NCBI RefSeq assembly: GCF_001999325.1
Contig: NZ_MVAR01000023.1
Location: forward strand, 62,001-126,000
Length of the DNA: 64,000 bases
Source of the DNA: Thioalkalivibrio versutus
GTDB taxonomy: Bacteria > Pseudomonadota > Gammaproteobacteria > Ectothiorhodospirales > Ectothiorhodospiraceae
Reading direction: 5' to 3'
The stretch's first letter is position 1; every line of letters starts with the position of its first letter. The notes below the pieces were generated by a model, which was not told the DNA's origin, did not search any database, and saw nothing but the letters and a program-made list of their open reading frames with translations. A program made the position numbers and the translations under genes. Of the stretch, positions 1-64,000 are shown piece by piece.

Positions 1-144
1 GCGGTTCTTGCGACTGATGCCCGCGGGCTACTAACACCCCGGCCGGCTCTCTTCCCAGCAAGCAGGGTCTCCCGGTCCGGCCATTCATCCCCGTACCCCG
101 GCTTCGGTTACGATCCCGCTTTTGCCGCACCGGAACCCTGTCGC

Positions 145-765
145 ATGGATCGCCTGCTGGACGTCCGACAACTGAAAACAGCCCAGCTGGGCCCGCTGGA
201 CCTGGCGGTTCAGCCGGGCGAACTGGTGCAGGTCACCGGCGCCTCGGGTGCCGGCAAGTCCCTGCTGTTGCGCGCCCTGGCGGATCTCGACCCCAGCACG
301 GGGGAGGTGATGCTGAACGGCGAGGCGCGCGACGCCATGCTGCCGGTCCAGTGGCGCCGGCGCGTGGCCTATGTGTCGGCCGAGACCGCCTGGTGGGGCG
401 AGCGCGTGGACGAACACCTGCCGGCCGATTTCTCTCGCGAGGCGGCCCTGCACCTGCTGAAACAGGTCGCGTTGCCGGAGGCCTCGCTGGGGTGGGAGGT
501 CGAGCGTCTCTCCAGCGGCGAGAAACAGCGCCTGGGTCTGGTGCGCGCGCTGCTGAACCGGCCCCGTGTCCTGCTGCTGGACGAGCCCACCGCCAACCTG
601 GACCTGGAGAACACCAAGCGCATCGAGCGCGCGGTGCGGGCGTACTTGGCCGAAGAAGAGGCGGCGGCACTATGGGTCAGTCATGACACGCTGCAGCGCC
701 AGCGTCTGGGCGGGCGCATCCTGACCATCCGCGATGGCCAGTTGGAGGCAAACGCATGGACCTGA
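145..765 (+). CDS. fetA: FetA-like ABC transporter ATP-binding protein
   Basis: ATPase of a two-gene exporter of the FetAB (YbbL/YbbM) family, implicated in iron export and oxidative stress resistance. The 206-residue protein has a Walker A motif GASGAGKS at 32-39, the ABC signature LSSGE at 122-126, Walker B ending in D146-E147, and the switch His at H180 (WVSHD). The residue that aligns with the Q-loop glutamine appears to be Ala79 (RVAYVSAET), which is unusual. The last 10 bases overlap the permease gene, so the two are translationally coupled. The start is the first ATG; no strong ribosome binding site is visible. Family assignment is firm; the transported metal is inferred. Confidence 0.88.
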   Translation: MDRLLDVRQLKTAQLGPLDLAVQPGELVQVTGASGAGKSLLLRALADLDPSTGEVMLNGEARDAMLPVQWRRRVAYVSAETAWWGERVDEHLPADFSREAALHLLKQVALPEASLGWEVERLSSGEKQRLGLVRALLNRPRVLLLDEPTANLDLENTKRIERAVRAYLAEEEAAALWVSHDTLQRQRLGGRILTIRDGQLEANAWT

Positions 766-1562
766 TCTCGCTTTCCGCGCTGGATCTGACGCTGGCGGCG
801 CTGCTGGTTGTCGCCCTGGCTGGTCTGACCATCTGGGCGCGCATGGGGCTGGGGCGCAGCCTGCTGATCGCCGGGGCGCGCACCGTGATCCAGCTGCTGC
901 TGATCGGCCTGGTGTTGCAGACGCTGTTCGACCACGCGCACCTGGGCTGGGTGGCACTGATGGCGCTGGTCATGGTGTCGATCGCGGGCTACGAGGTGAT
1001 GGCGCGTCAGCAGCGCCGTTTTGCCGGGCTGTGGGGCTACGGGATCGGTGCGGTCACCATGTTCGTTTCGGCCTTTGCCGTCACCGTGCTTGCGCTGACC
1101 ACGATGGTGGGACCCTCGCCCTGGTGGGAGCCGCAGTACGCCATCCCGCTGCTGGGGATGCTGCTGGGCAACACCATGACCGGCATCGCGCTGGGGCTGG
1201 ACCGCCTGACCCAGACGGTCTGGCGCGAGCGCCGCACCATCGAGGCCCGCCTGGCGCTGGGCTCGGGCTGGAGCGAGGCCGTCGCCACCATGCGCCGCGA
1301 GGCCGCCCGCTCCGGCCTGATGCCGACCATCAATGCCATGGCCGCGGCCGGTATCGTCAGCCTGCCGGGCATGATGACGGGCCAGATCCTCGCCGGTGCC
1401 CCGCCGGTGGAGGCGGTCAAGTACCAGATCCTGATCATGTTCCTGATCACTGCCGGCACCGGCTTCGGCACCCTCGGCGCGGTCTGGTTCGCCTCCCGCC
1501 GCCTGTTCGACACCCGCGAACGCCTGCGCCTCGACCGCCTCAAGCCGGGCCGCCACACGTAG
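756..1562 (+). CDS. fetB: FetB-like iron export ABC transporter permease
   Basis: Membrane partner of the ATPase just upstream, YbbM/FetB family (UPF0014). The 268-residue protein has several hydrophobic spans, starting with residues about 5-27 and 32-55, and the family-typical cytoplasmic stretch with GNTMTGIALGLDRL followed by an Ala- and Arg-rich segment around ATMRREAARSGLMPTINAM. Length fits the family (about 260). The start overlaps the end of fetA by 10 bases, so both proteins should be made together. No terminator is visible after it; an inverted pair of short repeats follows instead. In the family the pair exports iron or related metals; the substrate here is not shown by sequence. 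Confidence 0.9.
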   Translation: MDLISLSALDLTLAALLVVALAGLTIWARMGLGRSLLIAGARTVIQLLLIGLVLQTLFDHAHLGWVALMALVMVSIAGYEVMARQQRRFAGLWGYGIGAVTMFVSAFAVTVLALTTMVGPSPWWEPQYAIPLLGMLLGNTMTGIALGLDRLTQTVWRERRTIEARLALGSGWSEAVATMRREAARSGLMPTINAMAAAGIVSLPGMMTGQILAGAPPVEAVKYQILIMFLITAGTGFGTLGAVWFASRRLFDTRERLRLDRLKPGRHT

Positions 1563-1577
1563 CCATATCCGCCCGAA

Positions 1578-1660
1578 CGGTGCATTTCGCATTCGCTCAA
1601 TGCGCCCTGCGGCGCGCGGCCGAGCCCTCGTAGGATGCGCTGAGCGCAGCGAACCGCATC
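1578..1660. repeat. Inverted pair of short palindromic repeats (GTAGGRTGC family)
   Basis: Two facing copies of a roughly 32-base repeat of the form GTAGGATGCG-N-GAGCG-N-AGCGAA-N-GCATC. The left copy (about 1578-1612) is reverse-complemented and the right one runs 1630-1660. Further copies occur at 14718-14802, 15458-15489, 22862-22949 and 28497-28600, always between genes. They can fold into hairpins and behave like REP/BIME elements. Function unknown. Confidence 0.7.
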
Positions 1661-1699
1661 ACATGGCGTGTGTTTCGCGACCCCCTGCGCGTGCAGACC

Positions 1700-1984
1700 C
1701 TACGAGCCGCGTTTCAAATCTCGGTAGAAGTTTTCGTGTGTGCCGAGCAGTAGCAGGAGGCGGGTGGTGGGGTCGTACTCGTAGGCGAGCAGCATCAGTT
1801 GCTCGCGCGACTTGAACTTGTAGACCATGACTCCGGCCAGATCGCCTTTCTTGCTGGTGCCGATCTCGGGGTTGCGGACGATCTCGGCAACCGCTTCGTC
1901 CACGTCGGCCTTCTGGGCGGGATGGAGGCGCTTGTAGGCGCGCCGGAAGCGGATGCTTTGCAGCACCTCCACGTCCGCGGCCAT
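1700..1984 (-). CDS. RelE/ParE-family toxin
   Basis: Toxin half of a type II toxin-antitoxin pair. The 94-residue protein has the compact RelE/ParE layout: an N-terminal helix pair rich in Arg and Lys (RFRRAYKRLHPAQKADVDEAV), then beta strands with GDLAGVMVYKFKSREQLMLLAYEY and a C-terminal GTHENFYRDLK. It lies directly downstream of its antitoxin; start and stop codons share one base (TAATG), so translation is coupled. Whether it cleaves mRNA like RelE or poisons gyrase like ParE cannot be decided from sequence. The antitoxin belongs to the ParD-like group, which points weakly to a ParE-type activity. Confidence 0.8.
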   Translation of the reverse strand: MAADVEVLQSIRFRRAYKRLHPAQKADVDEAVAEIVRNPEIGTSKKGDLAGVMVYKFKSREQLMLLAYEYDPTTRLLLLLGTHENFYRDLKRGS

Positions 1985-2211
1985 TAGTCGGGTTTGCCCT
2001 CGGGTGTGAACGGGGTCGCGAGTTCCCGCCCCTCGGCGCGAGCGATCAGCAGTTCACAGACGAAGTCGATGGGCAGGTCGGGGTTGTCCATGGCGGTGCG
2101 CCCCACTTCGGCCCAGAACTCGATCTGACCGGCGATGGTCCGGTGCTCGGCCTTGGCGTGGGCCCGGGCCTGCTGATACAGCGTCTCATCAATGCGGACG
2201 GGCAAACTCAT
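1984..2211 (-). CDS. ParD-like antitoxin
   Basis: Antitoxin of the pair, 75 residues, first gene of the two-gene operon. The N-terminus SLPVRIDETLYQQARAHAKA reads as a ribbon-helix-helix DNA-binding domain, followed by RTIAGQIEFWAEVGRTAMDNPDL, the pattern of the ParD_like family. The C-terminal part is expected to wrap the toxin. A strong ribosome binding site AGGAGG lies 7-8 bases before the ATG. A perfect 6+2+6 dyad sits 15-28 bases upstream and is the likely autoregulatory operator. Confidence 0.8.
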   Translation of the reverse strand: MSLPVRIDETLYQQARAHAKAEHRTIAGQIEFWAEVGRTAMDNPDLPIDFVCELLIARAEGRELATPFTPEGKPD

Positions 2212-2225
2212 GGCGTGCCTCCTCT

Positions 2226-2239
2226 ACTACAAATGTAGT
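2226..2239 (-). promoter_or_regulatory. Dyad operator of the ParD/ParE-type module
   Basis: Perfect inverted repeat ACTACA-AA-TGTAGT just upstream of the antitoxin ribosome binding site. Ribbon-helix-helix antitoxins normally repress their own promoter by binding such a dyad. The position, overlapping the expected -10 region, supports this. The binding protein is inferred. Confidence 0.6.
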
Positions 2240-2288
2240 CAGATTAGCGCGGCCCTGCATGGTTCGCAATGACGGGGCCAGCAAGCAC

Positions 2289-2467
2289 CGTCATTGCGAG
2301 GAGCGCAGCGACGTGGCGATCTCCGTGGGCGCCCCAGCGCCGGCCCGGGCAAACGTCGGGGTTGCGTCGGGAGGTTACTCGCTGCGCTCGCCCTTCGGGC
2401 CGGCCTGCGGCCGTTCAACGCGCTTCGCGCTTTTGTGCCGCGGCCCCTGCGGGGCCTCGCAATGACG
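2289..2467. repeat. MITE-like repeat, copy 1 (TIR CGTCATTGCGAGG)
   Basis: A 179-base noncoding element bounded by 13-base inverted ends, CGTCATTGCGAGG on the left and CCTCGCAATGACG on the right. The inside contains TCGCTGCGCTCGCCCTTCGG and GCCGTTCAACGC, shared in the same order with the copy at 3438-3633. It carries no gene. The two copies lie in the same orientation on either side of speE. Confidence 0.75.
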
Positions 2468-2498
2468 GGTTTGGGTCGCGCCAGGGGCCTGCCCGGGA

Positions 2499-3350
2499 TC
2501 AGGCGAACAGCTTGCGGCGGAAGAACTCGGGCGTGGCCCCGGCGGCGCGGTGGATGGCGGCGTTGTAGTAGTGGGTGACAAACGCCGCCTCCTCGGCGGC
2601 TTCCTCGCGCAGGAAGGACACCGGGGCGTCCTTCGCCGCGATGGTGCAGGTCCACCAGCCGGAGGGGTAGGTGGGTTGTGGGAAGTGCATCGTCAATGCA
2701 TCGATGAAGCCGGCCGCGCGCAGGCTGTCGTGCATCGGGCGGATGATGCTCTCGGTATGCAACAGCGGCGATTCGCTTTGCTGTACCAGCAGGCCATCCG
2801 GGCCCAGGGCCTTCACGCAGTCCTTGTAGAAGGCGGTGGAGAACAGGCCTTCGGCCGGGCCCACCGGATCGGTGGAGTCGACGATGATCACGTCGACGGA
2901 GCCGGGTGTGGCGTCCTGCAGGTACTGCACGCCGTCGTCGAACAGGAGCTCGGCGCGCGGGTCGTCGTTGGCGTCGCACAGCTCCGGGAAGTACTGCTCG
3001 GCCAAGCGGGTGACGCGCTCGTCGATATCTACCTGCACGGCCTTTTGCACCTCGTCGTGCTTGAGCACTTCGCGCAGGGTGCCGCAGTCGCCGCCGCCAA
3101 TAATGACCACGTTCTTCGGGGCGCTGTGCGAGTAGAGCACCGGGTGCGACATCATCTCGTGGTAGATGAAGTTGTCGCGCCCGGTGAGCATCACGCAGCC
3201 GTCGATCACCATCAGGTTGCCGAAGGCCTCGGTCTCGTAGATCTCGATCTTCTGGTACGGGGTCTGTTCTTCGTGCAGCTTCTGCTTGATGCGCAGGGAC
3301 AGCGCCATGTTTTCGTGCGGTTCGCTGAACCAGTTGTTGTCGAGTGCCAT
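2499..3350 (-). CDS. speE: Spermidine synthase (polyamine aminopropyltransferase)
   Basis: Transfers the aminopropyl group of decarboxylated S-adenosylmethionine to putrescine to give spermidine. The 283-residue protein has the nucleotide-binding glycine motif GGGDCGTLRE at 85-94, the acidic VDID at 107-110, and the catalytic DSTDPVGPA region starting at D158, with QSESP following. Length fits SpeE (about 285). The chosen ATG (MALDNNWFSEPH) has AGGGGAG 8 bases upstream; longer in-frame readings run into the neighbouring repeat and are not coding. It faces away from speA, which supplies agmatine for putrescine synthesis, so both genes serve polyamine synthesis. It lies between two copies of a MITE-like repeat. 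Confidence 0.95.
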   Translation of the reverse strand: MALDNNWFSEPHENMALSLRIKQKLHEEQTPYQKIEIYETEAFGNLMVIDGCVMLTGRDNFIYHEMMSHPVLYSHSAPKNVVIIGGGDCGTLREVLKHDEVQKAVQVDIDERVTRLAEQYFPELCDANDDPRAELLFDDGVQYLQDATPGSVDVIIVDSTDPVGPAEGLFSTAFYKDCVKALGPDGLLVQQSESPLLHTESIIRPMHDSLRAAGFIDALTMHFPQPTYPSGWWTCTIAAKDAPVSFLREEAAEEAAFVTHYYNAAIHRAAGATPEFFRRKLFA

Positions 3351-3396
3351 TGGGCGGCTCCCCTTGCGGATGCGGTGGACGGTATGATGCGCCGCT

Positions 3397-3424
3397 ATGA
3401 TAGTGCCCTGTATCCTGCGGGCAA
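3397..3424 (-). promoter_or_regulatory. Candidate sigma-70 promoter of speE
   Basis: On the minus strand, TTGCCC (3424-3419) and TATCAT (3402-3397) are separated by 16 bases, giving a transcript start about 40 bases before the speE ATG. Four of six and five of six consensus matches. Pattern only; not confirmed. Confidence 0.4.
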
Positions 3425-3437
3425 CTCTGAACCTCCC

Positions 3438-3633
3438 CGTCACTGCGAGGAGCGAAGCGACGCGGCAATCGCTTTCCATGTCCACCGGAACGCCGAGGGC
3501 GAGCAGCGCAACCAAACGCACGGCCCTCGTTCAGGAGATTACTCGCTACGCTCGCCCTTCGGGCCGGCCGGCGGCCGTTCAACGCAGCTTCGCTGCTTTT
3601 GTGCTTCGTCGCCTGCGGCTCCTCGCAATGACG
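3438..3633. repeat. MITE-like repeat, copy 2 (TIR CGTCACTGCGAGG)
   Basis: A 196-base relative of the element at 2289-2467, in the same orientation, bounded by CGTCACTGCGAGG and CCTCGCAATGACG. The shared core includes ACTCGCTACGCTCGCCCTTC, a GGCGGCCGTTCAACGC segment and TTTTGTGC. It fills most of the speE-speA spacer, so its hairpins would be in the speA leader or promoter region. No gene inside. Confidence 0.75.
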
Positions 3634-3667
3634 GGCGAGATGTCTTCGTAGATCCCAAGGAATCGCC

Positions 3668-5572
3668 ATGACCGTCACGCCCTGGAATCTGGATGAGGCC
3701 CGCGCCACCTACGGGATCGACCACTGGAATGGTGGCTTTTTCGATCTGAACGACGCTGGCCATGTGGTGATGCGGCGACCGGATTGGCCGGATCACCCGG
3801 GTGTCGATCTGCATGAGCTGGCCGGGCGGCTGCGCGAGGAGCATATCGGGCCGCCGGTGCTGGTGCGTTTCCAGGACGTGCTGGACGGGCGTGTGCGCCG
3901 CCTGGCGCGGGCCTTCGATGCGGCCGCACGCGAGCTGGACTACCAGGGCGCGTTCACGGCGATCTATCCGATCAAGGTGAACCAGCAGCGCAGCGTGGTG
4001 GATCAGATCCTGGCGGCGGGCGACACGCCGGATGCCGATGGCTTTACCCCACGGGTGGGGCTGGAGGCGGGCAGCAAGCCGGAACTGATGGCTGTGCTGG
4101 CACAGTCGCGCCCGGGCGCCGCGATCATCTGCAACGGCTACAAGGACCGCGAATACGTGCGCCTGGCGCTGATCGGGCGCCAGCTCGGGCATCGCGTGTA
4201 CATCGTGATCGAGAAGCCCTCGGAGCTGGAGGAGGTCATCCGCCAGGCCGAGCACATGGATATCGCACCCCTGCTGGGGCTGCGCGTGCGCCTGTCGTCG
4301 ATTGGCAAGGGCAAGTGGCAGAACACCGGTGGCGAGAAGGCCAAGTTCGGTCTGTCCGCGGCGGATGTGCTGGGCATCCTCGAGCGCCTGCGCGGCCTCG
4401 GCTGGCTGGATCGGCTGCAGCTGCTGCACTTCCACATGGGCTCGCAGATCGCGAACATCCGCGATATCCAGAACGGCATGGGCGAGGCGGCCAGCTACTT
4501 CGCCGCGCTGACCGAAGCGGGTGCCGCGCTTCAGGTGGTGGATGTCGGCGGCGGCCTGGGTATCGACTACGAGGGGTCGCGCTCGCGCAACGAATGCTCC
4601 ATCAACTACTCGGTGGAGGAGTACGCGCTGAACATCCTGCGCCCGCTCAAGCGCATCTGCGAGGAGCATGATCTCGCCATGCCCGAGGTGTTCAGCGAGT
4701 CGGGACGGGCGCTGACCGCGCATCACGCGGTGTTGATCACCAACGTGATCGACTGCGAGCCAGCCCCGGGGGATGGTGCTATACCGCCGGCGCCGGACGA
4801 CGAGCTGCCCGAGATCGCCGCGATGCGCGCGCTGCTGGACGAGCGCGACCGCCCGGCCTCGGAGATCTATCACGACGCCGCCTTCGGCCTGTCCGACCTG
4901 CAGGCGCGTTTCGCCCGCGGGATGCTTTCGCTGGCGGACCGGGCGCGCGCCGAGGCGATCTATTTCGCCCTGTGTCAGCGGCTGCTGGCACAGCCGGATG
5001 CGCTGCCGGCCGAGATCCATGCGGAGCTGACGGACAAGCTGGCGGACAAGGTTTTCTGCAATTTCTCCGTGTTCCAGTCGATCCCGGATACCTGGGCGAT
5101 CAACCAGATCTTCCCCATCATGCCGCTGCACCGCCTGGACGAGGCCCCGACCCGCCGCGCCGTGCTGCAGGATCTGACCTGTGACTCCGACGGCCACATC
5201 GAGCACTACGTGGAGCGCGAGGGTACGCACACCACCCTGGCGCTGCACCCGTGGAAAACGGGCGAGGCCTACTATCTCGGCATCTTCCTGGTCGGGGCCT
5301 ACCAGGAGATCCTCGGCGACCTGCACAACCTGTTCGGCGACACCGACACGGTGAACGTGGAGCTGACCGAGCAGGGTGGCTACCGCCTGCTGAACCCCGA
5401 GCGCGGCGACACCGTGGACGAGTTGCTCTCCTACGTGCACTTCGCCCCGGACGACCTGCGCCGCGCCTTCCGCGCCAAGATCGATGCCATCGGCCTGCGC
5501 GGCGAGGCCGCCGGGCGCCTGCTGGCGGAACTGGAACACGGCCTGACCGGCTACACCTATCTCGAGGACTGA
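3668..5572 (+). CDS. speA: Biosynthetic arginine decarboxylase
   Basis: PLP enzyme that converts arginine to agmatine, the first step of the agmatine route to putrescine. The 634-residue length matches the SpeA family. The PLP lysine is K103 in AIYPIKVNQQ, and glycine-rich phosphate-binding motifs VDVGGGLGIDYEGS and a C-terminal VCNFSVFQS-like CNFSVFQSIPDTWAI are present. The start ATG (MTVTPWNLDEARATYGID) has AAGGAA 6 bases upstream. Agmatine still has to be turned into putrescine before SpeE can use it; those enzymes are outside this window. ycgL begins 5 bases after the stop and is probably cotranscribed. Confidence 0.96.
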   Translation: MTVTPWNLDEARATYGIDHWNGGFFDLNDAGHVVMRRPDWPDHPGVDLHELAGRLREEHIGPPVLVRFQDVLDGRVRRLARAFDAAARELDYQGAFTAIYPIKVNQQRSVVDQILAAGDTPDADGFTPRVGLEAGSKPELMAVLAQSRPGAAIICNGYKDREYVRLALIGRQLGHRVYIVIEKPSELEEVIRQAEHMDIAPLLGLRVRLSSIGKGKWQNTGGEKAKFGLSAADVLGILERLRGLGWLDRLQLLHFHMGSQIANIRDIQNGMGEAASYFAALTEAGAALQVVDVGGGLGIDYEGSRSRNECSINYSVEEYALNILRPLKRICEEHDLAMPEVFSESGRALTAHHAVLITNVIDCEPAPGDGAIPPAPDDELPEIAAMRALLDERDRPASEIYHDAAFGLSDLQARFARGMLSLADRARAEAIYFALCQRLLAQPDALPAEIHAELTDKLADKVFCNFSVFQSIPDTWAINQIFPIMPLHRLDEAPTRRAVLQDLTCDSDGHIEHYVEREGTHTTLALHPWKTGEAYYLGIFLVGAYQEILGDLHNLFGDTDTVNVELTEQGGYRLLNPERGDTVDELLSYVHFAPDDLRRAFRAKIDAIGLRGEAAGRLLAELEHGLTGYTYLED

Positions 5573-5576
5573 ACCC

Positions 5577-5819
5577 ATGCAGTGTTACGTCTATCGCGCG
5601 ACCAAGCGCGCCGATACCTATGTGTATCTCCCGGAGAAGGATGATTTCTCCGAACTCCCCGAGGGCGTGGTTCGGGCGCTCGGTCGCCTGGAGTTCGCTC
5701 TGGAATTCGAGCTGACCCCGGAACGCACCCTGGCCCAGGAAGACCCGCAGAAGGTCCTCGCCAACCTCGATGAGCAGGGCTTCCACCTCCAGTTCCCGCC
5801 TCCGGAAGAAGACCGCTAG
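5577..5819 (+). CDS. YcgL domain protein
   Basis: An 80-residue member of the YcgL (UPF0745) family of small gammaproteobacterial proteins. It begins with the family signature CYVYRATKRADTYVYLPEKDDF and continues with FSELPEGVVRALGRLEFALEFELTPERTLAQED and a C-terminal LDEQGFHLQFPP. The biochemical role is unknown; the fold is small alpha/beta. It lies 5 bases after speA, which suggests one transcript with arginine decarboxylase. Confidence 0.88.
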   Translation: MQCYVYRATKRADTYVYLPEKDDFSELPEGVVRALGRLEFALEFELTPERTLAQEDPQKVLANLDEQGFHLQFPPPEEDR

Positions 5820-5855
5820 CCCTGACCTAGCCGCTTGGGCCCTTGCCGTCGACCT

Positions 5856-5866
5856 GGGGGGGGGGG
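5856..5866 (+). repeat. Run of 11 guanines
   Basis: An uninterrupted run of 11 G in the 412-base spacer between ycgL and typA. Such tracts slip readily during replication. It is outside any reading frame I can support, about 37 bases after the ycgL stop. Confidence 0.85.
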
Positions 5867-5950
5867 CTCTCCGTCACCCCGGATCGTTGCATATCGTCGT
5901 CACCCTGCCGCTGGCGCCCTCTTCGGCGTCCTGGGCACCGGCCTCTCCCC

Positions 5951-6125
5951 CGTCATCCCGGACACCGCGCAGCGGTGATCCGGGATCTTGTGCGCCGTGG
6001 TCTGGCCAGGCCTTGGGGGTATCCGGCGTGGGAGATTCCGGCTCTTCGCTGCGCTGCGGCCGGGATGACGAGGTCGCTCGGCATTGTCGGGGCGCGAACT
6101 GCGCCGCGCTTTGGCCGGGATGACG
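5951..6125. repeat. Repeat of the CGTCATCCCGG family
   Basis: Noncoding element starting with CGTCATCCCGG and ending with CCGGGATGACG at 6070, with a second right end near 6125. Inside are CGGTGATCCGGGATCTTG and GATTCCGGCTCTTCGCTGCG, typical of this repeat family. A shorter relative lies at 19145-19244. The rest of the 5820-6231 spacer shows no gene; TATAGT at 6190-6195 could be a typA -10 box but no good -35 box is seen. Confidence 0.65.
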
Positions 6126-6231
6126 GGCGCAAGCGTGCGGAGCCTGCGCTGAAAACGTGGAAGTCTCAGCGCGCCAACGCATAACTCTGTATAGTGTCGG
6201 CCCTTTTGCCAGTATCTAGAGTTTGCATTCC

Positions 6232-8049
6232 ATGACCGAGAAGCTTCGCAATATCGCCATCATCGCCCACGTTGATCATGGCAAGACCACGCTGGTCGAC
6301 CAGCTCCTGCGCCAGTCCGGCACCCTCGACAAGCGTGGCGATCACGGCGAGCGGATCATGGACTCCAACGCCATCGAGAAGGAACGCGGGATCACCATTC
6401 TCGCCAAGAACACTTCCATCGAATGGAAGGACTACCGCATCAACATCGTCGACACCCCCGGACACGCCGACTTCGGTGGCGAGGTCGAGCGTGTGCTGTC
6501 GATGGTCGACTCGGTGCTGCTGCTGGTGGACGCGGTGGATGGCCCGATGCCGCAGACCCGCTTTGTCACCCAGAAGGCCTTCGCCATGGGCTTCAAGCCG
6601 ATCGTGGTGATCAACAAGGTGGACCGCCCCGGCGCGCGCCCCGACTGGGCCGTGGATCAGGTCTTCGACCTGTTCGATCGCCTGGGCGCGACCGACGAGC
6701 AGCTGGACTTCCCGATCGTGTTCGCCTCCGCGCTGAACGGCTTTGCCGGCATGGATTCCAGCGTTACCGAAGGCGACATGACCTGCCTGCTGGAGACCAT
6801 CGTCGAGCATGTGTCCCCGCCGAACGTCGATGCGGAAGGCCCGTTCCAGATGCAGGTCTCCTCGCTGGACTACAACAGCTACCAGGGCCTGATCGGCATC
6901 GGCCGCGTGAAGCGCGGGCACATCAAGCCGAACAGCCCGGTGAAAGTGGTGGACCGCGAAGGCGGCGTGCGCAATGGCCGCATGCTGCAGATCATGGGCT
7001 TCCACGGCCTGGAGCGCGTGGAGGTCGAAGAGGCCCGCGCCGGCGACATCATTACCTTTACCGGGATGGACAAGCTGTTCATCTCCGACACCCTGTGTGA
7101 TCCGAACCACGTCGAGGCGATGGAACCGCTCACCGTCGACGAGCCGACCGTGAGCATGACCTTCCAGGTCAACTCCTCGCCGTTCGCCGGGCGCGAAGGC
7201 AAGTACGTCACCTCGCGCGTGCTGCGCGATCGCCTGCAGGAAGAGCTCAAGCACAACGTCGCGCTGCGCGTCGAAGAGGGCGAGGACCCGGACAAGTTCA
7301 AGGTCTCCGGCCGCGGCGAGCTGCATCTCGGCATCCTGATCGAGAACATGCGTCGCGAGGGCTACGAGCTCTCCGTTGCGCGCCCCGAGGTGGTCATCAA
7401 GGAAGTCGACGGCGTGCGGCAGGAGCCCTACGAAGCCGTCACCGTGGACATCGAGGAGCAGCACCAGGGCACGATCATGGAGAAGCTCGGCGAACGCCGC
7501 GGCGACATGACCAACATGGTCCCCGACGGCAAGGGCCGCGTGCGCCTGGACTTCATCATCCCGTCGCGCGGGTTGATCGGCTTCCAGACCGAGTTCATGA
7601 CCGCGACCTCCGGCACCGGCATCCTGCACCACATCTTTGATCACTACGGCCCGTACCAGCCCGGTTCGGTCGCCTCGCGCCAGAACGGCGTGCTGATCGC
7701 CAACGCCACCGGCAAGGCGCTGGGCTTTGCCCTGTTTAACCTGCAGGATCGCGGCAAGATGTTCATCGGCCCCGGCGAAGAGGTCTACGAGGGCATGGTC
7801 ATCGGGCTGCACTCGCGCGAGAACGACCTGGTCGTGAACGCGCTCAAGGCCAAGCAGCTCACCAACGTCCGCGCGTCCGGCACTGACGAGAACATCCAGC
7901 TCACCCCGCCGATCCGCATGACGCTGGAGCAGGCCATCGAGTTCATCGACGAAGATGAGCTGGTCGAGGTCACCCCGGAGAGCCTCCGCATCCGCAAGAA
8001 GTTCCTGGTGGAGCACGAGCGCAAGAAGGCCTCCCGCGCCTCGGCGTAA
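6232..8049 (+). CDS. typA: Translational GTPase TypA/BipA
   Basis: Ribosome-binding GTPase of the EF-G class, needed for 50S assembly and stress or cold adaptation in other bacteria. The 605-residue protein has G1 AHVDHGKT at 12-19, the ERGITI switch at 51-56, G3 DTPGH at 74-78 and G4 NKVD at 128-131, then the beta-barrel, domain III ([20 protein letters not shown]) and the TypA-specific C-terminal domain. The ATG chosen gives [20 protein letters not shown], as in E. coli; an in-frame TTG nine bases earlier is less likely. It is a single gene, followed by a clear terminator. Confidence 0.97.
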
Positions 8050-8090
8050 CCGCTAGCGCCAACGCCCCTCCAGGGGCCAAGGGAAAGAAA

Positions 8091-8123
8091 AGCGCCCGGT
8101 CGGTTCAGCCGCCGGGCGCTTTT
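8091..8123 (+). terminator. Rho-independent terminator of typA
   Basis: Perfect 9-base stem AGCGCCCGG / CCGGGCGCT with a 12-base loop, followed by a short T run (TTT after the last stem T), 41 bases after the typA stop codon. Confidence 0.8.
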
Positions 8124-8237
8124 GATGTGTCGACTCCGAAGCTTCGGCTCCAGCCCGCTGTCGCCCTCCTGGAAATCGCGAAACCGTTATTGAGGATAGG
8201 GCGCCAGGCAAAGAGGCAAGGTTTGATCCCGGTTGTA

Positions 8238-9620
8238 CTAAAATCCGGGACAAGTGACGTCAGTTTGATCACACCATTGGCGATAGAACTCCCCTGCGTT
8301 ATTGGCCAAGGGGGCTCCGTCTGTTGTGGTATCCCAACCGAGGAAATCGACGATCTGCTCGTTCGCGTCTTCGGGCGCGGACTTCGCTTGAGTGGGGGTG
8401 CGCTGCCCCGTGATTTGGTCGAATACAAAGTGCTGGCCAAAATCGATGAGTTGATAGTCATCGTCGAAATAATCCGCGTAATCAACGTTTGGACCACCTG
8501 CGCTTTCACGTGTCACGTACTCCGGAGGGGCGCTGTCACTGGCGTCGAACGCCGGTGGCAGCCAGGTGGGGCGGATACCGTCGGCGGAGTCGCGCTCGAC
8601 GAGGGCCTGCACCAGCGGGTGGGTCATCCCGAGCTCTGCGCGCTGCCATATCCCGCTGCCCCGGAAGGCCCGGCGGATCGAGACGGACGGTTCGGTGACT
8701 CGGGGTTCGTTATCCCCCGAATCTGCGAGGTCGAACTCGGGGTCGCCCACTGCGATTGCGCCACTTTGGTCGGACACGTCGATTTGAGAGTCGCGGACGG
8801 CGATATTGCCGAACCATCCCCGTCCCACGTAGCATCGATAAAAGAACGTCTCGGGTTCGAATTCAGGGATGTCGTTGTTTACGCAATAGCCGGAATCGGA
8901 GACGCGGGCACGCAGAGTATCGAATTGATCGTCGTCAAATAGACGGATTACCAACCCCGAGATCGTGCTGAATCCCAGAGAAAGGTCGGTTTCGAGAAGA
9001 ACGGTCTCGGTCCCGTCCGTGTCAATGCGGACCAGTTGGCGACGATCATCATCTGCGCGCATCTCCATCCGTCCAAACCCTCGGTCATCAGGCAGCTCGG
9101 CCAGCGTCGTTGCGTCTGACGGGTCAATTGGGTCCCCGCCAGTGCGGGCGTCACCGGAGGGCGATGCGATATTCTGGCCGCCGGGGAGGCGTCCCCGCGC
9201 CTGGTTAAGGCTCAGAAGGGGGTCGGTCCAGTAGAGTACGCTCGCGACTTGAACGCTCTGTTCTTCATCTCTCGCGTTGTCCCAGAATGCTGTCAGCTCG
9301 ATTGTGGTGGTGCCATCGAGGGAGTTGATGGTTCCTTCGTCAAGCTCAAAACGAAAATTTGCATTGGTCCCGGTGAAGCCTTCGGTCAATGCATCCTTCG
9401 CAAGGTTGAAATCTGTCTCCGTGAGGGAATCACGCATCTTGTCGATGCGGGACTCCATGACCTGGACGGCTTCCGCCCGGGCCTTGGAGTCTGCCGTCGA
9501 GACCATCAGGTCCCCGTACAGCTTGGACAACGCAAGGATTCCGAGGCCGATCACCGCCAAGGCAATTAGTGCCTCGATCAACGTGATTCCGAACGTGCGC
9601 TGTTTAGGGTGAGACATCAT
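8238..9620 (-). CDS. PilV-like large minor pilin
   Basis: Prepilin-like protein, last gene of a minor pilin operon. The N-terminus MMSHPKQRTFG is a prepilin leader cut after G11; the mature end ITLIEALIALAVIGLGILAL carries Glu at +5 (E16) and matches the PilV group. At 460 residues it is more than twice the usual PilV length. The C-terminal 300 residues are acidic, Asp-rich and contain a few Cys (GYCVNND, FYRCYVGRGWFG, WCDQTDVTC) that could form disulfides. AGAGG lies 8-12 bases before the ATG pair. A role as a tip or near-tip subunit is inferred; homologues with shorter tails only prime assembly. Confidence 0.75.
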   Translation of the reverse strand: MMSHPKQRTFGITLIEALIALAVIGLGILALSKLYGDLMVSTADSKARAEAVQVMESRIDKMRDSLTETDFNLAKDALTEGFTGTNANFRFELDEGTINSLDGTTTIELTAFWDNARDEEQSVQVASVLYWTDPLLSLNQARGRLPGGQNIASPSGDARTGGDPIDPSDATTLAELPDDRGFGRMEMRADDDRRQLVRIDTDGTETVLLETDLSLGFSTISGLVIRLFDDDQFDTLRARVSDSGYCVNNDIPEFEPETFFYRCYVGRGWFGNIAVRDSQIDVSDQSGAIAVGDPEFDLADSGDNEPRVTEPSVSIRRAFRGSGIWQRAELGMTHPLVQALVERDSADGIRPTWLPPAFDASDSAPPEYVTRESAGGPNVDYADYFDDDYQLIDFGQHFVFDQITGQRTPTQAKSAPEDANEQIVDFLGWDTTTDGAPLANNAGEFYRQWCDQTDVTCPGF

Positions 9621-9687
9621 CTTTGAACCTCTGTACGCGAAGCGTGACGGGGCTGTCGTTGGATGCAGGCGGGCGGTGGTGCTTGCT

Positions 9688-10986
9688 TTAGTCAACGCCA
9701 TGGGTCCAGTCGCGCCAGCTTCCAGATACCAGAGAGCGTGCCCCTACGCTGCCCGCACCGCCAGCTGCGATCGGATCAAAGTAGAAGAAGGGTGTACCGG
9801 AGACCTCTGCGTCGTCAGGTACGTCCGTACGCCCCTGGACAATGGCGGCACCAAAGAACCGGGGATTGCCTCGCGCGATAAGGTCGCCGGTAATGTAGAG
9901 AATGCCGTGAAAGTCTTGGAAATTACCCGTTGTCCTGAGGTCACCTTCCACAACTAGCAGTACGGGGTTTTCGCGGCTACCCAAGGTCCCAGTCAGTTCG
10001 GCATCGCCTTCGATCCAGATCGTCTGGCCCCATTCGCTTGCGTCAAATTCGAATCGGTCTCCGTTTGATTCGAGGACATTTTCGATTTGGTTTTCCTTGT
10101 ATGACTCCATGCTGGAGCCCATGAATGATTCGAAGAACTCATCTCCGGTGACGCCAAAGTTGTCGTCTCGGTCGATGACATCAAGGCCCAGCAGGTCACC
10201 GCGAGACTCCTGGACATAAGTCCCGTCCCCGTCCAGAGGGACTGGGTCTGGGTTGGCTGGGTCCGTGGAAGGGCGGGATTCGCCCTCGCGCAAGAGGAAA
10301 CTGTTACCTGTACCACCACCGCTGATGTTGATTTCACCACCGGAGCGGATGGTGGTGTCCGTGTACGCGTTGTAAACCGCAGCTGTACCGGAGATTGCGA
10401 GGCCTCCTCGTGTCACGAGGGGATTGTCAGGTGGATTCGCGATTGATGGACCGGCCTGTACGCCGACCAGTATCGCCTTCCGTCCGGCTCGGTCATCGCT
10501 CCAGCCGCAAGAAAGGGCCACGGCATTCCGGATGTTTGTTTCTTCGTCAGCGCTGGTGAGCAGCAAAGGATCGCCGGAAGCAGAGTTTAGGTTGGCCACT
10601 GCTTGAGCAAAGGCGTCCGGAGTATTGCCGCAGATTGCATCCGCGGTGCCGAAGGCTTCACTCGCAGCCGTAGGCGCAAGGAAGGCCGCTCGGGCCGCGT
10701 ATCGGTCTGTCTCCAGCATGAGGAACGAATCTCCATTGTCTTCCCAGCCCGGGGGGCGGTTGTTCTCCGCTGCGTAGGCCAGTGCTACTTCCAGTCCCGC
10801 CTGCGCGGCGTTGTTGGTCTGTTTCATGCGCAATTCGTTGGCTGACATGCGCTGTTCGAGAATGGCGGTCTGGGAGGCGAAGATGATCACCAGGGTGATG
10901 GCGACCAGGATGATCACCGTGATCAACAGGGTCGCAAGGCCTTTCTGGTGGCCTCTGCGCGGTAACCTGGAAAAATACGATGTCAT
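9688..10986 (-). CDS. PilX-like minor pilin with long C-terminal domain
   Basis: PilX N-terminal domain protein of the minor pilin operon, 432 residues. The leader ends QKG16 followed by LATLLITVIILVAITLVIIFA; as in PilX and GspK there is no Glu at +5. Next comes the typical helix EQRMSANELRMKQTNNAAQAGLEVALAYAAE. The C-terminal half (about 200-432) has repeated short strands with Gly and Asn turns (GDAELTGTLGSRENPVLLVVEG, then GDLRTTGNF), suggestive of a beta-helix. Usual PilX is 170-220 residues. GGAG lies 8 bases before the ATG. It sits between pilW and the PilV-like gene. A surface or adhesive role for the tail is inference. Confidence 0.72.
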   Translation of the reverse strand: MTSYFSRLPRRGHQKGLATLLITVIILVAITLVIIFASQTAILEQRMSANELRMKQTNNAAQAGLEVALAYAAENNRPPGWEDNGDSFLMLETDRYAARAAFLAPTAASEAFGTADAICGNTPDAFAQAVANLNSASGDPLLLTSADEETNIRNAVALSCGWSDDRAGRKAILVGVQAGPSIANPPDNPLVTRGGLAISGTAAVYNAYTDTTIRSGGEINISGGGTGNSFLLREGESRPSTDPANPDPVPLDGDGTYVQESRGDLLGLDVIDRDDNFGVTGDEFFESFMGSSMESYKENQIENVLESNGDRFEFDASEWGQTIWIEGDAELTGTLGSRENPVLLVVEGDLRTTGNFQDFHGILYITGDLIARGNPRFFGAAIVQGRTDVPDDAEVSGTPFFYFDPIAAGGAGSVGARSLVSGSWRDWTHGVD

Positions 10987-11008
10987 GCAGTTGCTCCGTT
11001 GTAGCGGG

Positions 11009-11824
11009 TCAGTCGTCGCTACCATTAAAGATTCGCGCGTTGCGGACTCCGACGGTCAGGCTGGTATCTCGGTCGTCGCTGTCAGTGAACGAGACCCGTG
11101 TGTCGGGCTCGTCGGCGTGCTGCGCATCCAGCTGGATGGTTACGCGTCGGTTCTCGAAGTAAAAATCTTCGTCGCCGCCGTTGTCGGGGCAAAGGCCGGC
11201 TGTCTCGGTGGCGTTCCCGTCTGCGTTTAGGTGCAGGCAGGACGACCGGTCAAGCGAGAAGTCGAGCAGGGTGACGTTAGTTGTTGTCGGGTCTGTGAGG
11301 GTTTCCCAGCCGTCATTCTGGTCACATGATCCGGTTGACTCGATCTGGCCGGTCAGCATCTGAATCGAATTCCCTGCCAGGCGGTAGCCGAACACGTACT
11401 GTTCGTCGATCTCGTCCAGTGCCTGCAACGGATCCTCGATGATGTAGCCGTAAGTTGGGTCGTAGCTGAGCAGGATGCAGCTGCCGCCTTCGTGAATTGC
11501 CAGGTTCAGGTCCGAGGCCATGAAGGGGTTTCTCGGAAGCGCATCGGATTCTTCGTCGAACTCAATGCGGTCGGGGTGCGAATAGCCCGTGCGACGGATG
11601 TCGTTGGCCATTAGATCCAGCGCAATGCGCGTTTCCTGCGTAAGCCGGGCTTCCTGGGTGACGAAGGTGGCGCCTCGTATGGCCGTGATGTATAGGGCAA
11701 TCACCGCGGCGATCACGATCGTTCCGACCAGGATCCCGATCATCAGCTCGATGAGCGTGAAGCCCCCAGCGCCGTTGCGGCGGCGCGAAGGAATCGGCGC
11801 AGTGTTTCTAGCTCGGTTCAGCAT
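11009..11824 (-). CDS. pilW: PilW-like minor pilin
   Basis: Minor pilin of the PilW family, 271 residues. The prepilin site is G21 before [19 protein letters not shown], with Glu +5 at E26. It is followed by the family helix EARLTQETRIALDLMANDIRRTGY, then an acidic globular domain with several Cys (GSCILLSYD, GSCDQND, SSCLHL, GLCPDN). The start overlaps the end of fimT by 7 bases, and pilX follows after 22 bases. In other bacteria PilW, PilX, PilV and FimU/FimT form the initiation complex at the pilus tip. Confidence 0.85.
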   Translation of the reverse strand: MLNRARNTAPIPSRRRNGAGGFTLIELMIGILVGTIVIAAVIALYITAIRGATFVTQEARLTQETRIALDLMANDIRRTGYSHPDRIEFDEESDALPRNPFMASDLNLAIHEGGSCILLSYDPTYGYIIEDPLQALDEIDEQYVFGYRLAGNSIQMLTGQIESTGSCDQNDGWETLTDPTTTNVTLLDFSLDRSSCLHLNADGNATETAGLCPDNGGDEDFYFENRRVTIQLDAQHADEPDTRVSFTDSDDRDTSLTVGVRNARIFNGSDD

Positions 11825-12369
11825 TCGCTATACGCCCCCATGGCACGGTTGGTTCCGCAGGCGCGAGGACGTCCGATCGGATTGATCTGGACCTGCATCA
11901 CAAAGTTGTTTGGCGATGACGTGAAGAGGAGATCGGACCGGTCGCCCTGCACGGTGCCGCGCACGTGATTGAAGGTGATGGTCTGTTCGCCCGTCATCGA
12001 GACATTGCGGTAATCATCCGAGCTGGTCGTGCGCAGCACTGCGTCCTCGTCACCTGCCATCACGATGGTGCATGCGTTCGCGGCGGCCGGGTCCTCGACC
12101 GTGCAATCGCAGGCGGGTGTGCTTGTTATGCCGTGACACCAGGCGTCGCCGTCCACCTGGCTCACGAAGCGGATATCGCGCCCCTGCTTGATGGCCTCGG
12201 TGCGGGCCATCTGGATCTGGTCGAGGGCGCTTTCGGCGGCGCCGATTACACGGCGCTGCTCGGCGAGGTTGAAGGCTGGGGCGGCCAGCGTGACCAGGAT
12301 CACCAGCACGGCGATGGTGATCATGAGCTCGATCAGGGTGAAGCCGAAGGGTTTTTGTGGTGCGGCCAT
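11818..12369 (-). CDS. fimT: FimT/GspH-like minor pilin
   Basis: First gene of the minor pilin operon, 183 residues from the chosen ATG. The leader MAAPQKPFG is cut before [20 protein letters not shown]; Glu +5 is E14. The family helix RRVIGAAESALDQIQMARTEAIKQGRDIRF follows and the C-terminus has the GspH/FimT pattern INPIGRPRACG. Cys pairs (WCHGITSTPACDC and ACGTNRAMGAYSEC) may form disulfides. An upstream in-frame ATG would add 14 residues; neither start has a clear ribosome binding site. FimT proteins in some species bind DNA during uptake; that is not shown here. Confidence 0.82.
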   Translation of the reverse strand: MAAPQKPFGFTLIELMITIAVLVILVTLAAPAFNLAEQRRVIGAAESALDQIQMARTEAIKQGRDIRFVSQVDGDAWCHGITSTPACDCTVEDPAAANACTIVMAGDEDAVLRTTSSDDYRNVSMTGEQTITFNHVRGTVQGDRSDLLFTSSPNNFVMQVQINPIGRPRACGTNRAMGAYSEC

Positions 12370-12558
12370 GCGCGGTCCCCGGGCAGGAGGTAGGGAGGTC
12401 TCGACTCCCATTATACGGTTTGGGGTATCTTGGGCATGTCGTCTGGCTACCGCTCGTCGTGCGAATGCTTCCACTCGCGATATTGACAGGGCTCGCTGGC
12501 GGGCGGTTGTGGTGGAATCGGGTTTGGCGAAAACGGAAGTCTCCGAGGGGATAGAGCG

Positions 12559-12972
12559 ATGAAGGCAGCAAACACGAAGGCGCTGGGATTTACCCTGATC
12601 GAGCTGATGATCGTGGTCGCGGTCGTGGCCATCCTGGCGGCAATCGCTTACCCGTCGTACCAGAACTACATCTTGAAGTCGCAACGAGCGGATGCGCATG
12701 ACTCACTACTGCGTATTCAGATGGAACAGGAGCGCTGGCGGGCAAATAATCCGGCCTACACCGGAGACCTTTCGGATCTGGGGCTGACCGCCGAATCGGA
12801 CGATGGGCATTACCAGCTGGCGATATCCAACGAGTCGGGGTCGAGCTTTACCGCGACCGCCACCGCGCAGGGGCGCCAGGCGAATGACTCCAATTGTCAG
12901 AGCATTACGCTCGCGGTTACCGGAGGGAGCGCGGACCGGGATGGAACCCCGGGTGGCGATGATTGCTGGTGA
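12559..12972 (+). CDS. pilE: PilE-like type IV pilin
   Basis: Short type IV pilin of the PilE group, 137 residues, divergent from the fimT-pilW-pilX-pilV operon. [10 protein letters not shown] is the leader, cut before [24 protein letters not shown]; Glu +5 is E15. The mature part has the alpha1 continuation [20 protein letters not shown] and a C-terminal Cys pair (DSNCQ ... DDCW) that would close the D-region loop. GAGGGGAT lies 6-13 bases before the ATG. A perfect TTGACA at 12483-12488 lies upstream but no convincing -10 box pairs with it. It resembles minor pilins with the YPSYQNY motif more than the bulk pilin PilA. Confidence 0.86.
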
Positions 12973-13017
12973 TCCGTACGTTCCTGACCGAACGTTTTTC
13001 GCGCGCTGAGGACAACG

Positions 13018-13551
13018 CTAGTCAGGACAGCTCTTCGATGGCTCGCTTCGCGGCCGCCCGATGCTGCTGACAATTACGCGCCGGCCTTCGTGGCCGTTGC
13101 CGCAAACGGTAAAGCTGCCCATCTGCAGTGCGCCGCTCGTGCGCCGGGTTGTTCCCCGGGCTACGTAGGACACGTAGTCCCGGACCGGGGTGTTCCCCTT
13201 GATCGAGAGCATGTCCTGTAGCCCTGGATTCTCGTAGCCGATGAGTGGGTCTTCCTCGGAGCGCTCGCCCGAGTGTTCCGGGTCGGCAAACCAGATCCAG
13301 CCGTATGCCCAGTCGCCGTCTTCGCGGCAGGTCTCGCCGTCGCTGGACGGACAAAGGGTAACGCGCTCGTTGCGCTTGATCGCCTCGCTGCGTGCAAGAT
13401 GCATGGCGTTGAGCAGGCTGTTGGTGGCGCCGATGACGCGTTGACGCTCGAGCATCTGGTTGAAGCCCGGGGCGGCGAGCATGGCCAGGATGGCGAGCAC
13501 GCCCAGCGCGACCATCAGCTCGATGGCCGTAACTCCCTTGCAGGTCCGCAT
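13018..13551 (-). CDS. Second FimT/GspH-like minor pilin
   Basis: A second FimT-type prepilin, 177 residues, convergent with the PilE-like gene. The leader MRTCKG is short and cut before VTAIELMVALGVLAILAMLA, with Val instead of the usual Phe at +1 and Glu +5 at E11. The helix RQRVIGATNSLLNAMHLARSEAIKRNERVTLCPS is characteristic of the family, and VIVSSIGRPRSE is the C-terminal signature. It is paralogous to the gene at 11818-12369, sharing RRVIGA/QRVIGA and the ARxEAIK motif. The gap to pilE (45 bases) is too short for much regulation. Confidence 0.82.
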   Translation of the reverse strand: MRTCKGVTAIELMVALGVLAILAMLAAPGFNQMLERQRVIGATNSLLNAMHLARSEAIKRNERVTLCPSSDGETCREDGDWAYGWIWFADPEHSGERSEEDPLIGYENPGLQDMLSIKGNTPVRDYVSYVARGTTRRTSGALQMGSFTVCGNGHEGRRVIVSSIGRPRSEPSKSCPD

Positions 13552-13833
13552 CGTCGTCTCCTCCCTGAGATCGCGTGCATGCGAGAGCATAGACGAGCGC
13601 GGCGCCCGAGGCCACGGGCCCGTCGGGTGGTGCTGGAACGTTGCCGGTGACAGGTTGCCTACAAGTCAGAGGTCCCGGCAGGCATGCGGGCGGTGGTTTT
13701 GGCTGGATGCCGCGGATGCGACAGGAGATTGCTTGGCTTCGCTCGCAATGACGGGGCGGTGTAGCGATGTCATTCGTAACGACGCGGCGTGTCAGGTGCG
13801 GGGGAATTGAAGGTGCTGGAGGTTAGCAGGGTC

Positions 13834-14700
13834 ATGGTGAAGGACGTGCAGCGGATGGATCAGGCGGATCTGCTGGATTTGCAGCAGCAGGCGGCGCGTC
13901 AGGCGGGGGTGTCGGTTGGGTTTCGTGACGACGCGCGTTCCGGCGCGTCGACGCCGGAGCTGCAGGTGATTCCGGCCGGGGAGTTCGAGATGGGTTCGGA
14001 TGCCTCGGAGTACGGCCATCAGCCACACGAGGCACCGCGGCGCTTCGTGGCGCTGGAGCGACCCTTTGCGCTGGGGCGCTATCAAGTCACCCGCGAGGAG
14101 TGGGAGGCCTTCCAGGCGGCGACCGGCTGGGAACCCTGGGAGTGGCTGGTGTGGCCCAGCACCCCGCGCATGCCGATCTTCAACATCAAGCCGGACAGCA
14201 TCCAGCAGTATCTCGACTGGCTGAGCGAGGAGACGGGCAAGCGCTATCGCCTGCCGACCGAGGCGGAGTGGGAATACGCCTGTCGGGCGGGCACGCGCAC
14301 GCCGTTCGCCTTTGGCGAGGTGGTGGGGTGCCGCGACGTGCACTTCAATTCGCTGTTTCCGTACGAGGAGCGGCGCCAGCGGCGCAGGTGGTATATCCCG
14401 GCGTGTTTCCCGTTGTCGCGCCCGCTGGATGTGGGCAGCTTCCAGCCGAACCTCTGGGGGCTGTACGACATGCACGGTAACGTGCAGGAGTTCACCTCCA
14501 CCCCCTGGCACGACGGACACCAGTCGCTGCCGCGTGACGGCGTCTATCGCCGAGACCCGGAAAACGAGTGGGTGGTGACCAAGGGTGGCTCCTGGTTCGA
14601 CCCTGCCGTGAACACGCGCAGCGCCGCCCGTCGCCGCCGCAACATCGACGAGATGGACACCAATCTGGGCTTCCGCGTCCTGCGCGAGTTGGACGATTAG
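13834..14700 (+). CDS. FGE-sulfatase (SUMF1) domain protein
   Basis: Protein with a formylglycine-generating-enzyme-like fold, 288 residues from the chosen ATG. Typical blocks are VIPAGEFEMGSDASEYGHQP, YQVTREEWEAF, YRLPTEAEWEYACRAGT, LYDMHGNVQEF, TKGGSWFD and a final NLGFRVLREL. The C-terminal segment RSAARRRRNIDEMDTNLGFRVL lacks the active-site Cys pair of true FGE, so it is unlikely to oxidise sulfatase cysteines. GGAGG lies 11 bases before this ATG; in-frame GTG codons at 13789 and 13813 are alternatives. Relatives act in many roles, from iron oxidases to ligand binding. No partner is apparent nearby. Confidence 0.78.
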   Translation: MVKDVQRMDQADLLDLQQQAARQAGVSVGFRDDARSGASTPELQVIPAGEFEMGSDASEYGHQPHEAPRRFVALERPFALGRYQVTREEWEAFQAATGWEPWEWLVWPSTPRMPIFNIKPDSIQQYLDWLSEETGKRYRLPTEAEWEYACRAGTRTPFAFGEVVGCRDVHFNSLFPYEERRQRRRWYIPACFPLSRPLDVGSFQPNLWGLYDMHGNVQEFTSTPWHDGHQSLPRDGVYRRDPENEWVVTKGGSWFDPAVNTRSAARRRRNIDEMDTNLGFRVLRELDD

Positions 14701-14717
14701 TCGCTTCGCCCGAGGGC

Positions 14718-14802
14718 AATGCGTTTCGCTGCGCTCAACGCATCCTACGGCGTTCGGGTAATTATCGAGGGTAGGGTGCACTGAGCGAAGCGAACTGCAC
14801 CG
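14718..14802. repeat. Inverted pair of GTAGGRTGC-family repeats left of higBA
   Basis: Left copy in reverse orientation (14718-14750, ending GCATCCTACGG) and right copy forward (14771-14802, GTAGGGTGCACTGAGCGAAG). Same family as 1578-1660. It ends just before the higBA promoter; a further copy lies directly after higA. Confidence 0.72.
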
Positions 14803-14807
14803 CGTGT

Positions 14808-14847
14808 TTACCGCTTACCGTTAAGCGTTATATCATGTGACCATGAT
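14808..14847 (+). promoter_or_regulatory. Promoter and operator region of higBA
   Basis: TTTACC (14808-14813) and TATATC (14830-14835) with 16 bases between them form a candidate promoter. Two perfect dyads overlap it: CGCTTA-CCGT-TAAGCG (14812-14827) lies in the promoter spacer, and ATCATG-TGAC-CATGAT (14832-14847) covers the -10 box and the higB start codon. HigA-type repressors bind such dyads. With this -10 box the transcript would start at or next to the higB ATG. Confidence 0.5.
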
Positions 14848-15121
14848 CAGAAGCTTTCGGTGTAGGGAAACCCGGGCACTGTTCGAAACGGGCAGAAGTC
14901 GACGTTGGTCAAGCGTCCGAACGATCGCGGAACGCAAGCTGATCCAGCTTCAAGCGGCGGAGACGCTGCAGGATTTGCGGTCACCGCCGGGAAACCGGCT
15001 GGAACCCCTGTCTGGTGACCGCGCAGGACAGCACAGCATTCGCATCAACGCCCGGTGGCGCATCTGTTTCCGGTGGACCGACGAGGGTGCCGAGGACGTG
15101 GAGATCGTCGATTACCATTGA
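14843..15121 (+). CDS. higB: HigB-like toxin
   Basis: Toxin of the HigB/RelE-plasmid killer family, 92 residues, placed before its antitoxin as is usual for higBA. Family features are [58 protein letters not shown] and the C-terminal [21 protein letters not shown]. Members are ribosome-dependent mRNA endonucleases. The ATG at 14843 is preferred; an in-frame GTG six bases earlier is possible. No ribosome binding site precedes it and the putative -10 box is only 7 bases away, so translation may be leaderless. Confidence 0.9.
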
Positions 15122-15145
15122 AGGGTTCCCGAAGGAGGTTAGAGC

Positions 15146-15445
15146 ATGACTACAAACGGTATGCGGCCCATCCATCCAGGCGAGGTCCTGCGCGAGGAGT
15201 TTCTTGCTCCGCTAGGGCTTAGTGTGAACGCGCTTGCCGGGGCATTGCACGTGCCGACGACGCGCATGAATGACATTGTGCGCGAGCGCCGGGGCGTCTC
15301 CGCCGACACGGCCATGAGGCTGGCGCGTTATTTCGGCACAACTGAACGTTTCTGGCTAAACCTGCAGGTTGAATACGAATTGCGGCGTGCCCAGATCGAA
15401 CTCGCCGACCGCGTGCGTAGCGAGATCGAACCCCGCGCCGCGTGA
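15146..15445 (+). CDS. higA: HigA-like antitoxin
   Basis: Antitoxin of the pair, 99 residues, an XRE-type helix-turn-helix protein. The N-terminus MRPIHPGEVLREEFLAPLGLSVNALAGALHVPTTRMNDIVRERR is diagnostic for the HigA family; the recognition helix lies around TTRMNDIVRE. AAGGAGG is 9 bases before the ATG. It starts 24 bases after higB. HigA should neutralise HigB and repress the operon through the dyads at 14812-14847. A palindromic repeat follows 12 bases after the stop. Confidence 0.92.
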   Translation: MTTNGMRPIHPGEVLREEFLAPLGLSVNALAGALHVPTTRMNDIVRERRGVSADTAMRLARYFGTTERFWLNLQVEYELRRAQIELADRVRSEIEPRAA

Positions 15446-15457
15446 TAACGGTTGGAC

Positions 15458-15489
15458 GTAGGGTGCACTGAGCGAAGCGAATTGCACCG
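15458..15489 (+). repeat. GTAGGRTGC-family repeat right of higBA
   Basis: Single forward copy beginning GTAGGGTGCACTGAGCGAAG, nearly identical to the copy at 14771-14802. Together they bracket the higBA module as direct repeats about 690 bases apart. Confidence 0.7.
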
Positions 15490-15503
15490 TTTGCAGGAAG
15501 GGG

Positions 15504-16043
15504 CTACAGCCAGCGGGCGAGCCAGAGGCGCAGGCGCAGTTCGAGCGGCGGAGCGTAACCCTGCTTGCGGAAGACGATTTCGCCGTCGGGTGTGATGATG
15601 AAGCTGGCCGGGACGCCGCGCACGTTGTAGCGCGCGGCGAGGGCGCCCTCCGGGTCGTTGATCACGGCGAGTTCGCGCTCCTGTTCGGTCATGTGTTCGA
15701 GCAGCTCTTCGTCCACGCCGGACTGCATGGCGACCGTCAGAACCGGGTGGCCTTGCGACAGGCGCACGATTTCGCCTGCCTCCAGGCGGCAGATCGGGCA
15801 CCAGGTGGCCCAGAAGTGCAGCAGCATGGGTTCGTCCGCGTAGTCCGCAAGCGACACGGGTGTGCCGTCCAGCAAAAGGGCCTCGAATTGGGGCGCCGGG
15901 CCCTCGACCATGTCGCGCGCCATCCAGGCGCGCACCGCCAGGAAGATCACCAGCGCGAGCCCGATCTGGATGCCCCAGCTGAGCGCGCGGCGGCGCCGCG
16001 AGGGCTTGGGGCGTTTCGGCTTTTCTGGCGGGGTCTCGGTCAA
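15504..16043 (-). CDS. Membrane-anchored TlpA-like thiol:disulfide oxidoreductase
   Basis: Thioredoxin-fold protein facing the periplasm, 179 residues. A basic N-terminus (KPKRPKPSRRRR) precedes one membrane segment at about 22-40; the redox site is C82-P-I-C85 in HFWATWCPICRLEAG and the cis-Pro loop is RGVPASF. This architecture fits protein disulfide reductases of the TlpA/ScsD type. The start is a TTG whose bases overlap the stop of the upstream gene (TTGA), so the two are translationally coupled. ScsD-like proteins help against copper stress, but no copper gene is adjacent. The partner substrate is unknown. Confidence 0.8.
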   Translation of the reverse strand: MTETPPEKPKRPKPSRRRRALSWGIQIGLALVIFLAVRAWMARDMVEGPAPQFEALLLDGTPVSLADYADEPMLLHFWATWCPICRLEAGEIVRLSQGHPVLTVAMQSGVDEELLEHMTEQERELAVINDPEGALAARYNVRGVPASFIITPDGEIVFRKQGYAPPLELRLRLWLARWL

Positions 16044-16471
16044 CGGATCATCTCGGCTTGTCCTGGGCGTGCGCGGGTGCCGCGGGTCTTCGGGCCCTTG
16101 CGCACGGCGATGCGTACCAGTTCGTCCTCGTCTTTCATCAGGCGTTCCCTCTGTGCCTCGGTCAACAGCGGATTGCGCGCGACGAAGTAGCGCAGGTTGG
16201 GGTCGCGGTCGTTTACGCAGGCCTCCACCTGGTCCGGGGTCAGGTCCGGGCGCTTGGCGCAGTTGAGGCGCACGGTCTGGTTCGGGTCGGCCAGTAGGAG
16301 GACGACCTCTTCCGGCGTCAGGTCCATGCGCCGCGAGAAATACGCCTTCACCTGGGCGTGCTGGTCGCGTACCAGTAGCGAGCGCCACTTGTCCTCGAGG
16401 TCCGCGGACAGGGCCAGGTCCATGCGTTCCTCGAACGTCATCGCCTTGTATTGCTGCTTCAGTTCGGTCAT
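16040..16471 (-). CDS. Small leucine-rich-variant-like repeat protein
   Basis: A 143-residue soluble protein of unknown function, coupled by a TTGA overlap to the TlpA-like gene. After a helical N-terminus (MTELKQQYKAMTFEERMDLALS) it has three repeats of about 26 residues at 49-74, 75-99 and 100-126, each of the form (D/L)LT-x8-10-(D)-x3-VRxxxAKRP / LRYFVARNP / VRIAVRKGP. This is the pattern of LRV or HEAT-type solenoids, which bind proteins. The C-terminus is basic (RTRGTRARPGQ). The gene is divergent from nadA with 134 bases between them. A role as binding partner or adaptor is inference. Confidence 0.6.
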   Translation of the reverse strand: MTELKQQYKAMTFEERMDLALSADLEDKWRSLLVRDQHAQVKAYFSRRMDLTPEEVVLLLADPNQTVRLNCAKRPDLTPDQVEACVNDRDPNLRYFVARNPLLTEAQRERLMKDEDELVRIAVRKGPKTRGTRARPGQAEMIR

Positions 16472-16605
16472 GGCCGCGACATTATAGGCGGGCCGGTTGG
16501 GATGCGCGGATACGACCCCACAATGTGCAGGAACGACAGCGGCCGGGGCCCTGTCGTACTATTAGAAGACGATGATCTACCCCGGATCCTGGGGTGAGAG
16601 GGCAG

Positions 16606-17688
16606 ATGAACGCACCGGTGGCCGAAAAACCGATTTTCCACGTGCCGCGCACGGACCATGTGACGGCCTCGCTGCACGCGTTGACCGACACCCAGCGCGA
16701 CGAGCTGGTGCGCCGCATTAAGCGCTTGCTGATCGAGCGCAACGCGGTGCTGGTTGCGCATTACTACGTGGACGAATCCCTGCAGCGCCTGGCGGACGAG
16801 ACCGGCGGCTGTGTGTCCGACTCCCTGGAGATGGCGCGCTTCGGCAAGGAGCACCCGGCCGAGACGCTGGTGGTGGCCGGCGTGCGCTTCATGGGCGAGA
16901 CCGCCAAGATCCTGAGCCCGGAAAAGCGCGTGCTGATGCCGACGCTGGAGGCGGAGTGCTCGCTGGACCTCGGCTGCCCCCCGGACGACTTCGCGAAGTT
17001 CCGCGCGCAATACCCGGATCACACGGTCGTCGTGTATTCGAATACCTCGGTGGACGTGAAGGCGCAGGCCGATTACGTCGTCACCTCCAGCATCGCCGTG
17101 CCGTTGGTCGAGCACCTGCGCGACCAGGGCAAGAAGGTTCTCTGGGCCCCGGACAAGCACCTGGGCGATTACATCCGCCGTACCACCGGCGCCGACATGG
17201 TGCTTTGGGACGGCTCCTGCGTGGTGCACGACGAATTCCGCTCCTGGGCGCTGGAAGATCTGCGCGGGCGCCATCCCGGCGCCGCCGTGCTGGTCCACCC
17301 GGAATCCCCGCGCGAGGTGATCCACCAGGCGGATGTGGTGGGGTCCACCAGCCAGCTGATCGCGGCGGTGAAGGACCGCCCGGAACAGGAATTCATCGTC
17401 GCGACGGACAAGGGCATCTTCTACAAGATGCAGCAGGCCGCGCCGGACAAGAAGCTGATCGAGGCGCCCACTGGTGGCCACAGCGCCACCTGCACCAGTT
17501 GCGCGCACTGCCCGTGGATGGCGATGAACGATCTGGTCTCGCTGGCCGAGACACTGGAAGACACCAACGAGCCGGCGAAGAACGAGATCTTCGTCGACGA
17601 GACCGCGCGCCAGAAGGCCCTGGTCGCCACCCAGCGCATGCTCGATTTCGCCACCGAACATCGCAAGGCCACCGAAGGCGACGCCTGA
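16606..17688 (+). CDS. nadA: Quinolinate synthase A
   Basis: Iron-sulfur enzyme that condenses iminoaspartate with dihydroxyacetone phosphate to quinolinate in NAD synthesis. The 360-residue protein has the expected 4Fe-4S ligands, C118 (in [11 protein letters not shown]), C205 (DGSCVVHDE) and C302, the last Cys of TCTSCAHC, as in the E. coli-type enzyme. Substrate motifs AHYYVDE, FMGETAK and YSNTS are present. The ATG ([13 protein letters not shown]) is preceded by GAGAGGG; an in-frame GTG 12 bases earlier is less likely. Its partner nadB is not in the window. Confidence 0.96.
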
Positions 17689-17731
17689 GCACTTTGCCGG
17701 GATGACCGACGGGCATTAACAGGACGATGTA

Positions 17732-18043
17732 ATGGGCCAAATGTCTCGCAGGCTGGACCGTACCGCCGTCTTGAAGGCACTCAGGGATCACCGTGCGCAT
17801 CTCGAGCGCGAATTCGGCGTGTGCGGCCTGGCGCTGTTTGGCTCGCTGGCCCGCGACGAGGCCGGAGAGCAGAGTGACGTCGATATCCTGGTGGGTTACG
17901 ACGGCCCGGCCTCCGCACAACAGTATTTCGGTGTGCAGTTTTACCTCGAGGATCTTCTAGGGTATCCGGTGGATCTGGTCTCGGAAAAAGCTCTGCGCGC
18001 CGAGCTTCGTCCGTTCGTCGAGCGCGAGGCGATCCGTGTCTGA
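17732..18043 (+). CDS. mntA: MntA-like nucleotidyltransferase antitoxin
   Basis: Minimal nucleotidyltransferase of 103 residues, the antitoxin of a type VII (HEPN/MNT) module. It shows the family signature G37-S38-x10-D49-V-D51 (ALFGSLARDEAGEQSDVDIL), where the two Asp bind metal. In characterised pairs the enzyme adds AMP to a Tyr near the HEPN active site of the toxin. The toxin gene follows with an 8-base overlap if it starts at GTG. A second ATG 9 bases downstream is an alternative start. Confidence 0.9.
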   Translation: MGQMSRRLDRTAVLKALRDHRAHLEREFGVCGLALFGSLARDEAGEQSDVDILVGYDGPASAQQYFGVQFYLEDLLGYPVDLVSEKALRAELRPFVEREAIRV

Positions 18044-18389
18044 GTCCATGGCCGGGCGCGAGTGGCGTTTCTATCTGGACGACATGGTTCGGTTCGCGCG
18101 CAAGGCGATGGCCTATACGGATGGTCTTGATCGCGACATGTTCATACGGAATGAGCTCGTCTTCGACGCCGTACTCCGTAACCTCGAGCTGATCGGCGAG
18201 GCTGCCAGTCATGTGCCCTCCGAGGTCCGGGAGGCGCATCCGGATATTCCCTGGCGCATGATCGTTGCTACCCGCAATCGGCTGATCCATGCCTATCTGG
18301 GTATCGACAGCGACACGATCTGGAATTTGGTGGACGAGCACCTTCCAGATTTGGTCAGCGGTCTCGAGAAAATGCGCCAGGAGTTGTAG
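18036..18389 (+). CDS. hepT: HepT-like HEPN ribonuclease toxin
   Basis: HEPN-domain protein (DUF86), 117 residues from the GTG or 113 from the ATG at 18048. The RNase motif R-x4-H-x-Y is intact: R80-NRLI-H85-A-Y87. The helix bundle includes ELVFDAVLRNLELIGEAASHVPSEVRE, typical of HepT. It overlaps mntA, so toxin and antitoxin are made together. Tyr87 is the expected AMPylation target. Relatives cut tRNA or mRNA when not modified. Nearby genes give no hint of phage or plasmid origin. Confidence 0.9.
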   Translation: MSESMAGREWRFYLDDMVRFARKAMAYTDGLDRDMFIRNELVFDAVLRNLELIGEAASHVPSEVREAHPDIPWRMIVATRNRLIHAYLGIDSDTIWNLVDEHLPDLVSGLEKMRQEL

Positions 18390-18465
18390 GGGCTAGGGTT
18401 TTTTGGCCGACTGTCGGGCTTCGACGTCCGCCGCTAGCTGCGTGGGACATGTGTTCCATCGGTTT

Positions 18466-18672
18466 TTATCGGTCGTTAAGCCACGCGGCCCACTGCGAGT
18501 GGGTGGAGGCGTCCACGCCGGCAGCCTTTGCTTCCTGCTGCAGGTGGGTCTGCAGGTCGGCCATCAGTTCGGAATCCATCAGCTCGGGCTCCAGCGTCAG
18601 TTGCGCGTGCAGCGTGCTGTAGACGAGCTTCAGTTCATTCACCGGATAATGCGACCAGTCGAGGTGGGCCAT
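18466..18672 (-). CDS. Small hypothetical protein
   Basis: A 68-residue protein I do not recognise. It is acidic, predicted mainly helical (HYPVNELKLVYSTLHAQLTLEPELMDSELMADLQTHLQQEAKAAG), without signal peptide or Cys, and ends QWAAWLNDR. The coding reading is supported by codon use like that of its neighbours and by its isolation between two genes on the opposite strand. It converges with hepT. Confidence 0.55.
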   Translation of the reverse strand: MAHLDWSHYPVNELKLVYSTLHAQLTLEPELMDSELMADLQTHLQQEAKAAGVDASTHSQWAAWLNDR

Positions 18673-18770
18673 GGTGTCCGTTCTCCATATGGGGTGGGTA
18701 ACTCGTGTCTCTGAATATAGCTTGGCGTTGACCTCGGTGGCTGGACAAATGGGCTTGCGGGGTATCGGAC

Positions 18771-19127
18771 ATGTTTAAGCGGCGGGCGCGCCTGCTGGTG
18801 GCGGCCGAGCGGGCCGACGGGCGTGCTGCACGCGTGGCCGAGCTGGGCGCAGCAGCGGAGTTCGAGGACTGGATCGAGGTGCGCCCGGCGCGGATCATGG
18901 GCGGGGTCACGGCAGAGGATCTGGCGTGGGCCGACCTGCTCGTGGCGGTCGACGCGGCGGCCGCCCGCGCGATGCCCGCCGAACGCCCGGCCACCTGCCG
19001 TCCGAAGTACTGGACGCTGCCGGGCGAGACCGGGGCGGCGTTCGACCTGCAGACCCTGGAGGCGCTGCGTTGCATGGTTGGGGGGATGCGCATGCTCGCG
19101 CGCGTGGACGCTGAAGACGACGCCTGA
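18771..19127 (+). CDS. Hypothetical protein, resembles C-terminal half of low-molecular-weight phosphatases
   Basis: A 118-residue protein not assigned with confidence. The segment VRPARIMGGVTAEDLAWADLLVAVDAAAARAM resembles the helix-strand block of low-molecular-weight protein tyrosine phosphatases (ARPVT-x-LAWADLV), followed by CRPKYWTLP. The catalytic Cys-x5-Arg loop that should lie near the N-terminus is absent; that end reads MFKRRARLLVAAERADGR. It may therefore be a degenerate or non-catalytic relative. The start is the only ATG in a suitable place. Alone in its transcription unit, with repeats downstream. Confidence 0.5.
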   Translation: MFKRRARLLVAAERADGRAARVAELGAAAEFEDWIEVRPARIMGGVTAEDLAWADLLVAVDAAAARAMPAERPATCRPKYWTLPGETGAAFDLQTLEALRCMVGGMRMLARVDAEDDA

Positions 19128-19144
19128 CGCATCCTTTCCTCGTT

Positions 19145-19244
19145 CGTCATCCCGGAAACCGGGTAGCGGTTATCCGGGATCTCCTGACCCTGTCACCGTT
19201 CCGGCGAGATCCCGGCTCTACGCTCCGCTTCGGCCGGGATGACG
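19145..19244. repeat. Repeat of the CGTCATCCCGG family
   Basis: A 100-base element with inverted ends CGTCATCCCGG and CCGGGATGACG and an inner GGTTATCCGGGATCTC / GAGATCCCGGCTCTACGC pair. Related to the element at 5951-6125. Noncoding. Confidence 0.7.
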
Positions 19245-19252
19245 ATATCCTC

Positions 19253-19382
19253 CGTCATTGCGAGGCCCGCGAGGGGGCGTGGCAATATCCATCCGAAATC
19301 CCGATGCTTGCCTCGCGGGTGAGGGGGTGGCGTTTGGGCTGTCTGCGGAGGTCGCCACGGCGCGGCGCGCCTCGCGATGACG
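19253..19382. repeat. Repeat of the CGTCATTGCGAGG family
   Basis: A 130-base element with ends CGTCATTGCGAGG and CCTCGCGATGACG, placed 8 bases after the previous repeat. The ends match those of the elements flanking speE, but the interior is different. Together the two repeats fill most of the 303-base spacer 19128-19430; no gene is seen there. Confidence 0.7.
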
Positions 19383-19430
19383 TGCTCATCAATCCGTTGT
19401 GGGGAGGCTCCACCGGGGGCTGAGGTGCTT

Positions 19431-19961
19431 CTACTCGGGGTGGTAGGGGACGGGTGCGCGGGCGTGGAGCTGGGCCAGGTGGTCTTCGTAGAGCGCCCAG
19501 ATGCGTGGGGCGATGGCGCCGCGTGAGCCGGGGTAGGTGAGGCGGTCGGGGTTGAAGCTGATCAGGCGCTCGATCTCGGTGCAGCGCAGTTCCTCGTTGA
19601 TCACGTTGAAGATGAGGATCTGCGTACCCTGGTCGGCGATGGGCAGCAGGGCGCCGATGAGGCCGGTGTCGTTCAGCCCGGGGTCGCTGCGGGCATCGCC
19701 CAGCTCGGCGGGGGGGCGCACCAGTGTGCCCAACAGCTCCTGATAGGCCTGGTCACAGGCATAGCAGATTTCCGGTGCACGCAGGCCCTGCACGCGCGCA
19801 CAGGCTTGACGCACCGTTCCGTCTGGCAGCGCCATGCGTTCCGGGGCGACCGGGATGCGGTTGGTCTTGCCGTTCGGAAGCAGGCGCGGGACCGACTCCT
19901 GGCAGGAGGGGCAGCGCCATGTTGAGACTCGCGGGCCGTCGATTACGTTATTGGGCGGCAT
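19431..19961 (-). CDS. Hypothetical protein with two CxxC knuckles
   Basis: A 176-residue protein of unknown function. Two CxxC pairs, C17-P-S-C20 near the N-terminus and C66-Y-A-C69, could together bind one zinc. The C-terminal half has no Cys except in EELRCTEIERL and contains the hydrophobic LNDTGLIGALLPIADQGTQILIFNVINEEL stretch. No signal peptide. It stands alone between repeat clusters, with no obvious operon partner. Confidence 0.6.
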   Translation of the reverse strand: MPPNNVIDGPRVSTWRCPSCQESVPRLLPNGKTNRIPVAPERMALPDGTVRQACARVQGLRAPEICYACDQAYQELLGTLVRPPAELGDARSDPGLNDTGLIGALLPIADQGTQILIFNVINEELRCTEIERLISFNPDRLTYPGSRGAIAPRIWALYEDHLAQLHARAPVPYHPE

Positions 19962-20026
19962 GCGGCGCTCCCCGGAAAATAGATGGGGTCAGTATACGGC
20001 GCGGCGAGGGGCTTGTTGGGGATGGC

Positions 20027-20096
20027 CCGCGGGCGAACGCTCCGGCCAGGATCTGGCGCGGGCAGGGCCATTCGCGGGCAGGCCCGTTCCCACAAG
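20027..20096. repeat. REP-like palindromic repeats of Pseudomonas type
   Basis: TTCGCGGGCAGGCCCGTTCC at 20071-20090 contains the hairpin CGGGC-AG-GCCCG and matches the classic Pseudomonas REP pattern. A second, degenerate copy in the opposite orientation (GGCCCGCGGGCGAACGCTCC) lies about 20033-20052, making a BIME-like pair. Sits in the 175-base gap before the thioredoxin-family gene. Confidence 0.55.
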
Positions 20097-20136
20097 GCTG
20101 TTACCACAAAAACTTGTTTGAACAGGAGTGCCCGGT

Positions 20137-20718
20137 TCAGCCGAAGTAGTCGGGCTCGTTGCCCGGGCGCCACTTGATGTTGCAGCCGAGGCTCGGGTGC
20201 TGGGGCTCGGGGGCTGCCTGGCCGTCGAGCAGGGCATCGCTGGCCGCGCGCAGATCGCGTCCGGTGACTGGGGTGTCGGAGCCCGGGCGGGACGCGTCGA
20301 ACTGGCCGCGATAATAGAGCTTGCGTTCGGCGTCGAACAGGTAGAAGTCCGGGGTGCAGGCGGCGTGATAGGCCTTGGCGACGGACTGGTCCTCGTCCAG
20401 GCAGTAGGGGAAGTTGTAGCCGAAGCGGCGGGCGTCGTCCTTCATCTTGTCCGGGGCGTCGTCCGGTACGGCCTGGATGTCGTTGGAGTTGATCGCGATG
20501 ACCGCGATGCCCTTGCTCGAGTATTCGCGGCCGTAGCGGGCGAACTCGTGCCGGACCAGCTGCACGAACGGGCAGTGATTGCATATAAAGGCGATCATGT
20601 AGCCTTTCGCGTTGGGGAAGCTGTCGAGGCTGATGGTCTCGCCGGAGACGACGTCCGGAAGGGAAAAGCCGGGTGCCTCGGTGCCGAGTTCGATCATCTG
20701 CGAGGGGGTGCGGGCCAT
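20137..20718 (-). CDS. Thioredoxin-fold AhpC/TSA-like protein
   Basis: Cytoplasmic thiol protein of the alkyl hydroperoxide reductase/redoxin superfamily, 193 residues. It begins MARTPSQMIELGTEAPGFSLPDVVSGETISL, then has the active site C46-N-H-C49 in FICNHCPFVQLV, typical of a group with a vicinal CxxC in place of a peroxidatic Cys. Further Cys occur in YNFPYCLDEDQSV, AACTPDFYLF (a strong family signature) and SLGCNIKW. GGAG lies 7-10 bases before the ATG. The substrate is unknown; it may be a general disulfide reductase or peroxidase. Confidence 0.85.
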   Translation of the reverse strand: MARTPSQMIELGTEAPGFSLPDVVSGETISLDSFPNAKGYMIAFICNHCPFVQLVRHEFARYGREYSSKGIAVIAINSNDIQAVPDDAPDKMKDDARRFGYNFPYCLDEDQSVAKAYHAACTPDFYLFDAERKLYYRGQFDASRPGSDTPVTGRDLRAASDALLDGQAAPEPQHPSLGCNIKWRPGNEPDYFG

Positions 20719-20833
20719 GACTGCTCCAGTGTTCGGATTTGCGACAATTATACGGCGTTGGCCGGGGGTGCTTGAAACCTTCCGGCCCCGCCAGCACTCT
20801 TCGAGATAATACCCGAGCAATGGAGTAAGGAAT

Positions 20834-21574
20834 ATGGGCTGGGTGACCGGTGTCGTACAGGAGCGCAAGCAGTGGACGGATCGGCTGTTCTCGTTGCGGG
20901 TGGATGCCGAGGTCGAGCTGTTCAAGGCCGGGCAGTTCAACCGCCTGCGTCTGGAGATCGACGGCGAGCCGGTGGCGCGGCCGTATTCCTATGTGAATGC
21001 GCCGGGCGAAACGCCGCTGGACTTCTATTTGATCACCGTTCCGGATGGACCGCTGTCCAATCGTCTGGCGCAACTGGGGCCGGGCGACACGGTGGAGCTG
21101 ATGCCGCGCGCGACCGGCTTTTTCACCCTGGATGAGCTACCGGACAGCCGCGACCTGTGGCTGCTTTCCACGGGCACTGCGCTGGGGCCGTTCCTGTCCA
21201 TGCTGAAGACCGATACCCCCTGGGAACGCTTCGAGAACATCCGCCTGATCCACGCGGCGCGCAAGGCCGAAGAACTGACCTATCAGGACACCATCCGGCA
21301 GTTCCAGGAACGTGATGCGAAGCGGTTCCAGTACATCCCGTTTGTCAGCCGCGAGCCGTTCCCGGGTGGGCTCGAGGGCCGGGTACCGGCCGCGATTGCC
21401 GAGGGCCGCCTGGAGCATCACGCGGGCCTGAAGATCACGCCGGAGCACTCCCAGGTCATGCTGTGCGGCAACCCGGACATGGTGAAGGATACCGCCGCGA
21501 TCCTGCGCGAGCGCGGGCTGGAGAAGAACCGCCGACGCAAGCCGGGGCAGATCACGACCGAGAACTACTGGTAG
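20834..21574 (+). CDS. fpr: Ferredoxin--NADP reductase
   Basis: Flavoenzyme that transfers electrons between NADPH and ferredoxin or flavodoxin. The 246-residue length and motifs fit bacterial Fpr: FAD binding RPYSYVNAP, the isoalloxazine-contacting LSNRLAQLGPGD, NADP binding LLSTGTALGPFLSML and VMLCGNPDMVKDT, and a C-terminal TENYW ending in an aromatic residue stacked on the flavin. It is the first gene in its own unit, divergent from the thioredoxin-fold gene. A long perfect palindrome follows the stop. Confidence 0.94.
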   Translation: MGWVTGVVQERKQWTDRLFSLRVDAEVELFKAGQFNRLRLEIDGEPVARPYSYVNAPGETPLDFYLITVPDGPLSNRLAQLGPGDTVELMPRATGFFTLDELPDSRDLWLLSTGTALGPFLSMLKTDTPWERFENIRLIHAARKAEELTYQDTIRQFQERDAKRFQYIPFVSREPFPGGLEGRVPAAIAEGRLEHHAGLKITPEHSQVMLCGNPDMVKDTAAILRERGLEKNRRRKPGQITTENYW

Positions 21575-21588
21575 GTCCCCGGATATGT

Positions 21589-21661
21589 AGGAGCGTGCTT
21601 GCACGCGAAGCCCCTGCCAAAGTCGGAAGTGGGCAGGGGCTTCGCGTGCAAGCACGCTCCT
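21589..21661. repeat. 30-bp perfect palindrome, REP/BIME type
   Basis: Arms 21589-21618 and 21632-21661 are exact reverse complements (30 bases each) with a 13-base loop. Each arm begins AGGAGCGTGCTTGCACGCGA, the Pseudomonas-type REP pattern, and itself holds GCGTGCTTGCACGC. It lies between the convergent ends of fpr and the hydrolase gene and could act as a two-way transcription stop. No RAYT transposase is in the window. Confidence 0.85.
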
Positions 21662-21682
21662 GCGAGTATCAAGCCCCCGGTG

Positions 21683-22453
21683 CTAGTCCAGCAGGTTCAC
21701 CGACCAGGCGCGGATCAGGCCGGCGACATAGCGGGTGTGTTCCGGGCGCGAGAGCAGGTGGTCGGTCTGGTGCAGGGCGACGAAGCTCTTCGGGTGATGG
21801 GCCTGCTGGAAAATCTTGCGGGCGTGGTCGACGCTGACCACGGTGTCGCCCGGTGCATGCAGCAGCAGGAGTGGCTGCTCCAGGGTCTCCAGTGCGGCAT
21901 CCAGGGTCGGCTCCTCGATCGACTCGATAAAGGCGTGGCCGATTTCCACCGGGCGCCCGCCGATGCTGATGCGGGCCGAACCCTCGCGCCGAATCTCCTC
22001 CGCGGTATCGCCGAACAGGTGGGCGACATGGCCGGGGCGGCTGGGGGCGGCGATGGTCACGATGCCGTCCAGTGACTCGCGCTGCGCCCCCACATAGATC
22101 GCCATGGCGCCGCCGAAGCTATGGCCGATCAGCAGGTTGGTATGCCGCCCCGTGTAGGTCTCCAGCGCCTCGATGGCGGAGTGCAGATCCTCGCAGTAGG
22201 TCGCAAGCGTGCTGTCGCGAAACTCCCCTTCGGAGTCGCCCAGCCCCATGAAGTCGAAGCGCAGGGTGGCGATGCCTTCCGCGGCCAGGGCGCGCGCCAG
22301 GCGCACCGTGGCGGGGAAGTCCTTGGAGCAGGCGAAACAGTGGGCAATGCAGGCCTGGCCGCGGAGGGCATCGGGCTCGGGCGCGACGATCACGCCGCCG
22401 AGGCGGGCGCCGCGCGGGGTCTGAATGGTCAGCGGCGTGTTGTGGATCGCCAT
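21683..22453 (-). CDS. Alpha/beta hydrolase
   Basis: Serine hydrolase of 256 residues. The nucleophile elbow is G110-H-S112-F-G-G; the acid lies in LLLHAPGDTVVSV and the His in TDHLLSRP, so the triad appears intact. HCFACSKDFPATVRLARALA and LRFDFMGLGDSEGEF are hallmarks of the hydrolase half of the fused hydrolase/OsmC proteins found in many bacteria; the OsmC half is missing here. Substrate unknown. No partner is cotranscribed. Confidence 0.85.
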   Translation of the reverse strand: MAIHNTPLTIQTPRGARLGGVIVAPEPDALRGQACIAHCFACSKDFPATVRLARALAAEGIATLRFDFMGLGDSEGEFRDSTLATYCEDLHSAIEALETYTGRHTNLLIGHSFGGAMAIYVGAQRESLDGIVTIAAPSRPGHVAHLFGDTAEEIRREGSARISIGGRPVEIGHAFIESIEEPTLDAALETLEQPLLLLHAPGDTVVSVDHARKIFQQAHHPKSFVALHQTDHLLSRPEHTRYVAGLIRAWSVNLLD

Positions 22454-22591
22454 CGGGGGCTCCGGATGCAGGGTATTCGCTATGGTCCCACCGGGGACGG
22501 TCTGCGATCATACGGGTTTGATGATCCGAATGGCCACGCGGGGTGTCTCCCGGTATACGGCCACCACTTCACGGGACCACTGGGGGACGGC

Positions 22592-22792
22592 TTGGAAACC
22601 GAGAGTCAGATTCGCGCACGCCTGGCCGAGCTGGAGGCCGAGCACCGGGCTCTGGATTCCGCGATCGGCGTGATGCACGAGCAGGCCGCACCGGACATCT
22701 TCGCCATCCAGCGCCTGAAGAAGCGCAAGCTGCAGTTGAAGGACTCTATCCAGCGCCTGCGCAGCCGCCTGATCCCCGACCTCAACGCCTGA
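22592..22792 (+). CDS. DUF465 (YdcH-like) small coiled-coil protein
   Basis: A 66-residue helical protein with the DUF465 pattern: IRARLAELEAEHRALDSAIGVMHEQ, then IQRLKKRKLQLKDSIQRLRSRLIPDL. The likely start is a TTG preceded by GGGGGACGG; the same frame is open further upstream but does not look coding. Members are short coiled coils of unknown function, common in proteobacteria. Position between two spacers gives no functional clue. Confidence 0.75.
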   Translation: METESQIRARLAELEAEHRALDSAIGVMHEQAAPDIFAIQRLKKRKLQLKDSIQRLRSRLIPDLNA

Positions 22793-22861
22793 CCCGGGTG
22801 TATTCACCACGAAGCGGATGAAGGCACGAAGACGGGCAGGGATCAGGCGGTTGTCAGGCGA

Positions 22862-22949
22862 GTAGGATGCGTTGAGCGTTGCGAAACGCATCAGGGGGTG
22901 GCAGTTCCGCGGAACCGATGCGATTCGCTGTGCTCATCGGCATCCTACC
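22862..22949. repeat. Inverted pair of GTAGGRTGC-family repeats
   Basis: Forward copy GTAGGATGCGTTGAGCGTTG at 22862-22892 and a reverse copy at 22916-22949 ending GCATCCTAC. Same family as 1578-1660. Lies downstream of fccB and the DUF465 gene. Confidence 0.7.
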
Positions 22950-23030
22950 CTTCTTGTATGTTATCCCCGGTTTCATCCGTGACCTCTGTGGTGCAAATCG
23001 CCCTTCTTTGTGTACTTCGTGGTGGCCAAC

Positions 23031-23057
23031 AAAAAACGGCGCCCGGAGGCGCCGTTT
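23031..23057 (-). terminator. Rho-independent terminator of fccAB
   Basis: Perfect 10-base stem AAACGGCGCC / GGCGCCGTTT with a 4-base loop at 23034-23057. On the minus strand it ends in a run of T, 30 bases after the fccB stop codon. Confidence 0.85.
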
Positions 23058-23086
23058 GAGTGTGTTCCATAGTGGAACGCTGGAGC

Positions 23087-24382
23087 TTAGCCCCAGATGT
23101 CGCTGGTGATGCCGTTGTACCAGGCGCGGGTGTATTCCGCCTCGCGGCGACGGAAGCTGGTGCTGGCACCCGACGGGCTGACCCCACCGGCACCGGATAC
23201 CCCGGCCATCGCACCGTCCTGGTACTGGTAGACCGCGGCTACGCTGACCGCGTAATCGGGGGTCACCAGGCTGTAGCAGGTGTTGGCGGACGAGGGGTTG
23301 ATGGGCTCCTGCCCCGCCAGTTGGCGGACGATGGCGGCCGCCACGATCTTGCCCTGGTTGTTGGCCGAGTGGCCGGACTTCGGCATGGCGCCCGCCACGC
23401 TGGCATCCCCCAGGACGTAGATGTTGTCGTCCATCTCCGACTTGAAGGTCAGCTGGTCGACCGGCACCCAGCCTTCGTCGTTGGTCAGGCCGACGTCATG
23501 GGCGATCTGACCGGCGCGCTGGGCCGGGATGAAGTTCAGCACGTCGGCGCGGACGCGTTCGAAACCGCTGTCGGCCAGTACGGTCATGTTGGAGACGTCG
23601 ATCTCCTCGGCGCGCCCGCCCGATGAGCCGGCCCGCCACTCGATCATGTCGCCATAATGCTCGGCCCAGCCTTCCTCGAACAGGCCTTGCTTGGAGAAGC
23701 CATCCTTCGGGTCGAGGATGATGATCTTGGAACGTGGCTTCTCCTGCTTGAAGTAGTTCGCGACCAGGGATACCCGTTCGTACGGCCCCGGCGGGCAGCG
23801 GAACGGGTTGGGCGGGGCGACCATGACGAATACGCCGCCGTTCGGCATGTCCTGCAGCTGGGAGCGCAGCAGTTCGGTCTGCGAACCGGCCTTCCAGGCA
23901 TGCGGGATGCGCTCGGCATCGGACTCGGAGATGCCCGGCATGTCGTCGTAGCGGAAGTCGATGCCCGGGGACATCACGAGCTTGTCGTAGCTCACGCGGT
24001 CGCCTCCGCTCAGGCGCACGCTGCGCGCATCGGCGTCCACCGCGGTGACCCGGTCCTCGATGATTTCGATGCCGTATTCATCGCGCAGGGTGTCGTAGCC
24101 CTGGGCGATGTCGTCCATGCCGGCGAAGCCGCCGATCACCCAGTTACTGCCGTAGCAGGTGTAGTAGGTGGCGTTGGGCTCGATCAGCGTTACGCGCATG
24201 TCGGGCGAGAACTGCTTGATGTATTTCGCGGTGGTCGCGCCGCCGGAGCCGCCGCCGACGACCACGATGTGGGCCTTTTCGGCCCCGCGCATGCCATTGG
24301 CGGCACAGCCGATACCGGTGAGGGCCGCGGCGCTGCTGATGCCCGCGACCTTCAGGAAATTACGTCGATTAAAGTCATGCAT
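23087..24382 (-). CDS. fccB: Flavocytochrome c sulfide dehydrogenase, flavoprotein subunit
   Basis: FAD subunit of the periplasmic sulfide:cytochrome c oxidoreductase, oxidising sulfide to sulfur or polysulfide. A Tat signal (RRNFLK at 6-11, then a hydrophobic stretch) precedes the FAD motif VVGGGSGG around 41-48. C76 (YYTCYGSNW) fits the Cys that binds FAD covalently in Allochromatium FccB; C196 (RCPPGPYER) and C369 (NTCYSL) fit its redox disulfide. Length 431 matches the family. It follows fccA by 17 bases and precedes a terminator, so the operon is fccA-fccB. Export folded, via Tat, fits an FAD protein. Confidence 0.95.
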   Translation of the reverse strand: MHDFNRRNFLKVAGISSAAALTGIGCAANGMRGAEKAHIVVVGGGSGGATTAKYIKQFSPDMRVTLIEPNATYYTCYGSNWVIGGFAGMDDIAQGYDTLRDEYGIEIIEDRVTAVDADARSVRLSGGDRVSYDKLVMSPGIDFRYDDMPGISESDAERIPHAWKAGSQTELLRSQLQDMPNGGVFVMVAPPNPFRCPPGPYERVSLVANYFKQEKPRSKIIILDPKDGFSKQGLFEEGWAEHYGDMIEWRAGSSGGRAEEIDVSNMTVLADSGFERVRADVLNFIPAQRAGQIAHDVGLTNDEGWVPVDQLTFKSEMDDNIYVLGDASVAGAMPKSGHSANNQGKIVAAAIVRQLAGQEPINPSSANTCYSLVTPDYAVSVAAVYQYQDGAMAGVSGAGGVSPSGASTSFRRREAEYTRAWYNGITSDIWG

Positions 24383-24399
24383 GATTCGTTTCCCCCTGA

Positions 24400-24711
24400 T
24401 CAGAAGCGGCTGAAGTAGCCGGCCATCGATTCGATTTCCTCGTCGGTGTAGCCCTTGGCGTGACGATCCATGATCGTCGCGTCGCGGTCACCGTCGCGGA
24501 ATGCCTTCATTTGGCTCTCGATGACTTCAGCGGGAATGCGGTTCAGTTCCGGTACGCCGTCGTCTGCAGCGGCTGCGTTGTGGCAGGCCTTGCAGGACGC
24601 GGCCATCAGCTGGCCCCGGGTGATTTCGTCGTCGGCAAGGGCCTGGGTAGCAGTGCCCGCCATCGCCAGCGAGGCGGCAAGCCCCACCAGGTACAAGTGC
24701 GATTTCTTCAT
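24400..24711 (-). CDS. fccA: Flavocytochrome c sulfide dehydrogenase, monohaem cytochrome subunit
   Basis: Electron-accepting cytochrome of the sulfide dehydrogenase, 103 residues. A Sec signal peptide (KKSHLYLVGLAASLAMAGTATQALA) is followed by one haem c site, C40-K-A-C43-H44, and a likely axial Met in the ATIMDRHAKGY region. The small monohaem form differs from the dihaem FccA of Allochromatium. GGAGGAG lies about 12 bases before the ATG. First gene of the operon; the two subunits travel by different export systems. Confidence 0.92.
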   Translation of the reverse strand: MKKSHLYLVGLAASLAMAGTATQALADDEITRGQLMAASCKACHNAAAADDGVPELNRIPAEVIESQMKAFRDGDRDATIMDRHAKGYTDEEIESMAGYFSRF

Positions 24712-24935
24712 TGAAACGGACTCCTCCGTAAGAAGTGGCTTTTAGCGAGCGACAGCTGTGAAGTACTGTCTTCATCCTTTGGCCCGGTGTGAAGATCCGG
24801 GTTGTGATTACGCCACCGGGTTCGAGCCCGGTAGTTGCGCCTGATCGCGAAAACCAACGATCATGAACCTCGTATAGCACAGAAAAAACGCCTTTTCGAT
24901 GCATTGCAAAGGCATATGCCGCCAGGAGGAGTGCC

Positions 24936-25244
24936 ATGACAGGAGAACGACGTCGTCATCCAAGGATCCCGATGACGGTCGAGGTCGTGGCCGAGTGCGA
25001 GAGCGGGGATACGGTCACCCTGACCACGAACGATATCTCCGGCGGGGGGGCCTTCCTCGAGTGGGAAGACCCGGAAAATGCCTGCGTGGGGCACCTGATG
25101 AAGCTCGCCTCGGACGACGAACTGATGCTGCAGGTATTCGGCATGCTGGGGGATGGCGGCGCGGCGCCGCGGGTCAAGGCCCAGGTGGTGCGGGTGATGG
25201 ACGGGGGTATTGCGGTGCGCTTTGACCCCGAAGAGCTGGAATAG
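24936..25244 (+). CDS. Stand-alone PilZ domain protein
   Basis: Single-domain c-di-GMP receptor, 102 residues. The two binding motifs are present: RRRHPR at 5-10 (RxxxR type) and N32-DISGGG-A (D/N-x-S-x-x-G). The remainder forms the usual beta-barrel, ending VRVMDGGIAVRFDPEE. AGGAGGAG precedes the ATG. The link to type IV pili or other surface behaviour is general to the family; no target is adjacent. Confidence 0.88.
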   Translation: MTGERRRHPRIPMTVEVVAECESGDTVTLTTNDISGGGAFLEWEDPENACVGHLMKLASDDELMLQVFGMLGDGGAAPRVKAQVVRVMDGGIAVRFDPEELE

Positions 25245-25260
25245 CCAACGGGAACGGGGG

Positions 25261-25653
25261 TTACGCCTCGCGCTCGATCTGTTCCAGCCCCGCGGCCCAT
25301 TCGTCGGCGATCAGCGGATTGGTCAGCAGCCAGTTCACGGTGTCCGGGCTCCAGTCATCCTGCGCCTCTTGCAGGGCGCTCTCCCAGTCTGCTGCCGTGT
25401 AATCCCCGCGCCCCAGGGTGCTGAGGGCCTGCAGCTCCGCCTGTTGGTCCGGACCCAGGTCGCGCAGCGTGCCCTCCAGTTCCTGCAGGGTCAGGTCGCT
25501 GGCGTGATCAGCCAGGATCTGCATCGCCCAGTCATTGTCGCTACCCTCGCTTCCGGTATCCGGGAAGACCACATCCTCTTTGGCATGGAATTCCCGCGCG
25601 GCCTGGATTAACCGCTCCATCGTCTCGCCGGTGATGCCGAGGGAGATGGCCAT
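25261..25653 (-). CDS. DUF3775 family protein
   Basis: A 130-residue cytoplasmic protein of the DUF3775 family, whose function is unknown. The pattern ETMERLIQAAREFHAKEDVVFPDTGSEGSDNDW followed by LQELEGTLRDLGPDQQAELQALSTLGRGDYTAADWESAL fits. It starts directly after the stop of the DUF2288 gene (TAG then ATG), so the two form an operon. Confidence 0.75.
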   Translation of the reverse strand: MAISLGITGETMERLIQAAREFHAKEDVVFPDTGSEGSDNDWAMQILADHASDLTLQELEGTLRDLGPDQQAELQALSTLGRGDYTAADWESALQEAQDDWSPDTVNWLLTNPLIADEWAAGLEQIEREA

Positions 25654-25965
25654 CTAGTGGGCCGGCGTCCGTTCCTGGGCCAGGACCCAGGGGGCGGCCA
25701 CGATCGCAGTGAAGATCGGGTCGTTCGCGGCCCAGCGGCGGGCATCGTCATCCGAGGCCCGCGCGACCTGGTCGTTGGCCAGCCATTCGCTGACCTGATG
25801 GGTCGCATCGTCGCGGATGGCGCGGGCGACCTCGATCAGATCCAGCTCCGGCGCCACGCGGATCACCACGCCGCGCGCGAAATGCGGCATCAGGTCTTTC
25901 CACGGCAGCGGGCCGGCCTGTTCTTCCAGTGGGACTTCGGGTTGTTCGGCAGTGGCGTCGTGCAT
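25654..25965 (-). CDS. DUF2288 family protein
   Basis: A 103-residue protein of the DUF2288 family, function unknown. Diagnostic blocks are LPWKDLMPHFARGVVIRVAPELDLIEVARAIRDD and VSEWLANDQVARASDDDARRW. First gene of a two-gene operon with DUF3775. It is divergent from the PepSY gene with about 95 bases between them. Confidence 0.75.
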   Translation of the reverse strand: MHDATAEQPEVPLEEQAGPLPWKDLMPHFARGVVIRVAPELDLIEVARAIRDDATHQVSEWLANDQVARASDDDARRWAANDPIFTAIVAAPWVLAQERTPAH

Positions 25966-26060
25966 GACGGTTCCAGTCGGTTTCAGATATCGTTCAGGCT
26001 AGGCCGATACCCTTGTATCTTCAACATCTGCCCACGCACGCGTCCGGAGAATGCACCGAT

Positions 26061-26390
26061 ATGCGACCCACGCCGGATCTCCAGCCCGGATACCGCGGGC
26101 GGGACCTGACGCGGCCCCGCGCGGGCCACGCACTGGTGCTGGCGACGCTGCTGTTCGTGGCGCTTCCGGCGCAAGGCCAGTTCAACACGGATGACCCCGA
26201 GGCCGCCGTCTGGGATCTCGACGAGGCCGTTGCCCAGATCGAGGCGCACTACCCGGGCCGGGTGCTCCACGCGCGCGAGGATGTGAGCCAGTTCGGGGCG
26301 CGTCTGTTCATCATCCGTATCCTGACCAATGATCAACAAGTGCGTACCCTCCGGATCGAGGAAGGCACCGAAGTGGAGCTCCCGGAATGA
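26061..26390 (+). CDS. PepSY domain secreted protein
   Basis: Small exported protein of 109 residues. A signal-like segment HALVLATLLFVALPAQGQ (about 19-36) precedes one PepSY domain: EAAVWDLDEAVAQIEAHYPGRVLHAREDVSQFGARLFIIRIL. It is the first gene of an operon with a response regulator and a sensor kinase; its stop overlaps the regulator start (ATGA). PepSY proteins coded next to such systems may modulate the sensor in the periplasm. The ATG at 26061 is chosen because upstream in-frame codons are not supported. Confidence 0.8.
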   Translation: MRPTPDLQPGYRGRDLTRPRAGHALVLATLLFVALPAQGQFNTDDPEAAVWDLDEAVAQIEAHYPGRVLHAREDVSQFGARLFIIRILTNDQQVRTLRIEEGTEVELPE

Positions 26391-27103
26391 ACCTGCGCGT
26401 GGTACTGATTGAAGACGACGTCGCGCTGCGCAACCAGATTGGCGACGAGTTGGACCGCAGTGGCTGCCGCGTGGATACCGCCTCGGACGGCGAGACCGGG
26501 CTTTACCTGCTGACCGAGTACCACTGCGACATCGCGGTGGTGGATCTGGGCCTGCCGGGCATGGATGGGCTGGACGTAATCCGCAAGGCGCGCGAGTCCA
26601 AGCCGCGCCTGCCGATCCTGATCCTGACCGCGCGCGACCGCTGGCAGGACAAGGTCGAGGGCCTGGAGGCCGGGGCCGACGACTACCTGGCCAAGCCGTT
26701 CCACATCGAGGAATTGCTGGCGCGGCTGCGCGCCCTGGCACGCCGCAGCCTGCAGTCGGGCCAGGAGCGGCTGGCGTTCGGGCCGCTGGTGATCGACACC
26801 GCGGGTGACGAGGTCTGGCTGAATGGCGAGCCGGTCACCCTGACCACATTCGAATACCGCCTGCTGATGACATTGGTCCGCCAGCCGGGCCGGGTGCTCA
26901 GCAAGGATGCGCTGGCGGACTACCTCTACGATCACGACGAGGACCGCGAAAGCAACGTGATCGAGGTCCTGATCGGGCGCCTGCGGCGCAAGCTGGATGC
27001 CGACGGCAGCCTGGGCTTGATCGAGACCCTGCGCGGACGCGGCTACCGCTTCGCCCGCGAACCCGACGCCGTGCCGGAAAACGAGTCGGACAGCCCTCGA
27101 TGA
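26387..27103 (+). CDS. OmpR-family response regulator (PhoP/QseB type)
   Basis: DNA-binding response regulator of 238 residues. The receiver has E9-D10-D11, phospho-acceptor D53 (VVDLGLPGMDG), T in LILTARD, and K in YLAKPFHIEELLAR. The winged-helix effector follows from about 125, with YRLLMTLVRQPGRVLSKDALADYLYD and the recognition part NVIEVLIGRLRRKLDADG. It overlaps the PepSY gene by 4 bases and precedes a kinase by 25 bases. PhoP-like systems respond to divalent cations or envelope stress; the signal here is unknown. Confidence 0.92.
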   Translation: MNLRVVLIEDDVALRNQIGDELDRSGCRVDTASDGETGLYLLTEYHCDIAVVDLGLPGMDGLDVIRKARESKPRLPILILTARDRWQDKVEGLEAGADDYLAKPFHIEELLARLRALARRSLQSGQERLAFGPLVIDTAGDEVWLNGEPVTLTTFEYRLLMTLVRQPGRVLSKDALADYLYDHDEDRESNVIEVLIGRLRRKLDADGSLGLIETLRGRGYRFAREPDAVPENESDSPR

Positions 27104-27128
27104 CCTGCCGCGAGGCTGCCGGGTCCGC

Positions 27129-28463
27129 ATGACAGCGGCCCTGCGCAAGCTGCGTGGGAGTCTGGTCCTGCGCTTGGCGGGGGTCACGGCGATCACCGTG
27201 CTGATCTTCTCGTTGCTCACCGCCTGGGTGCTGGAGGCCGCCTTCCGCGACAATGCGGCGGATGCGGTAGAAACCCGCCTCGAGGCGCAAGTCCTGCTGC
27301 TGATGGGGCTGGCCGAGGTGGTCGGCCCGGCCGATGTGCGCGTCCCCGAGATGCTCCCCGAGAGCCGTTTGCAGTTGCCAGTCAGCGGGCTCTACGCGCG
27401 CATCCTGGGCGAGGAGGGGCAGACCCTGTGGCGCTCGCCGTCAGCGGTCGGCGTCTCCCTGCGCGGCTGGACGGAAGACGAGTACTTCAGCTTCAGCCTG
27501 CCGGTGCAGTGGGAGCTGGACGGCGGTCAGGTCGGCCTGACCTTCCAGATGCTGGAGGACCGCGAGGCCTTCAGCGAACAGGTCGAGCAGTACCGCACCA
27601 GCCTCTGGCAGGGGCTGATGACCATGACCCTCTCCATGATCCTGGTCCTCTCGCTGGCGTTGTGGTTCTGGGGCTTGCGCCCGCTGCGCCAGGTCCGGCG
27701 TGACCTCGATGCCCTGCGCCACGGCGACCATGCGCATCTGGCGGGCGATTATCCCACCGAGGTTCGCGCCCTGACCGGCAGCATCAACGACCTGGTCGAG
27801 TTCGAACGCGCCCGACTGGCGCGCCAGCAAAATGCCCTCGCGGACCTGGCTCACAGCCTGAAGACCCCGATCTCCGCCCTGCGCCTGAACCTCGAGAGCG
27901 CACGACCGGATAATGACGACATGCAGCGCCAGGTCGACCGGCTGCAGGGCATCGTCCAGCATCAGCTCAACCAGGCCCAGCGGCTTGGGCCGGCCCCGTT
28001 CCAGGCTGCCGAGCCGCTGGGGCCGATCATCGAGCGTACCGGACAGGCATTGGGACGGCTCGCGGCCCAGGAAGGGGTGGCGCTGGAGACCGATCTGGCT
28101 GCGGGCTGCGTCCTGCGCATGGACAGCGGGGCGATCTTCGAGCTCCTCGGCAATACCCTGGACAATGCCATCCGCCATGCGACCACGCGGGTGCGCATTA
28201 CCACTCGCTGCCAGCCCGGCGAGGTGATGCTGATCATCGACGATGACGGCCCCGGCATCCCGCCGGCCGATCGTGCCCGGGTGCTGGAGCGCGGGCAGCG
28301 CGCCGATACCCGCGGGGGCCAGGATGACGGCCGCGGTGAGGGTCAGGGGCTCGGTCTCAGCATCATCCACACCCTGGTGACCGACCACGGCGGGACGCTG
28401 TTCATCGAGCAGGCCCCGGAGCTCCACGGCGCGCGCATCCGCATGGTGTTTTCCGCGTCCTGA
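27129..28463 (+). CDS. Sensor histidine kinase (PhoQ/QseC type)
   Basis: Membrane sensor of 444 residues for the adjacent regulator. A first membrane segment lies at about 16-36, a periplasmic loop at 40-160, a second at 163-183, then a HAMP-like region. The H-box is DLAHSLKTPISAL with phospho-His H242; the catalytic domain has N-box NTLDNAIRHA, G1 DDDGPGIPP and G2 GQGLGLSIIHTL. The arrangement PepSY-regulator-kinase suggests one operon. The periplasmic sensor is PhoQ-like in length but not clearly in sequence. Confidence 0.92.
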   Translation: MTAALRKLRGSLVLRLAGVTAITVLIFSLLTAWVLEAAFRDNAADAVETRLEAQVLLLMGLAEVVGPADVRVPEMLPESRLQLPVSGLYARILGEEGQTLWRSPSAVGVSLRGWTEDEYFSFSLPVQWELDGGQVGLTFQMLEDREAFSEQVEQYRTSLWQGLMTMTLSMILVLSLALWFWGLRPLRQVRRDLDALRHGDHAHLAGDYPTEVRALTGSINDLVEFERARLARQQNALADLAHSLKTPISALRLNLESARPDNDDMQRQVDRLQGIVQHQLNQAQRLGPAPFQAAEPLGPIIERTGQALGRLAAQEGVALETDLAAGCVLRMDSGAIFELLGNTLDNAIRHATTRVRITTRCQPGEVMLIIDDDGPGIPPADRARVLERGQRADTRGGQDDGRGEGQGLGLSIIHTLVTDHGGTLFIEQAPELHGARIRMVFSAS

Positions 28464-28496
28464 AGCCGGCGCGGGCGGGGTCGGGGGTTGCTCCAT

Positions 28497-28600
28497 GATG
28501 CGTTTCGCGGTGCTCAACGCATCCTACGAGGATCCCTAATGGCACCCCGCCGCTTGGCATCGTGCACCGTAGGATGTGTTGAGCGTAGCGAAACGCATCG
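28497..28600. repeat. Inverted pair of GTAGGRTGC-family repeats
   Basis: Reverse copy 28497-28528 (ending GCATCCTAC) and forward copy 28569-28600 (GTAGGATGTGTTGAGCGTAG) between the convergent kinase and dadA genes. No other terminator is visible, so this pair may do that job. Confidence 0.7.
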
Positions 28601-28633
28601 ACCAGGGCGTGTCGCTCCCCAAACCGTTCGAAA

Positions 28634-29890
28634 TCAGAGTGTCAGGCCGTCCATCGGCAACGCCGGGGGTTCGCCCAGCACGCTGTCGCGCACCAGCGCG
28701 GCCGCGCCGCAGGCGAAGGTCCAGCCGAGGTGGCCGGATCCGGTATTGAGGTAAAGGCCGGGTACCGCGGTCGCCCCGAGGATCGGGGTGCCGCGTGCGC
28801 TCATCGGGCGCAGGCCGGTCCACGGGGCCATGGTCTCGGCATCCATTTGCTCGGGCAGGCTGGCCAGGGTACGCCGGCAATGATCCAGTACGCTGGCGGC
28901 CCGTTGCGGGTTCAGGCTGCCGTCGCGACCCGCGAACTCCGCGGTGCCGGCCAGGCGCAGGCGATCGCCCAGCGGGGTCATCACGACCTTGTTGGCGTCG
29001 TCGATCAGTGGCAGGTGAATCCGGGTTCCGGCGTTCATCGGCAGGGTCAGCGAGTAGCCCTTGACCGGTGCCACGGGCAGCCGGATCCCGAGTGGGCGCA
29101 GCAGATCGGGCGCGTGGTAGCCGTTGGCAACGACACAGGCATCCGCGGCGATCGGGCCTTCCGAGGTCTCCAGTGCATTGAGGCGGCCGCGGAAGGTGCG
29201 CAGGCGGCGCACCGCCACGCCCGGGCAATAGGTCAGTCCGCGGCGGCGGGCGATGGCCAGCAGGCCCGCGGTAAAGCGCGCGGCATCGCCGATGGCATCG
29301 TCGGGAAAGTAGAGCCCGCCGCACAATTGATCGCGCACGGGGGCCAGCGCCGGCTCTTCGGCGATGATGCGTTCCACGGTCCAGTCCTCGAAGCGCACGC
29401 CGGCGTCCGCCATGTCCTCGCTGGCGGTGCGATTGCGGGCCTGGCTGGTCGGGTCCTGGAATAGCTTGAGGATGCCGCTGCGGCGGAAGTCGAAGTCCAG
29501 CCCCTCGGGTGCCAGCTCGCGCTGCAGGCGGTCGATCTCCTTCAGGGAGAAGGCCGCCAGGCGCGCATTGAGCCGGGTGTGTTCCTCGAAGCGCGCGCGG
29601 CGGCTGTTGCCGAGAAAGCGCAGGCCCCAGCCGATCAGCCCCGGTATGGCGTGCGGGCGCACCAGCAGTGGCGAATCGCGGCGCCCGAGATAGCGCAGCA
29701 GGTCGAGACCCACGCCCGGGGCGTTCCAGGGTTCGGCATGGCTGGCATGCAGCATGCCGCCATTGGCGAAACTGGATCCGCTGGCCGGCGCCGCAGCGGC
29801 GTCCAGCAGCACGACCTCGGCTCCGGCCTCCTGCAGGTACCAGGCTGTGGTGACACCGATCACCCCGGCGCCGATGACCGCTACGCGCAT
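28634..29890 (-). CDS. dadA: D-amino acid dehydrogenase (DadA-like)
   Basis: FAD enzyme that oxidatively deaminates D-amino acids and passes electrons to the respiratory chain. The 418-residue protein starts MRVAVIGAGVIGVTTAWYLQ with the dinucleotide motif GAGVIG at 7-12, then has ASFANGGMLH, LDFDFRRSGILKLFQD, WTGLRPMSARGTPILG and a final NTGSGHLGWTFACGAAALV, all typical of DadA. The ATG was chosen because the FAD motif follows at once. It is the last gene of a run with hrpA, 25 bases upstream. D-Ala is the classical substrate; the range here is unknown. Confidence 0.9.
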   Translation of the reverse strand: MRVAVIGAGVIGVTTAWYLQEAGAEVVLLDAAAAPASGSSFANGGMLHASHAEPWNAPGVGLDLLRYLGRRDSPLLVRPHAIPGLIGWGLRFLGNSRRARFEEHTRLNARLAAFSLKEIDRLQRELAPEGLDFDFRRSGILKLFQDPTSQARNRTASEDMADAGVRFEDWTVERIIAEEPALAPVRDQLCGGLYFPDDAIGDAARFTAGLLAIARRRGLTYCPGVAVRRLRTFRGRLNALETSEGPIAADACVVANGYHAPDLLRPLGIRLPVAPVKGYSLTLPMNAGTRIHLPLIDDANKVVMTPLGDRLRLAGTAEFAGRDGSLNPQRAASVLDHCRRTLASLPEQMDAETMAPWTGLRPMSARGTPILGATAVPGLYLNTGSGHLGWTFACGAAALVRDSVLGEPPALPMDGLTL

Positions 29891-29915
29891 CCGTTGGTCC
29901 TTCCGTTGTCGTGGC

Positions 29916-32900
29916 TCATGTGCCACTGGCCAGTCGTTGGATCAGTGTCGCGTATTCGCGTTCCAGGCGTTTGGGCGAAACCTTCTCGCGGGTGCCCAGT
30001 TCCTGGGCGAACTGCGAGACGCGGAATTCCTCGATGCGGTAGCGAAAGGCGAGGACGTCCGGGTGGTCCGGGGCGCGGGCGATCAGTTCCTGCGCCTGCT
30101 GCCACAGCGGCTCCACGGCGACGCGGCGGGCGCGGTCCTTGTCCGGGGCCTGGCTCAGGCGCTCCAGGCGCTTGTCGATCGCCTCGAGGTAGCGCGGCAG
30201 TTCCGGCAGGACATCATGCGGGATGCACAGCAGGAAGTCCGCCGGGACCAGCGCGTCCAGCTGCCCGCGGATGTCGCGCGCGGCCTCGATCCAGGATAGC
30301 GGCAGGTCGCCCTGCAGCCGGGTGCGAAGGTCGTGCCAGCGGCGCAGGATCTCGGCGGTCAGGCGCGAGAGCTCCATTACGGTGGGCGAGAACGCCGGCA
30401 GCGACTCGTCGAGTCGTTGGGCGAACGCCTCGGCGGCGCGTGGCCAGGGTTCGGCCAGGAACACGCGGTCCGCAGCGGCCTCCAGGATCTGGTCGCGCAG
30501 GGCCTCGCAGCTGCCCAGCGTCGAGTAGTTCAGGCAGGCGCGTTCGATCTCCGGGAGCTGGCGGCGCAGATCGCGCGCGGTCTTGCGGGCGCCGAGCAGG
30601 AACAGCCGGCGCAGGCCCGCGCGGTGGGCGCGTTCGGCCTTGGTCGGGTCGGGTTCCAGCTCCAGCGAGACCGAATCGCCGCGATCGACCAGGACCGGGA
30701 AGGCCCGCAGCTGTGCCCCCTGGTGGTCGAATTCGACACTCTCCGGCAGCGCACCGAAATCCCACTCCGTGATGCCCTCGCGGGTGATCTCGTCCGGACG
30801 GCTGGCATCGAAGTGGGCCTCGGCGCTCCCGCCCAGCCGTGCCTTGAGCGCGGGCAGGTCGCGGCCGCTGGTCTCTTCCTTCCCTTCCGGGTCGAGGATG
30901 CGAAAGCGCATCACCAGGTGCGGCTCCAGGGTCTCCGGGCGCCAGGCATCCAGCGGGATCTCGGTGCCGGTTATGGCGCGCAGGGCCGCGGCCAGTGCGG
31001 GAATCAATGGGCCCTGGCGGTGTTCGATGCGGGCCAGGGCGGCCTGGGCGAAGTCCGGGGCGGGCACGAACTGGCGGCGCAGGGCCTTCGGCAGGCTCCG
31101 CAGCAGGGCGGTCACGCGATCCTCCAGCAGCCCCGGCACCAGCCAGTCGCCCAGCCAGTCGGGCACCGCGTTCAGCGCGGCGATGGGGATGGTGACGGTC
31201 ACGCCGTCGTCCGGTTGGCCAGGTTCGAAGCGGTAGGCCAGTGGCAGGCGCAGCCCCTCGAGCTCCAGATGGTCGGGATAGGCGCCTTCCGGGAGCGTGG
31301 CCTCTGGCTCGTTCAGGAGCTCGGCGCGGTCGATCTTCAGCGCCTCCGGATCGTGTTTTTCGGTCTTGCGCGCCCAGGTCTCGAAGCTCGTGCCGTCTGT
31401 GATCGCGGCCGGCAGACGGGCGTCGTAGAAGTCGAACAGGCGCTCCTCTTCCACCAGCAGATCGCGGCGGCGCCCGCGCGCCTCCTGTTCGGCGATCTCG
31501 GCCACCGCCTCGCGGTTGGCGCGCACGCCGTTGGAGCGCGAGCGCAGCTCGCCACCGACCAGGCCCTCGCGGATCAGGATGCGCCGTGCCTCGGCCGGGT
31601 CGTGCTTGGCGAAGTCCACTGGCTTTTTCGGTGCCACGACCAGGCCGTACAGGGTGATGCGGTCGAAGGCCCCGACGCGTCCGCTGCGGCCCTGGAAGTG
31701 CGGCTCGAAGATGTGGTGCTTAAGCAGATGCGGGGCGGCGGTCAGGATCCAGTCGGGCTCGATGCGTGCGTTGTCGCGGGCGTAGACACGCGTGGTCTCG
31801 GCGATCTCCGCGCTCATCACCCAGGCCGGCTTCTTCTTCGCCAGCACCGAGGCGGGGTGGATCTGGAAGCGGCGGTTGCGCGCGCCCAGGTAGTCGCCGC
31901 GCTCGGTCTTCTGCCCGACCTGACTGACCAGCCCGGTCAGCAGCGCCCGGTGCACCGCCTCGGCGTCCGCCGGTTGGTGGTTCGGGTGCAGGTCCATCTC
32001 GCGCGCCAGGCGCAGGAGTTGCACGCGCAGCTCCTGCCATTCGCGCATGCGCAGAAAGTTCAGGAAGTGCTCGCGGCACCAGCGCTTCAGGGCACTGGAC
32101 CCAAGGTCCTCGCGGGCGGTGTGCCAGGCGTCCCACAGCCGCAGCATGCCCATGAAGTCGGACCCCTCGACCTGGAACTCGCGGTGGGCCTGGTCCGCCG
32201 CCTGGGTGGCCTCGGCCGGGCGCTCGCGCGGGTCCTGCAGCGACAGGGACGCGGCGATGGTGGCGGTTTCGGTGACACAGTCGTGCTCGGTACCGGCCAG
32301 CAGCATCGCCGCGTGGCGCGGGTCGATGGGCATGCGCGCGAGTTGCCGCCCGCGCCGGGTGATCCGGCCACGCTCGTCTACCGCGCCCAATTCGTCCAGC
32401 AGGTGGTAGCCATCCTTGACCAGGCGCGGGTCGGGCGGGTCGAGGAACGGGAACTGGCGCGGCTGGCCGAGCTTGAGCGCGGCCATCTGCAGGATTACCG
32501 AGGCGAGGTTAGAGCGCTGGATCTCCGGGTCGGTGAAGGGCGGGCGCAGGTTGAAGTCGTCTTCCGCGAACAGCCGGATGCAGATGCCGGGGCCCAGCCG
32601 GCCGCAGCGCCCGGCGCGCTGGTTACAGGCGGCCTGCGAGATGGCCTCCAGGCTCAGGCGCTGCACCCGCGAGCGCCAGGAGTAGCGCGAGATGCGCGCG
32701 AGCCCCGAGTCGATCACGAAGCGGATGCCGGGCACGGTCAGCGCGGTCTCGGCGACGTTGGTCGCGAGCACGATGCGACGGCCGCTGTGTGACTGGAATA
32801 CCCGCGACTGCTCGCGCGCGGACAGGCGTGCGTAGAGCGCCAGGATCTCGGTGTCGGCGCGGACCTGGCCGCGCAGGGCCTGGTGGGCGTCGCGGATCTC

Positions 32901-33860
32901 GCGTTCGCCGGGCAGGAATACCAGTACGTCGCCGGGCCCGGCGCGCTCGCACTCGGCCACCGCGTCGCGGATGCCGTCGAACAGGTCGCGTTCACCACGC
33001 CCCTGCTCGTCGCTCTCGTCTCCAGCATCCTCCGGCTCGATCGGCCGGTAGCGGACCTCCACCGGATAGGTGCGTCCTGCCACCGTCAGGATCGGGGCGT
33101 CGTCGAAGAACGCCGACAGCCGTTCGGGGTCGAGGGTGGCCGAGGTGATGATGATGCGCAGCTCGGGGCGCTTGTGCGACAGGCGTTTGAGCACGCCCAT
33201 CAGGAAGTCGATGTTCAGGCTGCGTTCGTGCGCCTCGTCGACGATGATGGTGTCGTAGGCGCGCAGCTCCGGGTCATGCGCCATTTCCGCCAGCAGGATG
33301 CCGTCGGTCATCAGCTTGATCCAGTTGTTTGGTCCGGTCTGGTCGGAGAAACGCACCTTGAAGCCGACCGTGGAGTCCCGGTTGCCGCCCAGGGTGGTGC
33401 CCAGTTCCTCGGCGATGCGGCTGGCCACCGAGCGCGCGGCGATCCGGCGCGGCTGGGTGTGACCGATCAGCCCGGTCTCGCCGCGCCCGGCCTCCAGGCA
33501 CAGCTTGGGCAGCTGGGTGGTCTTGCCGGAGCCGGTCTCGCCGCACAGCACGAGTACCGGGTGCTCGCGGATGGCGGCGACGATGCGTTCGCGCTCGGCG
33601 TGGATCGGCAGGTCGCCGGCGTAGACGGGTTGCGGGCGCAGGCGGGCGCGCTCGTCGCTGCCTACCTGGGGGGCGCTCCCCTCGGTGGTGGCCAGGCGTT
33701 CGGCGAGGGTGCGGGCCATACGGTCGCACGGCTGCCCGCGCCGCTGGCGCTGGCGGGCCCGGCGCAGCAGGTCCGTAAGGTCCTTGCGTTCGCCGCCGGA
33801 GGGCAACGCCTCGATGCGGGCCGCGAGGGCGTCGAGATCCGGTGCGGGGGCCGGTTTCAC
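29916..33860 (-). CDS. hrpA: ATP-dependent RNA helicase HrpA
   Basis: DEAH-box helicase of 1314 residues, matching the HrpA family length (about 1300). Motif I is GETGSGKT at 107-114, motif II DEAH at 208-211, motif III SAT in IIITSATLD, and motif VI QRAGRCGR near 420. The C-terminal HA2/OB region and the long DUF3418 domain follow. HrpA rescues ribosomes stalled or collided on mRNA in E. coli. It lies 2 bases after the SPOR gene and before dadA, in one transcriptional run from argS. The full-length reading on the opposite strand is a GC-driven shadow. Confidence 0.96.
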   Translation of the reverse strand: MKPAPAPDLDALAARIEALPSGGERKDLTDLLRRARQRQRRGQPCDRMARTLAERLATTEGSAPQVGSDERARLRPQPVYAGDLPIHAERERIVAAIREHPVLVLCGETGSGKTTQLPKLCLEAGRGETGLIGHTQPRRIAARSVASRIAEELGTTLGGNRDSTVGFKVRFSDQTGPNNWIKLMTDGILLAEMAHDPELRAYDTIIVDEAHERSLNIDFLMGVLKRLSHKRPELRIIITSATLDPERLSAFFDDAPILTVAGRTYPVEVRYRPIEPEDAGDESDEQGRGERDLFDGIRDAVAECERAGPGDVLVFLPGEREIRDAHQALRGQVRADTEILALYARLSAREQSRVFQSHSGRRIVLATNVAETALTVPGIRFVIDSGLARISRYSWRSRVQRLSLEAISQAACNQRAGRCGRLGPGICIRLFAEDDFNLRPPFTDPEIQRSNLASVILQMAALKLGQPRQFPFLDPPDPRLVKDGYHLLDELGAVDERGRITRRGRQLARMPIDPRHAAMLLAGTEHDCVTETATIAASLSLQDPRERPAEATQAADQAHREFQVEGSDFMGMLRLWDAWHTAREDLGSSALKRWCREHFLNFLRMREWQELRVQLLRLAREMDLHPNHQPADAEAVHRALLTGLVSQVGQKTERGDYLGARNRRFQIHPASVLAKKKPAWVMSAEIAETTRVYARDNARIEPDWILTAAPHLLKHHIFEPHFQGRSGRVGAFDRITLYGLVVAPKKPVDFAKHDPAEARRILIREGLVGGELRSRSNGVRANREAVAEIAEQEARGRRRDLLVEEERLFDFYDARLPAAITDGTSFETWARKTEKHDPEALKIDRAELLNEPEATLPEGAYPDHLELEGLRLPLAYRFEPGQPDDGVTVTIPIAALNAVPDWLGDWLVPGLLEDRVTALLRSLPKALRRQFVPAPDFAQAALARIEHRQGPLIPALAAALRAITGTEIPLDAWRPETLEPHLVMRFRILDPEGKEETSGRDLPALKARLGGSAEAHFDASRPDEITREGITEWDFGALPESVEFDHQGAQLRAFPVLVDRGDSVSLELEPDPTKAERAHRAGLRRLFLLGARKTARDLRRQLPEIERACLNYSTLGSCEALRDQILEAAADRVFLAEPWPRAAEAFAQRLDESLPAFSPTVMELSRLTAEILRRWHDLRTRLQGDLPLSWIEAARDIRGQLDALVPADFLLCIPHDVLPELPRYLEAIDKRLERLSQAPDKDRARRVAVEPLWQQAQELIARAPDHPDVLAFRYRIEEFRVSQFAQELGTREKVSPKRLEREYATLIQRLASGT

Positions 33861-33862
33861 GC

Positions 33863-34453
33863 TCAGCCCTGGTAGCGCAGACGCAGGGCCTCGATATTCT
33901 CCGTGCGCAGGCGCTCCAGCGCCTGGCGCACGCGGTCCTCGTCACTGAACGGGCCGAGGTAGACGCGGTACCAGGTCTCGCCCTGGATCTCGACCTCGTG
34001 CACTTTCGGGTCCAGACCGAGCAGGGTCAGTCGTGCCTTCATCTCGTCGGCCTGGGCAAAGCGGCGGAACGAGCCGGTCTGCAGGACGACCGGATCGCCT
34101 TCACTGGGCGATGCGGCCGGTGGCACAGCCGGGGCGGGCGCGTCGCGCTCGGACTCCGGCACCCGGATCTCGTCCTCGGGCAGCAGCTCGTAGTAGCGGA
34201 AGCGGGGCTCGTCGTCCGAGGGAACGGTGTCCCGCTCCACCGGTGCCGGGGTCGGGGCGGCCGTCTCGGTCGCGGGATCCGGGTCACCGAACAACGCGCC
34301 CAGATCCGGCGAGCGGTCGGCACCCTGCAGGTACAGCACGGCGGCAAGCCCCAGGCCGATCAGCAGGCCGAGCAACATCCATACCCAGCCGGGGATCGGC
34401 CGCGAGGCCTTCCGTGGGGCGGACTTGCGACGGGTCTTGCGCGCCTGGGCCAT
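33863..34453 (-). CDS. SPOR domain protein, FtsN-like
   Basis: Divisome-type protein of 196 residues: a basic cytoplasmic tail (RKTRRKSAPRKASR), one membrane segment at about 22-42, a Pro/Ala-rich periplasmic linker, and a C-terminal SPOR domain from about 117 (VVLQTGSFRRFAQADEMKARLTLLGLDPKVHEVEIQGETWYRVYLGPF). SPOR domains bind denuded septal peptidoglycan. The context priA-argS-SPOR is that of the ftsN-like gene in pseudomonads, which supports an FtsN role. It is shorter than E. coli FtsN (319). Three bases after argS; hrpA follows where hslVU lies elsewhere. Confidence 0.85.
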   Translation of the reverse strand: MAQARKTRRKSAPRKASRPIPGWVWMLLGLLIGLGLAAVLYLQGADRSPDLGALFGDPDPATETAAPTPAPVERDTVPSDDEPRFRYYELLPEDEIRVPESERDAPAPAVPPAASPSEGDPVVLQTGSFRRFAQADEMKARLTLLGLDPKVHEVEIQGETWYRVYLGPFSDEDRVRQALERLRTENIEALRLRYQG

Positions 34454-34456
34454 GGT

Positions 34457-36220
34457 CTACATCCGTTCCGGGGCGGTCACGCCCAGCAGGCGCAGGCCGT
34501 TGTGCAGCACCTGCCTGGCGCCGGTCAGCAGCGCGAGGCGCGCGCCGATCACGTCGGGGTCGTCCGCGTTGAGGAAGGGTACCGCGTTGTAGTAGGTGTG
34601 GAAGCCGGCGGCCAGCTCGCGCAGGTACTGGGCGATCTGGTGCGGTTCGCAGGCCTCGGCGGCCGCCGCGATCACCTCCGGGAAACGGTCCAGGCGATCC
34701 AGCAGGTCATCCTCTTGCGGTTCGGTCAGGCGCGTGCTGAGGCCTGCGGCGTCGGCGGCGGCCGGGGCATGCCCGCGCTCGGCAGCGGTGCGCAGCACGC
34801 TGGCGATGCGCGCGTGCGCGTACTGGATGTAGTACATCGGGTTGTCGTTGGACTGCGACTTGGCGAGGTCGAGGTCGAAGTCCAGGTGCTGGTCGCAGCG
34901 GCGCTGCACGTAGAAGAAGCGCGCGGCATCCGAGCCGACCTCGTCGCGCAGTTCGCGCAGGGTCACGAACTGTCCGGCGCGGGTGGACATGGGCAGGCGC
35001 TCGCCACTGCGGTAGAGGATCGCGAACTGCACCAGCAGCACGTCGAGGCGGCCGGGGTCCAGGCCCAGGGCCTGCAGCGCGGCGCGCACGCGCGGGACGT
35101 AGCCGTGGTGGTCAGCGCCCCAGATGTTGATGACGCGCTCGAAACCGCGCTGGAACTTCTCGCGGTGGTAGGCGATGTCGGAGGCGAAGTAGGTGTAGTC
35201 GCCGTTCTCGCGGCGCACCACGCGGTCCTTGTCGTCGCCGTAGTCGGTGGAGCGGAACCACAGGGCCCCGTCCTGCTCGTACAGCGCGCCGCGCCCCTGC
35301 AGGTCCTCCACTGCGGCGTCGATCGCGCCGGAGTCGGCCAGGCTGCGCTCGGAGAACCAGCACTGGTACTCGACGCCAAACTCGCGCAGGTCGTCGCGGA
35401 TGTCATCGAGGATCGCGTTCAGGCCGCAGTCGAACACCTTGCGGTAGAGCGTCTCGCCCAGGAGCTCGCGGGCGCGGGCGATCACCGCGTCGATGAAGGT
35501 TTCCTTGTCGCCGCCGTCCGGTTCGTCCGCCGGAAGGTCGCGGGTGACGGCCTCGGCCGGGTGCACGCCCTGTTCGCCGATCTGCGCGGTCAGGGTCTCG
35601 GCGACCGGGTGGATGTAGTCGCCCTTGTAGCCATTGGCCGGGAACGGCACCTGGACACCGTGCTGCTCCAGGTAGCGTAGCCACACACTGGCGGCGAGGA
35701 TGTTCATCTGCCGCCCGGCGTCGTTCACGTAGTACTCGCGGGTGACATCGAAGCCGCAGAAATCCAGCAGGTCGGCTACCGTGGCGCCGAAGGCCGCGCC
35801 GCGGCCATGGCCGACATGCAGCGGCCCGGTGGGATTGGCGGAGACGAATTCCACCTGCACCGGGCGTCCGCCGCCTGCGCTGGAGCGGCCGAAGTCGTCA
35901 CCTTGGGTCGCGACGCGGCCCAGCACCAGCGTGCGGGCATCCGCGGCCAGGCGGAAGTTGATGAAACCGGGGCCGGCGATCTCGGTGCCGGCGAGGCCGG
36001 GCACCTCGGGCATGGCCGCACACAGGGCCTCGGCCAGATCGCGTGGCTTGGATTTCGCCGGGCGCGCGAGCTGCATCGCGAGGTTGGCGGCGAAGTCGCC
36101 GTGTTCGCGGTCGCGCGCACGCGTGACCTGCACCTCGACACCGTGGTCGGCGGGTACGCGGCCTTCGGCCACCAGGGTCTCCAGTGCGGCCGCCAGGGCC
36201 TCGGTCAGGGTGTCTTTCAA
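34457..36220 (-). CDS. argS: Arginyl-tRNA synthetase
   Basis: Class I aminoacyl-tRNA synthetase charging tRNA-Arg, 587 residues, the usual length. The HIGH motif reads HVGHGRG within NPTGPLHVGHGRGAAFGATVADLL; the KMSK motif is replaced by MSTRAG as in other bacterial ArgRS. The N-terminal ADD-1 domain and a C-terminal helical anticodon domain (from about 455, DDLLDRLDRFPEVIAAAAEACEPHQIAQYLRELAAGFHTYYNAVP) are complete. The gene starts 100 bases after the end of priA. Confidence 0.97.
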   Translation of the reverse strand: MKDTLTEALAAALETLVAEGRVPADHGVEVQVTRARDREHGDFAANLAMQLARPAKSKPRDLAEALCAAMPEVPGLAGTEIAGPGFINFRLAADARTLVLGRVATQGDDFGRSSAGGGRPVQVEFVSANPTGPLHVGHGRGAAFGATVADLLDFCGFDVTREYYVNDAGRQMNILAASVWLRYLEQHGVQVPFPANGYKGDYIHPVAETLTAQIGEQGVHPAEAVTRDLPADEPDGGDKETFIDAVIARARELLGETLYRKVFDCGLNAILDDIRDDLREFGVEYQCWFSERSLADSGAIDAAVEDLQGRGALYEQDGALWFRSTDYGDDKDRVVRRENGDYTYFASDIAYHREKFQRGFERVINIWGADHHGYVPRVRAALQALGLDPGRLDVLLVQFAILYRSGERLPMSTRAGQFVTLRELRDEVGSDAARFFYVQRRCDQHLDFDLDLAKSQSNDNPMYYIQYAHARIASVLRTAAERGHAPAAADAAGLSTRLTEPQEDDLLDRLDRFPEVIAAAAEACEPHQIAQYLRELAAGFHTYYNAVPFLNADDPDVIGARLALLTGARQVLHNGLRLLGVTAPERM

Positions 36221-36320
36221 GGGAAGCTCGATCCGTCGGGTAAAAAGGGCCGCATTCTAACCCGGAAGCGCTGGTCGTGCCGCCCCGGTACGGGGCGCTC
36301 GAAGGGAACCGGGCGGCGGT

Positions 36321-38537
36321 TTACGCCAGCGAGACCGGGTCGATGTCGATGGCGATGCGGGTGCCGCGCGGGAGGTCGTCGGTCTGCCAGGCGTGGCGGG
36401 CGCGGGTCAGGGCCCGATGGAGTGGGCCGCGCTGGGTGGACTGCAGCAGGATCTGTTCGCGGAAGCGGCGATTGACGCGGTGGCGCGGTGCGGGGGCCGG
36501 GCCGAGCACGCGCAGGCCTTCGGCGGCGGCGTTGCGCAGGTGGGTGGCGACGCGCTCGGCGTGGCGGCGGGTGGTCTCGGCATCGCCCGCCTCGACGCGG
36601 ACCAGGGCCAGGTGGCCGTGGGGCGGCATCTCGGCGGCAGCGCGCTCCTCCAGCAGGGGCGCGACCATCGCCGGGTAGTCCGCGGCGTTCAGGCCGCGGA
36701 TCAGGGGGTGGTCCGGATGACCGGTCTGCAGCAGGACGCGGCCGCCGCCGGAACCGCGTCCGGCGCGCCCGGCGGCCTGCACGATCAGCTGCAGGGTGTT
36801 TTCGGTCGCGCGCAGGTCGACGCTGAACAGGCCCTGGTCGACGTCAATCACGCCGACCAGTCCGACCTGCGGGAAGTCGTGGCCCTTGGCCAGCATCTGG
36901 GTCCCGACGACGATGGCGGCATCCAGCTGGCGAATGCGGTCCAGTGCCTCCTCGAGTGCCCCCTTGTGGCGGATGCTGTCGCGGTCCAGGCGGATCAGCG
37001 GAGTGGTCGGGTAGTGGCGGGCCAGGGCCTGTTCCAGGCGCTGGGTGCCGAGACCGCGCTGGGCCAGGGCCTCGCCGCATTGCGGGCAGCGCTGGGGGCG
37101 CGGTTCCTGGTGACCGCAGAGGTGGCAGACGGCACGCGGGTTGTGCGTGTGGATGGTCAGGCGCGCATCGCAGTCCGGGCATTCGGCGACCCAGCCGCAG
37201 GCGTCGCAGGCCAGCACGCGGGCGAAGCCGCGCCGGTTCAACAGCAGGAAGCACTGGTGGCCGGCGGCGAGGGTCTGTTGCATGGCATCCAGAAGCGGGG
37301 CGGTGAGGCCCTCGTCCGGGGTGTGCACACGCGTGTCGATGGCCTCGACGGCGGGCGGTTGAGAGCCGTCCGGGCGCGTCGCCAGTCGGGCATGGGCGTA
37401 TCGGCCAGTGGTCGCCGCATGCAGGGTCTCCAGGGTCGGCGTGGCCGAGCCCAGGACCACCGCGGCCTGTTCCAGCTGGCCGCGCTTGATGGCCAGGTCG
37501 CGGGCGTTGTAGCGAAAGCCGTCCTGCTGCTTGAAGGCACTGTCGTGCTCCTCGTCAACGATGATCAGGCCGAGATCGGGCAGGGGCGTGAACAGCGCCG
37601 AACGGGTGCCGACGACGATGCGGCGCTGCCCCTGACGGGCCGACTCCCAGGCGCGCAGGCGCTCGCCCTCGGACAGCCCGGAGTGGAGGAGGGCGACCTG
37701 CCCGGGGAAGCGCTGCTGGATGCGCGCGCTCAGCTGTGGCGTCAGGGCGATCTCGGGGATCAGGAACAGGACCTGGCGCCCGCGTGCCAGCACGCGTTCG
37801 GCCATTTGCAGGTAGACCTCGGTCTTGCCGCTGCCGGTAACACCCTCCAGCAGGAGGGGTACGCCGGTATCCGGGGTCAGGGCGTCGACGGCGGCGCGTT
37901 GTTCGGCGGTCAGGGTGTGGTCGCTGGTGTTCGGGGGCGGTGGCTGTTTCGGGTCGGGCGTGATCGCCTCCAGCCAGCCGCGTTCCGCAAACGCGCGCAG
38001 TTCGCGCGGGGCGAGTTGCAGCCCGGTGGCGGCGGCCAGGGTGGCGCGATCCAGGGCCGGTGAGGCATGCGGTGTGGAATTCGGGTGGGCCAGCGCGCGG
38101 AGGACGGCCTGCTGGCGTCGCCCGCGGGCGTCACCGTCGGCCAGCGCCTGGCTGCCCGCGGGTGTCATCCGCCACAGGGTCTCCGGGGTCAGGGCGGGGA
38201 GCGGGTCGCCATGGCGCAGGGCCGGGGGAAGTGCCCCCAGCAGGGCTTCGCCCAGGGGGTGGTGGTAGTACCGGGCTCCGAACTGCAGCAGCGCCAGCAG
38301 GCGGGGCTCCAGGATCGGTTCTGCCTCGGGTGCTTCCTGGATCGCACGCAGGCGGCCGGGTGCAACCTCGCTGGTGGATGCCAGCTCGACCACGACCCCG
38401 ATGGTCGACCCGCGCCCGAAGGGCACGCGCACCCGCTGGCCGGGTGCAAGCGTCAGGTCCTCGGGGATGCGGTAGTCGAACAGCCGGTCCAGAGGGCGAT
38501 CCAGCGCGATGCAGGCGATTCGGGGCGCGGCAGGCAT
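36321..38537 (-). CDS. priA: Primosomal replication protein N' (helicase PriA)
   Basis: Superfamily 2 helicase that reloads the replicative helicase at collapsed forks. The 738-residue protein has the N-terminal DNA-binding domain (VPFGRGSTIGVVV), Walker A GVTGSGKTEVY, DEEH in the motif DEEHDSAFKQQD, helicase motif RAGRGS near the C-terminus, and zinc-binding Cys clusters CDACGWVAECPDCDARL and CHLCGHQEPRPQRCPQCG. The ATG at 38537 is preferred to an in-frame GTG 6 bases earlier. Perfect DnaA boxes lie 63-85 bases upstream. Confidence 0.96.
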   Translation of the reverse strand: MPAAPRIACIALDRPLDRLFDYRIPEDLTLAPGQRVRVPFGRGSTIGVVVELASTSEVAPGRLRAIQEAPEAEPILEPRLLALLQFGARYYHHPLGEALLGALPPALRHGDPLPALTPETLWRMTPAGSQALADGDARGRRQQAVLRALAHPNSTPHASPALDRATLAAATGLQLAPRELRAFAERGWLEAITPDPKQPPPPNTSDHTLTAEQRAAVDALTPDTGVPLLLEGVTGSGKTEVYLQMAERVLARGRQVLFLIPEIALTPQLSARIQQRFPGQVALLHSGLSEGERLRAWESARQGQRRIVVGTRSALFTPLPDLGLIIVDEEHDSAFKQQDGFRYNARDLAIKRGQLEQAAVVLGSATPTLETLHAATTGRYAHARLATRPDGSQPPAVEAIDTRVHTPDEGLTAPLLDAMQQTLAAGHQCFLLLNRRGFARVLACDACGWVAECPDCDARLTIHTHNPRAVCHLCGHQEPRPQRCPQCGEALAQRGLGTQRLEQALARHYPTTPLIRLDRDSIRHKGALEEALDRIRQLDAAIVVGTQMLAKGHDFPQVGLVGVIDVDQGLFSVDLRATENTLQLIVQAAGRAGRGSGGGRVLLQTGHPDHPLIRGLNAADYPAMVAPLLEERAAAEMPPHGHLALVRVEAGDAETTRRHAERVATHLRNAAAEGLRVLGPAPAPRHRVNRRFREQILLQSTQRGPLHRALTRARHAWQTDDLPRGTRIAIDIDPVSLA

Positions 38538-38860
38538 GCGCACAGTCTACTGTGTCGGACCCCGGGGAGGGGGAGAGGCCGCCGCACTGCGGGAGGGGGT
38601 TATCCACAAAAGCTGTGGATAACTCTGTGGGTGAATCGGTATGAACATCCCTAAATGCTTGTTACTGCTAAGGGCTACCTGGATTGGGCAAAAATCGACC
38701 ATATCCATTTAATAGAGTTAAAACAGCGAGTTATGATCGTTATGTGAAACCGAGTGCGCGCTGTGTGTGCTAACCGGGGTTTGACCCCGGCCCTTGTGGG
38801 TAGTTTGTACAGGAAATGTACAGATTTCGGGTTTCAATCCTGGCCCGGTGGGTGAGCAAC
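38538..38860. other. AT-rich spacer between priA and the pntB terminator
   Basis: A 323-base gap without a gene. After a DnaA-box cluster (38600-38634), about 120 bases from 38640 to 38760 are markedly AT-rich for this genome (for example CCATTTAATAGAGTTAAAAC). Then come a hairpin CCGGGGT-TTG-ACCCCGG (38774-38790) and the 17-base dyad TGTACA-N5-TGTACA (38806-38822). This is the most structured noncoding stretch in the window. Confidence 0.65.
38600..38634. promoter_or_regulatory. Cluster of DnaA boxes upstream of priA
   Basis: Two perfect DnaA boxes in opposite orientation, TTATCCACA (38600-38608) and TGTGGATAA (38614-38622), five bases apart, with a third weaker box TGTGGGTGA at 38626-38634 (two mismatches) and possibly a fourth, TGTGGGTAG, at 38795-38803. 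They sit 63-97 bases upstream of the priA start codon and next to an AT-rich tract. They could regulate priA, titrate DnaA, or belong to an origin. Confidence 0.7.
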
Positions 38861-38927
38861 AAAAAAAACCCGGCACCGCAAAACGGTGGCCGGGTTTCGG
38901 TTGCGGGGCCCGGTGTCCGGGCCCCGC
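38861..38927 (-). terminator. Terminator of the pnt operon, two hairpins
   Basis: On the minus strand the pntB stop is followed by a perfect 11-base hairpin GCGGGGCCCGG-TGT-CCGGGCCCCGC (38903-38927) and then by a longer hairpin (38866-38897, one bulged G) ending in a run of eight T (A run at 38861-38868 on the plus strand). The second has the form of a Rho-independent terminator. Confidence 0.85.
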
Positions 38928-38943
38928 GAGTGGAGCGGGCCGA

Positions 38944-40332
38944 CTAGCCGAGGGCCTTGACCGATGCCACCAGTTCGGCGGCCACCTTCTGGCCGTCGCC
39001 GTACAACATCTGGTTGTTGTCGGCATAGAACAGGTGGTTCTCGATGCCCGAGAAACCGGAGCCCTTGCCGCGCTTCACACAGATGACGTTGTGCGCCTGG
39101 TCCGCGTTGAGGATCGGCATGCCGTAGATCGGCGAGTCCGGATTGGTCCGGGCCACCGGGTTCACGACGTCGTTCGCGCCGATGACCATGGCGACATCCG
39201 CGGTCTTGAACTCCTCGTTGATCTCGTCGAGGTCGAAGATGATGTCGTAGGGCACGCCGGCCTCGGCCAGCAGCACGTTCATGTGCCCGGGCATGCGGCC
39301 CGCGACCGGGTGGATCGCGAACTTCACGTCCACGCCGCGCTTCTGCAGCAGCTGGGTGAATTCCCAGATCTTGTGCTGTGCCTGCGCCACGGCCATGCCG
39401 TAGCCCGGCACGATGATCACCTTCTCGGCAAAGGCCATCATGATCCCGGCGTCGTTGGCCTGGATCTCCTTCATGGTGCCCTCGATCGCTTCCTCGGCAC
39501 CCCCGCTGCTGCCACCGAACTGGCTAAACAGGATGTTCTTGATCGGGCGGTTCATCGCCTTGGCCATCAGCTGCGTGAGCAGCGTACCGGCCGCGCCGAC
39601 GACGATACCGGCGATCATCAGGGCCGGGTTGTCGAGCACGATGCCCTTGAGGCCGACTGCCAGGCCGGTGAGGGCGTTGTACAGCGAGATGACCACCGGC
39701 ATGTCGGCGCCGCCGATCGGCAGGGTCATCAGGATGCCGAAGGCGAGCGACAGGATGAAGAACAACAGCAGTGTGGCCGAGCCGATCTCGCCGCCGCCGG
39801 TCGCCAGCATGAAGCCGAGGATCACGGTGATAGCAAAGATGGCGATGTTCACCACCTGCTGGCCCGGGAAGTGGAAGGTCTTCTTCATCAGGCCCTGCAG
39901 CTTGGCGTAGGCCACCAGCGAACCGGAGAAGGCGACCGAACCGATCAGCGAGCCGGTGGTGGCGATCGCCAGGCCGGTGTTGCTGACGGTCTCCGGGGTG
40001 GCCTGCAGCAGGTAGATCGCGCCGATGCCGGCCGCGGCGCCGCCGCCCATGCCGTTGTACAGCGCGATCATCTGCGGCATGTCGGTCATGGCGACCTTCT
40101 TGCCGCTCCACCAGGCGAGACCGCCACCGATGACGATACCCAGGACGATCAGGGTGTAGTTCACGCCCCCGGAGACCTCCGGATGCACGAAGGTCACGAG
40201 CGTGGCGAGCACCATCCCCACGCCGGCCCACATGATGCCCGGCCGCGCGGTGGTCGGCGAAGACATCTGCTTGAGGCCGACGATGAACAGGACCGCCGCC
40301 GCAAAGTAGGCGAGGTTGATAATCAGACTCAT
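38944..40332 (-). CDS. pntB: NAD(P) transhydrogenase subunit beta
   Basis: Membrane and NADP-binding subunit of the proton-translocating transhydrogenase, which makes NADPH from NADH using the proton gradient. The 462-residue protein has about nine membrane segments, then domain III from about 285 with VIIVPGYGMAVAQAQH, HPVAGRMPGHMNVLLAEA, VIGANDVVNPVAR and NADQAHNVICVKR. Its start overlaps the previous gene by 4 bases. Last gene of the operon; a double-hairpin terminator follows. Confidence 0.96.
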   Translation of the reverse strand: MSLIINLAYFAAAVLFIVGLKQMSSPTTARPGIMWAGVGMVLATLVTFVHPEVSGGVNYTLIVLGIVIGGGLAWWSGKKVAMTDMPQMIALYNGMGGGAAAGIGAIYLLQATPETVSNTGLAIATTGSLIGSVAFSGSLVAYAKLQGLMKKTFHFPGQQVVNIAIFAITVILGFMLATGGGEIGSATLLLFFILSLAFGILMTLPIGGADMPVVISLYNALTGLAVGLKGIVLDNPALMIAGIVVGAAGTLLTQLMAKAMNRPIKNILFSQFGGSSGGAEEAIEGTMKEIQANDAGIMMAFAEKVIIVPGYGMAVAQAQHKIWEFTQLLQKRGVDVKFAIHPVAGRMPGHMNVLLAEAGVPYDIIFDLDEINEEFKTADVAMVIGANDVVNPVARTNPDSPIYGMPILNADQAHNVICVKRGKGSGFSGIENHLFYADNNQMLYGDGQKVAAELVASVKALG

Positions 40333-40640
40333 GCGTTATCTCCCTTCTTGTCGTCCTTCTTGCTGGTCTTGAACATCTCCAGCATGCGTTCGGTGACGAC
40401 ATAGCCACCCACGGCGTTGCCCGCGGCCAGGATCACGGCGACAAAGCCGATGGCCTGTTCCAGCGGGGTCGTGGCGTGGCCGAGCGCGACCATGGTCCCG
40501 ACCAGCACGATGCCGTGGACGAAGTTGGAACCGGACATTAGCGGGGTATGCAGGATGACCGGGACCTTGGAGATGATCTCGTAGCCGGTGAAGGCCGCGA
40601 GCATGAAGATGTATAGCGCGATAAAGCCTTCGATGATCAT
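40329..40640 (-). CDS. pntAB: NAD(P) transhydrogenase subunit alpha, membrane part
   Basis: The C-terminal membrane domain of PntA as a separate 103-residue protein. Three to four hydrophobic segments are visible (IEGFIALYIFMLAAFTGYEII, VHGIVLVGTMVALG, AIGFVAVILAAGNAVGGYVVTERML). The split into three genes occurs in alphaproteobacteria and some gammaproteobacteria. It overlaps both neighbours by 4 bases (ATGA). Confidence 0.93.
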   Translation of the reverse strand: MIIEGFIALYIFMLAAFTGYEIISKVPVILHTPLMSGSNFVHGIVLVGTMVALGHATTPLEQAIGFVAVILAAGNAVGGYVVTERMLEMFKTSKKDDKKGDNA

Positions 40641-41770
40641 GATTGAGCTCCCTTCAGGGCCTCGCGGGTGGCCTCGTGCACGATCTCGCCATCGCGGGTC
40701 AGCACGCTCTTGGCGATGACCTCGTCATCCCAGTCGGGCTGGAATTCGCCGCCTTCTGCGATCATCGGCGTGAGGAAATTCAGCAGGTTCTTGGCATACA
40801 TCTCGGAGGCATGCAGCGGGACCTGCGAGGGCACGTTCAACGGGGCATGGATGATCACGCCCTTGTGGTCGTGGGTCTCGCCGGGCTTGCTCAGCTCGCA
40901 GTTGCCGCCACCTTCGGCCGCCAGGTCGATGATGACCGCACCCGGCTTCATGCCCTCGACCATGATCTTGGGGATCAGCTTGGGTGCATCGCGTCCCGGG
41001 ATCGCGGCGGTAGTGATCAGCACGTCGGCCTTGGCGATGTACTCGCCCAGGGCATCCTGCTGCTGCTTTTTCTCTTCCGCGGTCAGTTCGCGGGCGTAGC
41101 CGCCCTCGCCCTCGGCGGAGACGCCGAGATCGAGGAACTTCGCGCCCAGCGACTCGACCTGCTCCTTGGTGGCGGAGCGCACGTCATAGGCCTCGACCAT
41201 CGCGCCCAGGCGCTTGGCCGTGGCAATCGCCTGCAGCCCGGCCACGCCGGCGCCGATCACGATGACCTTGGCCGGGCGGATGGTGCCGGCCGCGGTGGTC
41301 AGCATCGGGAAGAAGCGGCAGGACAGGTCGGAGCCCATGATCGCGCCCTTGTAGCCGACCACGGCCGCCTGCGAGGACAGCACGTCCATGCTCTGGGCGC
41401 GCGAGATGCGCGGGATCAGCTCCATCGCGAAGCTCAGGATCTTGCGCTCCTGCATCGCCTTGACCACATCCGGGTTGCGGTGAGCGTGGAACAGGCTGAC
41501 CACGGTCGAGCCTTCCGGCAGCTGGTTGATCTCCTCGACTGTCGGCGGTGCCACGCGGACCATCAGGTCCGACTGGCCGTAGGCGGTCTCGGTGTCGACC
41601 ACGGAGGCCTTCTCGTAGGCCGCATCCGGAAAATGGGCCTCGGAACCGGCACCCTTTTCCAGCTGCACCGTGATGCCCATATCGCTGAACTTGGCCGCTA
41701 CCGACGGATCCAGGGCCACGCGGCGCTCGCCACTGGCGGATTCCCTGGGAACGGATAATTTGATTGCCAT
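40637..41770 (-). CDS. pntAA: NAD(P) transhydrogenase subunit alpha, NAD-binding part
   Basis: Soluble NAD(H)-binding domain I of the transhydrogenase, 377 residues. It begins MAIKLSVPRESASGERRVALDP, shared with alanine dehydrogenase, and has the NAD motif VIGAGVAGLQAIATAKRLGA and the mobile loop region EYIAKADVLITTAAIPGRDAPKLI. The ATG at 41770 is the conserved start; upstream in-frame codons belong to the leader. First gene of the pntAA-pntAB-pntB operon. Confidence 0.95.
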   Translation of the reverse strand: MAIKLSVPRESASGERRVALDPSVAAKFSDMGITVQLEKGAGSEAHFPDAAYEKASVVDTETAYGQSDLMVRVAPPTVEEINQLPEGSTVVSLFHAHRNPDVVKAMQERKILSFAMELIPRISRAQSMDVLSSQAAVVGYKGAIMGSDLSCRFFPMLTTAAGTIRPAKVIVIGAGVAGLQAIATAKRLGAMVEAYDVRSATKEQVESLGAKFLDLGVSAEGEGGYARELTAEEKKQQQDALGEYIAKADVLITTAAIPGRDAPKLIPKIMVEGMKPGAVIIDLAAEGGGNCELSKPGETHDHKGVIIHAPLNVPSQVPLHASEMYAKNLLNFLTPMIAEGGEFQPDWDDEVIAKSVLTRDGEIVHEATREALKGAQS

Positions 41771-41846
41771 GCGCTCTCTCCCCGGGCCAAGCGTTCCCGT
41801 ATTCCCTATGGGACGATCAGCCGCGCTCGCGGGTGGTGAAATCGGA

Positions 41847-41919
41847 TGCGGCACGCGTGATTCGGGCGTGCCGCACAAAAAACGACCCGCGAGTGTAGCG
41901 GATCCGGCCTCGTGCTTAA
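41847..41919 (-). promoter_or_regulatory. Candidate promoter and leader hairpin of the pnt operon
   Basis: On the minus strand TTAAGC (41919-41914) and TACACT (41897-41892) with 16 bases between give a plausible promoter and a leader of about 115 bases. Within the leader lies a perfect 9-base stem, TGCGGCACG / CGTGCCGCA (41847-41875, 11-base loop), preceded by a run of six T. Function of the hairpin is unknown. Confidence 0.4.
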
Positions 41920-42041
41920 ACCGTGTCCACCCTCGTTGCAGGGCCCGTCAGGTTGGGCGAGCTTACGATACCGCGGGTCATGGCGTTGTAATTGCTTTGT
42001 TCCTGAAGGCTGTTTATTGTTTTTCGGGTATCGAAGGCGGC

Positions 42042-42686
42042 ATGGATTTGTTCACCCGTACGCCGCGTGAGCAAATCCGTGTTTCCTTGAGACGGGACGG
42101 GGTCATGTTGCCGAATGAGCATCAGGTCCTGCGCACGGATGCCGCGGGCATGCCGCTAGAGTGGATCGGCCTGGAGCAGGCCGTGCGCCTCTATTACACC
42201 GAGCAGGTGGCCTACACCTGTGGCAGCCCGCTATATCGCATGCGCGGCGGCATCAACGCGCGCACCGGGTTGCAGTCACGGGTCGAGGTCAACTCGATCA
42301 TCGCCACTCACGGCACCCGCAAGTCCCGCTTCAACGACTACATCCCCCCGCTCAATAACACCACCCTGTTCCGCCGCGATGCCCACCTTTGCCTCTACTG
42401 CGGTCACGCGTTCCCCGAACGCGATTTGTCCCGCGACCACGTGACCCCGATCAGCCAGGACGGCGAAGACACTTGGACCAACGTGGTCACCGCCTGCAAG
42501 CGCTGCAACAACCACAAGGCGGGGTTCACGCCGGAAGAGGCCGGGATGCAGTTGCTCGCCATCCCGTTTACGCCCACCCACGCGGAATACATCTTCCTCA
42601 AGGGCAAGCGCGTGCTGGCCGACCAGATGGAGTTCCTGCAGGCGCACTTCCCGCGTACCAGCCCGTTGCGGGGTCGTAGCGTCTGA
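42042..42686 (+). CDS. HNH endonuclease family protein
   Basis: A 214-residue protein with an HNH domain at about 110-165: C117-L-Y-C120, D132-H133-V-T-P, C152-K-R-C155 and N156-N157-H158-K. The Cys pairs bind structural zinc and H133 with the later Asn/His form the metal nuclease site. This stand-alone class is widespread in gammaproteobacteria and of unknown cellular role. The ATG at 42042 (MDLFTRTPREQIRVSL) begins the conserved part; earlier codons in the same frame lie opposite the pnt leader. Divergent from pntAA. Confidence 0.87.
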   Translation: MDLFTRTPREQIRVSLRRDGVMLPNEHQVLRTDAAGMPLEWIGLEQAVRLYYTEQVAYTCGSPLYRMRGGINARTGLQSRVEVNSIIATHGTRKSRFNDYIPPLNNTTLFRRDAHLCLYCGHAFPERDLSRDHVTPISQDGEDTWTNVVTACKRCNNHKAGFTPEEAGMQLLAIPFTPTHAEYIFLKGKRVLADQMEFLQAHFPRTSPLRGRSV

Positions 42687-42800
42687 TCCGTCCCGGGCGC
42701 GCGCCCACTCGTGCCCGCGGGTATCCTTGGCGTGTGAACCAAAGCGACGCTCCGTGACTCCGACAGGGAGTCACCGTCCCCCATGCCTGCAAGGAGCCCC

Positions 42801-43895
42801 ATGAAGTATTTCGGAGAAGCGGATTATCGCCATGGCCAGGCGCGCGGCGTCGGCGTTTTGCTGACCAACCTGGGGACGCCGGACGAACCCACCGCGCCCG
42901 CCTTGCGGCGCTACCTGAAGGAGTTCCTCTGGGACCCGCGCGTGGTCGAGGTCCCGCGACCCATCTGGTGGCTGATTCTGAACGGCGTGATCCTGAACAT
43001 TCGGCCCAAGCGCTCGGCGGCGAAATACGCAACCGTGTGGACCGACGAGGGCTCGCCGCTGCTGGCGATCTCGAAACGCCAGGCCGCCGGTGTGCGCGAG
43101 CGCCTGGCCGCGCAGGTCGGCGAGGATGTCCCGGTCGCCCTGGGCATGCGCTACGGTAACCCGTCCATTGAATCCGGCCTGGACGAACTGCGCCGCCAAG
43201 GCGTGCGTCGTGTGGTTGTCCTGCCGCTTTACCCGCAGTACTCGGCCAGCACCAATGGCTCCACCTTCGATGCCGTGGCCGACGTGCTCAAGGGCTGGCG
43301 CTGGGTGCCCGATCTGCAGTTCATCGCCGCCTATGACGCCCAGCCCGGCTACATCGAGGCCCTGGCCAACAGCGTGCGCGAGCACTGGCAGGCGCATGGT
43401 CAGGCCGATCGCCTGATGATGTCCTTCCACGGCATCCCCAAACGCTACCTGCTGCAGGGCGACCCCTACCACTGCCTGTGCCACGCCACCGGGCACAAGC
43501 TGGCGCAGGCGCTGGGGCTGAACGACGACCAGTGGCAGGTCACCTTCCAGTCGCGCTTCGGTCGCGAGGAATGGCTGCAGCCCTACACCGACAAGACCCT
43601 GGAGGCCTTGCCGGGGCAGGGCGTGCGCTCAGTGGACGTGATCTGCCCCGGTTTCTCGGCGGATTGCCTGGAGACCATCGAGGAGATCGGCGACGAAAAC
43701 CGCGAGATCTTCACCGAGGCCGGCGGCGAGCGCTTCCACTACATCCCGGCGCTGAATGACCGCGCTGATCATCTCGACTTCCTGGCCGGGCTGCTACAGC
43801 AGCACCTGGCGCCGTGGCTCGACGATCCGGACAACGCCCCCGAGGCGCGTGCGGCTGCGCGCGAGCGCGCGCTGGCCATGGGTGCCAAGCAGTAG
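42801..43895 (+). CDS. hemH: Ferrochelatase
   Basis: Inserts ferrous iron into protoporphyrin IX, the last step of haem synthesis. The 364-residue protein has GVLLTNLGTPDEPTAPALRRYLKEFL at the N-terminus, the Fe site His in MMSFHGIPKRYL, and GLDELRRQGVRRVVVLPLYPQYSASTNGS, all conserved. The C-terminal acidic site VDVICPGFSADCLETIEEIGDENRE is present. The ATG has AAGGAG 8 bases upstream; an ATG 18 bases earlier is less likely. Haem supply fits the cytochrome-dependent metabolism seen at fccAB, but no direct link is shown. Confidence 0.96.
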   Translation: MKYFGEADYRHGQARGVGVLLTNLGTPDEPTAPALRRYLKEFLWDPRVVEVPRPIWWLILNGVILNIRPKRSAAKYATVWTDEGSPLLAISKRQAAGVRERLAAQVGEDVPVALGMRYGNPSIESGLDELRRQGVRRVVVLPLYPQYSASTNGSTFDAVADVLKGWRWVPDLQFIAAYDAQPGYIEALANSVREHWQAHGQADRLMMSFHGIPKRYLLQGDPYHCLCHATGHKLAQALGLNDDQWQVTFQSRFGREEWLQPYTDKTLEALPGQGVRSVDVICPGFSADCLETIEEIGDENREIFTEAGGERFHYIPALNDRADHLDFLAGLLQQHLAPWLDDPDNAPEARAAARERALAMGAKQ

Positions 43896-43902
43896 ATCGG
43901 CG

Positions 43903-44676
43903 ATGGATCGACCCACGATGGACGGCCGGGGATCGCACACGATCGAGATCGGCGCCGTGATCATCGGCGACGAGCTCCTGAGCGGGAAGCGCCGTGATCG
44001 GCATCAGGCGCACCTGACCGCGGCGCTGGCGGAAAGGGGGCTGGAACTTGCGTGGATCCGTATCGTCGGTGATAACGCCCGCCTGCTGACGCAGACCTTC
44101 CGCGAGACCCTGGCCAGCGGCGCCGAGGTGTTCAGCTTCGGCGGCATCGGCGCGACCCCGGATGATCGCACCCGCGCCTGCCTGGCCGAGGCACTGGCCC
44201 AGCCGCTGGCGCCTCATCCCGAGTTCATGGCCATCCTCGAGGAGCGCTTCGGTGCCGACGCCTGGCCCCACCGCGTACGCATGGCCGAGCTCCCCGAGGG
44301 GGCCAGCCTGATCCCGAACCCGGTCAACGGCATCCCCGGCTTTAGCTGTGCGCAGCATCACTGCGTACCCGGTTTCCCGGCCATGGCCGAGCCCATGGCC
44401 CGCTGGGTCCTGGAGCAGCGCTTCCCCGACCGCGATGCGGCAGCGGGTGCCGTGGAAGAGGTCCTGCGCCTGGAGAATGTCACCGAGAGCCGCCTGGTCC
44501 CGGTGCTCGAGGCCATGGAGGCCGCGTTCCCCGACCTGCGCATCTCCTGTCTCCCGCGCATGGACCGCCAGGCGCCGCAGGTCGAGCTGGGCCTGCGTGG
44601 CGCCCGCGCCCGCGTCACCGAGGCCCAGGCCGCCTTGCGCCAGCACCTGATCGCCGGCGGTTTTCTGGCGTACTAG
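43903..44676 (+). CDS. CinA-like molybdopterin-binding domain protein
   Basis: Protein of 257 residues with a MoaB/Mog-like fold at the N-terminus: IGAVIIGDELLSGKRRDRHQAHLTAALAERGLELAWIRIVGDN followed by FSFGGIGATPDDRTR. This is the COG1058 (CinA N-terminal) family without the C-terminal amidase. Members have been linked to ADP-ribose or FAD pyrophosphate hydrolysis; that activity is not established here. It begins 7 bases after hemH and is probably cotranscribed. A second ATG 15 bases on is an alternative start. Confidence 0.85.
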   Translation: MDRPTMDGRGSHTIEIGAVIIGDELLSGKRRDRHQAHLTAALAERGLELAWIRIVGDNARLLTQTFRETLASGAEVFSFGGIGATPDDRTRACLAEALAQPLAPHPEFMAILEERFGADAWPHRVRMAELPEGASLIPNPVNGIPGFSCAQHHCVPGFPAMAEPMARWVLEQRFPDRDAAAGAVEEVLRLENVTESRLVPVLEAMEAAFPDLRISCLPRMDRQAPQVELGLRGARARVTEAQAALRQHLIAGGFLAY

Positions 44677-44715
44677 TCTGCAGCCTCCTGGCAGGGCAAC
44701 GGTGCTATAAAGCCC

Positions 44716-44743
44716 TTGCGCACCCCGGCGTTCCCGGTATATA
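44716..44743 (+). promoter_or_regulatory. Candidate promoter of the 2-oxoglutarate oxygenase gene
   Basis: TTGCGC and TATATA separated by 16 bases, about 90 bases before the GTG start. Downstream in the leader GGGCG and CGCCC bracket GCCTG-A-CAGGC, a possible hairpin at about 44767-44789. Pattern only. Confidence 0.4.
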
Positions 44744-44832
44744 TCCTGTGGGGAAGACGCTGATCTGGGCGTCTGCCTGACAGGCGCCCGCCTGCGCGCC
44801 GCGATCGCGGCCTGAATGGAAGACCCGAGTAC

Positions 44833-45549
44833 GTGAACCTGCCTGCCCTTGGCCCCGAATGGCTGGAAGCCGCCGAGACCGCGCCGACCCTTGCGCCGGT
44901 CGTGGCCGACTCCTCCTCCGAATTTTGCGCGCCCGACGGCTGGCTGGATGCGCTGGCGCGCGAGCATCGGCTCGTCTGGCCCGATTTCCTGCCGCAGGAG
45001 ATCGTCGACGCCCTGCGAGAGGAGGTCTATGCGCTGCGTGATGCGGCGCAACTGGCGCAGGCGCGGATCGGCCGCGCCGGCGAGCGCCATCGGGACCGGG
45101 CGACCCGCGGCGACTGGATTCACTGGCTGGATGGCGCGAGTCCCGCGCAGCAGGCGTTCATGGCGCGCCTCGACGAGATTCGTTTGCAGGCGAGCCGGGC
45201 GCTGATTCCGGGCCTGTTCGAGACCGAGTCCCACTTCGCCCTGTATCCGCCAGGAACTCACTACGCCCGGCATGTGGATGCCTTCCAGGCTGGCAATTGC
45301 CGCCGCCTGTCGCTGGTGTTCTACCTGAACCGTCACTGGCGCGAACGCGACGGCGGCCAGCTCGCAATCTACGACAGCGAAGGGCGCGAGATCCGCCGCA
45401 TCCAGCCACGCGCGGGGACGCTGGTGATGTTTCTCAGTCAGACCGTACCCCATGCCGTCCTGCCTACCCGCCGCTGGCGCGCCAGCATCGCCTCCTGGAT
45501 GCGAATCCGCGATCTGTCGGGCCCCCTCGCCAGCCTCGACCGCTTCTGA
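44833..45549 (+). CDS. 2OG-Fe(II) oxygenase (prolyl 4-hydroxylase type)
   Basis: Non-haem iron dioxygenase of 238 residues. The iron triad is visible as H147-V-D149 (THYARHVDAF) and H207 (TVPHAVLPT), with R216 (RRWRAS) for 2-oxoglutarate. The strands LSLVFYLNRHWRERDGGQLAIYD and GTLVMFLS are typical of the family. The start is a GTG; an ATG 17 bases upstream is out of frame and stops at once. The substrate is unknown; relatives hydroxylate Pro in proteins, including EF-Tu. Alone in its transcription unit. Confidence 0.87.
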   Translation: MNLPALGPEWLEAAETAPTLAPVVADSSSEFCAPDGWLDALAREHRLVWPDFLPQEIVDALREEVYALRDAAQLAQARIGRAGERHRDRATRGDWIHWLDGASPAQQAFMARLDEIRLQASRALIPGLFETESHFALYPPGTHYARHVDAFQAGNCRRLSLVFYLNRHWRERDGGQLAIYDSEGREIRRIQPRAGTLVMFLSQTVPHAVLPTRRWRASIASWMRIRDLSGPLASLDRF

Positions 45550-45800
45550 CGGTCCTGGTTGCCTGAGGGGGGGGCACCTGCGCGGCGGGCCGACGCCTGC
45601 CGAGTTCTCGCCGAAATCGCAAGTCGACCCCGCCCATTCGCGACGCGGGACTCGCCCCGACAGCGGCTCCGAGCGGTTCGTTTCGTGTGATGCGCTTCTG
45701 GTTTTCCAGCCTTTCCGCGGTCCATGCGGCTTTGTGCGTCATCGGGCCTGGCAAACTGCCTAGGCTTGCAAAGGACGTTTCTGGCTAGAGGGAGACCGTG

Positions 45801-46787
45801 ATGCACAAGATTGGCAATTTGACTCGTTTGGTGGGGTTGGGGATCGCGACGGCGGGGCTCGTCGCCTGTGGCGGCGGCGGGAGCAGCGGTGGCGGGACCG
45901 GACAGATGAGCCTTGCCGTGACGGATGCCCCTGTCGATTCGGCCAGCCGGGTCGTGGTCCGCTTCACCTATATCGAGCTCCAGCCCTCCGACGGCGAACG
46001 CATTCGCATCGATCTGGGTGAGGACGAATCCGTTCGCGAGATCGATTTGCTCGCGTTGCAAGGCGAAGACTCTGAATTCCTGTTCGAGGACGCAGAAGTC
46101 CCGGCAGGCGATTACGACTGGATCCGTTTTCATCTGGAGCGCGAAGAGGGTGTCAGTGCGCCGCCGCTCTCCAATTTCGCGACCAGCTCGTTCATCGAGT
46201 TCGTGGATGGCTACAGCGAGAACCTGATCATCCCGGGTGGGTTGCAGGCGGGCTTGCAGCTATCCAGCGGCTTCAGCATTGCGGAGGACGAAGAGGCCTC
46301 GTTCACCGTGGACTTTGATCTGCGCAAAGCGATCCGCGAAGACACTCGCTTTGAGGGCTACCATCGCATGCGGCGTTCGCTGCGTTTGGTGGATAACCGT
46401 GAAGCGGGCGCCATTACGGGGACAGTGGATCCCGGGCTGCTCCCCGCGGATTTCACCTGCGAAGAGCGCGAACCGGGGCTGTACGCCTGCCCGGGTGCGG
46501 CGGTTTATGTCTTCGAGGGCCCTGACCGTGAGCCGCGTGATCTCCGCGACGACGATGACGATGCGGTGACCACGGCCAACGTGCACTACCGCCATGTCGA
46601 GGCGACCGGTGACTGGGAGTACCGCTACACCGCAGGATTCCTGGAGGCGGGCGATTACACGGTGGCCCTGACCTTCGAGGCGGGCGAGGACGATCCGGAG
46701 GAGGCCACTCCCATCGAGTTCGTCGATCAGGCCAACGCCGAAGTCGAGGCGGGTGAGACGACGGAAGTGAATTTCCCGGATAGCTAG
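45801..46787 (+). CDS. DUF4382 domain lipoprotein
   Basis: Secreted lipoprotein of 328 residues. The signal ends in the lipobox L20-V-A-C23 followed by Gly/Ser-rich GGGGSSGGGTG. A DUF4382 domain follows (MSLAVTDAPVDSASRVVVRFTYIELQPSDGERIRID). The C-terminal part AGAITGTVDPG to the end has a carbohydrate-binding-like beta-sandwich pattern with very acidic content. AGAGGGAG precedes the start; a GTG 3 bases earlier is possible. Gly at +2 predicts the outer membrane rather than the inner. Function unknown. Confidence 0.8.
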   Translation: MHKIGNLTRLVGLGIATAGLVACGGGGSSGGGTGQMSLAVTDAPVDSASRVVVRFTYIELQPSDGERIRIDLGEDESVREIDLLALQGEDSEFLFEDAEVPAGDYDWIRFHLEREEGVSAPPLSNFATSSFIEFVDGYSENLIIPGGLQAGLQLSSGFSIAEDEEASFTVDFDLRKAIREDTRFEGYHRMRRSLRLVDNREAGAITGTVDPGLLPADFTCEEREPGLYACPGAAVYVFEGPDREPRDLRDDDDDAVTTANVHYRHVEATGDWEYRYTAGFLEAGDYTVALTFEAGEDDPEEATPIEFVDQANAEVEAGETTEVNFPDS

Positions 46788-46846
46788 TATCGATCGTCCG
46801 AGTGGGTTACGGCTTTGGGCCGCTGCCCTGCAGTAGGGGAAGCCAT

Positions 46847-46876
46847 AGGGGCGCCGGGTTCTCACTCAGCGCCCCT
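46847..46876. terminator. Possible terminator between convergent lipoprotein genes
   Basis: Stem AGGGGCGC / GCGCCCCT with a 14-base loop, in the 172-base gap between the DUF4382 gene and the S8 protease gene that face each other. The T run is weak on the plus strand, so this is tentative. Confidence 0.4.
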
Positions 46877-46959
46877 TCTGTTGGTGGGGGTGAATCAGTC
46901 CCCGTGTCCCGGTTGCGAGGCCCGGTGATCCAGTTCACCCCAGGCGCTGGCCAACGGGG

Positions 46960-49485
46960 CTACAGGGCAAAACCACCGTCTGTGAACGGCCGCCAGGCGA
47001 TTCCGAAGTCGAGTCCGGTACGGTCGCGATCCACCCGGAAGGTCTCGCGGGCTCCATATTGAGGCCAGGCTCCGCAGGCCTCGGCGCCGGCACAAATCCG
47101 GTCATCGCCCGCGATGTTGGTGCCGGCGACCACGCGATAATCCCCGGCGGGCACCCCTTCGAAGCGATAGCGGTAGGTCCCGAACTCGGGTTCCAGGGCC
47201 GTTTGCGCCACGACGCGATCGTCGCGGTCGAGCAGGAGTACGTAGACCCGTCCCACGGTATCGCTTTGCGGGTCGCGCTCGGCGACCCGGATGCCGACCG
47301 GAATGTCGCGCGGGTCGCCGTTGTCGGCGGTGATGCGCAAGCGAGACTCGTAGTCGCCCGGGCTCAGGGCATCGCGCTGCCCGTAGGCGAGATAAAGCCC
47401 CAGACCGTCGTCGGTGACCTCGTGTGGTTCCACGGTCAGCCAGGTCGCGGGCGTGGCGATGTCTTCAATCTGCAGGGTGCCATCGCCCCCGTTGCGCAGG
47501 CGCAGATCCAGGCCCGTTCCGGTGAAGCCGAAGTTCAGGCTTTGTGGGGTTACCGAGATCCGGGGTGCCAGCTCTTCCGAGCCGGCCCGGGCCGCGATCT
47601 CCTGGACCGCCTGATGCGCGTCGATCTCGCCCCAGCCGGTTTCCGGCTCCCACCCGGCAGGTCCCAGGTCCCGGGTGAGCCGGCCCGATTCGAGCAACTC
47701 CAGCAGCAATCCCGGGGAGAGTCCCGGATTCACCGCGCGGCCCAGCGCAAGGACACCGGAAACAACGGCCGTGGACATTGAAGTGCCCTGGAGGAGTGCG
47801 TAGCCCGATTCAAGGGTTCCGGCCGGGTTCTCCTTCACCCAGGTGCTCAGGATGCCGTCACCGGGTTGAATGATGACGCCCCCGGGAGCCACCAGGTCCA
47901 GACGGGGGCCGTAGTTGCTGTACCAGGCGCGTTCGGCATTGCGGTCCGTGGCGCCCGCTGCCAATACCGATTCGTAGGCCGCGGGGTAGCCGACCGTGCT
48001 GGTTCCATCGTTGCCCGCGGACGCGACCACCAGGATTCCGAGCTCGCGTACCTCCTGCAAGAGTTCATCGGCCTCCGCGCTGTAGCCGCCGCCCCCGAGG
48101 CTGAGGTTGATGATGTCGGCCGGCTTCTCGGGTACGGTGCCGGAGTCGTTCGGCAGACCGGCTGCGTAGCGGATCCCCTGTAGCGTGTCGTTCAGGGTCC
48201 CGGTCCCGTTCAGCGTCCAGACAGGGAGGATGTCCACTCCCCAGGAGATGCCGGCAACGCCAAGACTGTTGTCGGTGGCCGCCCCGATAATTCCGGTGAC
48301 GTGCGTACCATGCCAGGAACGCTCTTCATCACAGGTGCTGTCTGCCGGATCGCAGACAAACCGCTTTGTCGGGAAGAGTCGGTTCTCGTCCAGGTCTTCG
48401 TGCTCGCGGTAGACGCCGGTATCGATGACGGCCACGACAACCTCTTCGTCTGCTTCCTGGCCGGTGGTGATGTCCCAGGCTTGCGGCAGGTTGATGGCTT
48501 CGTGGAACCATTGATCTCCCCAGTGTGGGTCGTTGGGCGTCGTCCGCAGGGGAGTCATTCGGTAGTTGGGCGATGCCGAGACGATATCCGGCTGCCCCCG
48601 CAGCGCCTTGATCACGCGCAGGGTGTCATGGCGAGCGGCTTGTTCCGGGGTGCGCCAGGCCACTGCCGGCGAGATCGAGGGCGTATGCAGGCCCAGCGTA
48701 CTGATGACTGCCTCCGCATGACCCTCGGGGATGCGCCAGAGCTGCTCGCGTCCCGGCGCCCCGGAAATCCTCTGCAGGAGCATGTCGGCCGGGGTTTTCC
48801 CTTGTGCAAATGGGCGGATCTCGTCCGCGCTGCGCACGATGATCTCGCCCGGCACAAAGTCATCCGCCACACGCAGGCTTGCCGCATGCGCGGGGTCCAG
48901 CAGCTGCGACGAGTCGAGTCGCAAATGGTACGCGGACTGGCCCGAATAGGCCGATACCCGGACATAGTAAAGCCCGGCCTCGGGTGCGACGACGCGCGCG
49001 AAACCCTCGACGCTAATGGAGGCATCCACCAGCATCCCGTCTTCATCAATCAGGTACAGGTCGAGATCGGCCCGTGCGGTATCCGGGAACTCCAGCAAGG
49101 CCTGGTCGCCGGCCTCGAACTCGGCCACGAATATGTCATCCGGGTCTCCGGCCGAGCCGAAGCGGCTGTCGGTCAGGGGGCTGGCCACAAATCCGCCGAT
49201 GATGGCGGGCATGCGTACCGCCTGCGCACTGGCGAGGTCGTTGTTGCTGGAGATCCGGCTTTCCGGGTCGTTCGTATCGGAATCGACATGATGCAAGGCC
49301 TGCACCTCGATGCTCCCGGACACGACGAAACCCCCACTGGATGATCCGCCGCCCCCACCCCCGCACCCGACCGCCAGAAGCGCCGAAGACAACGCCAGTG
49401 CAATCCATGCGAGGACCTGCCGCATCGATTGCGCTGGTTCATGGCGAAGCAAGTCGCCATTTGATGGGCCGAATGACTGCTTCAC
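46960..49485 (-). CDS. Subtilisin-family (S8) protease lipoprotein
   Basis: Exported serine protease of 841 residues. Lipobox L-A-V-G-C41 is followed by GGGGGGSSSGG. Residues about 105-190 form a pre-peptidase C-terminal (PPC)-type domain placed before the protease, then comes the S8 domain with D355 (VVVAVIDTGVY), H392 (SWHGTHVTGI), oxyanion Asn N492 (SAGNDG) and S569 (LQGTSMSTAVVSG). Two beta-sandwich domains follow (SVTPQSLNFGFTG and the DRDDRVVAQTAL region). The GTG start has GGAGGAG 7 bases upstream; an ATG 60 bases on would give a shorter signal. Probably on the cell surface; it is next to the T2SS genes. Confidence 0.85.
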   Translation of the reverse strand: MKQSFGPSNGDLLRHEPAQSMRQVLAWIALALSSALLAVGCGGGGGGSSSGGFVVSGSIEVQALHHVDSDTNDPESRISSNNDLASAQAVRMPAIIGGFVASPLTDSRFGSAGDPDDIFVAEFEAGDQALLEFPDTARADLDLYLIDEDGMLVDASISVEGFARVVAPEAGLYYVRVSAYSGQSAYHLRLDSSQLLDPAHAASLRVADDFVPGEIIVRSADEIRPFAQGKTPADMLLQRISGAPGREQLWRIPEGHAEAVISTLGLHTPSISPAVAWRTPEQAARHDTLRVIKALRGQPDIVSASPNYRMTPLRTTPNDPHWGDQWFHEAINLPQAWDITTGQEADEEVVVAVIDTGVYREHEDLDENRLFPTKRFVCDPADSTCDEERSWHGTHVTGIIGAATDNSLGVAGISWGVDILPVWTLNGTGTLNDTLQGIRYAAGLPNDSGTVPEKPADIINLSLGGGGYSAEADELLQEVRELGILVVASAGNDGTSTVGYPAAYESVLAAGATDRNAERAWYSNYGPRLDLVAPGGVIIQPGDGILSTWVKENPAGTLESGYALLQGTSMSTAVVSGVLALGRAVNPGLSPGLLLELLESGRLTRDLGPAGWEPETGWGEIDAHQAVQEIAARAGSEELAPRISVTPQSLNFGFTGTGLDLRLRNGGDGTLQIEDIATPATWLTVEPHEVTDDGLGLYLAYGQRDALSPGDYESRLRITADNGDPRDIPVGIRVAERDPQSDTVGRVYVLLLDRDDRVVAQTALEPEFGTYRYRFEGVPAGDYRVVAGTNIAGDDRICAGAEACGAWPQYGARETFRVDRDRTGLDFGIAWRPFTDGGFAL

Positions 49486-50007
49486 TCCAAAGCTCCTCCG
49501 GATGACCAGAATGTTCGGGGGCATCGGCGATTTCGACCCGCAATCGGTCCCTCATTTCCCGCGGACCGCAGACGCGAAAAGGAATTTGCCGCGATCGATC
49601 AAGAATCGCAGGTTCGAACGGTATGTGGCCGTCAACCCCTGCCCAATGCGGCATTTCAAGAGTGGCCTTCCGACCGGATGTGGTCTGTACGCGCGGCCAC
49701 TGATTCAATCCGCGGTCGTTGCCTCGGGGGCTGATTCATTCGCACAGGTTCAAGGGTAAAGACTGCAAGCGAGAACGGCCGCAGGGGCGGCATGGCCTCG
49801 CGGCTGTAGGAGTTGTCGTGGCGCCACACTGTGGCGGGTCGTCCGGCGATGCCGGTTCTGCAAACGGGAGCGATGGCGCAGGTTGGGATTCGTTCTCGAC
49901 CTCCGCAATAAAGGAAGGGGAAACTCTGCATGATTGCGGGGCCGGTTACCGGCGTTCGGGAAAACTCGGCGGGTCATTCCGGCGGTTGGGGTTCGTCGCC
50001 TGGCCGG
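49486..50007. other. Spacer between S8 protease gene and T2SS-linked lipoprotein gene
   Basis: A 522-base gap without a gene I can support. It holds a 10-base palindrome GTGGCGCCAC (49818-49827) inside a REP-like segment (about 49795-49860, GGCTGTAGGAGTTGTCGTGG). Short open frames on both strands here have no recognisable features. Confidence 0.5.
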
Positions 50008-50724
50008 TTAGTCCCCGGCATCGTCTTCGCCGGCGTCACGTGCCTCCAGTCTCTCGGCGGCGGTTTGCGCAGCGGTGGTACCCGGGTAGTAGTCGCGCAC
50101 GTACTCGATTCGTGCGCGGGCCTCCTCTGCGTGCCCGGCGGCGGCGGATCGGTCGGCGATCTCCAGTTCGATGTCGGCCAGGTTCTCGCGCATACGGGCC
50201 AGGCGTGGGGCAATGGACTCCGCGTACTCCGACATGGGGTAGTCGTTGAGGAAGGCGGCCAGCTGGAGGAAGACCTGGCGGCCCTGTTCGCTGCGTTGCT
50301 TCGGCGGCGCGGACGTGGCCCGGTTCCACGTTCCCAGATGCGCCAGGGCACCGAGATACGCGGCGTAGTCGATATCCGGATGATCCGGGTTCTCCTGGCG
50401 GATGGTATCGGTGAGGTTGCGGGTGCGCGCGAATTCCCCGCGCTGCAGGCATACCCGGGCGACCGACAGGCGGACGTCGACCGAGGCGGGTGCGTTGGCC
50501 GTATCCAGCGCACTGTAGGCCGCACGGCAGTCCCCGCGTTCCAGGGCATAGCGGATATCCTCTGGCGGGGGCTGGGACCCGTTTGGCGGGGTGGTGGCAC
50601 AACCCGCCAGCATCAGGCCGAACAGTATGCCGGCCGTCAGCGTGGCGGCCGGGGTCGCAGGCCGGAACCGGCGGGTCGTTATCGGGTTTCGTTCGGGTGT
50701 CACGGGGCTGATCCTGCGGTCCAT
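50008..50724 (-). CDS. TPR-like outer membrane lipoprotein, last gene of the T2SS operon
   Basis: Lipoprotein of 238 residues with signal AATLTAGILFGLML and lipobox L39-A-G-C42. The rest is helical with TPR-like pattern: EDIRYALERGDCRAAYSALDTANAPASVDVRLSVARVCLQRGEFARTRNL, then ERLEARD near the C-terminus; it recalls BamD-type proteins but is not BamD. It overlaps gspN by 25 bases. A pilotin-like or assembly role for the secretin is possible but only inferred from position. N-terminus is long; a later start is possible. Confidence 0.72.
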   Translation of the reverse strand: MDRRISPVTPERNPITTRRFRPATPAATLTAGILFGLMLAGCATTPPNGSQPPPEDIRYALERGDCRAAYSALDTANAPASVDVRLSVARVCLQRGEFARTRNLTDTIRQENPDHPDIDYAAYLGALAHLGTWNRATSAPPKQRSEQGRQVFLQLAAFLNDYPMSEYAESIAPRLARMRENLADIELEIADRSAAAGHAEEARARIEYVRDYYPGTTAAQTAAERLEARDAGEDDAGD

Positions 50725-51518
50725 AGATACCGTCCCTGATCGTCACGGCGAAGATTGTTTTCGAGTAGGCGCTGGATGGCGGCATCGGCGTGGGCGCGCG
50801 GGTCCAGCACAACCCGCGCATCCATGCCCGGGGGATCCGTACGCAGGTCCAGGCGAATCGTGCCGGTGATGCCCAGTTCGGCATCCGGGGCGGCATCCAG
50901 GTCGATCCCCAAGCGCTGGTCCTCTTCGCGCAGGGTGGCGCGTTGCTCGCCCAGGGGCAAGGGACGGGGGAGTCCCGCGGCCGCTTCCTGCCAGTTGACC
51001 CGCCCCGAGGCCTGTTCCATCGTTCCGTCCCGATGGATCCGGAGGTGCAGTCCGCTGGTCTGCAGCTGGCCGTCCAGAACGAGGGGGATGCCCGTGTCCC
51101 ACTGATGCAAGGCAGCAGCGGGCAGGGTCCCTTCGAGCCCGGAGAGCTGCACGCTGTCGAGCCCGAGTCGCAGGACTCCACGGAGTTCGCCGCCGCCGGG
51201 CGGGGCCCAGTGGATGTCGGCGCCAAGCCCCCCGCGCAGAAGCTCGCCGGGTCGCACATCCCAGTGCAGCCGGCCCATCGGCCCCACCGGTGATTGAACC
51301 CCCTCGACGCTACCCTGCCAGAGCGACCCGTGCACCCGTTCCCAGGTGATTGTTTCCGGCAGCCCGCCCCACCGCTCGGCACCCGCCAGCGCGACCGAAG
51401 CGGGCGCGCGTACCACCAGCGCAAGCAGCAGGGCGAGAACAAAAAACGCCCCCAGCGCGAACCATGCACGGCGATCCCGGCGGCGTTCGTCGACGCGGTT
51501 GTCGGGGTCGATGGTCAC
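50700..51518 (-). CDS. gspN: Type II secretion protein N
   Basis: Inner-membrane T2SS protein of 272 residues. A short cytoplasmic N-terminus precedes one membrane segment (WFALGAFFVLALLLALVVRAPA), then a periplasmic beta-rich domain with ERVHGSLWQGSVEGVQSP, LHWDVRPGELLRGGLGADIHW and repeated GxLxG turns, typical of GspN. Not all T2SS need it. One base separates it from gspM. Confidence 0.85.
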   Translation of the reverse strand: MTIDPDNRVDERRRDRRAWFALGAFFVLALLLALVVRAPASVALAGAERWGGLPETITWERVHGSLWQGSVEGVQSPVGPMGRLHWDVRPGELLRGGLGADIHWAPPGGGELRGVLRLGLDSVQLSGLEGTLPAAALHQWDTGIPLVLDGQLQTSGLHLRIHRDGTMEQASGRVNWQEAAAGLPRPLPLGEQRATLREEDQRLGIDLDAAPDAELGITGTIRLDLRTDPPGMDARVVLDPRAHADAAIQRLLENNLRRDDQGRYLWTAGSAP

Positions 51519-51519
51519 G

Positions 51520-52014
51520 CTACGGCTCGCGGGTCAGGAAGAGTTCGGCATTGATGCGCCCCGGCTCGACGACGCGTTCCAGCAAGATGCGTCCGGGGAC
51601 GACGCCGTCTTCGCGTTCCAGTTCGCCGAGCCAGCGCATCAGATCGCTGTAGGGCGCCCCTTCGAGGTGCAGGGTGACGCCGGTCTCGCCAGGGCGGGCG
51701 CGCGCCAAGTGCTCGCCCAGGCCGAAGGCCCGCGCGGAGGCATCCACGTGGGCGATCAGCGAGCGGCCTTCAAGGCGCGGACGTCGATTGTCCTGTGTCG
51801 GTTCGCGGCTGTGGGCAGCCGTGACCTCGGGGGCATTGGCTTGCATCCAGGCCAGTTCCGCGCGCGCCTCGGCGAGTCGGTCGCGCGACTGTTCCCGGCT
51901 TTCCAGCAGGGGCTCGACGACGCCCAGGAACGCCACCGCGATCAGCAGGACCAAACCGCCTGCCAGCAGGATCCGTTGTTCGCGCGTCTGCAGGGCGTCC
52001 CAGTAGGCCTTCAT
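51520..52014 (-). CDS. gspM: Type II secretion protein M
   Basis: Inner-membrane T2SS platform component of 164 residues. Short cytoplasmic N-terminus MKAYWDALQTREQRILLAGG, one membrane segment (about 17-33, ILLAGGLVLLIAVAFLGVV), coiled region EPLLESREQSRDRLAEARAELAWMQ, and a ferredoxin-like periplasmic domain with GVTLHLEGAPYSDLMRWLGEL. It overlaps gspL by 4 bases and pairs with GspL in the platform. Confidence 0.88.
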   Translation of the reverse strand: MKAYWDALQTREQRILLAGGLVLLIAVAFLGVVEPLLESREQSRDRLAEARAELAWMQANAPEVTAAHSREPTQDNRRPRLEGRSLIAHVDASARAFGLGEHLARARPGETGVTLHLEGAPYSDLMRWLGELEREDGVVPGRILLERVVEPGRINAELFLTREP

Positions 52015-53309
52015 GGTTCCTGCTCGATGGTCATGCGTGCCCGGACACCCTGCTCGCCGGTTTCGGCCGAGACGATCCGGACGCGCGCGGACATGGCTTC
52101 GCGCAGGCCCTCGCGCAACTGTTCCAGTTCCGCGATTCCGCTGCCCTCCAGCTCGAGTTCAAGGCGATCCGGGTCGCCCCGCAGGCGCTGCAGGGTGAGG
52201 TCGCGCGGGGCGAGGCCCTCCATGATGCTGGCAAGGGCTTCGCCGAGCGGGCTGTGTATGGTCAGAGTTGTCGTGTCCGATTCTGCCTGTCCCAGCAGGC
52301 CCTCGAACTGGGCCACGGGGTCGACCATGCGGGCCTGCGGCAGGGTTTCCTCGAACAGGGCCGCGATGTCCCGTTCGGTTGCCCGGTATTCCCGCTCGAG
52401 TTGCCAGGCCTCCAGCCACACGGACCCAAGCCAGACTGCCGCCAGCACGAGCGCCAGTGCCGCCGGTGCGCGCCATGGTGCGGGAAGGGCGCCGAGCGAG
52501 GTCGGGCTTTCGGCGGAGGATGCGAAGTCGAAGGCTAGTGCAGCCCGTACGGCGCGCTGTAGATCGGGTGGCGGCAGGCTCCCCGATTGCACCCCGGCCA
52601 GCAGGAGTTCGAGGACGTCGCCGGACCATTCGGGTGGGGGCTGGAGGGGTGCGCGTGGGTCGGGTTCGGCGGACGGATCCACCACATGAACCGCAGCCTG
52701 GGGAGACTGCGTTTCGTCGGCGCTGGTGTCATCGGAGGTCGTGGTGGCGGCGGAGCGTTGCTGCAACCACCAGCTGGCAACCTCGCGGGGCATCGCGAGG
52801 GGTTCGGCCTCGGGCGAAAGCACGATGCTGCGTTGCGTTCCCGAGAGCAGGAAGACCTGATCGCCCGGGTCCAGGGTTCGCAGTAGCGCAAGATCCGGGA
52901 TCATGTGCGATACGCGGATGCCTAGCTCGCGAAGCCAGTCTTCCCAGCGCTCCAGGTCCCGATGCGCCACCACGCCGGCCAGGGTCTCGCTACCGTGGCG
53001 AGGGCCGGCAATGATCCGGAGCTGTTCCAGGTCCTCGCTGAGACGCTCCTCCAGGGCGAACGGAAGCGCGCGGCGACGCACGCGGCCCGACTTCCCGGGC
53101 ACGAACACCCGATGGAGAGGCGCGCGTTCCCCGGGGAGTAGCGCAACCGCATGGTCGTCCGCCGCGAGCAGGGCGCGCAGCTCGTCCGGCGCCGCCTCGC
53201 CCTGATCCGCGAGCGCGCCGTTCCTGCGCAGCCGCAGCCAGCGCAGCCGAAGCGGCGTGTCCGCGCCGAGCATCTCGGGTTCTGGCAGCTGGAAGAGGAA
53301 CCAGTTCAT
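52011..53309 (-). CDS. gspL: Type II secretion protein L
   Basis: Platform protein of 432 residues that links the ATPase GspE to the membrane. The cytoplasmic actin-like part (about 1-250) includes LLPGERAPLHRVFVPGKSGRVRRRALPFALEERLSEDLEQ, a conserved GspL block. A membrane segment lies at about 280-298 (APAALALVLAAVWLGSVWL), followed by a periplasmic ferredoxin-like domain (HSPLGEALASIMEGLAPRDLTLQRLRG). gspM overlaps by 4 bases. Confidence 0.9.
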   Translation of the reverse strand: MNWFLFQLPEPEMLGADTPLRLRWLRLRRNGALADQGEAAPDELRALLAADDHAVALLPGERAPLHRVFVPGKSGRVRRRALPFALEERLSEDLEQLRIIAGPRHGSETLAGVVAHRDLERWEDWLRELGIRVSHMIPDLALLRTLDPGDQVFLLSGTQRSIVLSPEAEPLAMPREVASWWLQQRSAATTTSDDTSADETQSPQAAVHVVDPSAEPDPRAPLQPPPEWSGDVLELLLAGVQSGSLPPPDLQRAVRAALAFDFASSAESPTSLGALPAPWRAPAALALVLAAVWLGSVWLEAWQLEREYRATERDIAALFEETLPQARMVDPVAQFEGLLGQAESDTTTLTIHSPLGEALASIMEGLAPRDLTLQRLRGDPDRLELELEGSGIAELEQLREGLREAMSARVRIVSAETGEQGVRARMTIEQEP

Positions 53310-53357
53310 GCGGGGTCCGGTGAGTGAAAGGCGTCTGCAGGCATCCGGTTTTCTTGT

Positions 53358-54158
53358 TCAGGGTTCGCAGGGGGCGTGTTCGCGAAGAATGGTACGCCCG
53401 TTGGGGCTATCGAGGATCGCGCAGTGAAAATAATCCCGTCCGGCGATGCGGACAACCAGTTGCAGCCGGAAATAGCGAATGTCGCGGCTCTGTTCGGTCG
53501 CCTGACCCAGCGCCGCCGCGGTTACGGGACCCGGGGCGCGCTCCATGTCGATGGCGTTGTCCGTGCCCGGCCGGGCCACGACCCAGGGCGCTAGTGCCTG
53601 CCAGAGGTCCGGATCGAAACCGTGTACCTGAAGCAGTTCCGACGCGAGGCGCATCGGGCGGTTGCCGCTGAGCCGGGGCGGTTCCAGGCCGCGGTATACC
53701 GGGTCGTCCGTTTCCGGGTTCATCCAGTCGTGTACGGCGACCGCCAGGCGTTGGGCGTTACCCGATTGACCCTCGGTTGCCGCGAGGGCGTGCTCGATCA
53801 GCCCGGCGAAGGCCTCAAGGGGCGGGTCATCGGCGCGCCCGAGGCTGTTGAGGTTGAAGCGGCAGTGAAGGTTCTCCAGGCGGGCGCGCACGCCGACACC
53901 TTCCAACTCCAGTGGCAATGTCGGAGACGCGCAGCCGTCCCACGGCAGGTCGTCGTAGTTTGGCAGCCTTTCCAGCATGTGCAGGGCGACGGTTTCGGCC
54001 CCCTGGGTCAGGTGCCGCGCCCGATCCTGGTCCTGGATGGTGGCCGCGCGGAAGACTTGCTGATGGTCACGCATGGTCATGGTGACCGCCGTCACGCTGG
54101 CGATCGCGACCACCAGCAGGGCCGTGATCAGCGCGGCGCCCGAATGCCGGCCCCTCAC
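53358..54158 (-). CDS. gspK: Type II secretion minor pseudopilin K
   Basis: Pseudopilus tip protein of 266 residues, shorter than the common 310-330. The leader ends in SG before AALITALLVVAIASVTAVTM; as in other GspK there is no Glu at +5. The globular part has family blocks CRFNLNSLGRADDPPLEAFAGLI, VAVHDWMNPETDDPVYRGLEPPRLSGNRPMRLASELLQV and a final Cys pair (YFHCAILD ... HAPCEP). Overlap with gspJ is 4 bases. Confidence 0.88.
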   Translation of the reverse strand: MRGRHSGAALITALLVVAIASVTAVTMTMRDHQQVFRAATIQDQDRARHLTQGAETVALHMLERLPNYDDLPWDGCASPTLPLELEGVGVRARLENLHCRFNLNSLGRADDPPLEAFAGLIEHALAATEGQSGNAQRLAVAVHDWMNPETDDPVYRGLEPPRLSGNRPMRLASELLQVHGFDPDLWQALAPWVVARPGTDNAIDMERAPGPVTAAALGQATEQSRDIRYFRLQLVVRIAGRDYFHCAILDSPNGRTILREHAPCEP

Positions 54159-54841
54159 TGGACCCCCGGCAGGGCGATGCGGCGCTCGATCGGTCCGAGC
54201 CCCGGAACGACCAGGCGGACGATCACCTGCGCCGGTCGGCGGTCGCCGCCATCCAGCGGTGGCCAGCCGTCCGTGATCTCCTGGGTGTCGCCATCGACAA
54301 AGTCGAAGCGGATCTCCAGTTCATCGCCCGTGTCCGGCGCCATCCGGCCGTTCGCCGTGGACGCTCGCCCGGCGTGTGCATCCCGGCCCAGAAACAGGCG
54401 CACCTGCTCGGATTCCGGCAGGGCGCCGTCCAGCACCGGCCAGGTGACCCGTTCCAGCCCCCGCTCACTGACTCTCCAGGCGACCCGCGCGAGGCGGCCG
54501 TGTTCCCCGCTTCCCGCCCGTACCAGCTCCAGTTGTCGCGGGTCCGTGACCGGGCTGTAGCGCAGGGCGGGGAGGCGGTCGCCGTAGCCGTCGCGGGGGT
54601 GCAGCTCGATGCTGTGGCGCAGGTCGCGTTCCAGCACAGCCAGTGTGACCTGCAGCTCCGCCAGGCGCTGGCTCTGGGCCTGCGTGGCATGGTCCGCCAT
54701 CAGCACTGCACGCAGTCCGCCGATGGCGAGCACGCCGACGGTGGCGAACACGGCCACGGCCACGAGCAGCTCCAGCAGGGTAAAGCCGCGCGAGGCGCCG
54801 AAAGAACATGACCGATGTGCCGGCACGTCAGGGCAATGCAT
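54155..54841 (-). CDS. gspJ: Type II secretion minor pseudopilin J
   Basis: Minor pseudopilin of 228 residues from the chosen ATG. The cleavage site is SRG before FTLLELLVAVAVFATVGVLA with Glu at +5. Later blocks RLAELQVTLAVLERDLRHSIELHPRDGYGD, LARVAWRVSERGLERVTWPVLDGA and RVRLFLGRD-like VRLFLGRDAHAG fit GspJ. The start overlaps gspI by 14 bases; a GTG 15 bases later (54826) is an equally possible start. Confidence 0.86.
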   Translation of the reverse strand: MHCPDVPAHRSCSFGASRGFTLLELLVAVAVFATVGVLAIGGLRAVLMADHATQAQSQRLAELQVTLAVLERDLRHSIELHPRDGYGDRLPALRYSPVTDPRQLELVRAGSGEHGRLARVAWRVSERGLERVTWPVLDGALPESEQVRLFLGRDAHAGRASTANGRMAPDTGDELEIRFDFVDGDTQEITDGWPPLDGGDRRPAQVIVRLVVPGLGPIERRIALPGVQ

Positions 54842-55220
54842 AGCCGGTTGCCTGGACGAGAGGATGGTCGGGGTCGCCATCGAGCGGCCACACCCGGACC
54901 TCGATACGGCGAACCGCCGGCAGCTCCAGCGGGGCGTCGATGACCGTATCGGTGATCTCGATGCGGGCCTCCCATTCGCGGTCCGCGAGTGTGGACTGAA
55001 TGTGCTCGGTACCGACATCGACTCGCCGCAACCCGGCCTCGTAGTCGGCGAGCAGGTTGCCGGCCACCCATCCGGCCAGCGTACGTTCCTGCAGGTAGGC
55101 GGTATTGCGTGCGTGTTCGCTGCCCGCCTTGATGAGGGCCCCGAGGGCGACGCCGAGCACCACCAGGGCAATCAGGACCTCGAGGAGCGTGAATCCGCGC
55201 CGTGTGCCGCGTGCCAGCAT
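54828..55220 (-). CDS. gspI: Type II secretion minor pseudopilin I
   Basis: Minor pseudopilin of 130 residues. Leader MLARGTRRG is cut before FTLLEVLIALVVLGVALGALI, Glu +5 at E14. The family motif AYLQERTLAGWVAGNLLADYE follows. With GspJ and GspK it forms the pseudopilus tip complex. It begins 2 bases after gspH. Confidence 0.92.
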   Translation of the reverse strand: MLARGTRRGFTLLEVLIALVVLGVALGALIKAGSEHARNTAYLQERTLAGWVAGNLLADYEAGLRRVDVGTEHIQSTLADREWEARIEITDTVIDAPLELPAVRRIEVRVWPLDGDPDHPLVQATGYALP

Positions 55221-55222
55221 GG

Positions 55223-55795
55223 CTAGTTGGGCTGGGCCGGATGGGCCATCAGCAAGTGACGTGGCTCGCCGCGTGCCGGTGGCGGGTGTTCGAAGGCCTG
55301 GATGGGTTGACCCCGTTCGACCCGGAGTACGAGACCGCTTTGCCCGTCGGGGTGTTCCAGCACCAATTCAAAGGGTTCGATGTCGCCGCTATTGCTGATG
55401 GCGATGCGGTTATGTTCCGGCCCTTCGCGGAGGCTGCTTCGCCGCCCGTCCACGTAAAGCCGTGGTTGCAGCCCGTGCTGCCGGAAGTCCCGCGGACCCA
55501 GCGGCCCCCGCTCGATCGGTGTCCAGGTGACCTGGGCATCGTCGATCCACTGGCGCTCCAGAATGACCAGCCCCTCCGTACCAATGCCGATGGACAGCGC
55601 CTGGCCGGTCAACAGGGTGTGTTCCCGGGCGAGTTCGATCTGGCCCGCCAGTTGGCGGGCGGTCTGTTCGAGGCTCCGACTGCCCAGCTGGCTCATGGAC
55701 AGCACGCCGATGCTGGCCACCACGCCGATCACGAACATCACGACCAGTAGTTCGATCAGGGTAAAGCCGGTGGGGCGTGCGCGGCGGGTCGCCAT
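55223..55795 (-). CDS. gspH: Type II secretion minor pseudopilin H
   Basis: Minor pseudopilin of 190 residues linking tip and shaft. Leader ends PTG before FTLIELLVVMFVIGVVASIGVLS; Glu at +5. Helix RSLEQTARQLAGQIELAREHTLLTGQALSIGIG and later strands (GPLGPRDFRQHGLQPRLYVDGRR) are typical. It follows gspG by 8 bases. Confidence 0.9.
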   Translation of the reverse strand: MATRRARPTGFTLIELLVVMFVIGVVASIGVLSMSQLGSRSLEQTARQLAGQIELAREHTLLTGQALSIGIGTEGLVILERQWIDDAQVTWTPIERGPLGPRDFRQHGLQPRLYVDGRRSSLREGPEHNRIAISNSGDIEPFELVLEHPDGQSGLVLRVERGQPIQAFEHPPPARGEPRHLLMAHPAQPN

Positions 55796-55803
55796 TGGCG
55801 TCC

Positions 55804-56280
55804 TCAGAATTCGTCCATGTTCCAGTTGCCGATCTCGCCCTCGATCCCCTCGCCACCGCGGCGTCCGTTGGCGCCGTAGCTGAAGACGTCGAAGTCGCCA
55901 TGTCGTCCGGGGTTCAGATATTGATACGGATTGCCCCAGGGGTCGCTCGGCAGGCGGTCCATGTAGCCGCCCTCGCGGTACTGGGGGGCTTCCGGCCCGC
56001 TGCGCGGTCGCTCCACCAGCGCATCCAGTCCCTGGTCGGTGGTCGGGTACCGGAAATTATCCAGACGGTAGAGATTCAGGGCGCTCTCAATCGTGCGGAT
56101 ATCCTGCTTGACCTTGGTGATTCGGGCGTCGTCCGGGCGGTCCATTACGCGAGGGACCACGATGGCCGCGAGGATGCCGAGGATGACCACCACCACCATG
56201 ATCTCGATCAGGGTGAAGCCCCGGGTACCGCGGAATCCGGTACGCGCAAGGCAGGCAGAGCGGGGTTCTTGCATGTTCAA
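55804..56280 (-). CDS. gspG: Type II secretion major pseudopilin G
   Basis: Main shaft subunit of the pseudopilus, 158 residues. The leader ends GTRG before FTLIEIMVVVVILGILAAIVVPRVMDRPDDARITKVKQDI, the strongly conserved GspG sequence, with Glu at +5. The Ca-binding C-terminal region YMDRLPSDPWGNPYQYLNPGRHGDFDVFSYGANGRRGGEG is intact. It overlaps gspF by 4 bases. Confidence 0.96.
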   Translation of the reverse strand: MNMQEPRSACLARTGFRGTRGFTLIEIMVVVVILGILAAIVVPRVMDRPDDARITKVKQDIRTIESALNLYRLDNFRYPTTDQGLDALVERPRSGPEAPQYREGGYMDRLPSDPWGNPYQYLNPGRHGDFDVFSYGANGRRGGEGIEGEIGNWNMDEF

Positions 56281-57506
56281 TTCACCAGCTGGTTGAGTTC
56301 GAAGATCGGGAGCAGGATGGCGAGGACGATGGTCAGGACGATGCCGCCCATGGTCAGGATCAGCAAGGGTTCGAACAGGCCCATGCTGATACTGATGCGG
56401 GATTCGACCTCCTGTTCCTGGGTCTCGGCGGCGCGTTCCAGCATCTCGGTGAGCCGCCCGCTGGACTCGCCGCTACGGATCAAGTGTACGGTGATCGGCG
56501 GGAAGTATCCCGTCTCTTCCAGGGCCTGACCGATGCTGCGGCCCTCGCGGATTCGCAGCGAGGCATCCTCCACTGCGGCGCGCATGGGGCGGCTGTCGAT
56601 GACCTCGGCGCCGGTTCGCAGCGCATCCAGGAGTGACACCCCGCTGGCGGACAGGATGCTGAGGGTGCGTGCAAACCGGGCCGTGTTGAGCCCCCGGACC
56701 AGGCGCCCCACGAGCGGGAGGCGCAGGACCAGCCGGTCGAAGCGCATGCGCGGCCCGGGTTTGCGCAGCCAGTGGGCCAGCAGCGCCACGAGCACGCCCA
56801 GGGCGATTAGCGCGTACAGACCATAGGTTCGCAACAGATCACTGGTGCTGATCAGCATGCGGGTCAGGGTAGGCAGCTGCTGGTCCAGGCCCTCGAAGAC
56901 CTGGACCACTTCGGGTACGACATAGACAACCAGGCCCACGGTCACGCCCAGGGCCACTAGGGTCAGGATGACCGGATAGATCAGGGCGAGCATGACCTTT
57001 TGCCGCAACGCGTGGCGATTCTCGAGGTAGTCGGCCAGACGCTCCAGTACCAGGTGCAGATGCCCGGAGGCCTCGCCGGCCGAGACGGTGCTGCGGTAGA
57101 TCTCGGGAAACGCGCGCGGAAATGCGCCCAGCGCCTGGGCCAGCGAGTGCCCCTCCATGACCCGGGTACGCACGGCACTCAGGATGTTGCGCACCTTCTG
57201 CTTTTCGGACTGGCGTGCGACGGTCGCCAGCCATTCCTCCACCGGCAGGCCGGCGCGCGCAAGCGTGGCCATCTGACGTGTCGCGAGCGCGAGGTCGAGG
57301 GCGCCGATGCCGCCGGCCCCGCCGCGTCCCGAGTGGGTCCGGGTACCCCGGGTGGCGGCCGAGGATTCGCCGATTTCGAGCAGATCCAGTGGGGTCAGGC
57401 CTTCGCTGCGCAACTGGGACCGGACGCTGCGGGCGGTATCCCCCTCGGTCACGCCCTTGTGCGTTCGGCCGGCTGCGTCCAGCGCCTGGTATTCGAAGGC
57501 GGGCAT
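56277..57506 (-). CDS. gspF: Type II secretion inner membrane platform protein F
   Basis: Polytopic platform protein of 409 residues. The ATG at 57506 gives MPAFEYQALDAAGRTHKGVTEGDTARSVR, the standard start. Two repeated cytoplasmic GspF domains are visible (LATRQMATLARAGLPVEEWLATVARQSEKQKVR and LNTARFARTLSILSASGVSLLDALRTGAEV), with three membrane segments, the last being LFEPLLILTMGGIVLTIVLAILLPIFELNQLV. Four bases after gspE. Confidence 0.95.
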   Translation of the reverse strand: MPAFEYQALDAAGRTHKGVTEGDTARSVRSQLRSEGLTPLDLLEIGESSAATRGTRTHSGRGGAGGIGALDLALATRQMATLARAGLPVEEWLATVARQSEKQKVRNILSAVRTRVMEGHSLAQALGAFPRAFPEIYRSTVSAGEASGHLHLVLERLADYLENRHALRQKVMLALIYPVILTLVALGVTVGLVVYVVPEVVQVFEGLDQQLPTLTRMLISTSDLLRTYGLYALIALGVLVALLAHWLRKPGPRMRFDRLVLRLPLVGRLVRGLNTARFARTLSILSASGVSLLDALRTGAEVIDSRPMRAAVEDASLRIREGRSIGQALEETGYFPPITVHLIRSGESSGRLTEMLERAAETQEQEVESRISISMGLFEPLLILTMGGIVLTIVLAILLPIFELNQLVN

Positions 57507-57510
57507 GGCC

Positions 57511-59067
57511 CTAGCCCGCCTCGGTGACGCGCAGCATTTCCTCGAGGCTGGTCGTGCCGTCGAGCACGCGCCGGCAGGCATCCGCGCGGAGACTCACGCT
57601 GTTCTCGCGCGCGGCCCGGACCATGGCCTGTTCGCTGGCATTGTCATGAATGAGTGTGCGCAGGCGTTCGTTCACCTCCACCAGCTCATAGATGCCGGTC
57701 CGGCCCCGATAGCCGAGTTCGTTGCAGCTCGGGCAGCCGCGTGCACGGTAGAGCGTGGGGTGTGCCGTGGAGGCTACGCCCAGCAGTTCGCATTCCCGTG
57801 GCGATGCCGGGTGGGGTTCACGGCAGTCCTTGCACAGGACCCGTACCAGCCGCTGGGCGAGAATCCCGTTCAGGGTCGACGAGAGCAGGAACGGCTCCAC
57901 GCCCATGTCCCGCAGGCGCGTGATGGCCCCGATCGCGGAGTTGGTGTGCAGGGTGGAAAACACCAGGTGACCGGTCAGGCTCGCCTGCACCGCGATCTGG
58001 ACGGTGTCGACGTCGCGGATCTCGCCGACCATGACGACATCCGGGTCCTGGCGCAGGATGGCTCGCAGCCCGCGGGCGAAGGTCATGTCGATACGGCTGT
58101 TGATCTGGGTCTGGCCGATCCCGTCGAGGTAGTACTCGATCGGGTCCTCGACGGTCAGGATATTGCGGCTGCGGTCATTGAGCCGGGTCAGCGCTGCGTA
58201 CAGCGTTGTCGTTTTGCCCGACCCGGTCGGGCCGGTGACCAGCACGATCCCGTGCGGCCTTGTGACAATCCGTTCCAGGGTGTCACGGGTATCCGGATCC
58301 ATGCCCAGGTGGGTGAGGTCGAGGCGGCCGGCCTGCTTGTCCAGCAGTCGCATCACCACGCGTTCTCCGTGGCCCGAAGGCAGGGTGGAGACGCGCACGT
58401 CCACCGCGCGGCCGGCGACCCTGAGGGAGATGCGTCCGTCCTGTGGCAGTCGCTTCTCCGCGATGTCCAGCCGTGCCATCACCTTGATGCGCGAGACGAT
58501 GAGCGATGCAAGCCCCGCGGGCGGGGTCAGAATCTCGCGCAAGACGCCGTCCACACGCAGCCGGACGGCCAGGCGACTCTCGAAGGGCTCGATGTGGATG
58601 TCCGACGCGTTTTCCCGTACCGCCTCCGTCAGCAGCGCATTGATGAGCCGGATAATCGGGGCATCGTCTTCGGCCTCCAGGAGGTCCTGCGGCTCGGCGA
58701 GGGATTCCGCCACGCTCGACAGGTCGAGGTTGCCATCCAGCTCCTCCATCGATTGCATGGCCCGCGAGCTGGAGGATTCGTAGCGCTCGCGCAGCCGCTG
58801 CTCGAAGGTCTTGTCATCGACGGTTTCCAGGTTCAGCGGCTCGGGGCTGCGTCGGCGCAGTTCCAGGAGTCCTTGCGGATCGGCGTCGTGGCGCAGAAAG
58901 ATCTGGCGCTTGCCCGCGACCAGATTGCCGGGCACGGCGCCGACCCGGCGCGCGAATGTGTAGCTCACGGTGAACGTACCGGTCACCGGCGTCCCGGGCG
59001 CGTTCGGGTCGTCCGGCACGAGTTCCCGGGTCGCCCCTGCGCTCATGGCCTGGGTACCCTCGGCCAT
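57511..59067 (-). CDS. gspE: Type II secretion ATPase E
   Basis: Cytoplasmic hexameric ATPase that powers pseudopilus assembly, 518 residues. Walker A is GPTGSGKT at 279-286; Asp box DIHIEP at 156-161, Walker B EIRDVDT and His box [12 protein letters not shown] are present. The zinc tetra-Cys motif reads CKDC ... CPSC near the C-terminus, as expected. The N-terminal domain that binds GspL is complete. It begins directly after the gspD stop. Confidence 0.97.
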
Positions 59068-60987
59068 TCAGTCGCGATGGCCATGGACATCTTCGAAGCT
59101 CGGCGGGAGCTGGGTCAGGCGCTCCCATTCCGGCAGGACCGGGCTTCTGCGCTGCTGGGTGCGCGCCTGCTCGCGCAGTTGCTCGCCGCGGATAAAGCTG
59201 TACTTTTCGCTGGTCAGCTCGGCGCCGCGGGCGCTGTCCCGGACGATGCGCGGGTGCAGGAACACCATCAGGTTCCGTTTCTCGGTCTGGTTGCGGTCCG
59301 CCCGGAAGAGTCGTCCAAGCCCGGGGATGCTGCCCAGCCCGGGGACGCGCGCCTCGCTGTCCGTTTGCTGTTCTTCAATCAGCCCGCCGAGCACCAGCAT
59401 GTCGCCGTCATCGATCAGGACGTGGGTCTTCAGTGTCCGGGTATTGGTAATGAGATCGGCCGCGCCGGAAGTACCCGGCGCCAACTGCGAGACCTCCTGT
59501 TCGATCTCCAGGCGCACGGCATTGCCCTGGTTGATCTGAGGCCGCACACGAAGCTTCACCCCGACATCCTCGCGACGAATCGTGTCGAAGGCCTGGCCCG
59601 AATCCTCGATCGAGCGTCCGACGATGAACGGCACGTTCTGGCCGACCACGATCTCGGCTTCCTCGTTGTCCAGTGTCAGAAGGCTGGGGGTGGACAGGAT
59701 GTTGCTGGAGGTGTCGCGTTGCAGCATGTTGACTAGGGCCGCGATCCGCGTGCTTCCGGTCGACCCCACGCCCCCGGCGGTCAGGCCGTCCCCGATATCC
59801 GGGGGGGAGGACACGCTCCCGTCAAGGAACCCCTCCACGCCCGCGGCGAGTTCGAGGATCCCGCGTGACCCGGGGCCGGAAAAGTTGAGGACCCCGGCAC
59901 CGCTGTTTCCGATGGCGCCCCACTGCACGCCGAGGTCCTGCACGCGATCCGACGAGACCTCCGCGATGACGGCTTCGACCAGGACTTGCGCCCGGCGGAT
60001 ATCGAGCTGCTCCACGATGATGTCGAAGTCGCGGATGAAGTCGGAGGGGCCGTAGGTCACCACGGCGTTTGTGGACTCGTGTGCCTCGATGTGGATCCTG
60101 TTTCCGCCCTGTTCGTCGGGGCCGATATCCGGGCTCTTTTCGGCGATGTTGCGCAGCAGTTCGGCAACCTCCTCGGCCCGCGCATACTTCAGGTAGTGCA
60201 CGCGTGCGTTCCCTTCTTCCATCTCGCGGTCAAGCTGGGCAATGAGCCCGCGCAGGCGCAGGCGAGACTCCTCGCGCCCGGAGAGGATGATGGCGTTGCT
60301 GCGACGATCCGCGAGGACCTGGGGTGTGGCGAGCTCTCCCGTGCCCTCCCGGGCCAGAACCTGCAGCTGCTCGGCGAGTTCCCCGGCGCGGGCGTGCCGG
60401 AGTTCAATGACCTCGAAATCGTCAGCGAATGGCAGGTCCATGCGTTCGACGAGGGCACGGATGCGATGCACGTTGCTGCGCGTATCCGAAATCAGCAGCG
60501 TGTTGGGCTCGGTGGCCGCCGCAAGATGCCCCCCTTGCGGGATCAGCGGGCGAAGGACCGGAACGAGCTGGGCGGCGGCGACATGCCGCAATGCGATCAC
60601 GTGGGTGACGATGCTCCCGCCCCGTACGTCGGCGTCCGGTTCTGCCTCGATATCGAGGATTGTGGGCGTATCCTGCTTGGCCTGCGCGTCGGGCACGATG
60701 CGGGTGGACGATTCGCCCGGAATGGCTGCGAATCCGTGGATCTTGAGGATGTCGTGGAACAGATCCATCAGTTCGTCCCGAGGCACGGGGCGGCTGGAAA
60801 CGACCGTGATGTTGCCGCGCACCCGTGGGTCCACGATGAAATTGGTCCCGGTTTCCTCGGACACAAGATCGATCAGGTTGCTGATGTTGGTGTCGCGAAG
60901 ATTAAGCGTCAGCTCGTCCGCTGCGACGGACCCCGTTGCGCAGATCAGGGACAGTGCAAGGGCGCCAAGGCGGAGTCGAAGGCTCAT
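59068..60987 (-). CDS. gspD: Type II secretion secretin D
   Basis: Outer-membrane channel of the T2SS, 639 residues. A Sec signal (about 1-23, ending SVAA) is followed by N0 (LTLNLRDTNISNLIDLVSEETGTNFIVDPRVRG), N1-N3 modules with VHRIRALVERMDLPFADDFEVIELRHARA repeats, and the secretin domain with NVPFIVGRS and LDNEEAEIVVG. The C-terminal tail is short. The signal is not a lipoprotein type. It overlaps gspC by 4 bases. Confidence 0.96.
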   Translation of the reverse strand: MSLRLRLGALALSLICATGSVAADELTLNLRDTNISNLIDLVSEETGTNFIVDPRVRGNITVVSSRPVPRDELMDLFHDILKIHGFAAIPGESSTRIVPDAQAKQDTPTILDIEAEPDADVRGGSIVTHVIALRHVAAAQLVPVLRPLIPQGGHLAAATEPNTLLISDTRSNVHRIRALVERMDLPFADDFEVIELRHARAGELAEQLQVLAREGTGELATPQVLADRRSNAIILSGREESRLRLRGLIAQLDREMEEGNARVHYLKYARAEEVAELLRNIAEKSPDIGPDEQGGNRIHIEAHESTNAVVTYGPSDFIRDFDIIVEQLDIRRAQVLVEAVIAEVSSDRVQDLGVQWGAIGNSGAGVLNFSGPGSRGILELAAGVEGFLDGSVSSPPDIGDGLTAGGVGSTGSTRIAALVNMLQRDTSSNILSTPSLLTLDNEEAEIVVGQNVPFIVGRSIEDSGQAFDTIRREDVGVKLRVRPQINQGNAVRLEIEQEVSQLAPGTSGAADLITNTRTLKTHVLIDDGDMLVLGGLIEEQQTDSEARVPGLGSIPGLGRLFRADRNQTEKRNLMVFLHPRIVRDSARGAELTSEKYSFIRGEQLREQARTQQRRSPVLPEWERLTQLPPSFEDVHGHRD

Positions 60988-61868
60988 TCGGTTAACTCGA
61001 TGGTCAGCGGCAGGGTCTGCCCGTCACGTTCTATGGTGATGTTCACCCGGTCGGTGTTGCCGAGTCCAGCGAGGATCTGTTCGGGGTCTTCGATGTCGCG
61101 GACCTGCTGCCCCTGGATCGATGTGATGATGTCGCCTTCCTGAAGACCGGCGCGTTCGAATTCGCGCTGGTTGCGCGTCGGGGTGACCCGAATGCCCAGC
61201 AGCGCGCCATCCCGCATTACGGGCTGGGCACGCAGCGAATTCATGGCGCGCTGCGGGTCCTCGAGCCAGCGGGATCGGCTGATGTTGGCCGTGATCGGCG
61301 CTGGGGAACCGGTGGTTTGTGACGAGCGCTGATCGGTATCGGAGCGGCCGCCATCGACTCGCAGTTCGTCGCCCCGCGGGAGCCGCAGTGTCTCCAGTCG
61401 GCCTTCGCGCTCCAGGATGACCCGGTCCGCGTGTACCTGATGCAGTGTCGCCAGCTGGTTCCCGATGGTGTCGCCCACGTGGTAGAGCTCGACATTGGCC
61501 CGCCCTGCGGAAATGATCGCGCTACCGTTGCCCTGTCCGGTCGCCAGGACCCCGAGGAGCTCAAGACTCAGGCGGGTCTCCGGCGCGTTCTCGATGGCCT
61601 GTTGGCCCGCTTGCCGGGGGCTGCCGAAGGGAGTGAATTCGGCGCTTCGGGAAAACCCGGACCGAGTAGGGGCATCGGCTCCAGGAGACGGGGCGGGGCG
61701 ACTGGCGGTTGCCCGTTCCGCGTGGACCGTGGTGCCCGACGGGTAGGTGTACCCCGGAACGGCGATCGACCAGACGAGACCCGCGATCAGCCATGCCGTG
61801 ACCGCCAGCAGCCCGGCACTGAGGATCCAGAGCGGGAGTAAGGGCACAAGTCGGGGCGAAGGTGGCAT
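60984..61868 (-). CDS. gspC: Type II secretion protein C with PDZ domain
   Basis: Inner-membrane clamp between platform and secretin, 294 residues. One membrane segment at about 8-35 (VPLLPLWILSAGLLAVTAWLIAGLVWSI), then the homology region (about 100-160, LSLELLGVLATGQGNGSAIISAGRANVELYHVGDTI), and a C-terminal PDZ domain (GALLGIRVTPTRNQREFERAGLQEGDIITSIQGQQV). First gene of the gsp operon. The ATG at 61868 is chosen although no ribosome binding site is obvious; an in-frame GTG exists at 61964. Confidence 0.9.
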   Translation of the reverse strand: MPPSPRLVPLLPLWILSAGLLAVTAWLIAGLVWSIAVPGYTYPSGTTVHAERATASRPAPSPGADAPTRSGFSRSAEFTPFGSPRQAGQQAIENAPETRLSLELLGVLATGQGNGSAIISAGRANVELYHVGDTIGNQLATLHQVHADRVILEREGRLETLRLPRGDELRVDGGRSDTDQRSSQTTGSPAPITANISRSRWLEDPQRAMNSLRAQPVMRDGALLGIRVTPTRNQREFERAGLQEGDIITSIQGQQVRDIEDPEQILAGLGNTDRVNITIERDGQTLPLTIELTE

Positions 61869-62428
61869 CGTCAACGGCGTTCGCGGTTTATTCGGTTGGC
61901 TGGCCCCGGCGGTTCTCGCTAGGTCGAGTCGGATCGCGTCTTGAAATAGGGCCTGGGGGAACACGATTTAATGTACCCGTTCGCGTGGATGCCCCTGATT
62001 CCCCGATCCTGCATTGTTCAGCATGCCGCTTTCGCCAAGTGGGGTCGAGTCCCGGCCCATGCGGCTTCCGGTTTTCCGGAGACGCCTCGCGCCCGTGCGC
62101 GGAGGCGAACGCCCCGGAGGCGCGAAGGTGTCGTGTCTTGCGGCTCCCAAGTCGATTTCTCCTGGTGAAGTCCACGTTTGGATGCCGGCCGCTGCCGGGG
62201 CTGCCATCGGATTCGGGAACAGGGGCTGCGCCCGGTCTGGAAGCGGGCGTTCGTCGTGACGACCATGGGATGAGGCCGCGCCGGCCGGTGGATGGAGCCA
62301 CCTGGACCGGCGGCTCCATCCATCGTGTCCGAACGCGGCCTGGTTGACGGACATCACCGCCGATATCGTCGGCTTCCGCAACGAGCGCCGTCCCCGCACC
62401 GAAAATGGCTTTCGGGCGAATGCCGGAA
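61869..62428. other. Spacer upstream of gspC
   Basis: A 560-base gap between the gsp operon and the vWA lipoprotein gene, both on the minus strand. It should hold the gsp promoter, but no clear -35/-10 pair stands out. A perfect 10-base stem GGATGGAGCC / GGCTCCATCC (62290-62321, 12-base loop) lies 108 bases after the vWA stop; it lacks a T run. No gene is seen. Confidence 0.5.
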
Positions 62429-63760
62429 TTACGGTCCCGAACAAGCCTGGATGGTCTTGGTCCCTGTCGCGTCCTTGACACCCTCGTACGCTACGGTGAC
62501 CTCAAGTGAGGTTCCTTCTTTATCTGAGAGGTCGTCGAACTCGATCACATATTGATACTCAAAGAGTAGCAGGGCCACTTGCAGAAAGGCCTGTTGGAGG
62601 TTGGCGTCACTTGCTGGCTGGTAGAACAAGCCGCCCGTGCCGTCCGCGAGCCTTTGTAGTTCATCTTTCTGAGCTTCCTGAAGGAATTCGCCGAACCCGA
62701 TGGTGAAAACAGGGATATCCGCTCCTACCGCCTCACCGATAGTGTCGTGCAGCGCGGCCTCCGTGTCCTCAACAACAGTATCTTCCCCGTCGGTCAAAGC
62801 GATGACGGCCTTCCTGTCGTTGTTGCTGCCGGGATTATCGAACCGTGCGATGGCTTCCTCGGTTGCGCCGTAGAACGCGGTGTCTCTGCCGAGGTCGGGC
62901 GGATTGTTGATCGCGGCCTTCAGTATGTCCTTGTCGGATTTGAAATACTCGGTCATGGGCTTGACATCGTCGGCGTACTTGATGATGTCCGCCTCATCGT
63001 TGTCCTGCATCGCGTCTACCAGCGATGTCGCGCCCGCCTCCATGTTGTCTACAGCGTCGGGGAAGTCGGTGATACTGCCGCTATAGTCCATCGTGATGCT
63101 GAGAGAGAGGTCGGTGTAGTTTCGGCTGATCGGTTGCACGCCATAACTACCGGGGGCGAACCCTGCAAGAGTGAAATCGCCAGCGACCAAGTTCGGAATG
63201 GGGAAGTCGGCCTGGTCGGTGACGGACACAAATGCCTTGGGGGGAAAGGCGCACGCGTTGACCTGGTTGACGTTGACGTGGATCGACTTGATTGGTTCGT
63301 AAGTGCCCCTCAGAACGCCCCCGAACGTGGGGGTGTTGGGGTCATCGCTTTGCGCAACCAACAGGGCATTGAACTCGCCGAGACGCACAGGCTTGAATTC
63401 AGCCACAACGGTACAGCTGCCGCCGGCCGGGAGGTCAAACGGGGGCGCTCCGCAGGGGGCGTTGCCACCCGACTCGTCCAGCTCAAACTGGTTTGGGTGA
63501 TCCCCAAACAGACTCATGCTCGAGATGTTGTGGGTTGTTGTTCCCTCGTTGCGGATGATGAACTGCCGAGGGAGCACGTGATCCTCGTTGCCTTCCGTAA
63601 TAATCCCGAAATCGAAACTCTTCGGCACCACCGTGATCCCGGAAGCCGTGTTGCCACCGCCGCCATCACCGCCGCCCCCGCCACCGCAGCCACTCAGGCC
63701 AAGGGACGCTGCCAGCAGGGCTGGTACCAGGAGTCGGGACTTTCCATATTCAAGCGTCAT
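62429..63760 (-). CDS. Lipoprotein with von Willebrand factor A domain
   Basis: Exported lipoprotein of 443 residues. Lipobox L22-S-G-C25 is followed by GGGGGGDGGGG. Residues about 41-155 form an ASPM/SPD-2/Hydin-like (choice-of-anchor D) beta domain (VVPKSFDFGIITEGNE). A vWA domain starts at about 217 with the metal site D225-Y-S-G-S229 and later ALTDGED; FTIGFGEFLQEAQKDEL and LADGTGGLFYQPAS close it. Such proteins bind other proteins in a metal-dependent way. It precedes the gsp operon on the same strand, possibly a secreted substrate. GGAG lies about 11 bases before the ATG. Confidence 0.8.
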   Translation of the reverse strand: MTLEYGKSRLLVPALLAASLGLSGCGGGGGGDGGGGNTASGITVVPKSFDFGIITEGNEDHVLPRQFIIRNEGTTTHNISSMSLFGDHPNQFELDESGGNAPCGAPPFDLPAGGSCTVVAEFKPVRLGEFNALLVAQSDDPNTPTFGGVLRGTYEPIKSIHVNVNQVNACAFPPKAFVSVTDQADFPIPNLVAGDFTLAGFAPGSYGVQPISRNYTDLSLSITMDYSGSITDFPDAVDNMEAGATSLVDAMQDNDEADIIKYADDVKPMTEYFKSDKDILKAAINNPPDLGRDTAFYGATEEAIARFDNPGSNNDRKAVIALTDGEDTVVEDTEAALHDTIGEAVGADIPVFTIGFGEFLQEAQKDELQRLADGTGGLFYQPASDANLQQAFLQVALLLFEYQYVIEFDDLSDKEGTSLEVTVAYEGVKDATGTKTIQACSGP

Positions 63761-64000
63761 GGCTTTGTTTCTCCATCGATGGGCGGGGTGACCGGATCGG
63801 TGCCCTGCAAGGGTTGCGGGTGCCGGGAACGGTCAGGCGGCGCGTCGGGTTGTCCGCCGGGAACCTGATTACGGAGAAAATCTAGTGGAAGAACGAGAAC
63901 TGGGTCCGTGCGGTGCCGAACATAGGCGACCCGGCCGCGCCAGAACCCCTGTCGTCCGGAGGGCTCCCTTCTGCCTAAGAATAATGATGAATGAACGCCG

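Follow-up and report, generated by a model that had tools for sequence, protein, structure and literature searches.

A probable DARS-type DnaA-reactivating sequence upstream of priA in Thioalkalivibrio versutus and its relatives

DnaA-reactivating sequences (DARS) are, to our knowledge, known in functional detail only from Escherichia coli, in which DARS1 lies at bioD-uvrB and DARS2 in the mutH region, and the published minimal DARS1 comprises 101 bp devoid of IHF and Fis sites. The spacing of the DnaA boxes is the same at DARS1 and DARS2, with box I opposite to boxes II and III, and at the datA locus the essential DnaA boxes all face one way (PMC5742627). The head-to-head pair formed by boxes I and II is essential in DARS (PMC10380432), and DARS2 depends on both IHF and Fis, being organized in the order core-IHF-Fis, with the essential Fis sites beyond the IHF site (PMC4245941). 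Conservation of DARS-like sequences across many proteobacteria is noted in a review citing Fujimitsu 2009, and therefore the kind of element described here was already known. The detailed shared architecture and the linkage to priA appear to be new: no report of a priA-linked DARS was found in the literature searched, a body that did not include the original DARS paper (Fujimitsu 2009), and some of the sites may have been mentioned earlier.

The locus considered here lies in a window of 64,000 nucleotides, by which the whole stretch of Thioalkalivibrio versutus DNA analysed is meant. A first-pass annotation of this window had described two exact DnaA boxes 5 bases apart, accompanied by one or two weaker boxes and by AT-rich DNA in a GC-rich chromosome, upstream of the primosome helicase gene and flanked by genes running in the same direction. 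This description held throughout, and the features are given below, together with the match of R1, a sequence model built on 49 elements that did not include the E. coli loci.

36321..38543, minus strand: priA, replication-restart helicase, downstream of the element; likely ATG start at 38537
38600..38608, minus strand: DnaA box I, reading TGTGGATAA on the priA strand, in opposite orientation to boxes II and III
38614..38622, minus strand: DnaA box II, TTATCCACA on the priA strand, exact
38626..38634, minus strand: DnaA box III, TCACCCACA, 2 mismatches, 3 bp from box II
38686..38700, minus strand: predicted Fis-consensus site, GGTCGATTTTTGCCC matching GNNYRNNNNNYRNNC, at -78 from box II; position conserved in 49/84 elements
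38721..38733, plus strand: predicted IHF-like site, AAACAGCGAGTTA, which departs from WATCARNNNNTTR by 1 mismatch, -111 relative to box II; position conserved in 66/84 elements
38795..38803, minus strand: distal DnaA box, weak (CTACCCACA with 2 mismatches), about -181 relative to box II, read from the sequence
38600..38735, minus strand: whole element as matched by R1, 79.7 bits, E 4.4e-23 (shortened calibration, as for all R1 E-values); this copy is one of the 49 building sequences
38944..40332, minus strand: pntB, the gene upstream of the element

On the plus strand of the window, TTATCCACA occupies 38600-38608 and its reverse complement 38614-38622, the two boxes standing head-to-head with 5 bases between them. 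Read towards priA, the core is TCACCCACA-GAG-TTATCCACA-GCTTT-TGTGGATAA, that is, box III, 3 bp, box II, 5 bp and an inverted box I, which reproduces the E. coli DARS spacing of 3 and 5 bp; the best matches to the same 9-3-9-5-9 template in the E. coli loci were TAATACACATGGTTATCCACAGGAATAGTGGATAA at DARS1 and TTCTTCACAACTCTATCCACAGAAAAGGTGAATAA at DARS2. The boxes adjoin the largest AT-rich patch of the window, and the stretch 38585-38809 holds its lowest-GC 100-base windows, with a minimum of 38% against an average of 66%. Perfect DnaA boxes are scarce in this organism, and just 7 were found in the whole 2.83 Mb genome (58 contigs), including the two at the priA site. The closest named relatives of the priA of the window belong to Thioalkalivibrio strains (95% and 89% identity). 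Adjoining the weak distal box, a CTGTACA-type repeat was seen at 38805-38821, as well as in the same place in loci L003, L004 and L005, and possibly represents low-affinity DnaA boxes or another operator. Beside the pnt genes, a frame at 41670-42686 presented an HNH-endonuclease-like C-terminal half.

Of 79 priA loci from gamma- and betaproteobacteria, 39 had a core of DARS layout on the upstream side of the gene, oriented like priA in every case (39/39), and no core of this layout was present in the other 968 kb of flanking DNA. Moreover, 152 of the 369 genomes examined from the class contained the exact pair TTATCCACA-N5-TGTGGATAA and none contained the reversed control pattern, which sets the paired boxes far from chance; a chance cluster was ruled out by the rarity of perfect boxes and by conservation. 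The distance between the core and the priA start varied from about 50 to over 200 bp, and the genes upstream of the element fell into many families while priA stayed, although these gene clusters consisted in part of antisense frames. In three loci (L015, L021 and L041), a single priA was preceded by two complete cores arranged in tandem and separated by about 270-345 bp. Five loci from Methylophaga and a related MAG (L044, L054, L055, L059 and L076) carried a different cluster upstream of priA, without the DARS layout, in which two minus-strand boxes 16 bp apart were followed by plus-strand boxes.

The AT-rich tract is the regulatory half of the element, as judged from the predicted sites that recur in it. 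In 84 non-redundant elements, selected by the core alone and numbered from box II, the IHF consensus (up to 1 mismatch, one strand) was found at -108 to -113 in 66 against a background of 2.0, with 23 perfect matches, and the Fis consensus started at -76 to -80 in 49 against a background of 2.2. A distal DnaA box with up to 1 mismatch was located at -176 to -193 in 39 of them, and a small number of elements had both the IHF and the Fis motif 11 bp closer, which corresponds to one helical turn. A larger set of 128 elements, biased because part of it was chosen with the model, yielded 114 IHF, 83 Fis and 68 distal-box occurrences compared with 3.1, 2.5 and 0.9 in block shuffles. Elements away from priA kept the architecture, with IHF in 38/41 and Fis in 26/41. 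Concerning the proteins, the host genome encodes DnaA, IHF-alpha and IHF-beta, the latter two above curated cut-offs, in addition to an HU, and a Fis homologue adjoining dusB whose score fell just short of the curated Fis cut-off. The Fis motif is degenerate and could be bound by another protein.

A second full copy of the element is present in the host genome between metG and apbC (R1, 66.2 bits), as is a degenerate third copy upstream of a gene starting like rpmE (G000:C7:137318-137376; L238:1358-1568), in which TTATGCACA lies distally at -189, boxes III and II are intact and box I has been lost. Since rpmE is the divergent neighbour of priA in E. coli, this degenerate copy hints at an ancestral rpmE-element-priA order. 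R1 matched 106 of 116 relatives. In a phylum-wide draw, a tally of the table of matches gave 161 of the 164 members of the class and 136 of the 233 genomes outside it; beyond the class, weak matches may reflect the core alone. A sample of 800 kb from two relatives yielded just the two priA sites with R1. Among the loci fetched for the strongest matches, priA was the most frequent neighbour (25/32 loci of relatives and 9/29 loci of the phylum-wide draw), and uvrB, which adjoins DARS1 in E. coli, was seen twice. In the same draw, a family outside the class (f209) presented up to 8 matches per genome and another (f225) one weak match in nearly every member, and the copy number of the element may differ by lineage. 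On selected E. coli loci, R1 scored 35.5 bits at DARS1, 23.6 at DARS2, 17.9 at datA and 14.4 at oriC, the datA and oriC matches both stopping before box I, and no match was obtained at the dnaA promoter, priA or metG; thus, no copy of the element was found by R1 upstream of E. coli priA or metG. The alignments to DARS1 and DARS2 extended over 124-127 bp, a sequence relationship that reaches beyond the core boxes, although the core contributes much of the score.

The priA-side element is probably a DnaA-reactivating sequence of the DARS type, its activity being deduced from sequence comparison. The observations on which this reading is based are the order, spacing and orientation of the boxes, the positions of the IHF and Fis consensus sequences, the presence of IHF, Fis and DnaA genes, the second copy, and a place away from oriC; against it stand the single mismatch of the IHF site and the two mismatches of the distal box in the window. 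Binding of IHF, Fis and DnaA, release of ADP and timing to the cell cycle are what we infer for this element. ADP-DnaA would bind head-to-head on box II and the oppositely oriented box I, aided by DnaA on the weaker box III, while IHF would bind and bend the AT-rich tract at -111 and Fis would bind at -78, both shaping the DnaA complex. By analogy with E. coli, the paired DnaA molecules would then release ADP, stimulated by box III, IHF and Fis, and the freed apo-DnaA would take up ATP and could subsequently fire oriC at dnaA.

The first-pass annotation had offered four options for the cluster, namely a promoter, a titration site, a reactivation site and an origin, of which reactivation is now strongly favoured by the box arrangement, the motif positions and a model that recovered both E. 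coli DARS1 and DARS2, origin is rejected, and a role in priA expression may persist on the side. A DnaA-controlled priA promoter, in which upstream DnaA, IHF and Fis would time priA transcription to the replication cycle, is an unlikely principal function. The constant adjacency and orientation relative to priA despite changing upstream genes would fit a role in priA expression, and its place beside priA may let DnaA influence this gene too. However, a simple priA operator is not favoured because the internal spacings are fixed to 1-2 bp while the distance to priA varies widely, and because elements beside metG, uvrB and other genes share the same architecture, which does not depend on priA. 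Still less probable is a datA-like site that would soak up DnaA or promote ATP hydrolysis after initiation. DnaA boxes and an IHF-like site, in a genome with so few perfect boxes, speak for such a function, but boxes I and II face each other here, unlike the uniformly directed essential boxes of datA (PMC5742627), a site with two or three strong boxes is small for titration, and the R1 match to E. coli datA is partial and weak; on box orientation, this reading was not favoured.

That the site might be a replication origin, or the relic of one, as the perfect boxes beside an AT-rich stretch had suggested, can be practically dismissed. The dnaA gene lies on a different contig from the priA element, and in the complete congener G029 (2,744,800 bp) the sampled GC skew is near zero around dnaA (position 1), stays positive as far as about 1.2 Mb and is negative thereafter; its sign changes at dnaA and near 1.3 Mb, and priA, 253 kb from dnaA, falls inside the positive-skew arm. 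A second complete relative, G034, gave a similar picture with weaker skew. Within the window, no GC-skew minimum was found at the site, and its boxes stand head-to-head rather than head-to-tail. The origin was accordingly ruled out by GC skew in the complete congener, where the minimum falls at dnaA, and the element is a chromosomal site distinct from oriC. The earlier annotation had named two findings that would count against its proposals together, a separate skew minimum at dnaA and no conservation of the boxes upstream of priA; the former was observed, and the boxes turned out to be conserved there. In the host genome, a perfect DnaA box and a patch of 34% GC lie just after dnaA and before a dnaN-like frame (G000:C19:83806-83975, L113), a region that is probably oriC, and perfect DnaA boxes also follow dnaA in G029 and G034.

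Returning to the DARS-type reading, a broader proposal may be put forward tentatively, with rather less than even confidence. The arrangement of core, Fis (-78), IHF (-110) and distal box (-190) would be the ancestral and commonest DARS of gammaproteobacteria, beta lineages included. It would reside most often beside priA, usually with a further copy on the opposite chromosome arm, DARS1 and DARS2 of E. coli would have arisen from it by rearrangement, and the linkage to priA would tie DnaA reactivation to replication restart. In six complete genomes, too few for the point to be pressed, two strong R1 sites lay on opposite sides of dnaA, and in one of them (G033) neither site adjoins priA. As almost every gammaproteobacterium examined has the architecture, with the IHF and Fis motifs at fixed positions, the generality of DnaA recharging at DNA sites in the cell cycle becomes testable, as does the question of why one such site stays beside the replication-restart gene priA.

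Compared with the described systems, the element shares with E. coli datA the presence of DnaA boxes and an IHF site, but datA has its boxes in one direction and lacks an inverted box I. With DARS1 it shares the three-box core, III-3-II-5-I with box I inverted, and DARS1 gave the best R1 score of the E. coli loci tested; nevertheless, DARS1 adjoins uvrB instead of priA and has no IHF consensus at the position conserved in the elements. In the six complete genomes, the placement of the two strong sites on opposite sides of dnaA resembles that of DARS1 and DARS2 in E. coli. DARS2, in turn, has the same core spacing, an IHF consensus at -95/-99, which is on the same strand and one helical turn away from -110, and an additional DnaA box V at about -197, and the predicted IHF site of the priA-side element (consensus with 1 mismatch) likewise falls on the box III side of the core. 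On the other hand, box V points the other way from the distal box of the priA-side element, the gene neighbourhood is the mutH region rather than pntB-priA, and the essential Fis sites of DARS2 lie beyond IHF, whereas the Fis consensus here lies between the core and IHF. A copy of DARS2 was ruled out by this core-Fis-IHF order, and the element is therefore filed as a DARS variant and not as DARS2.
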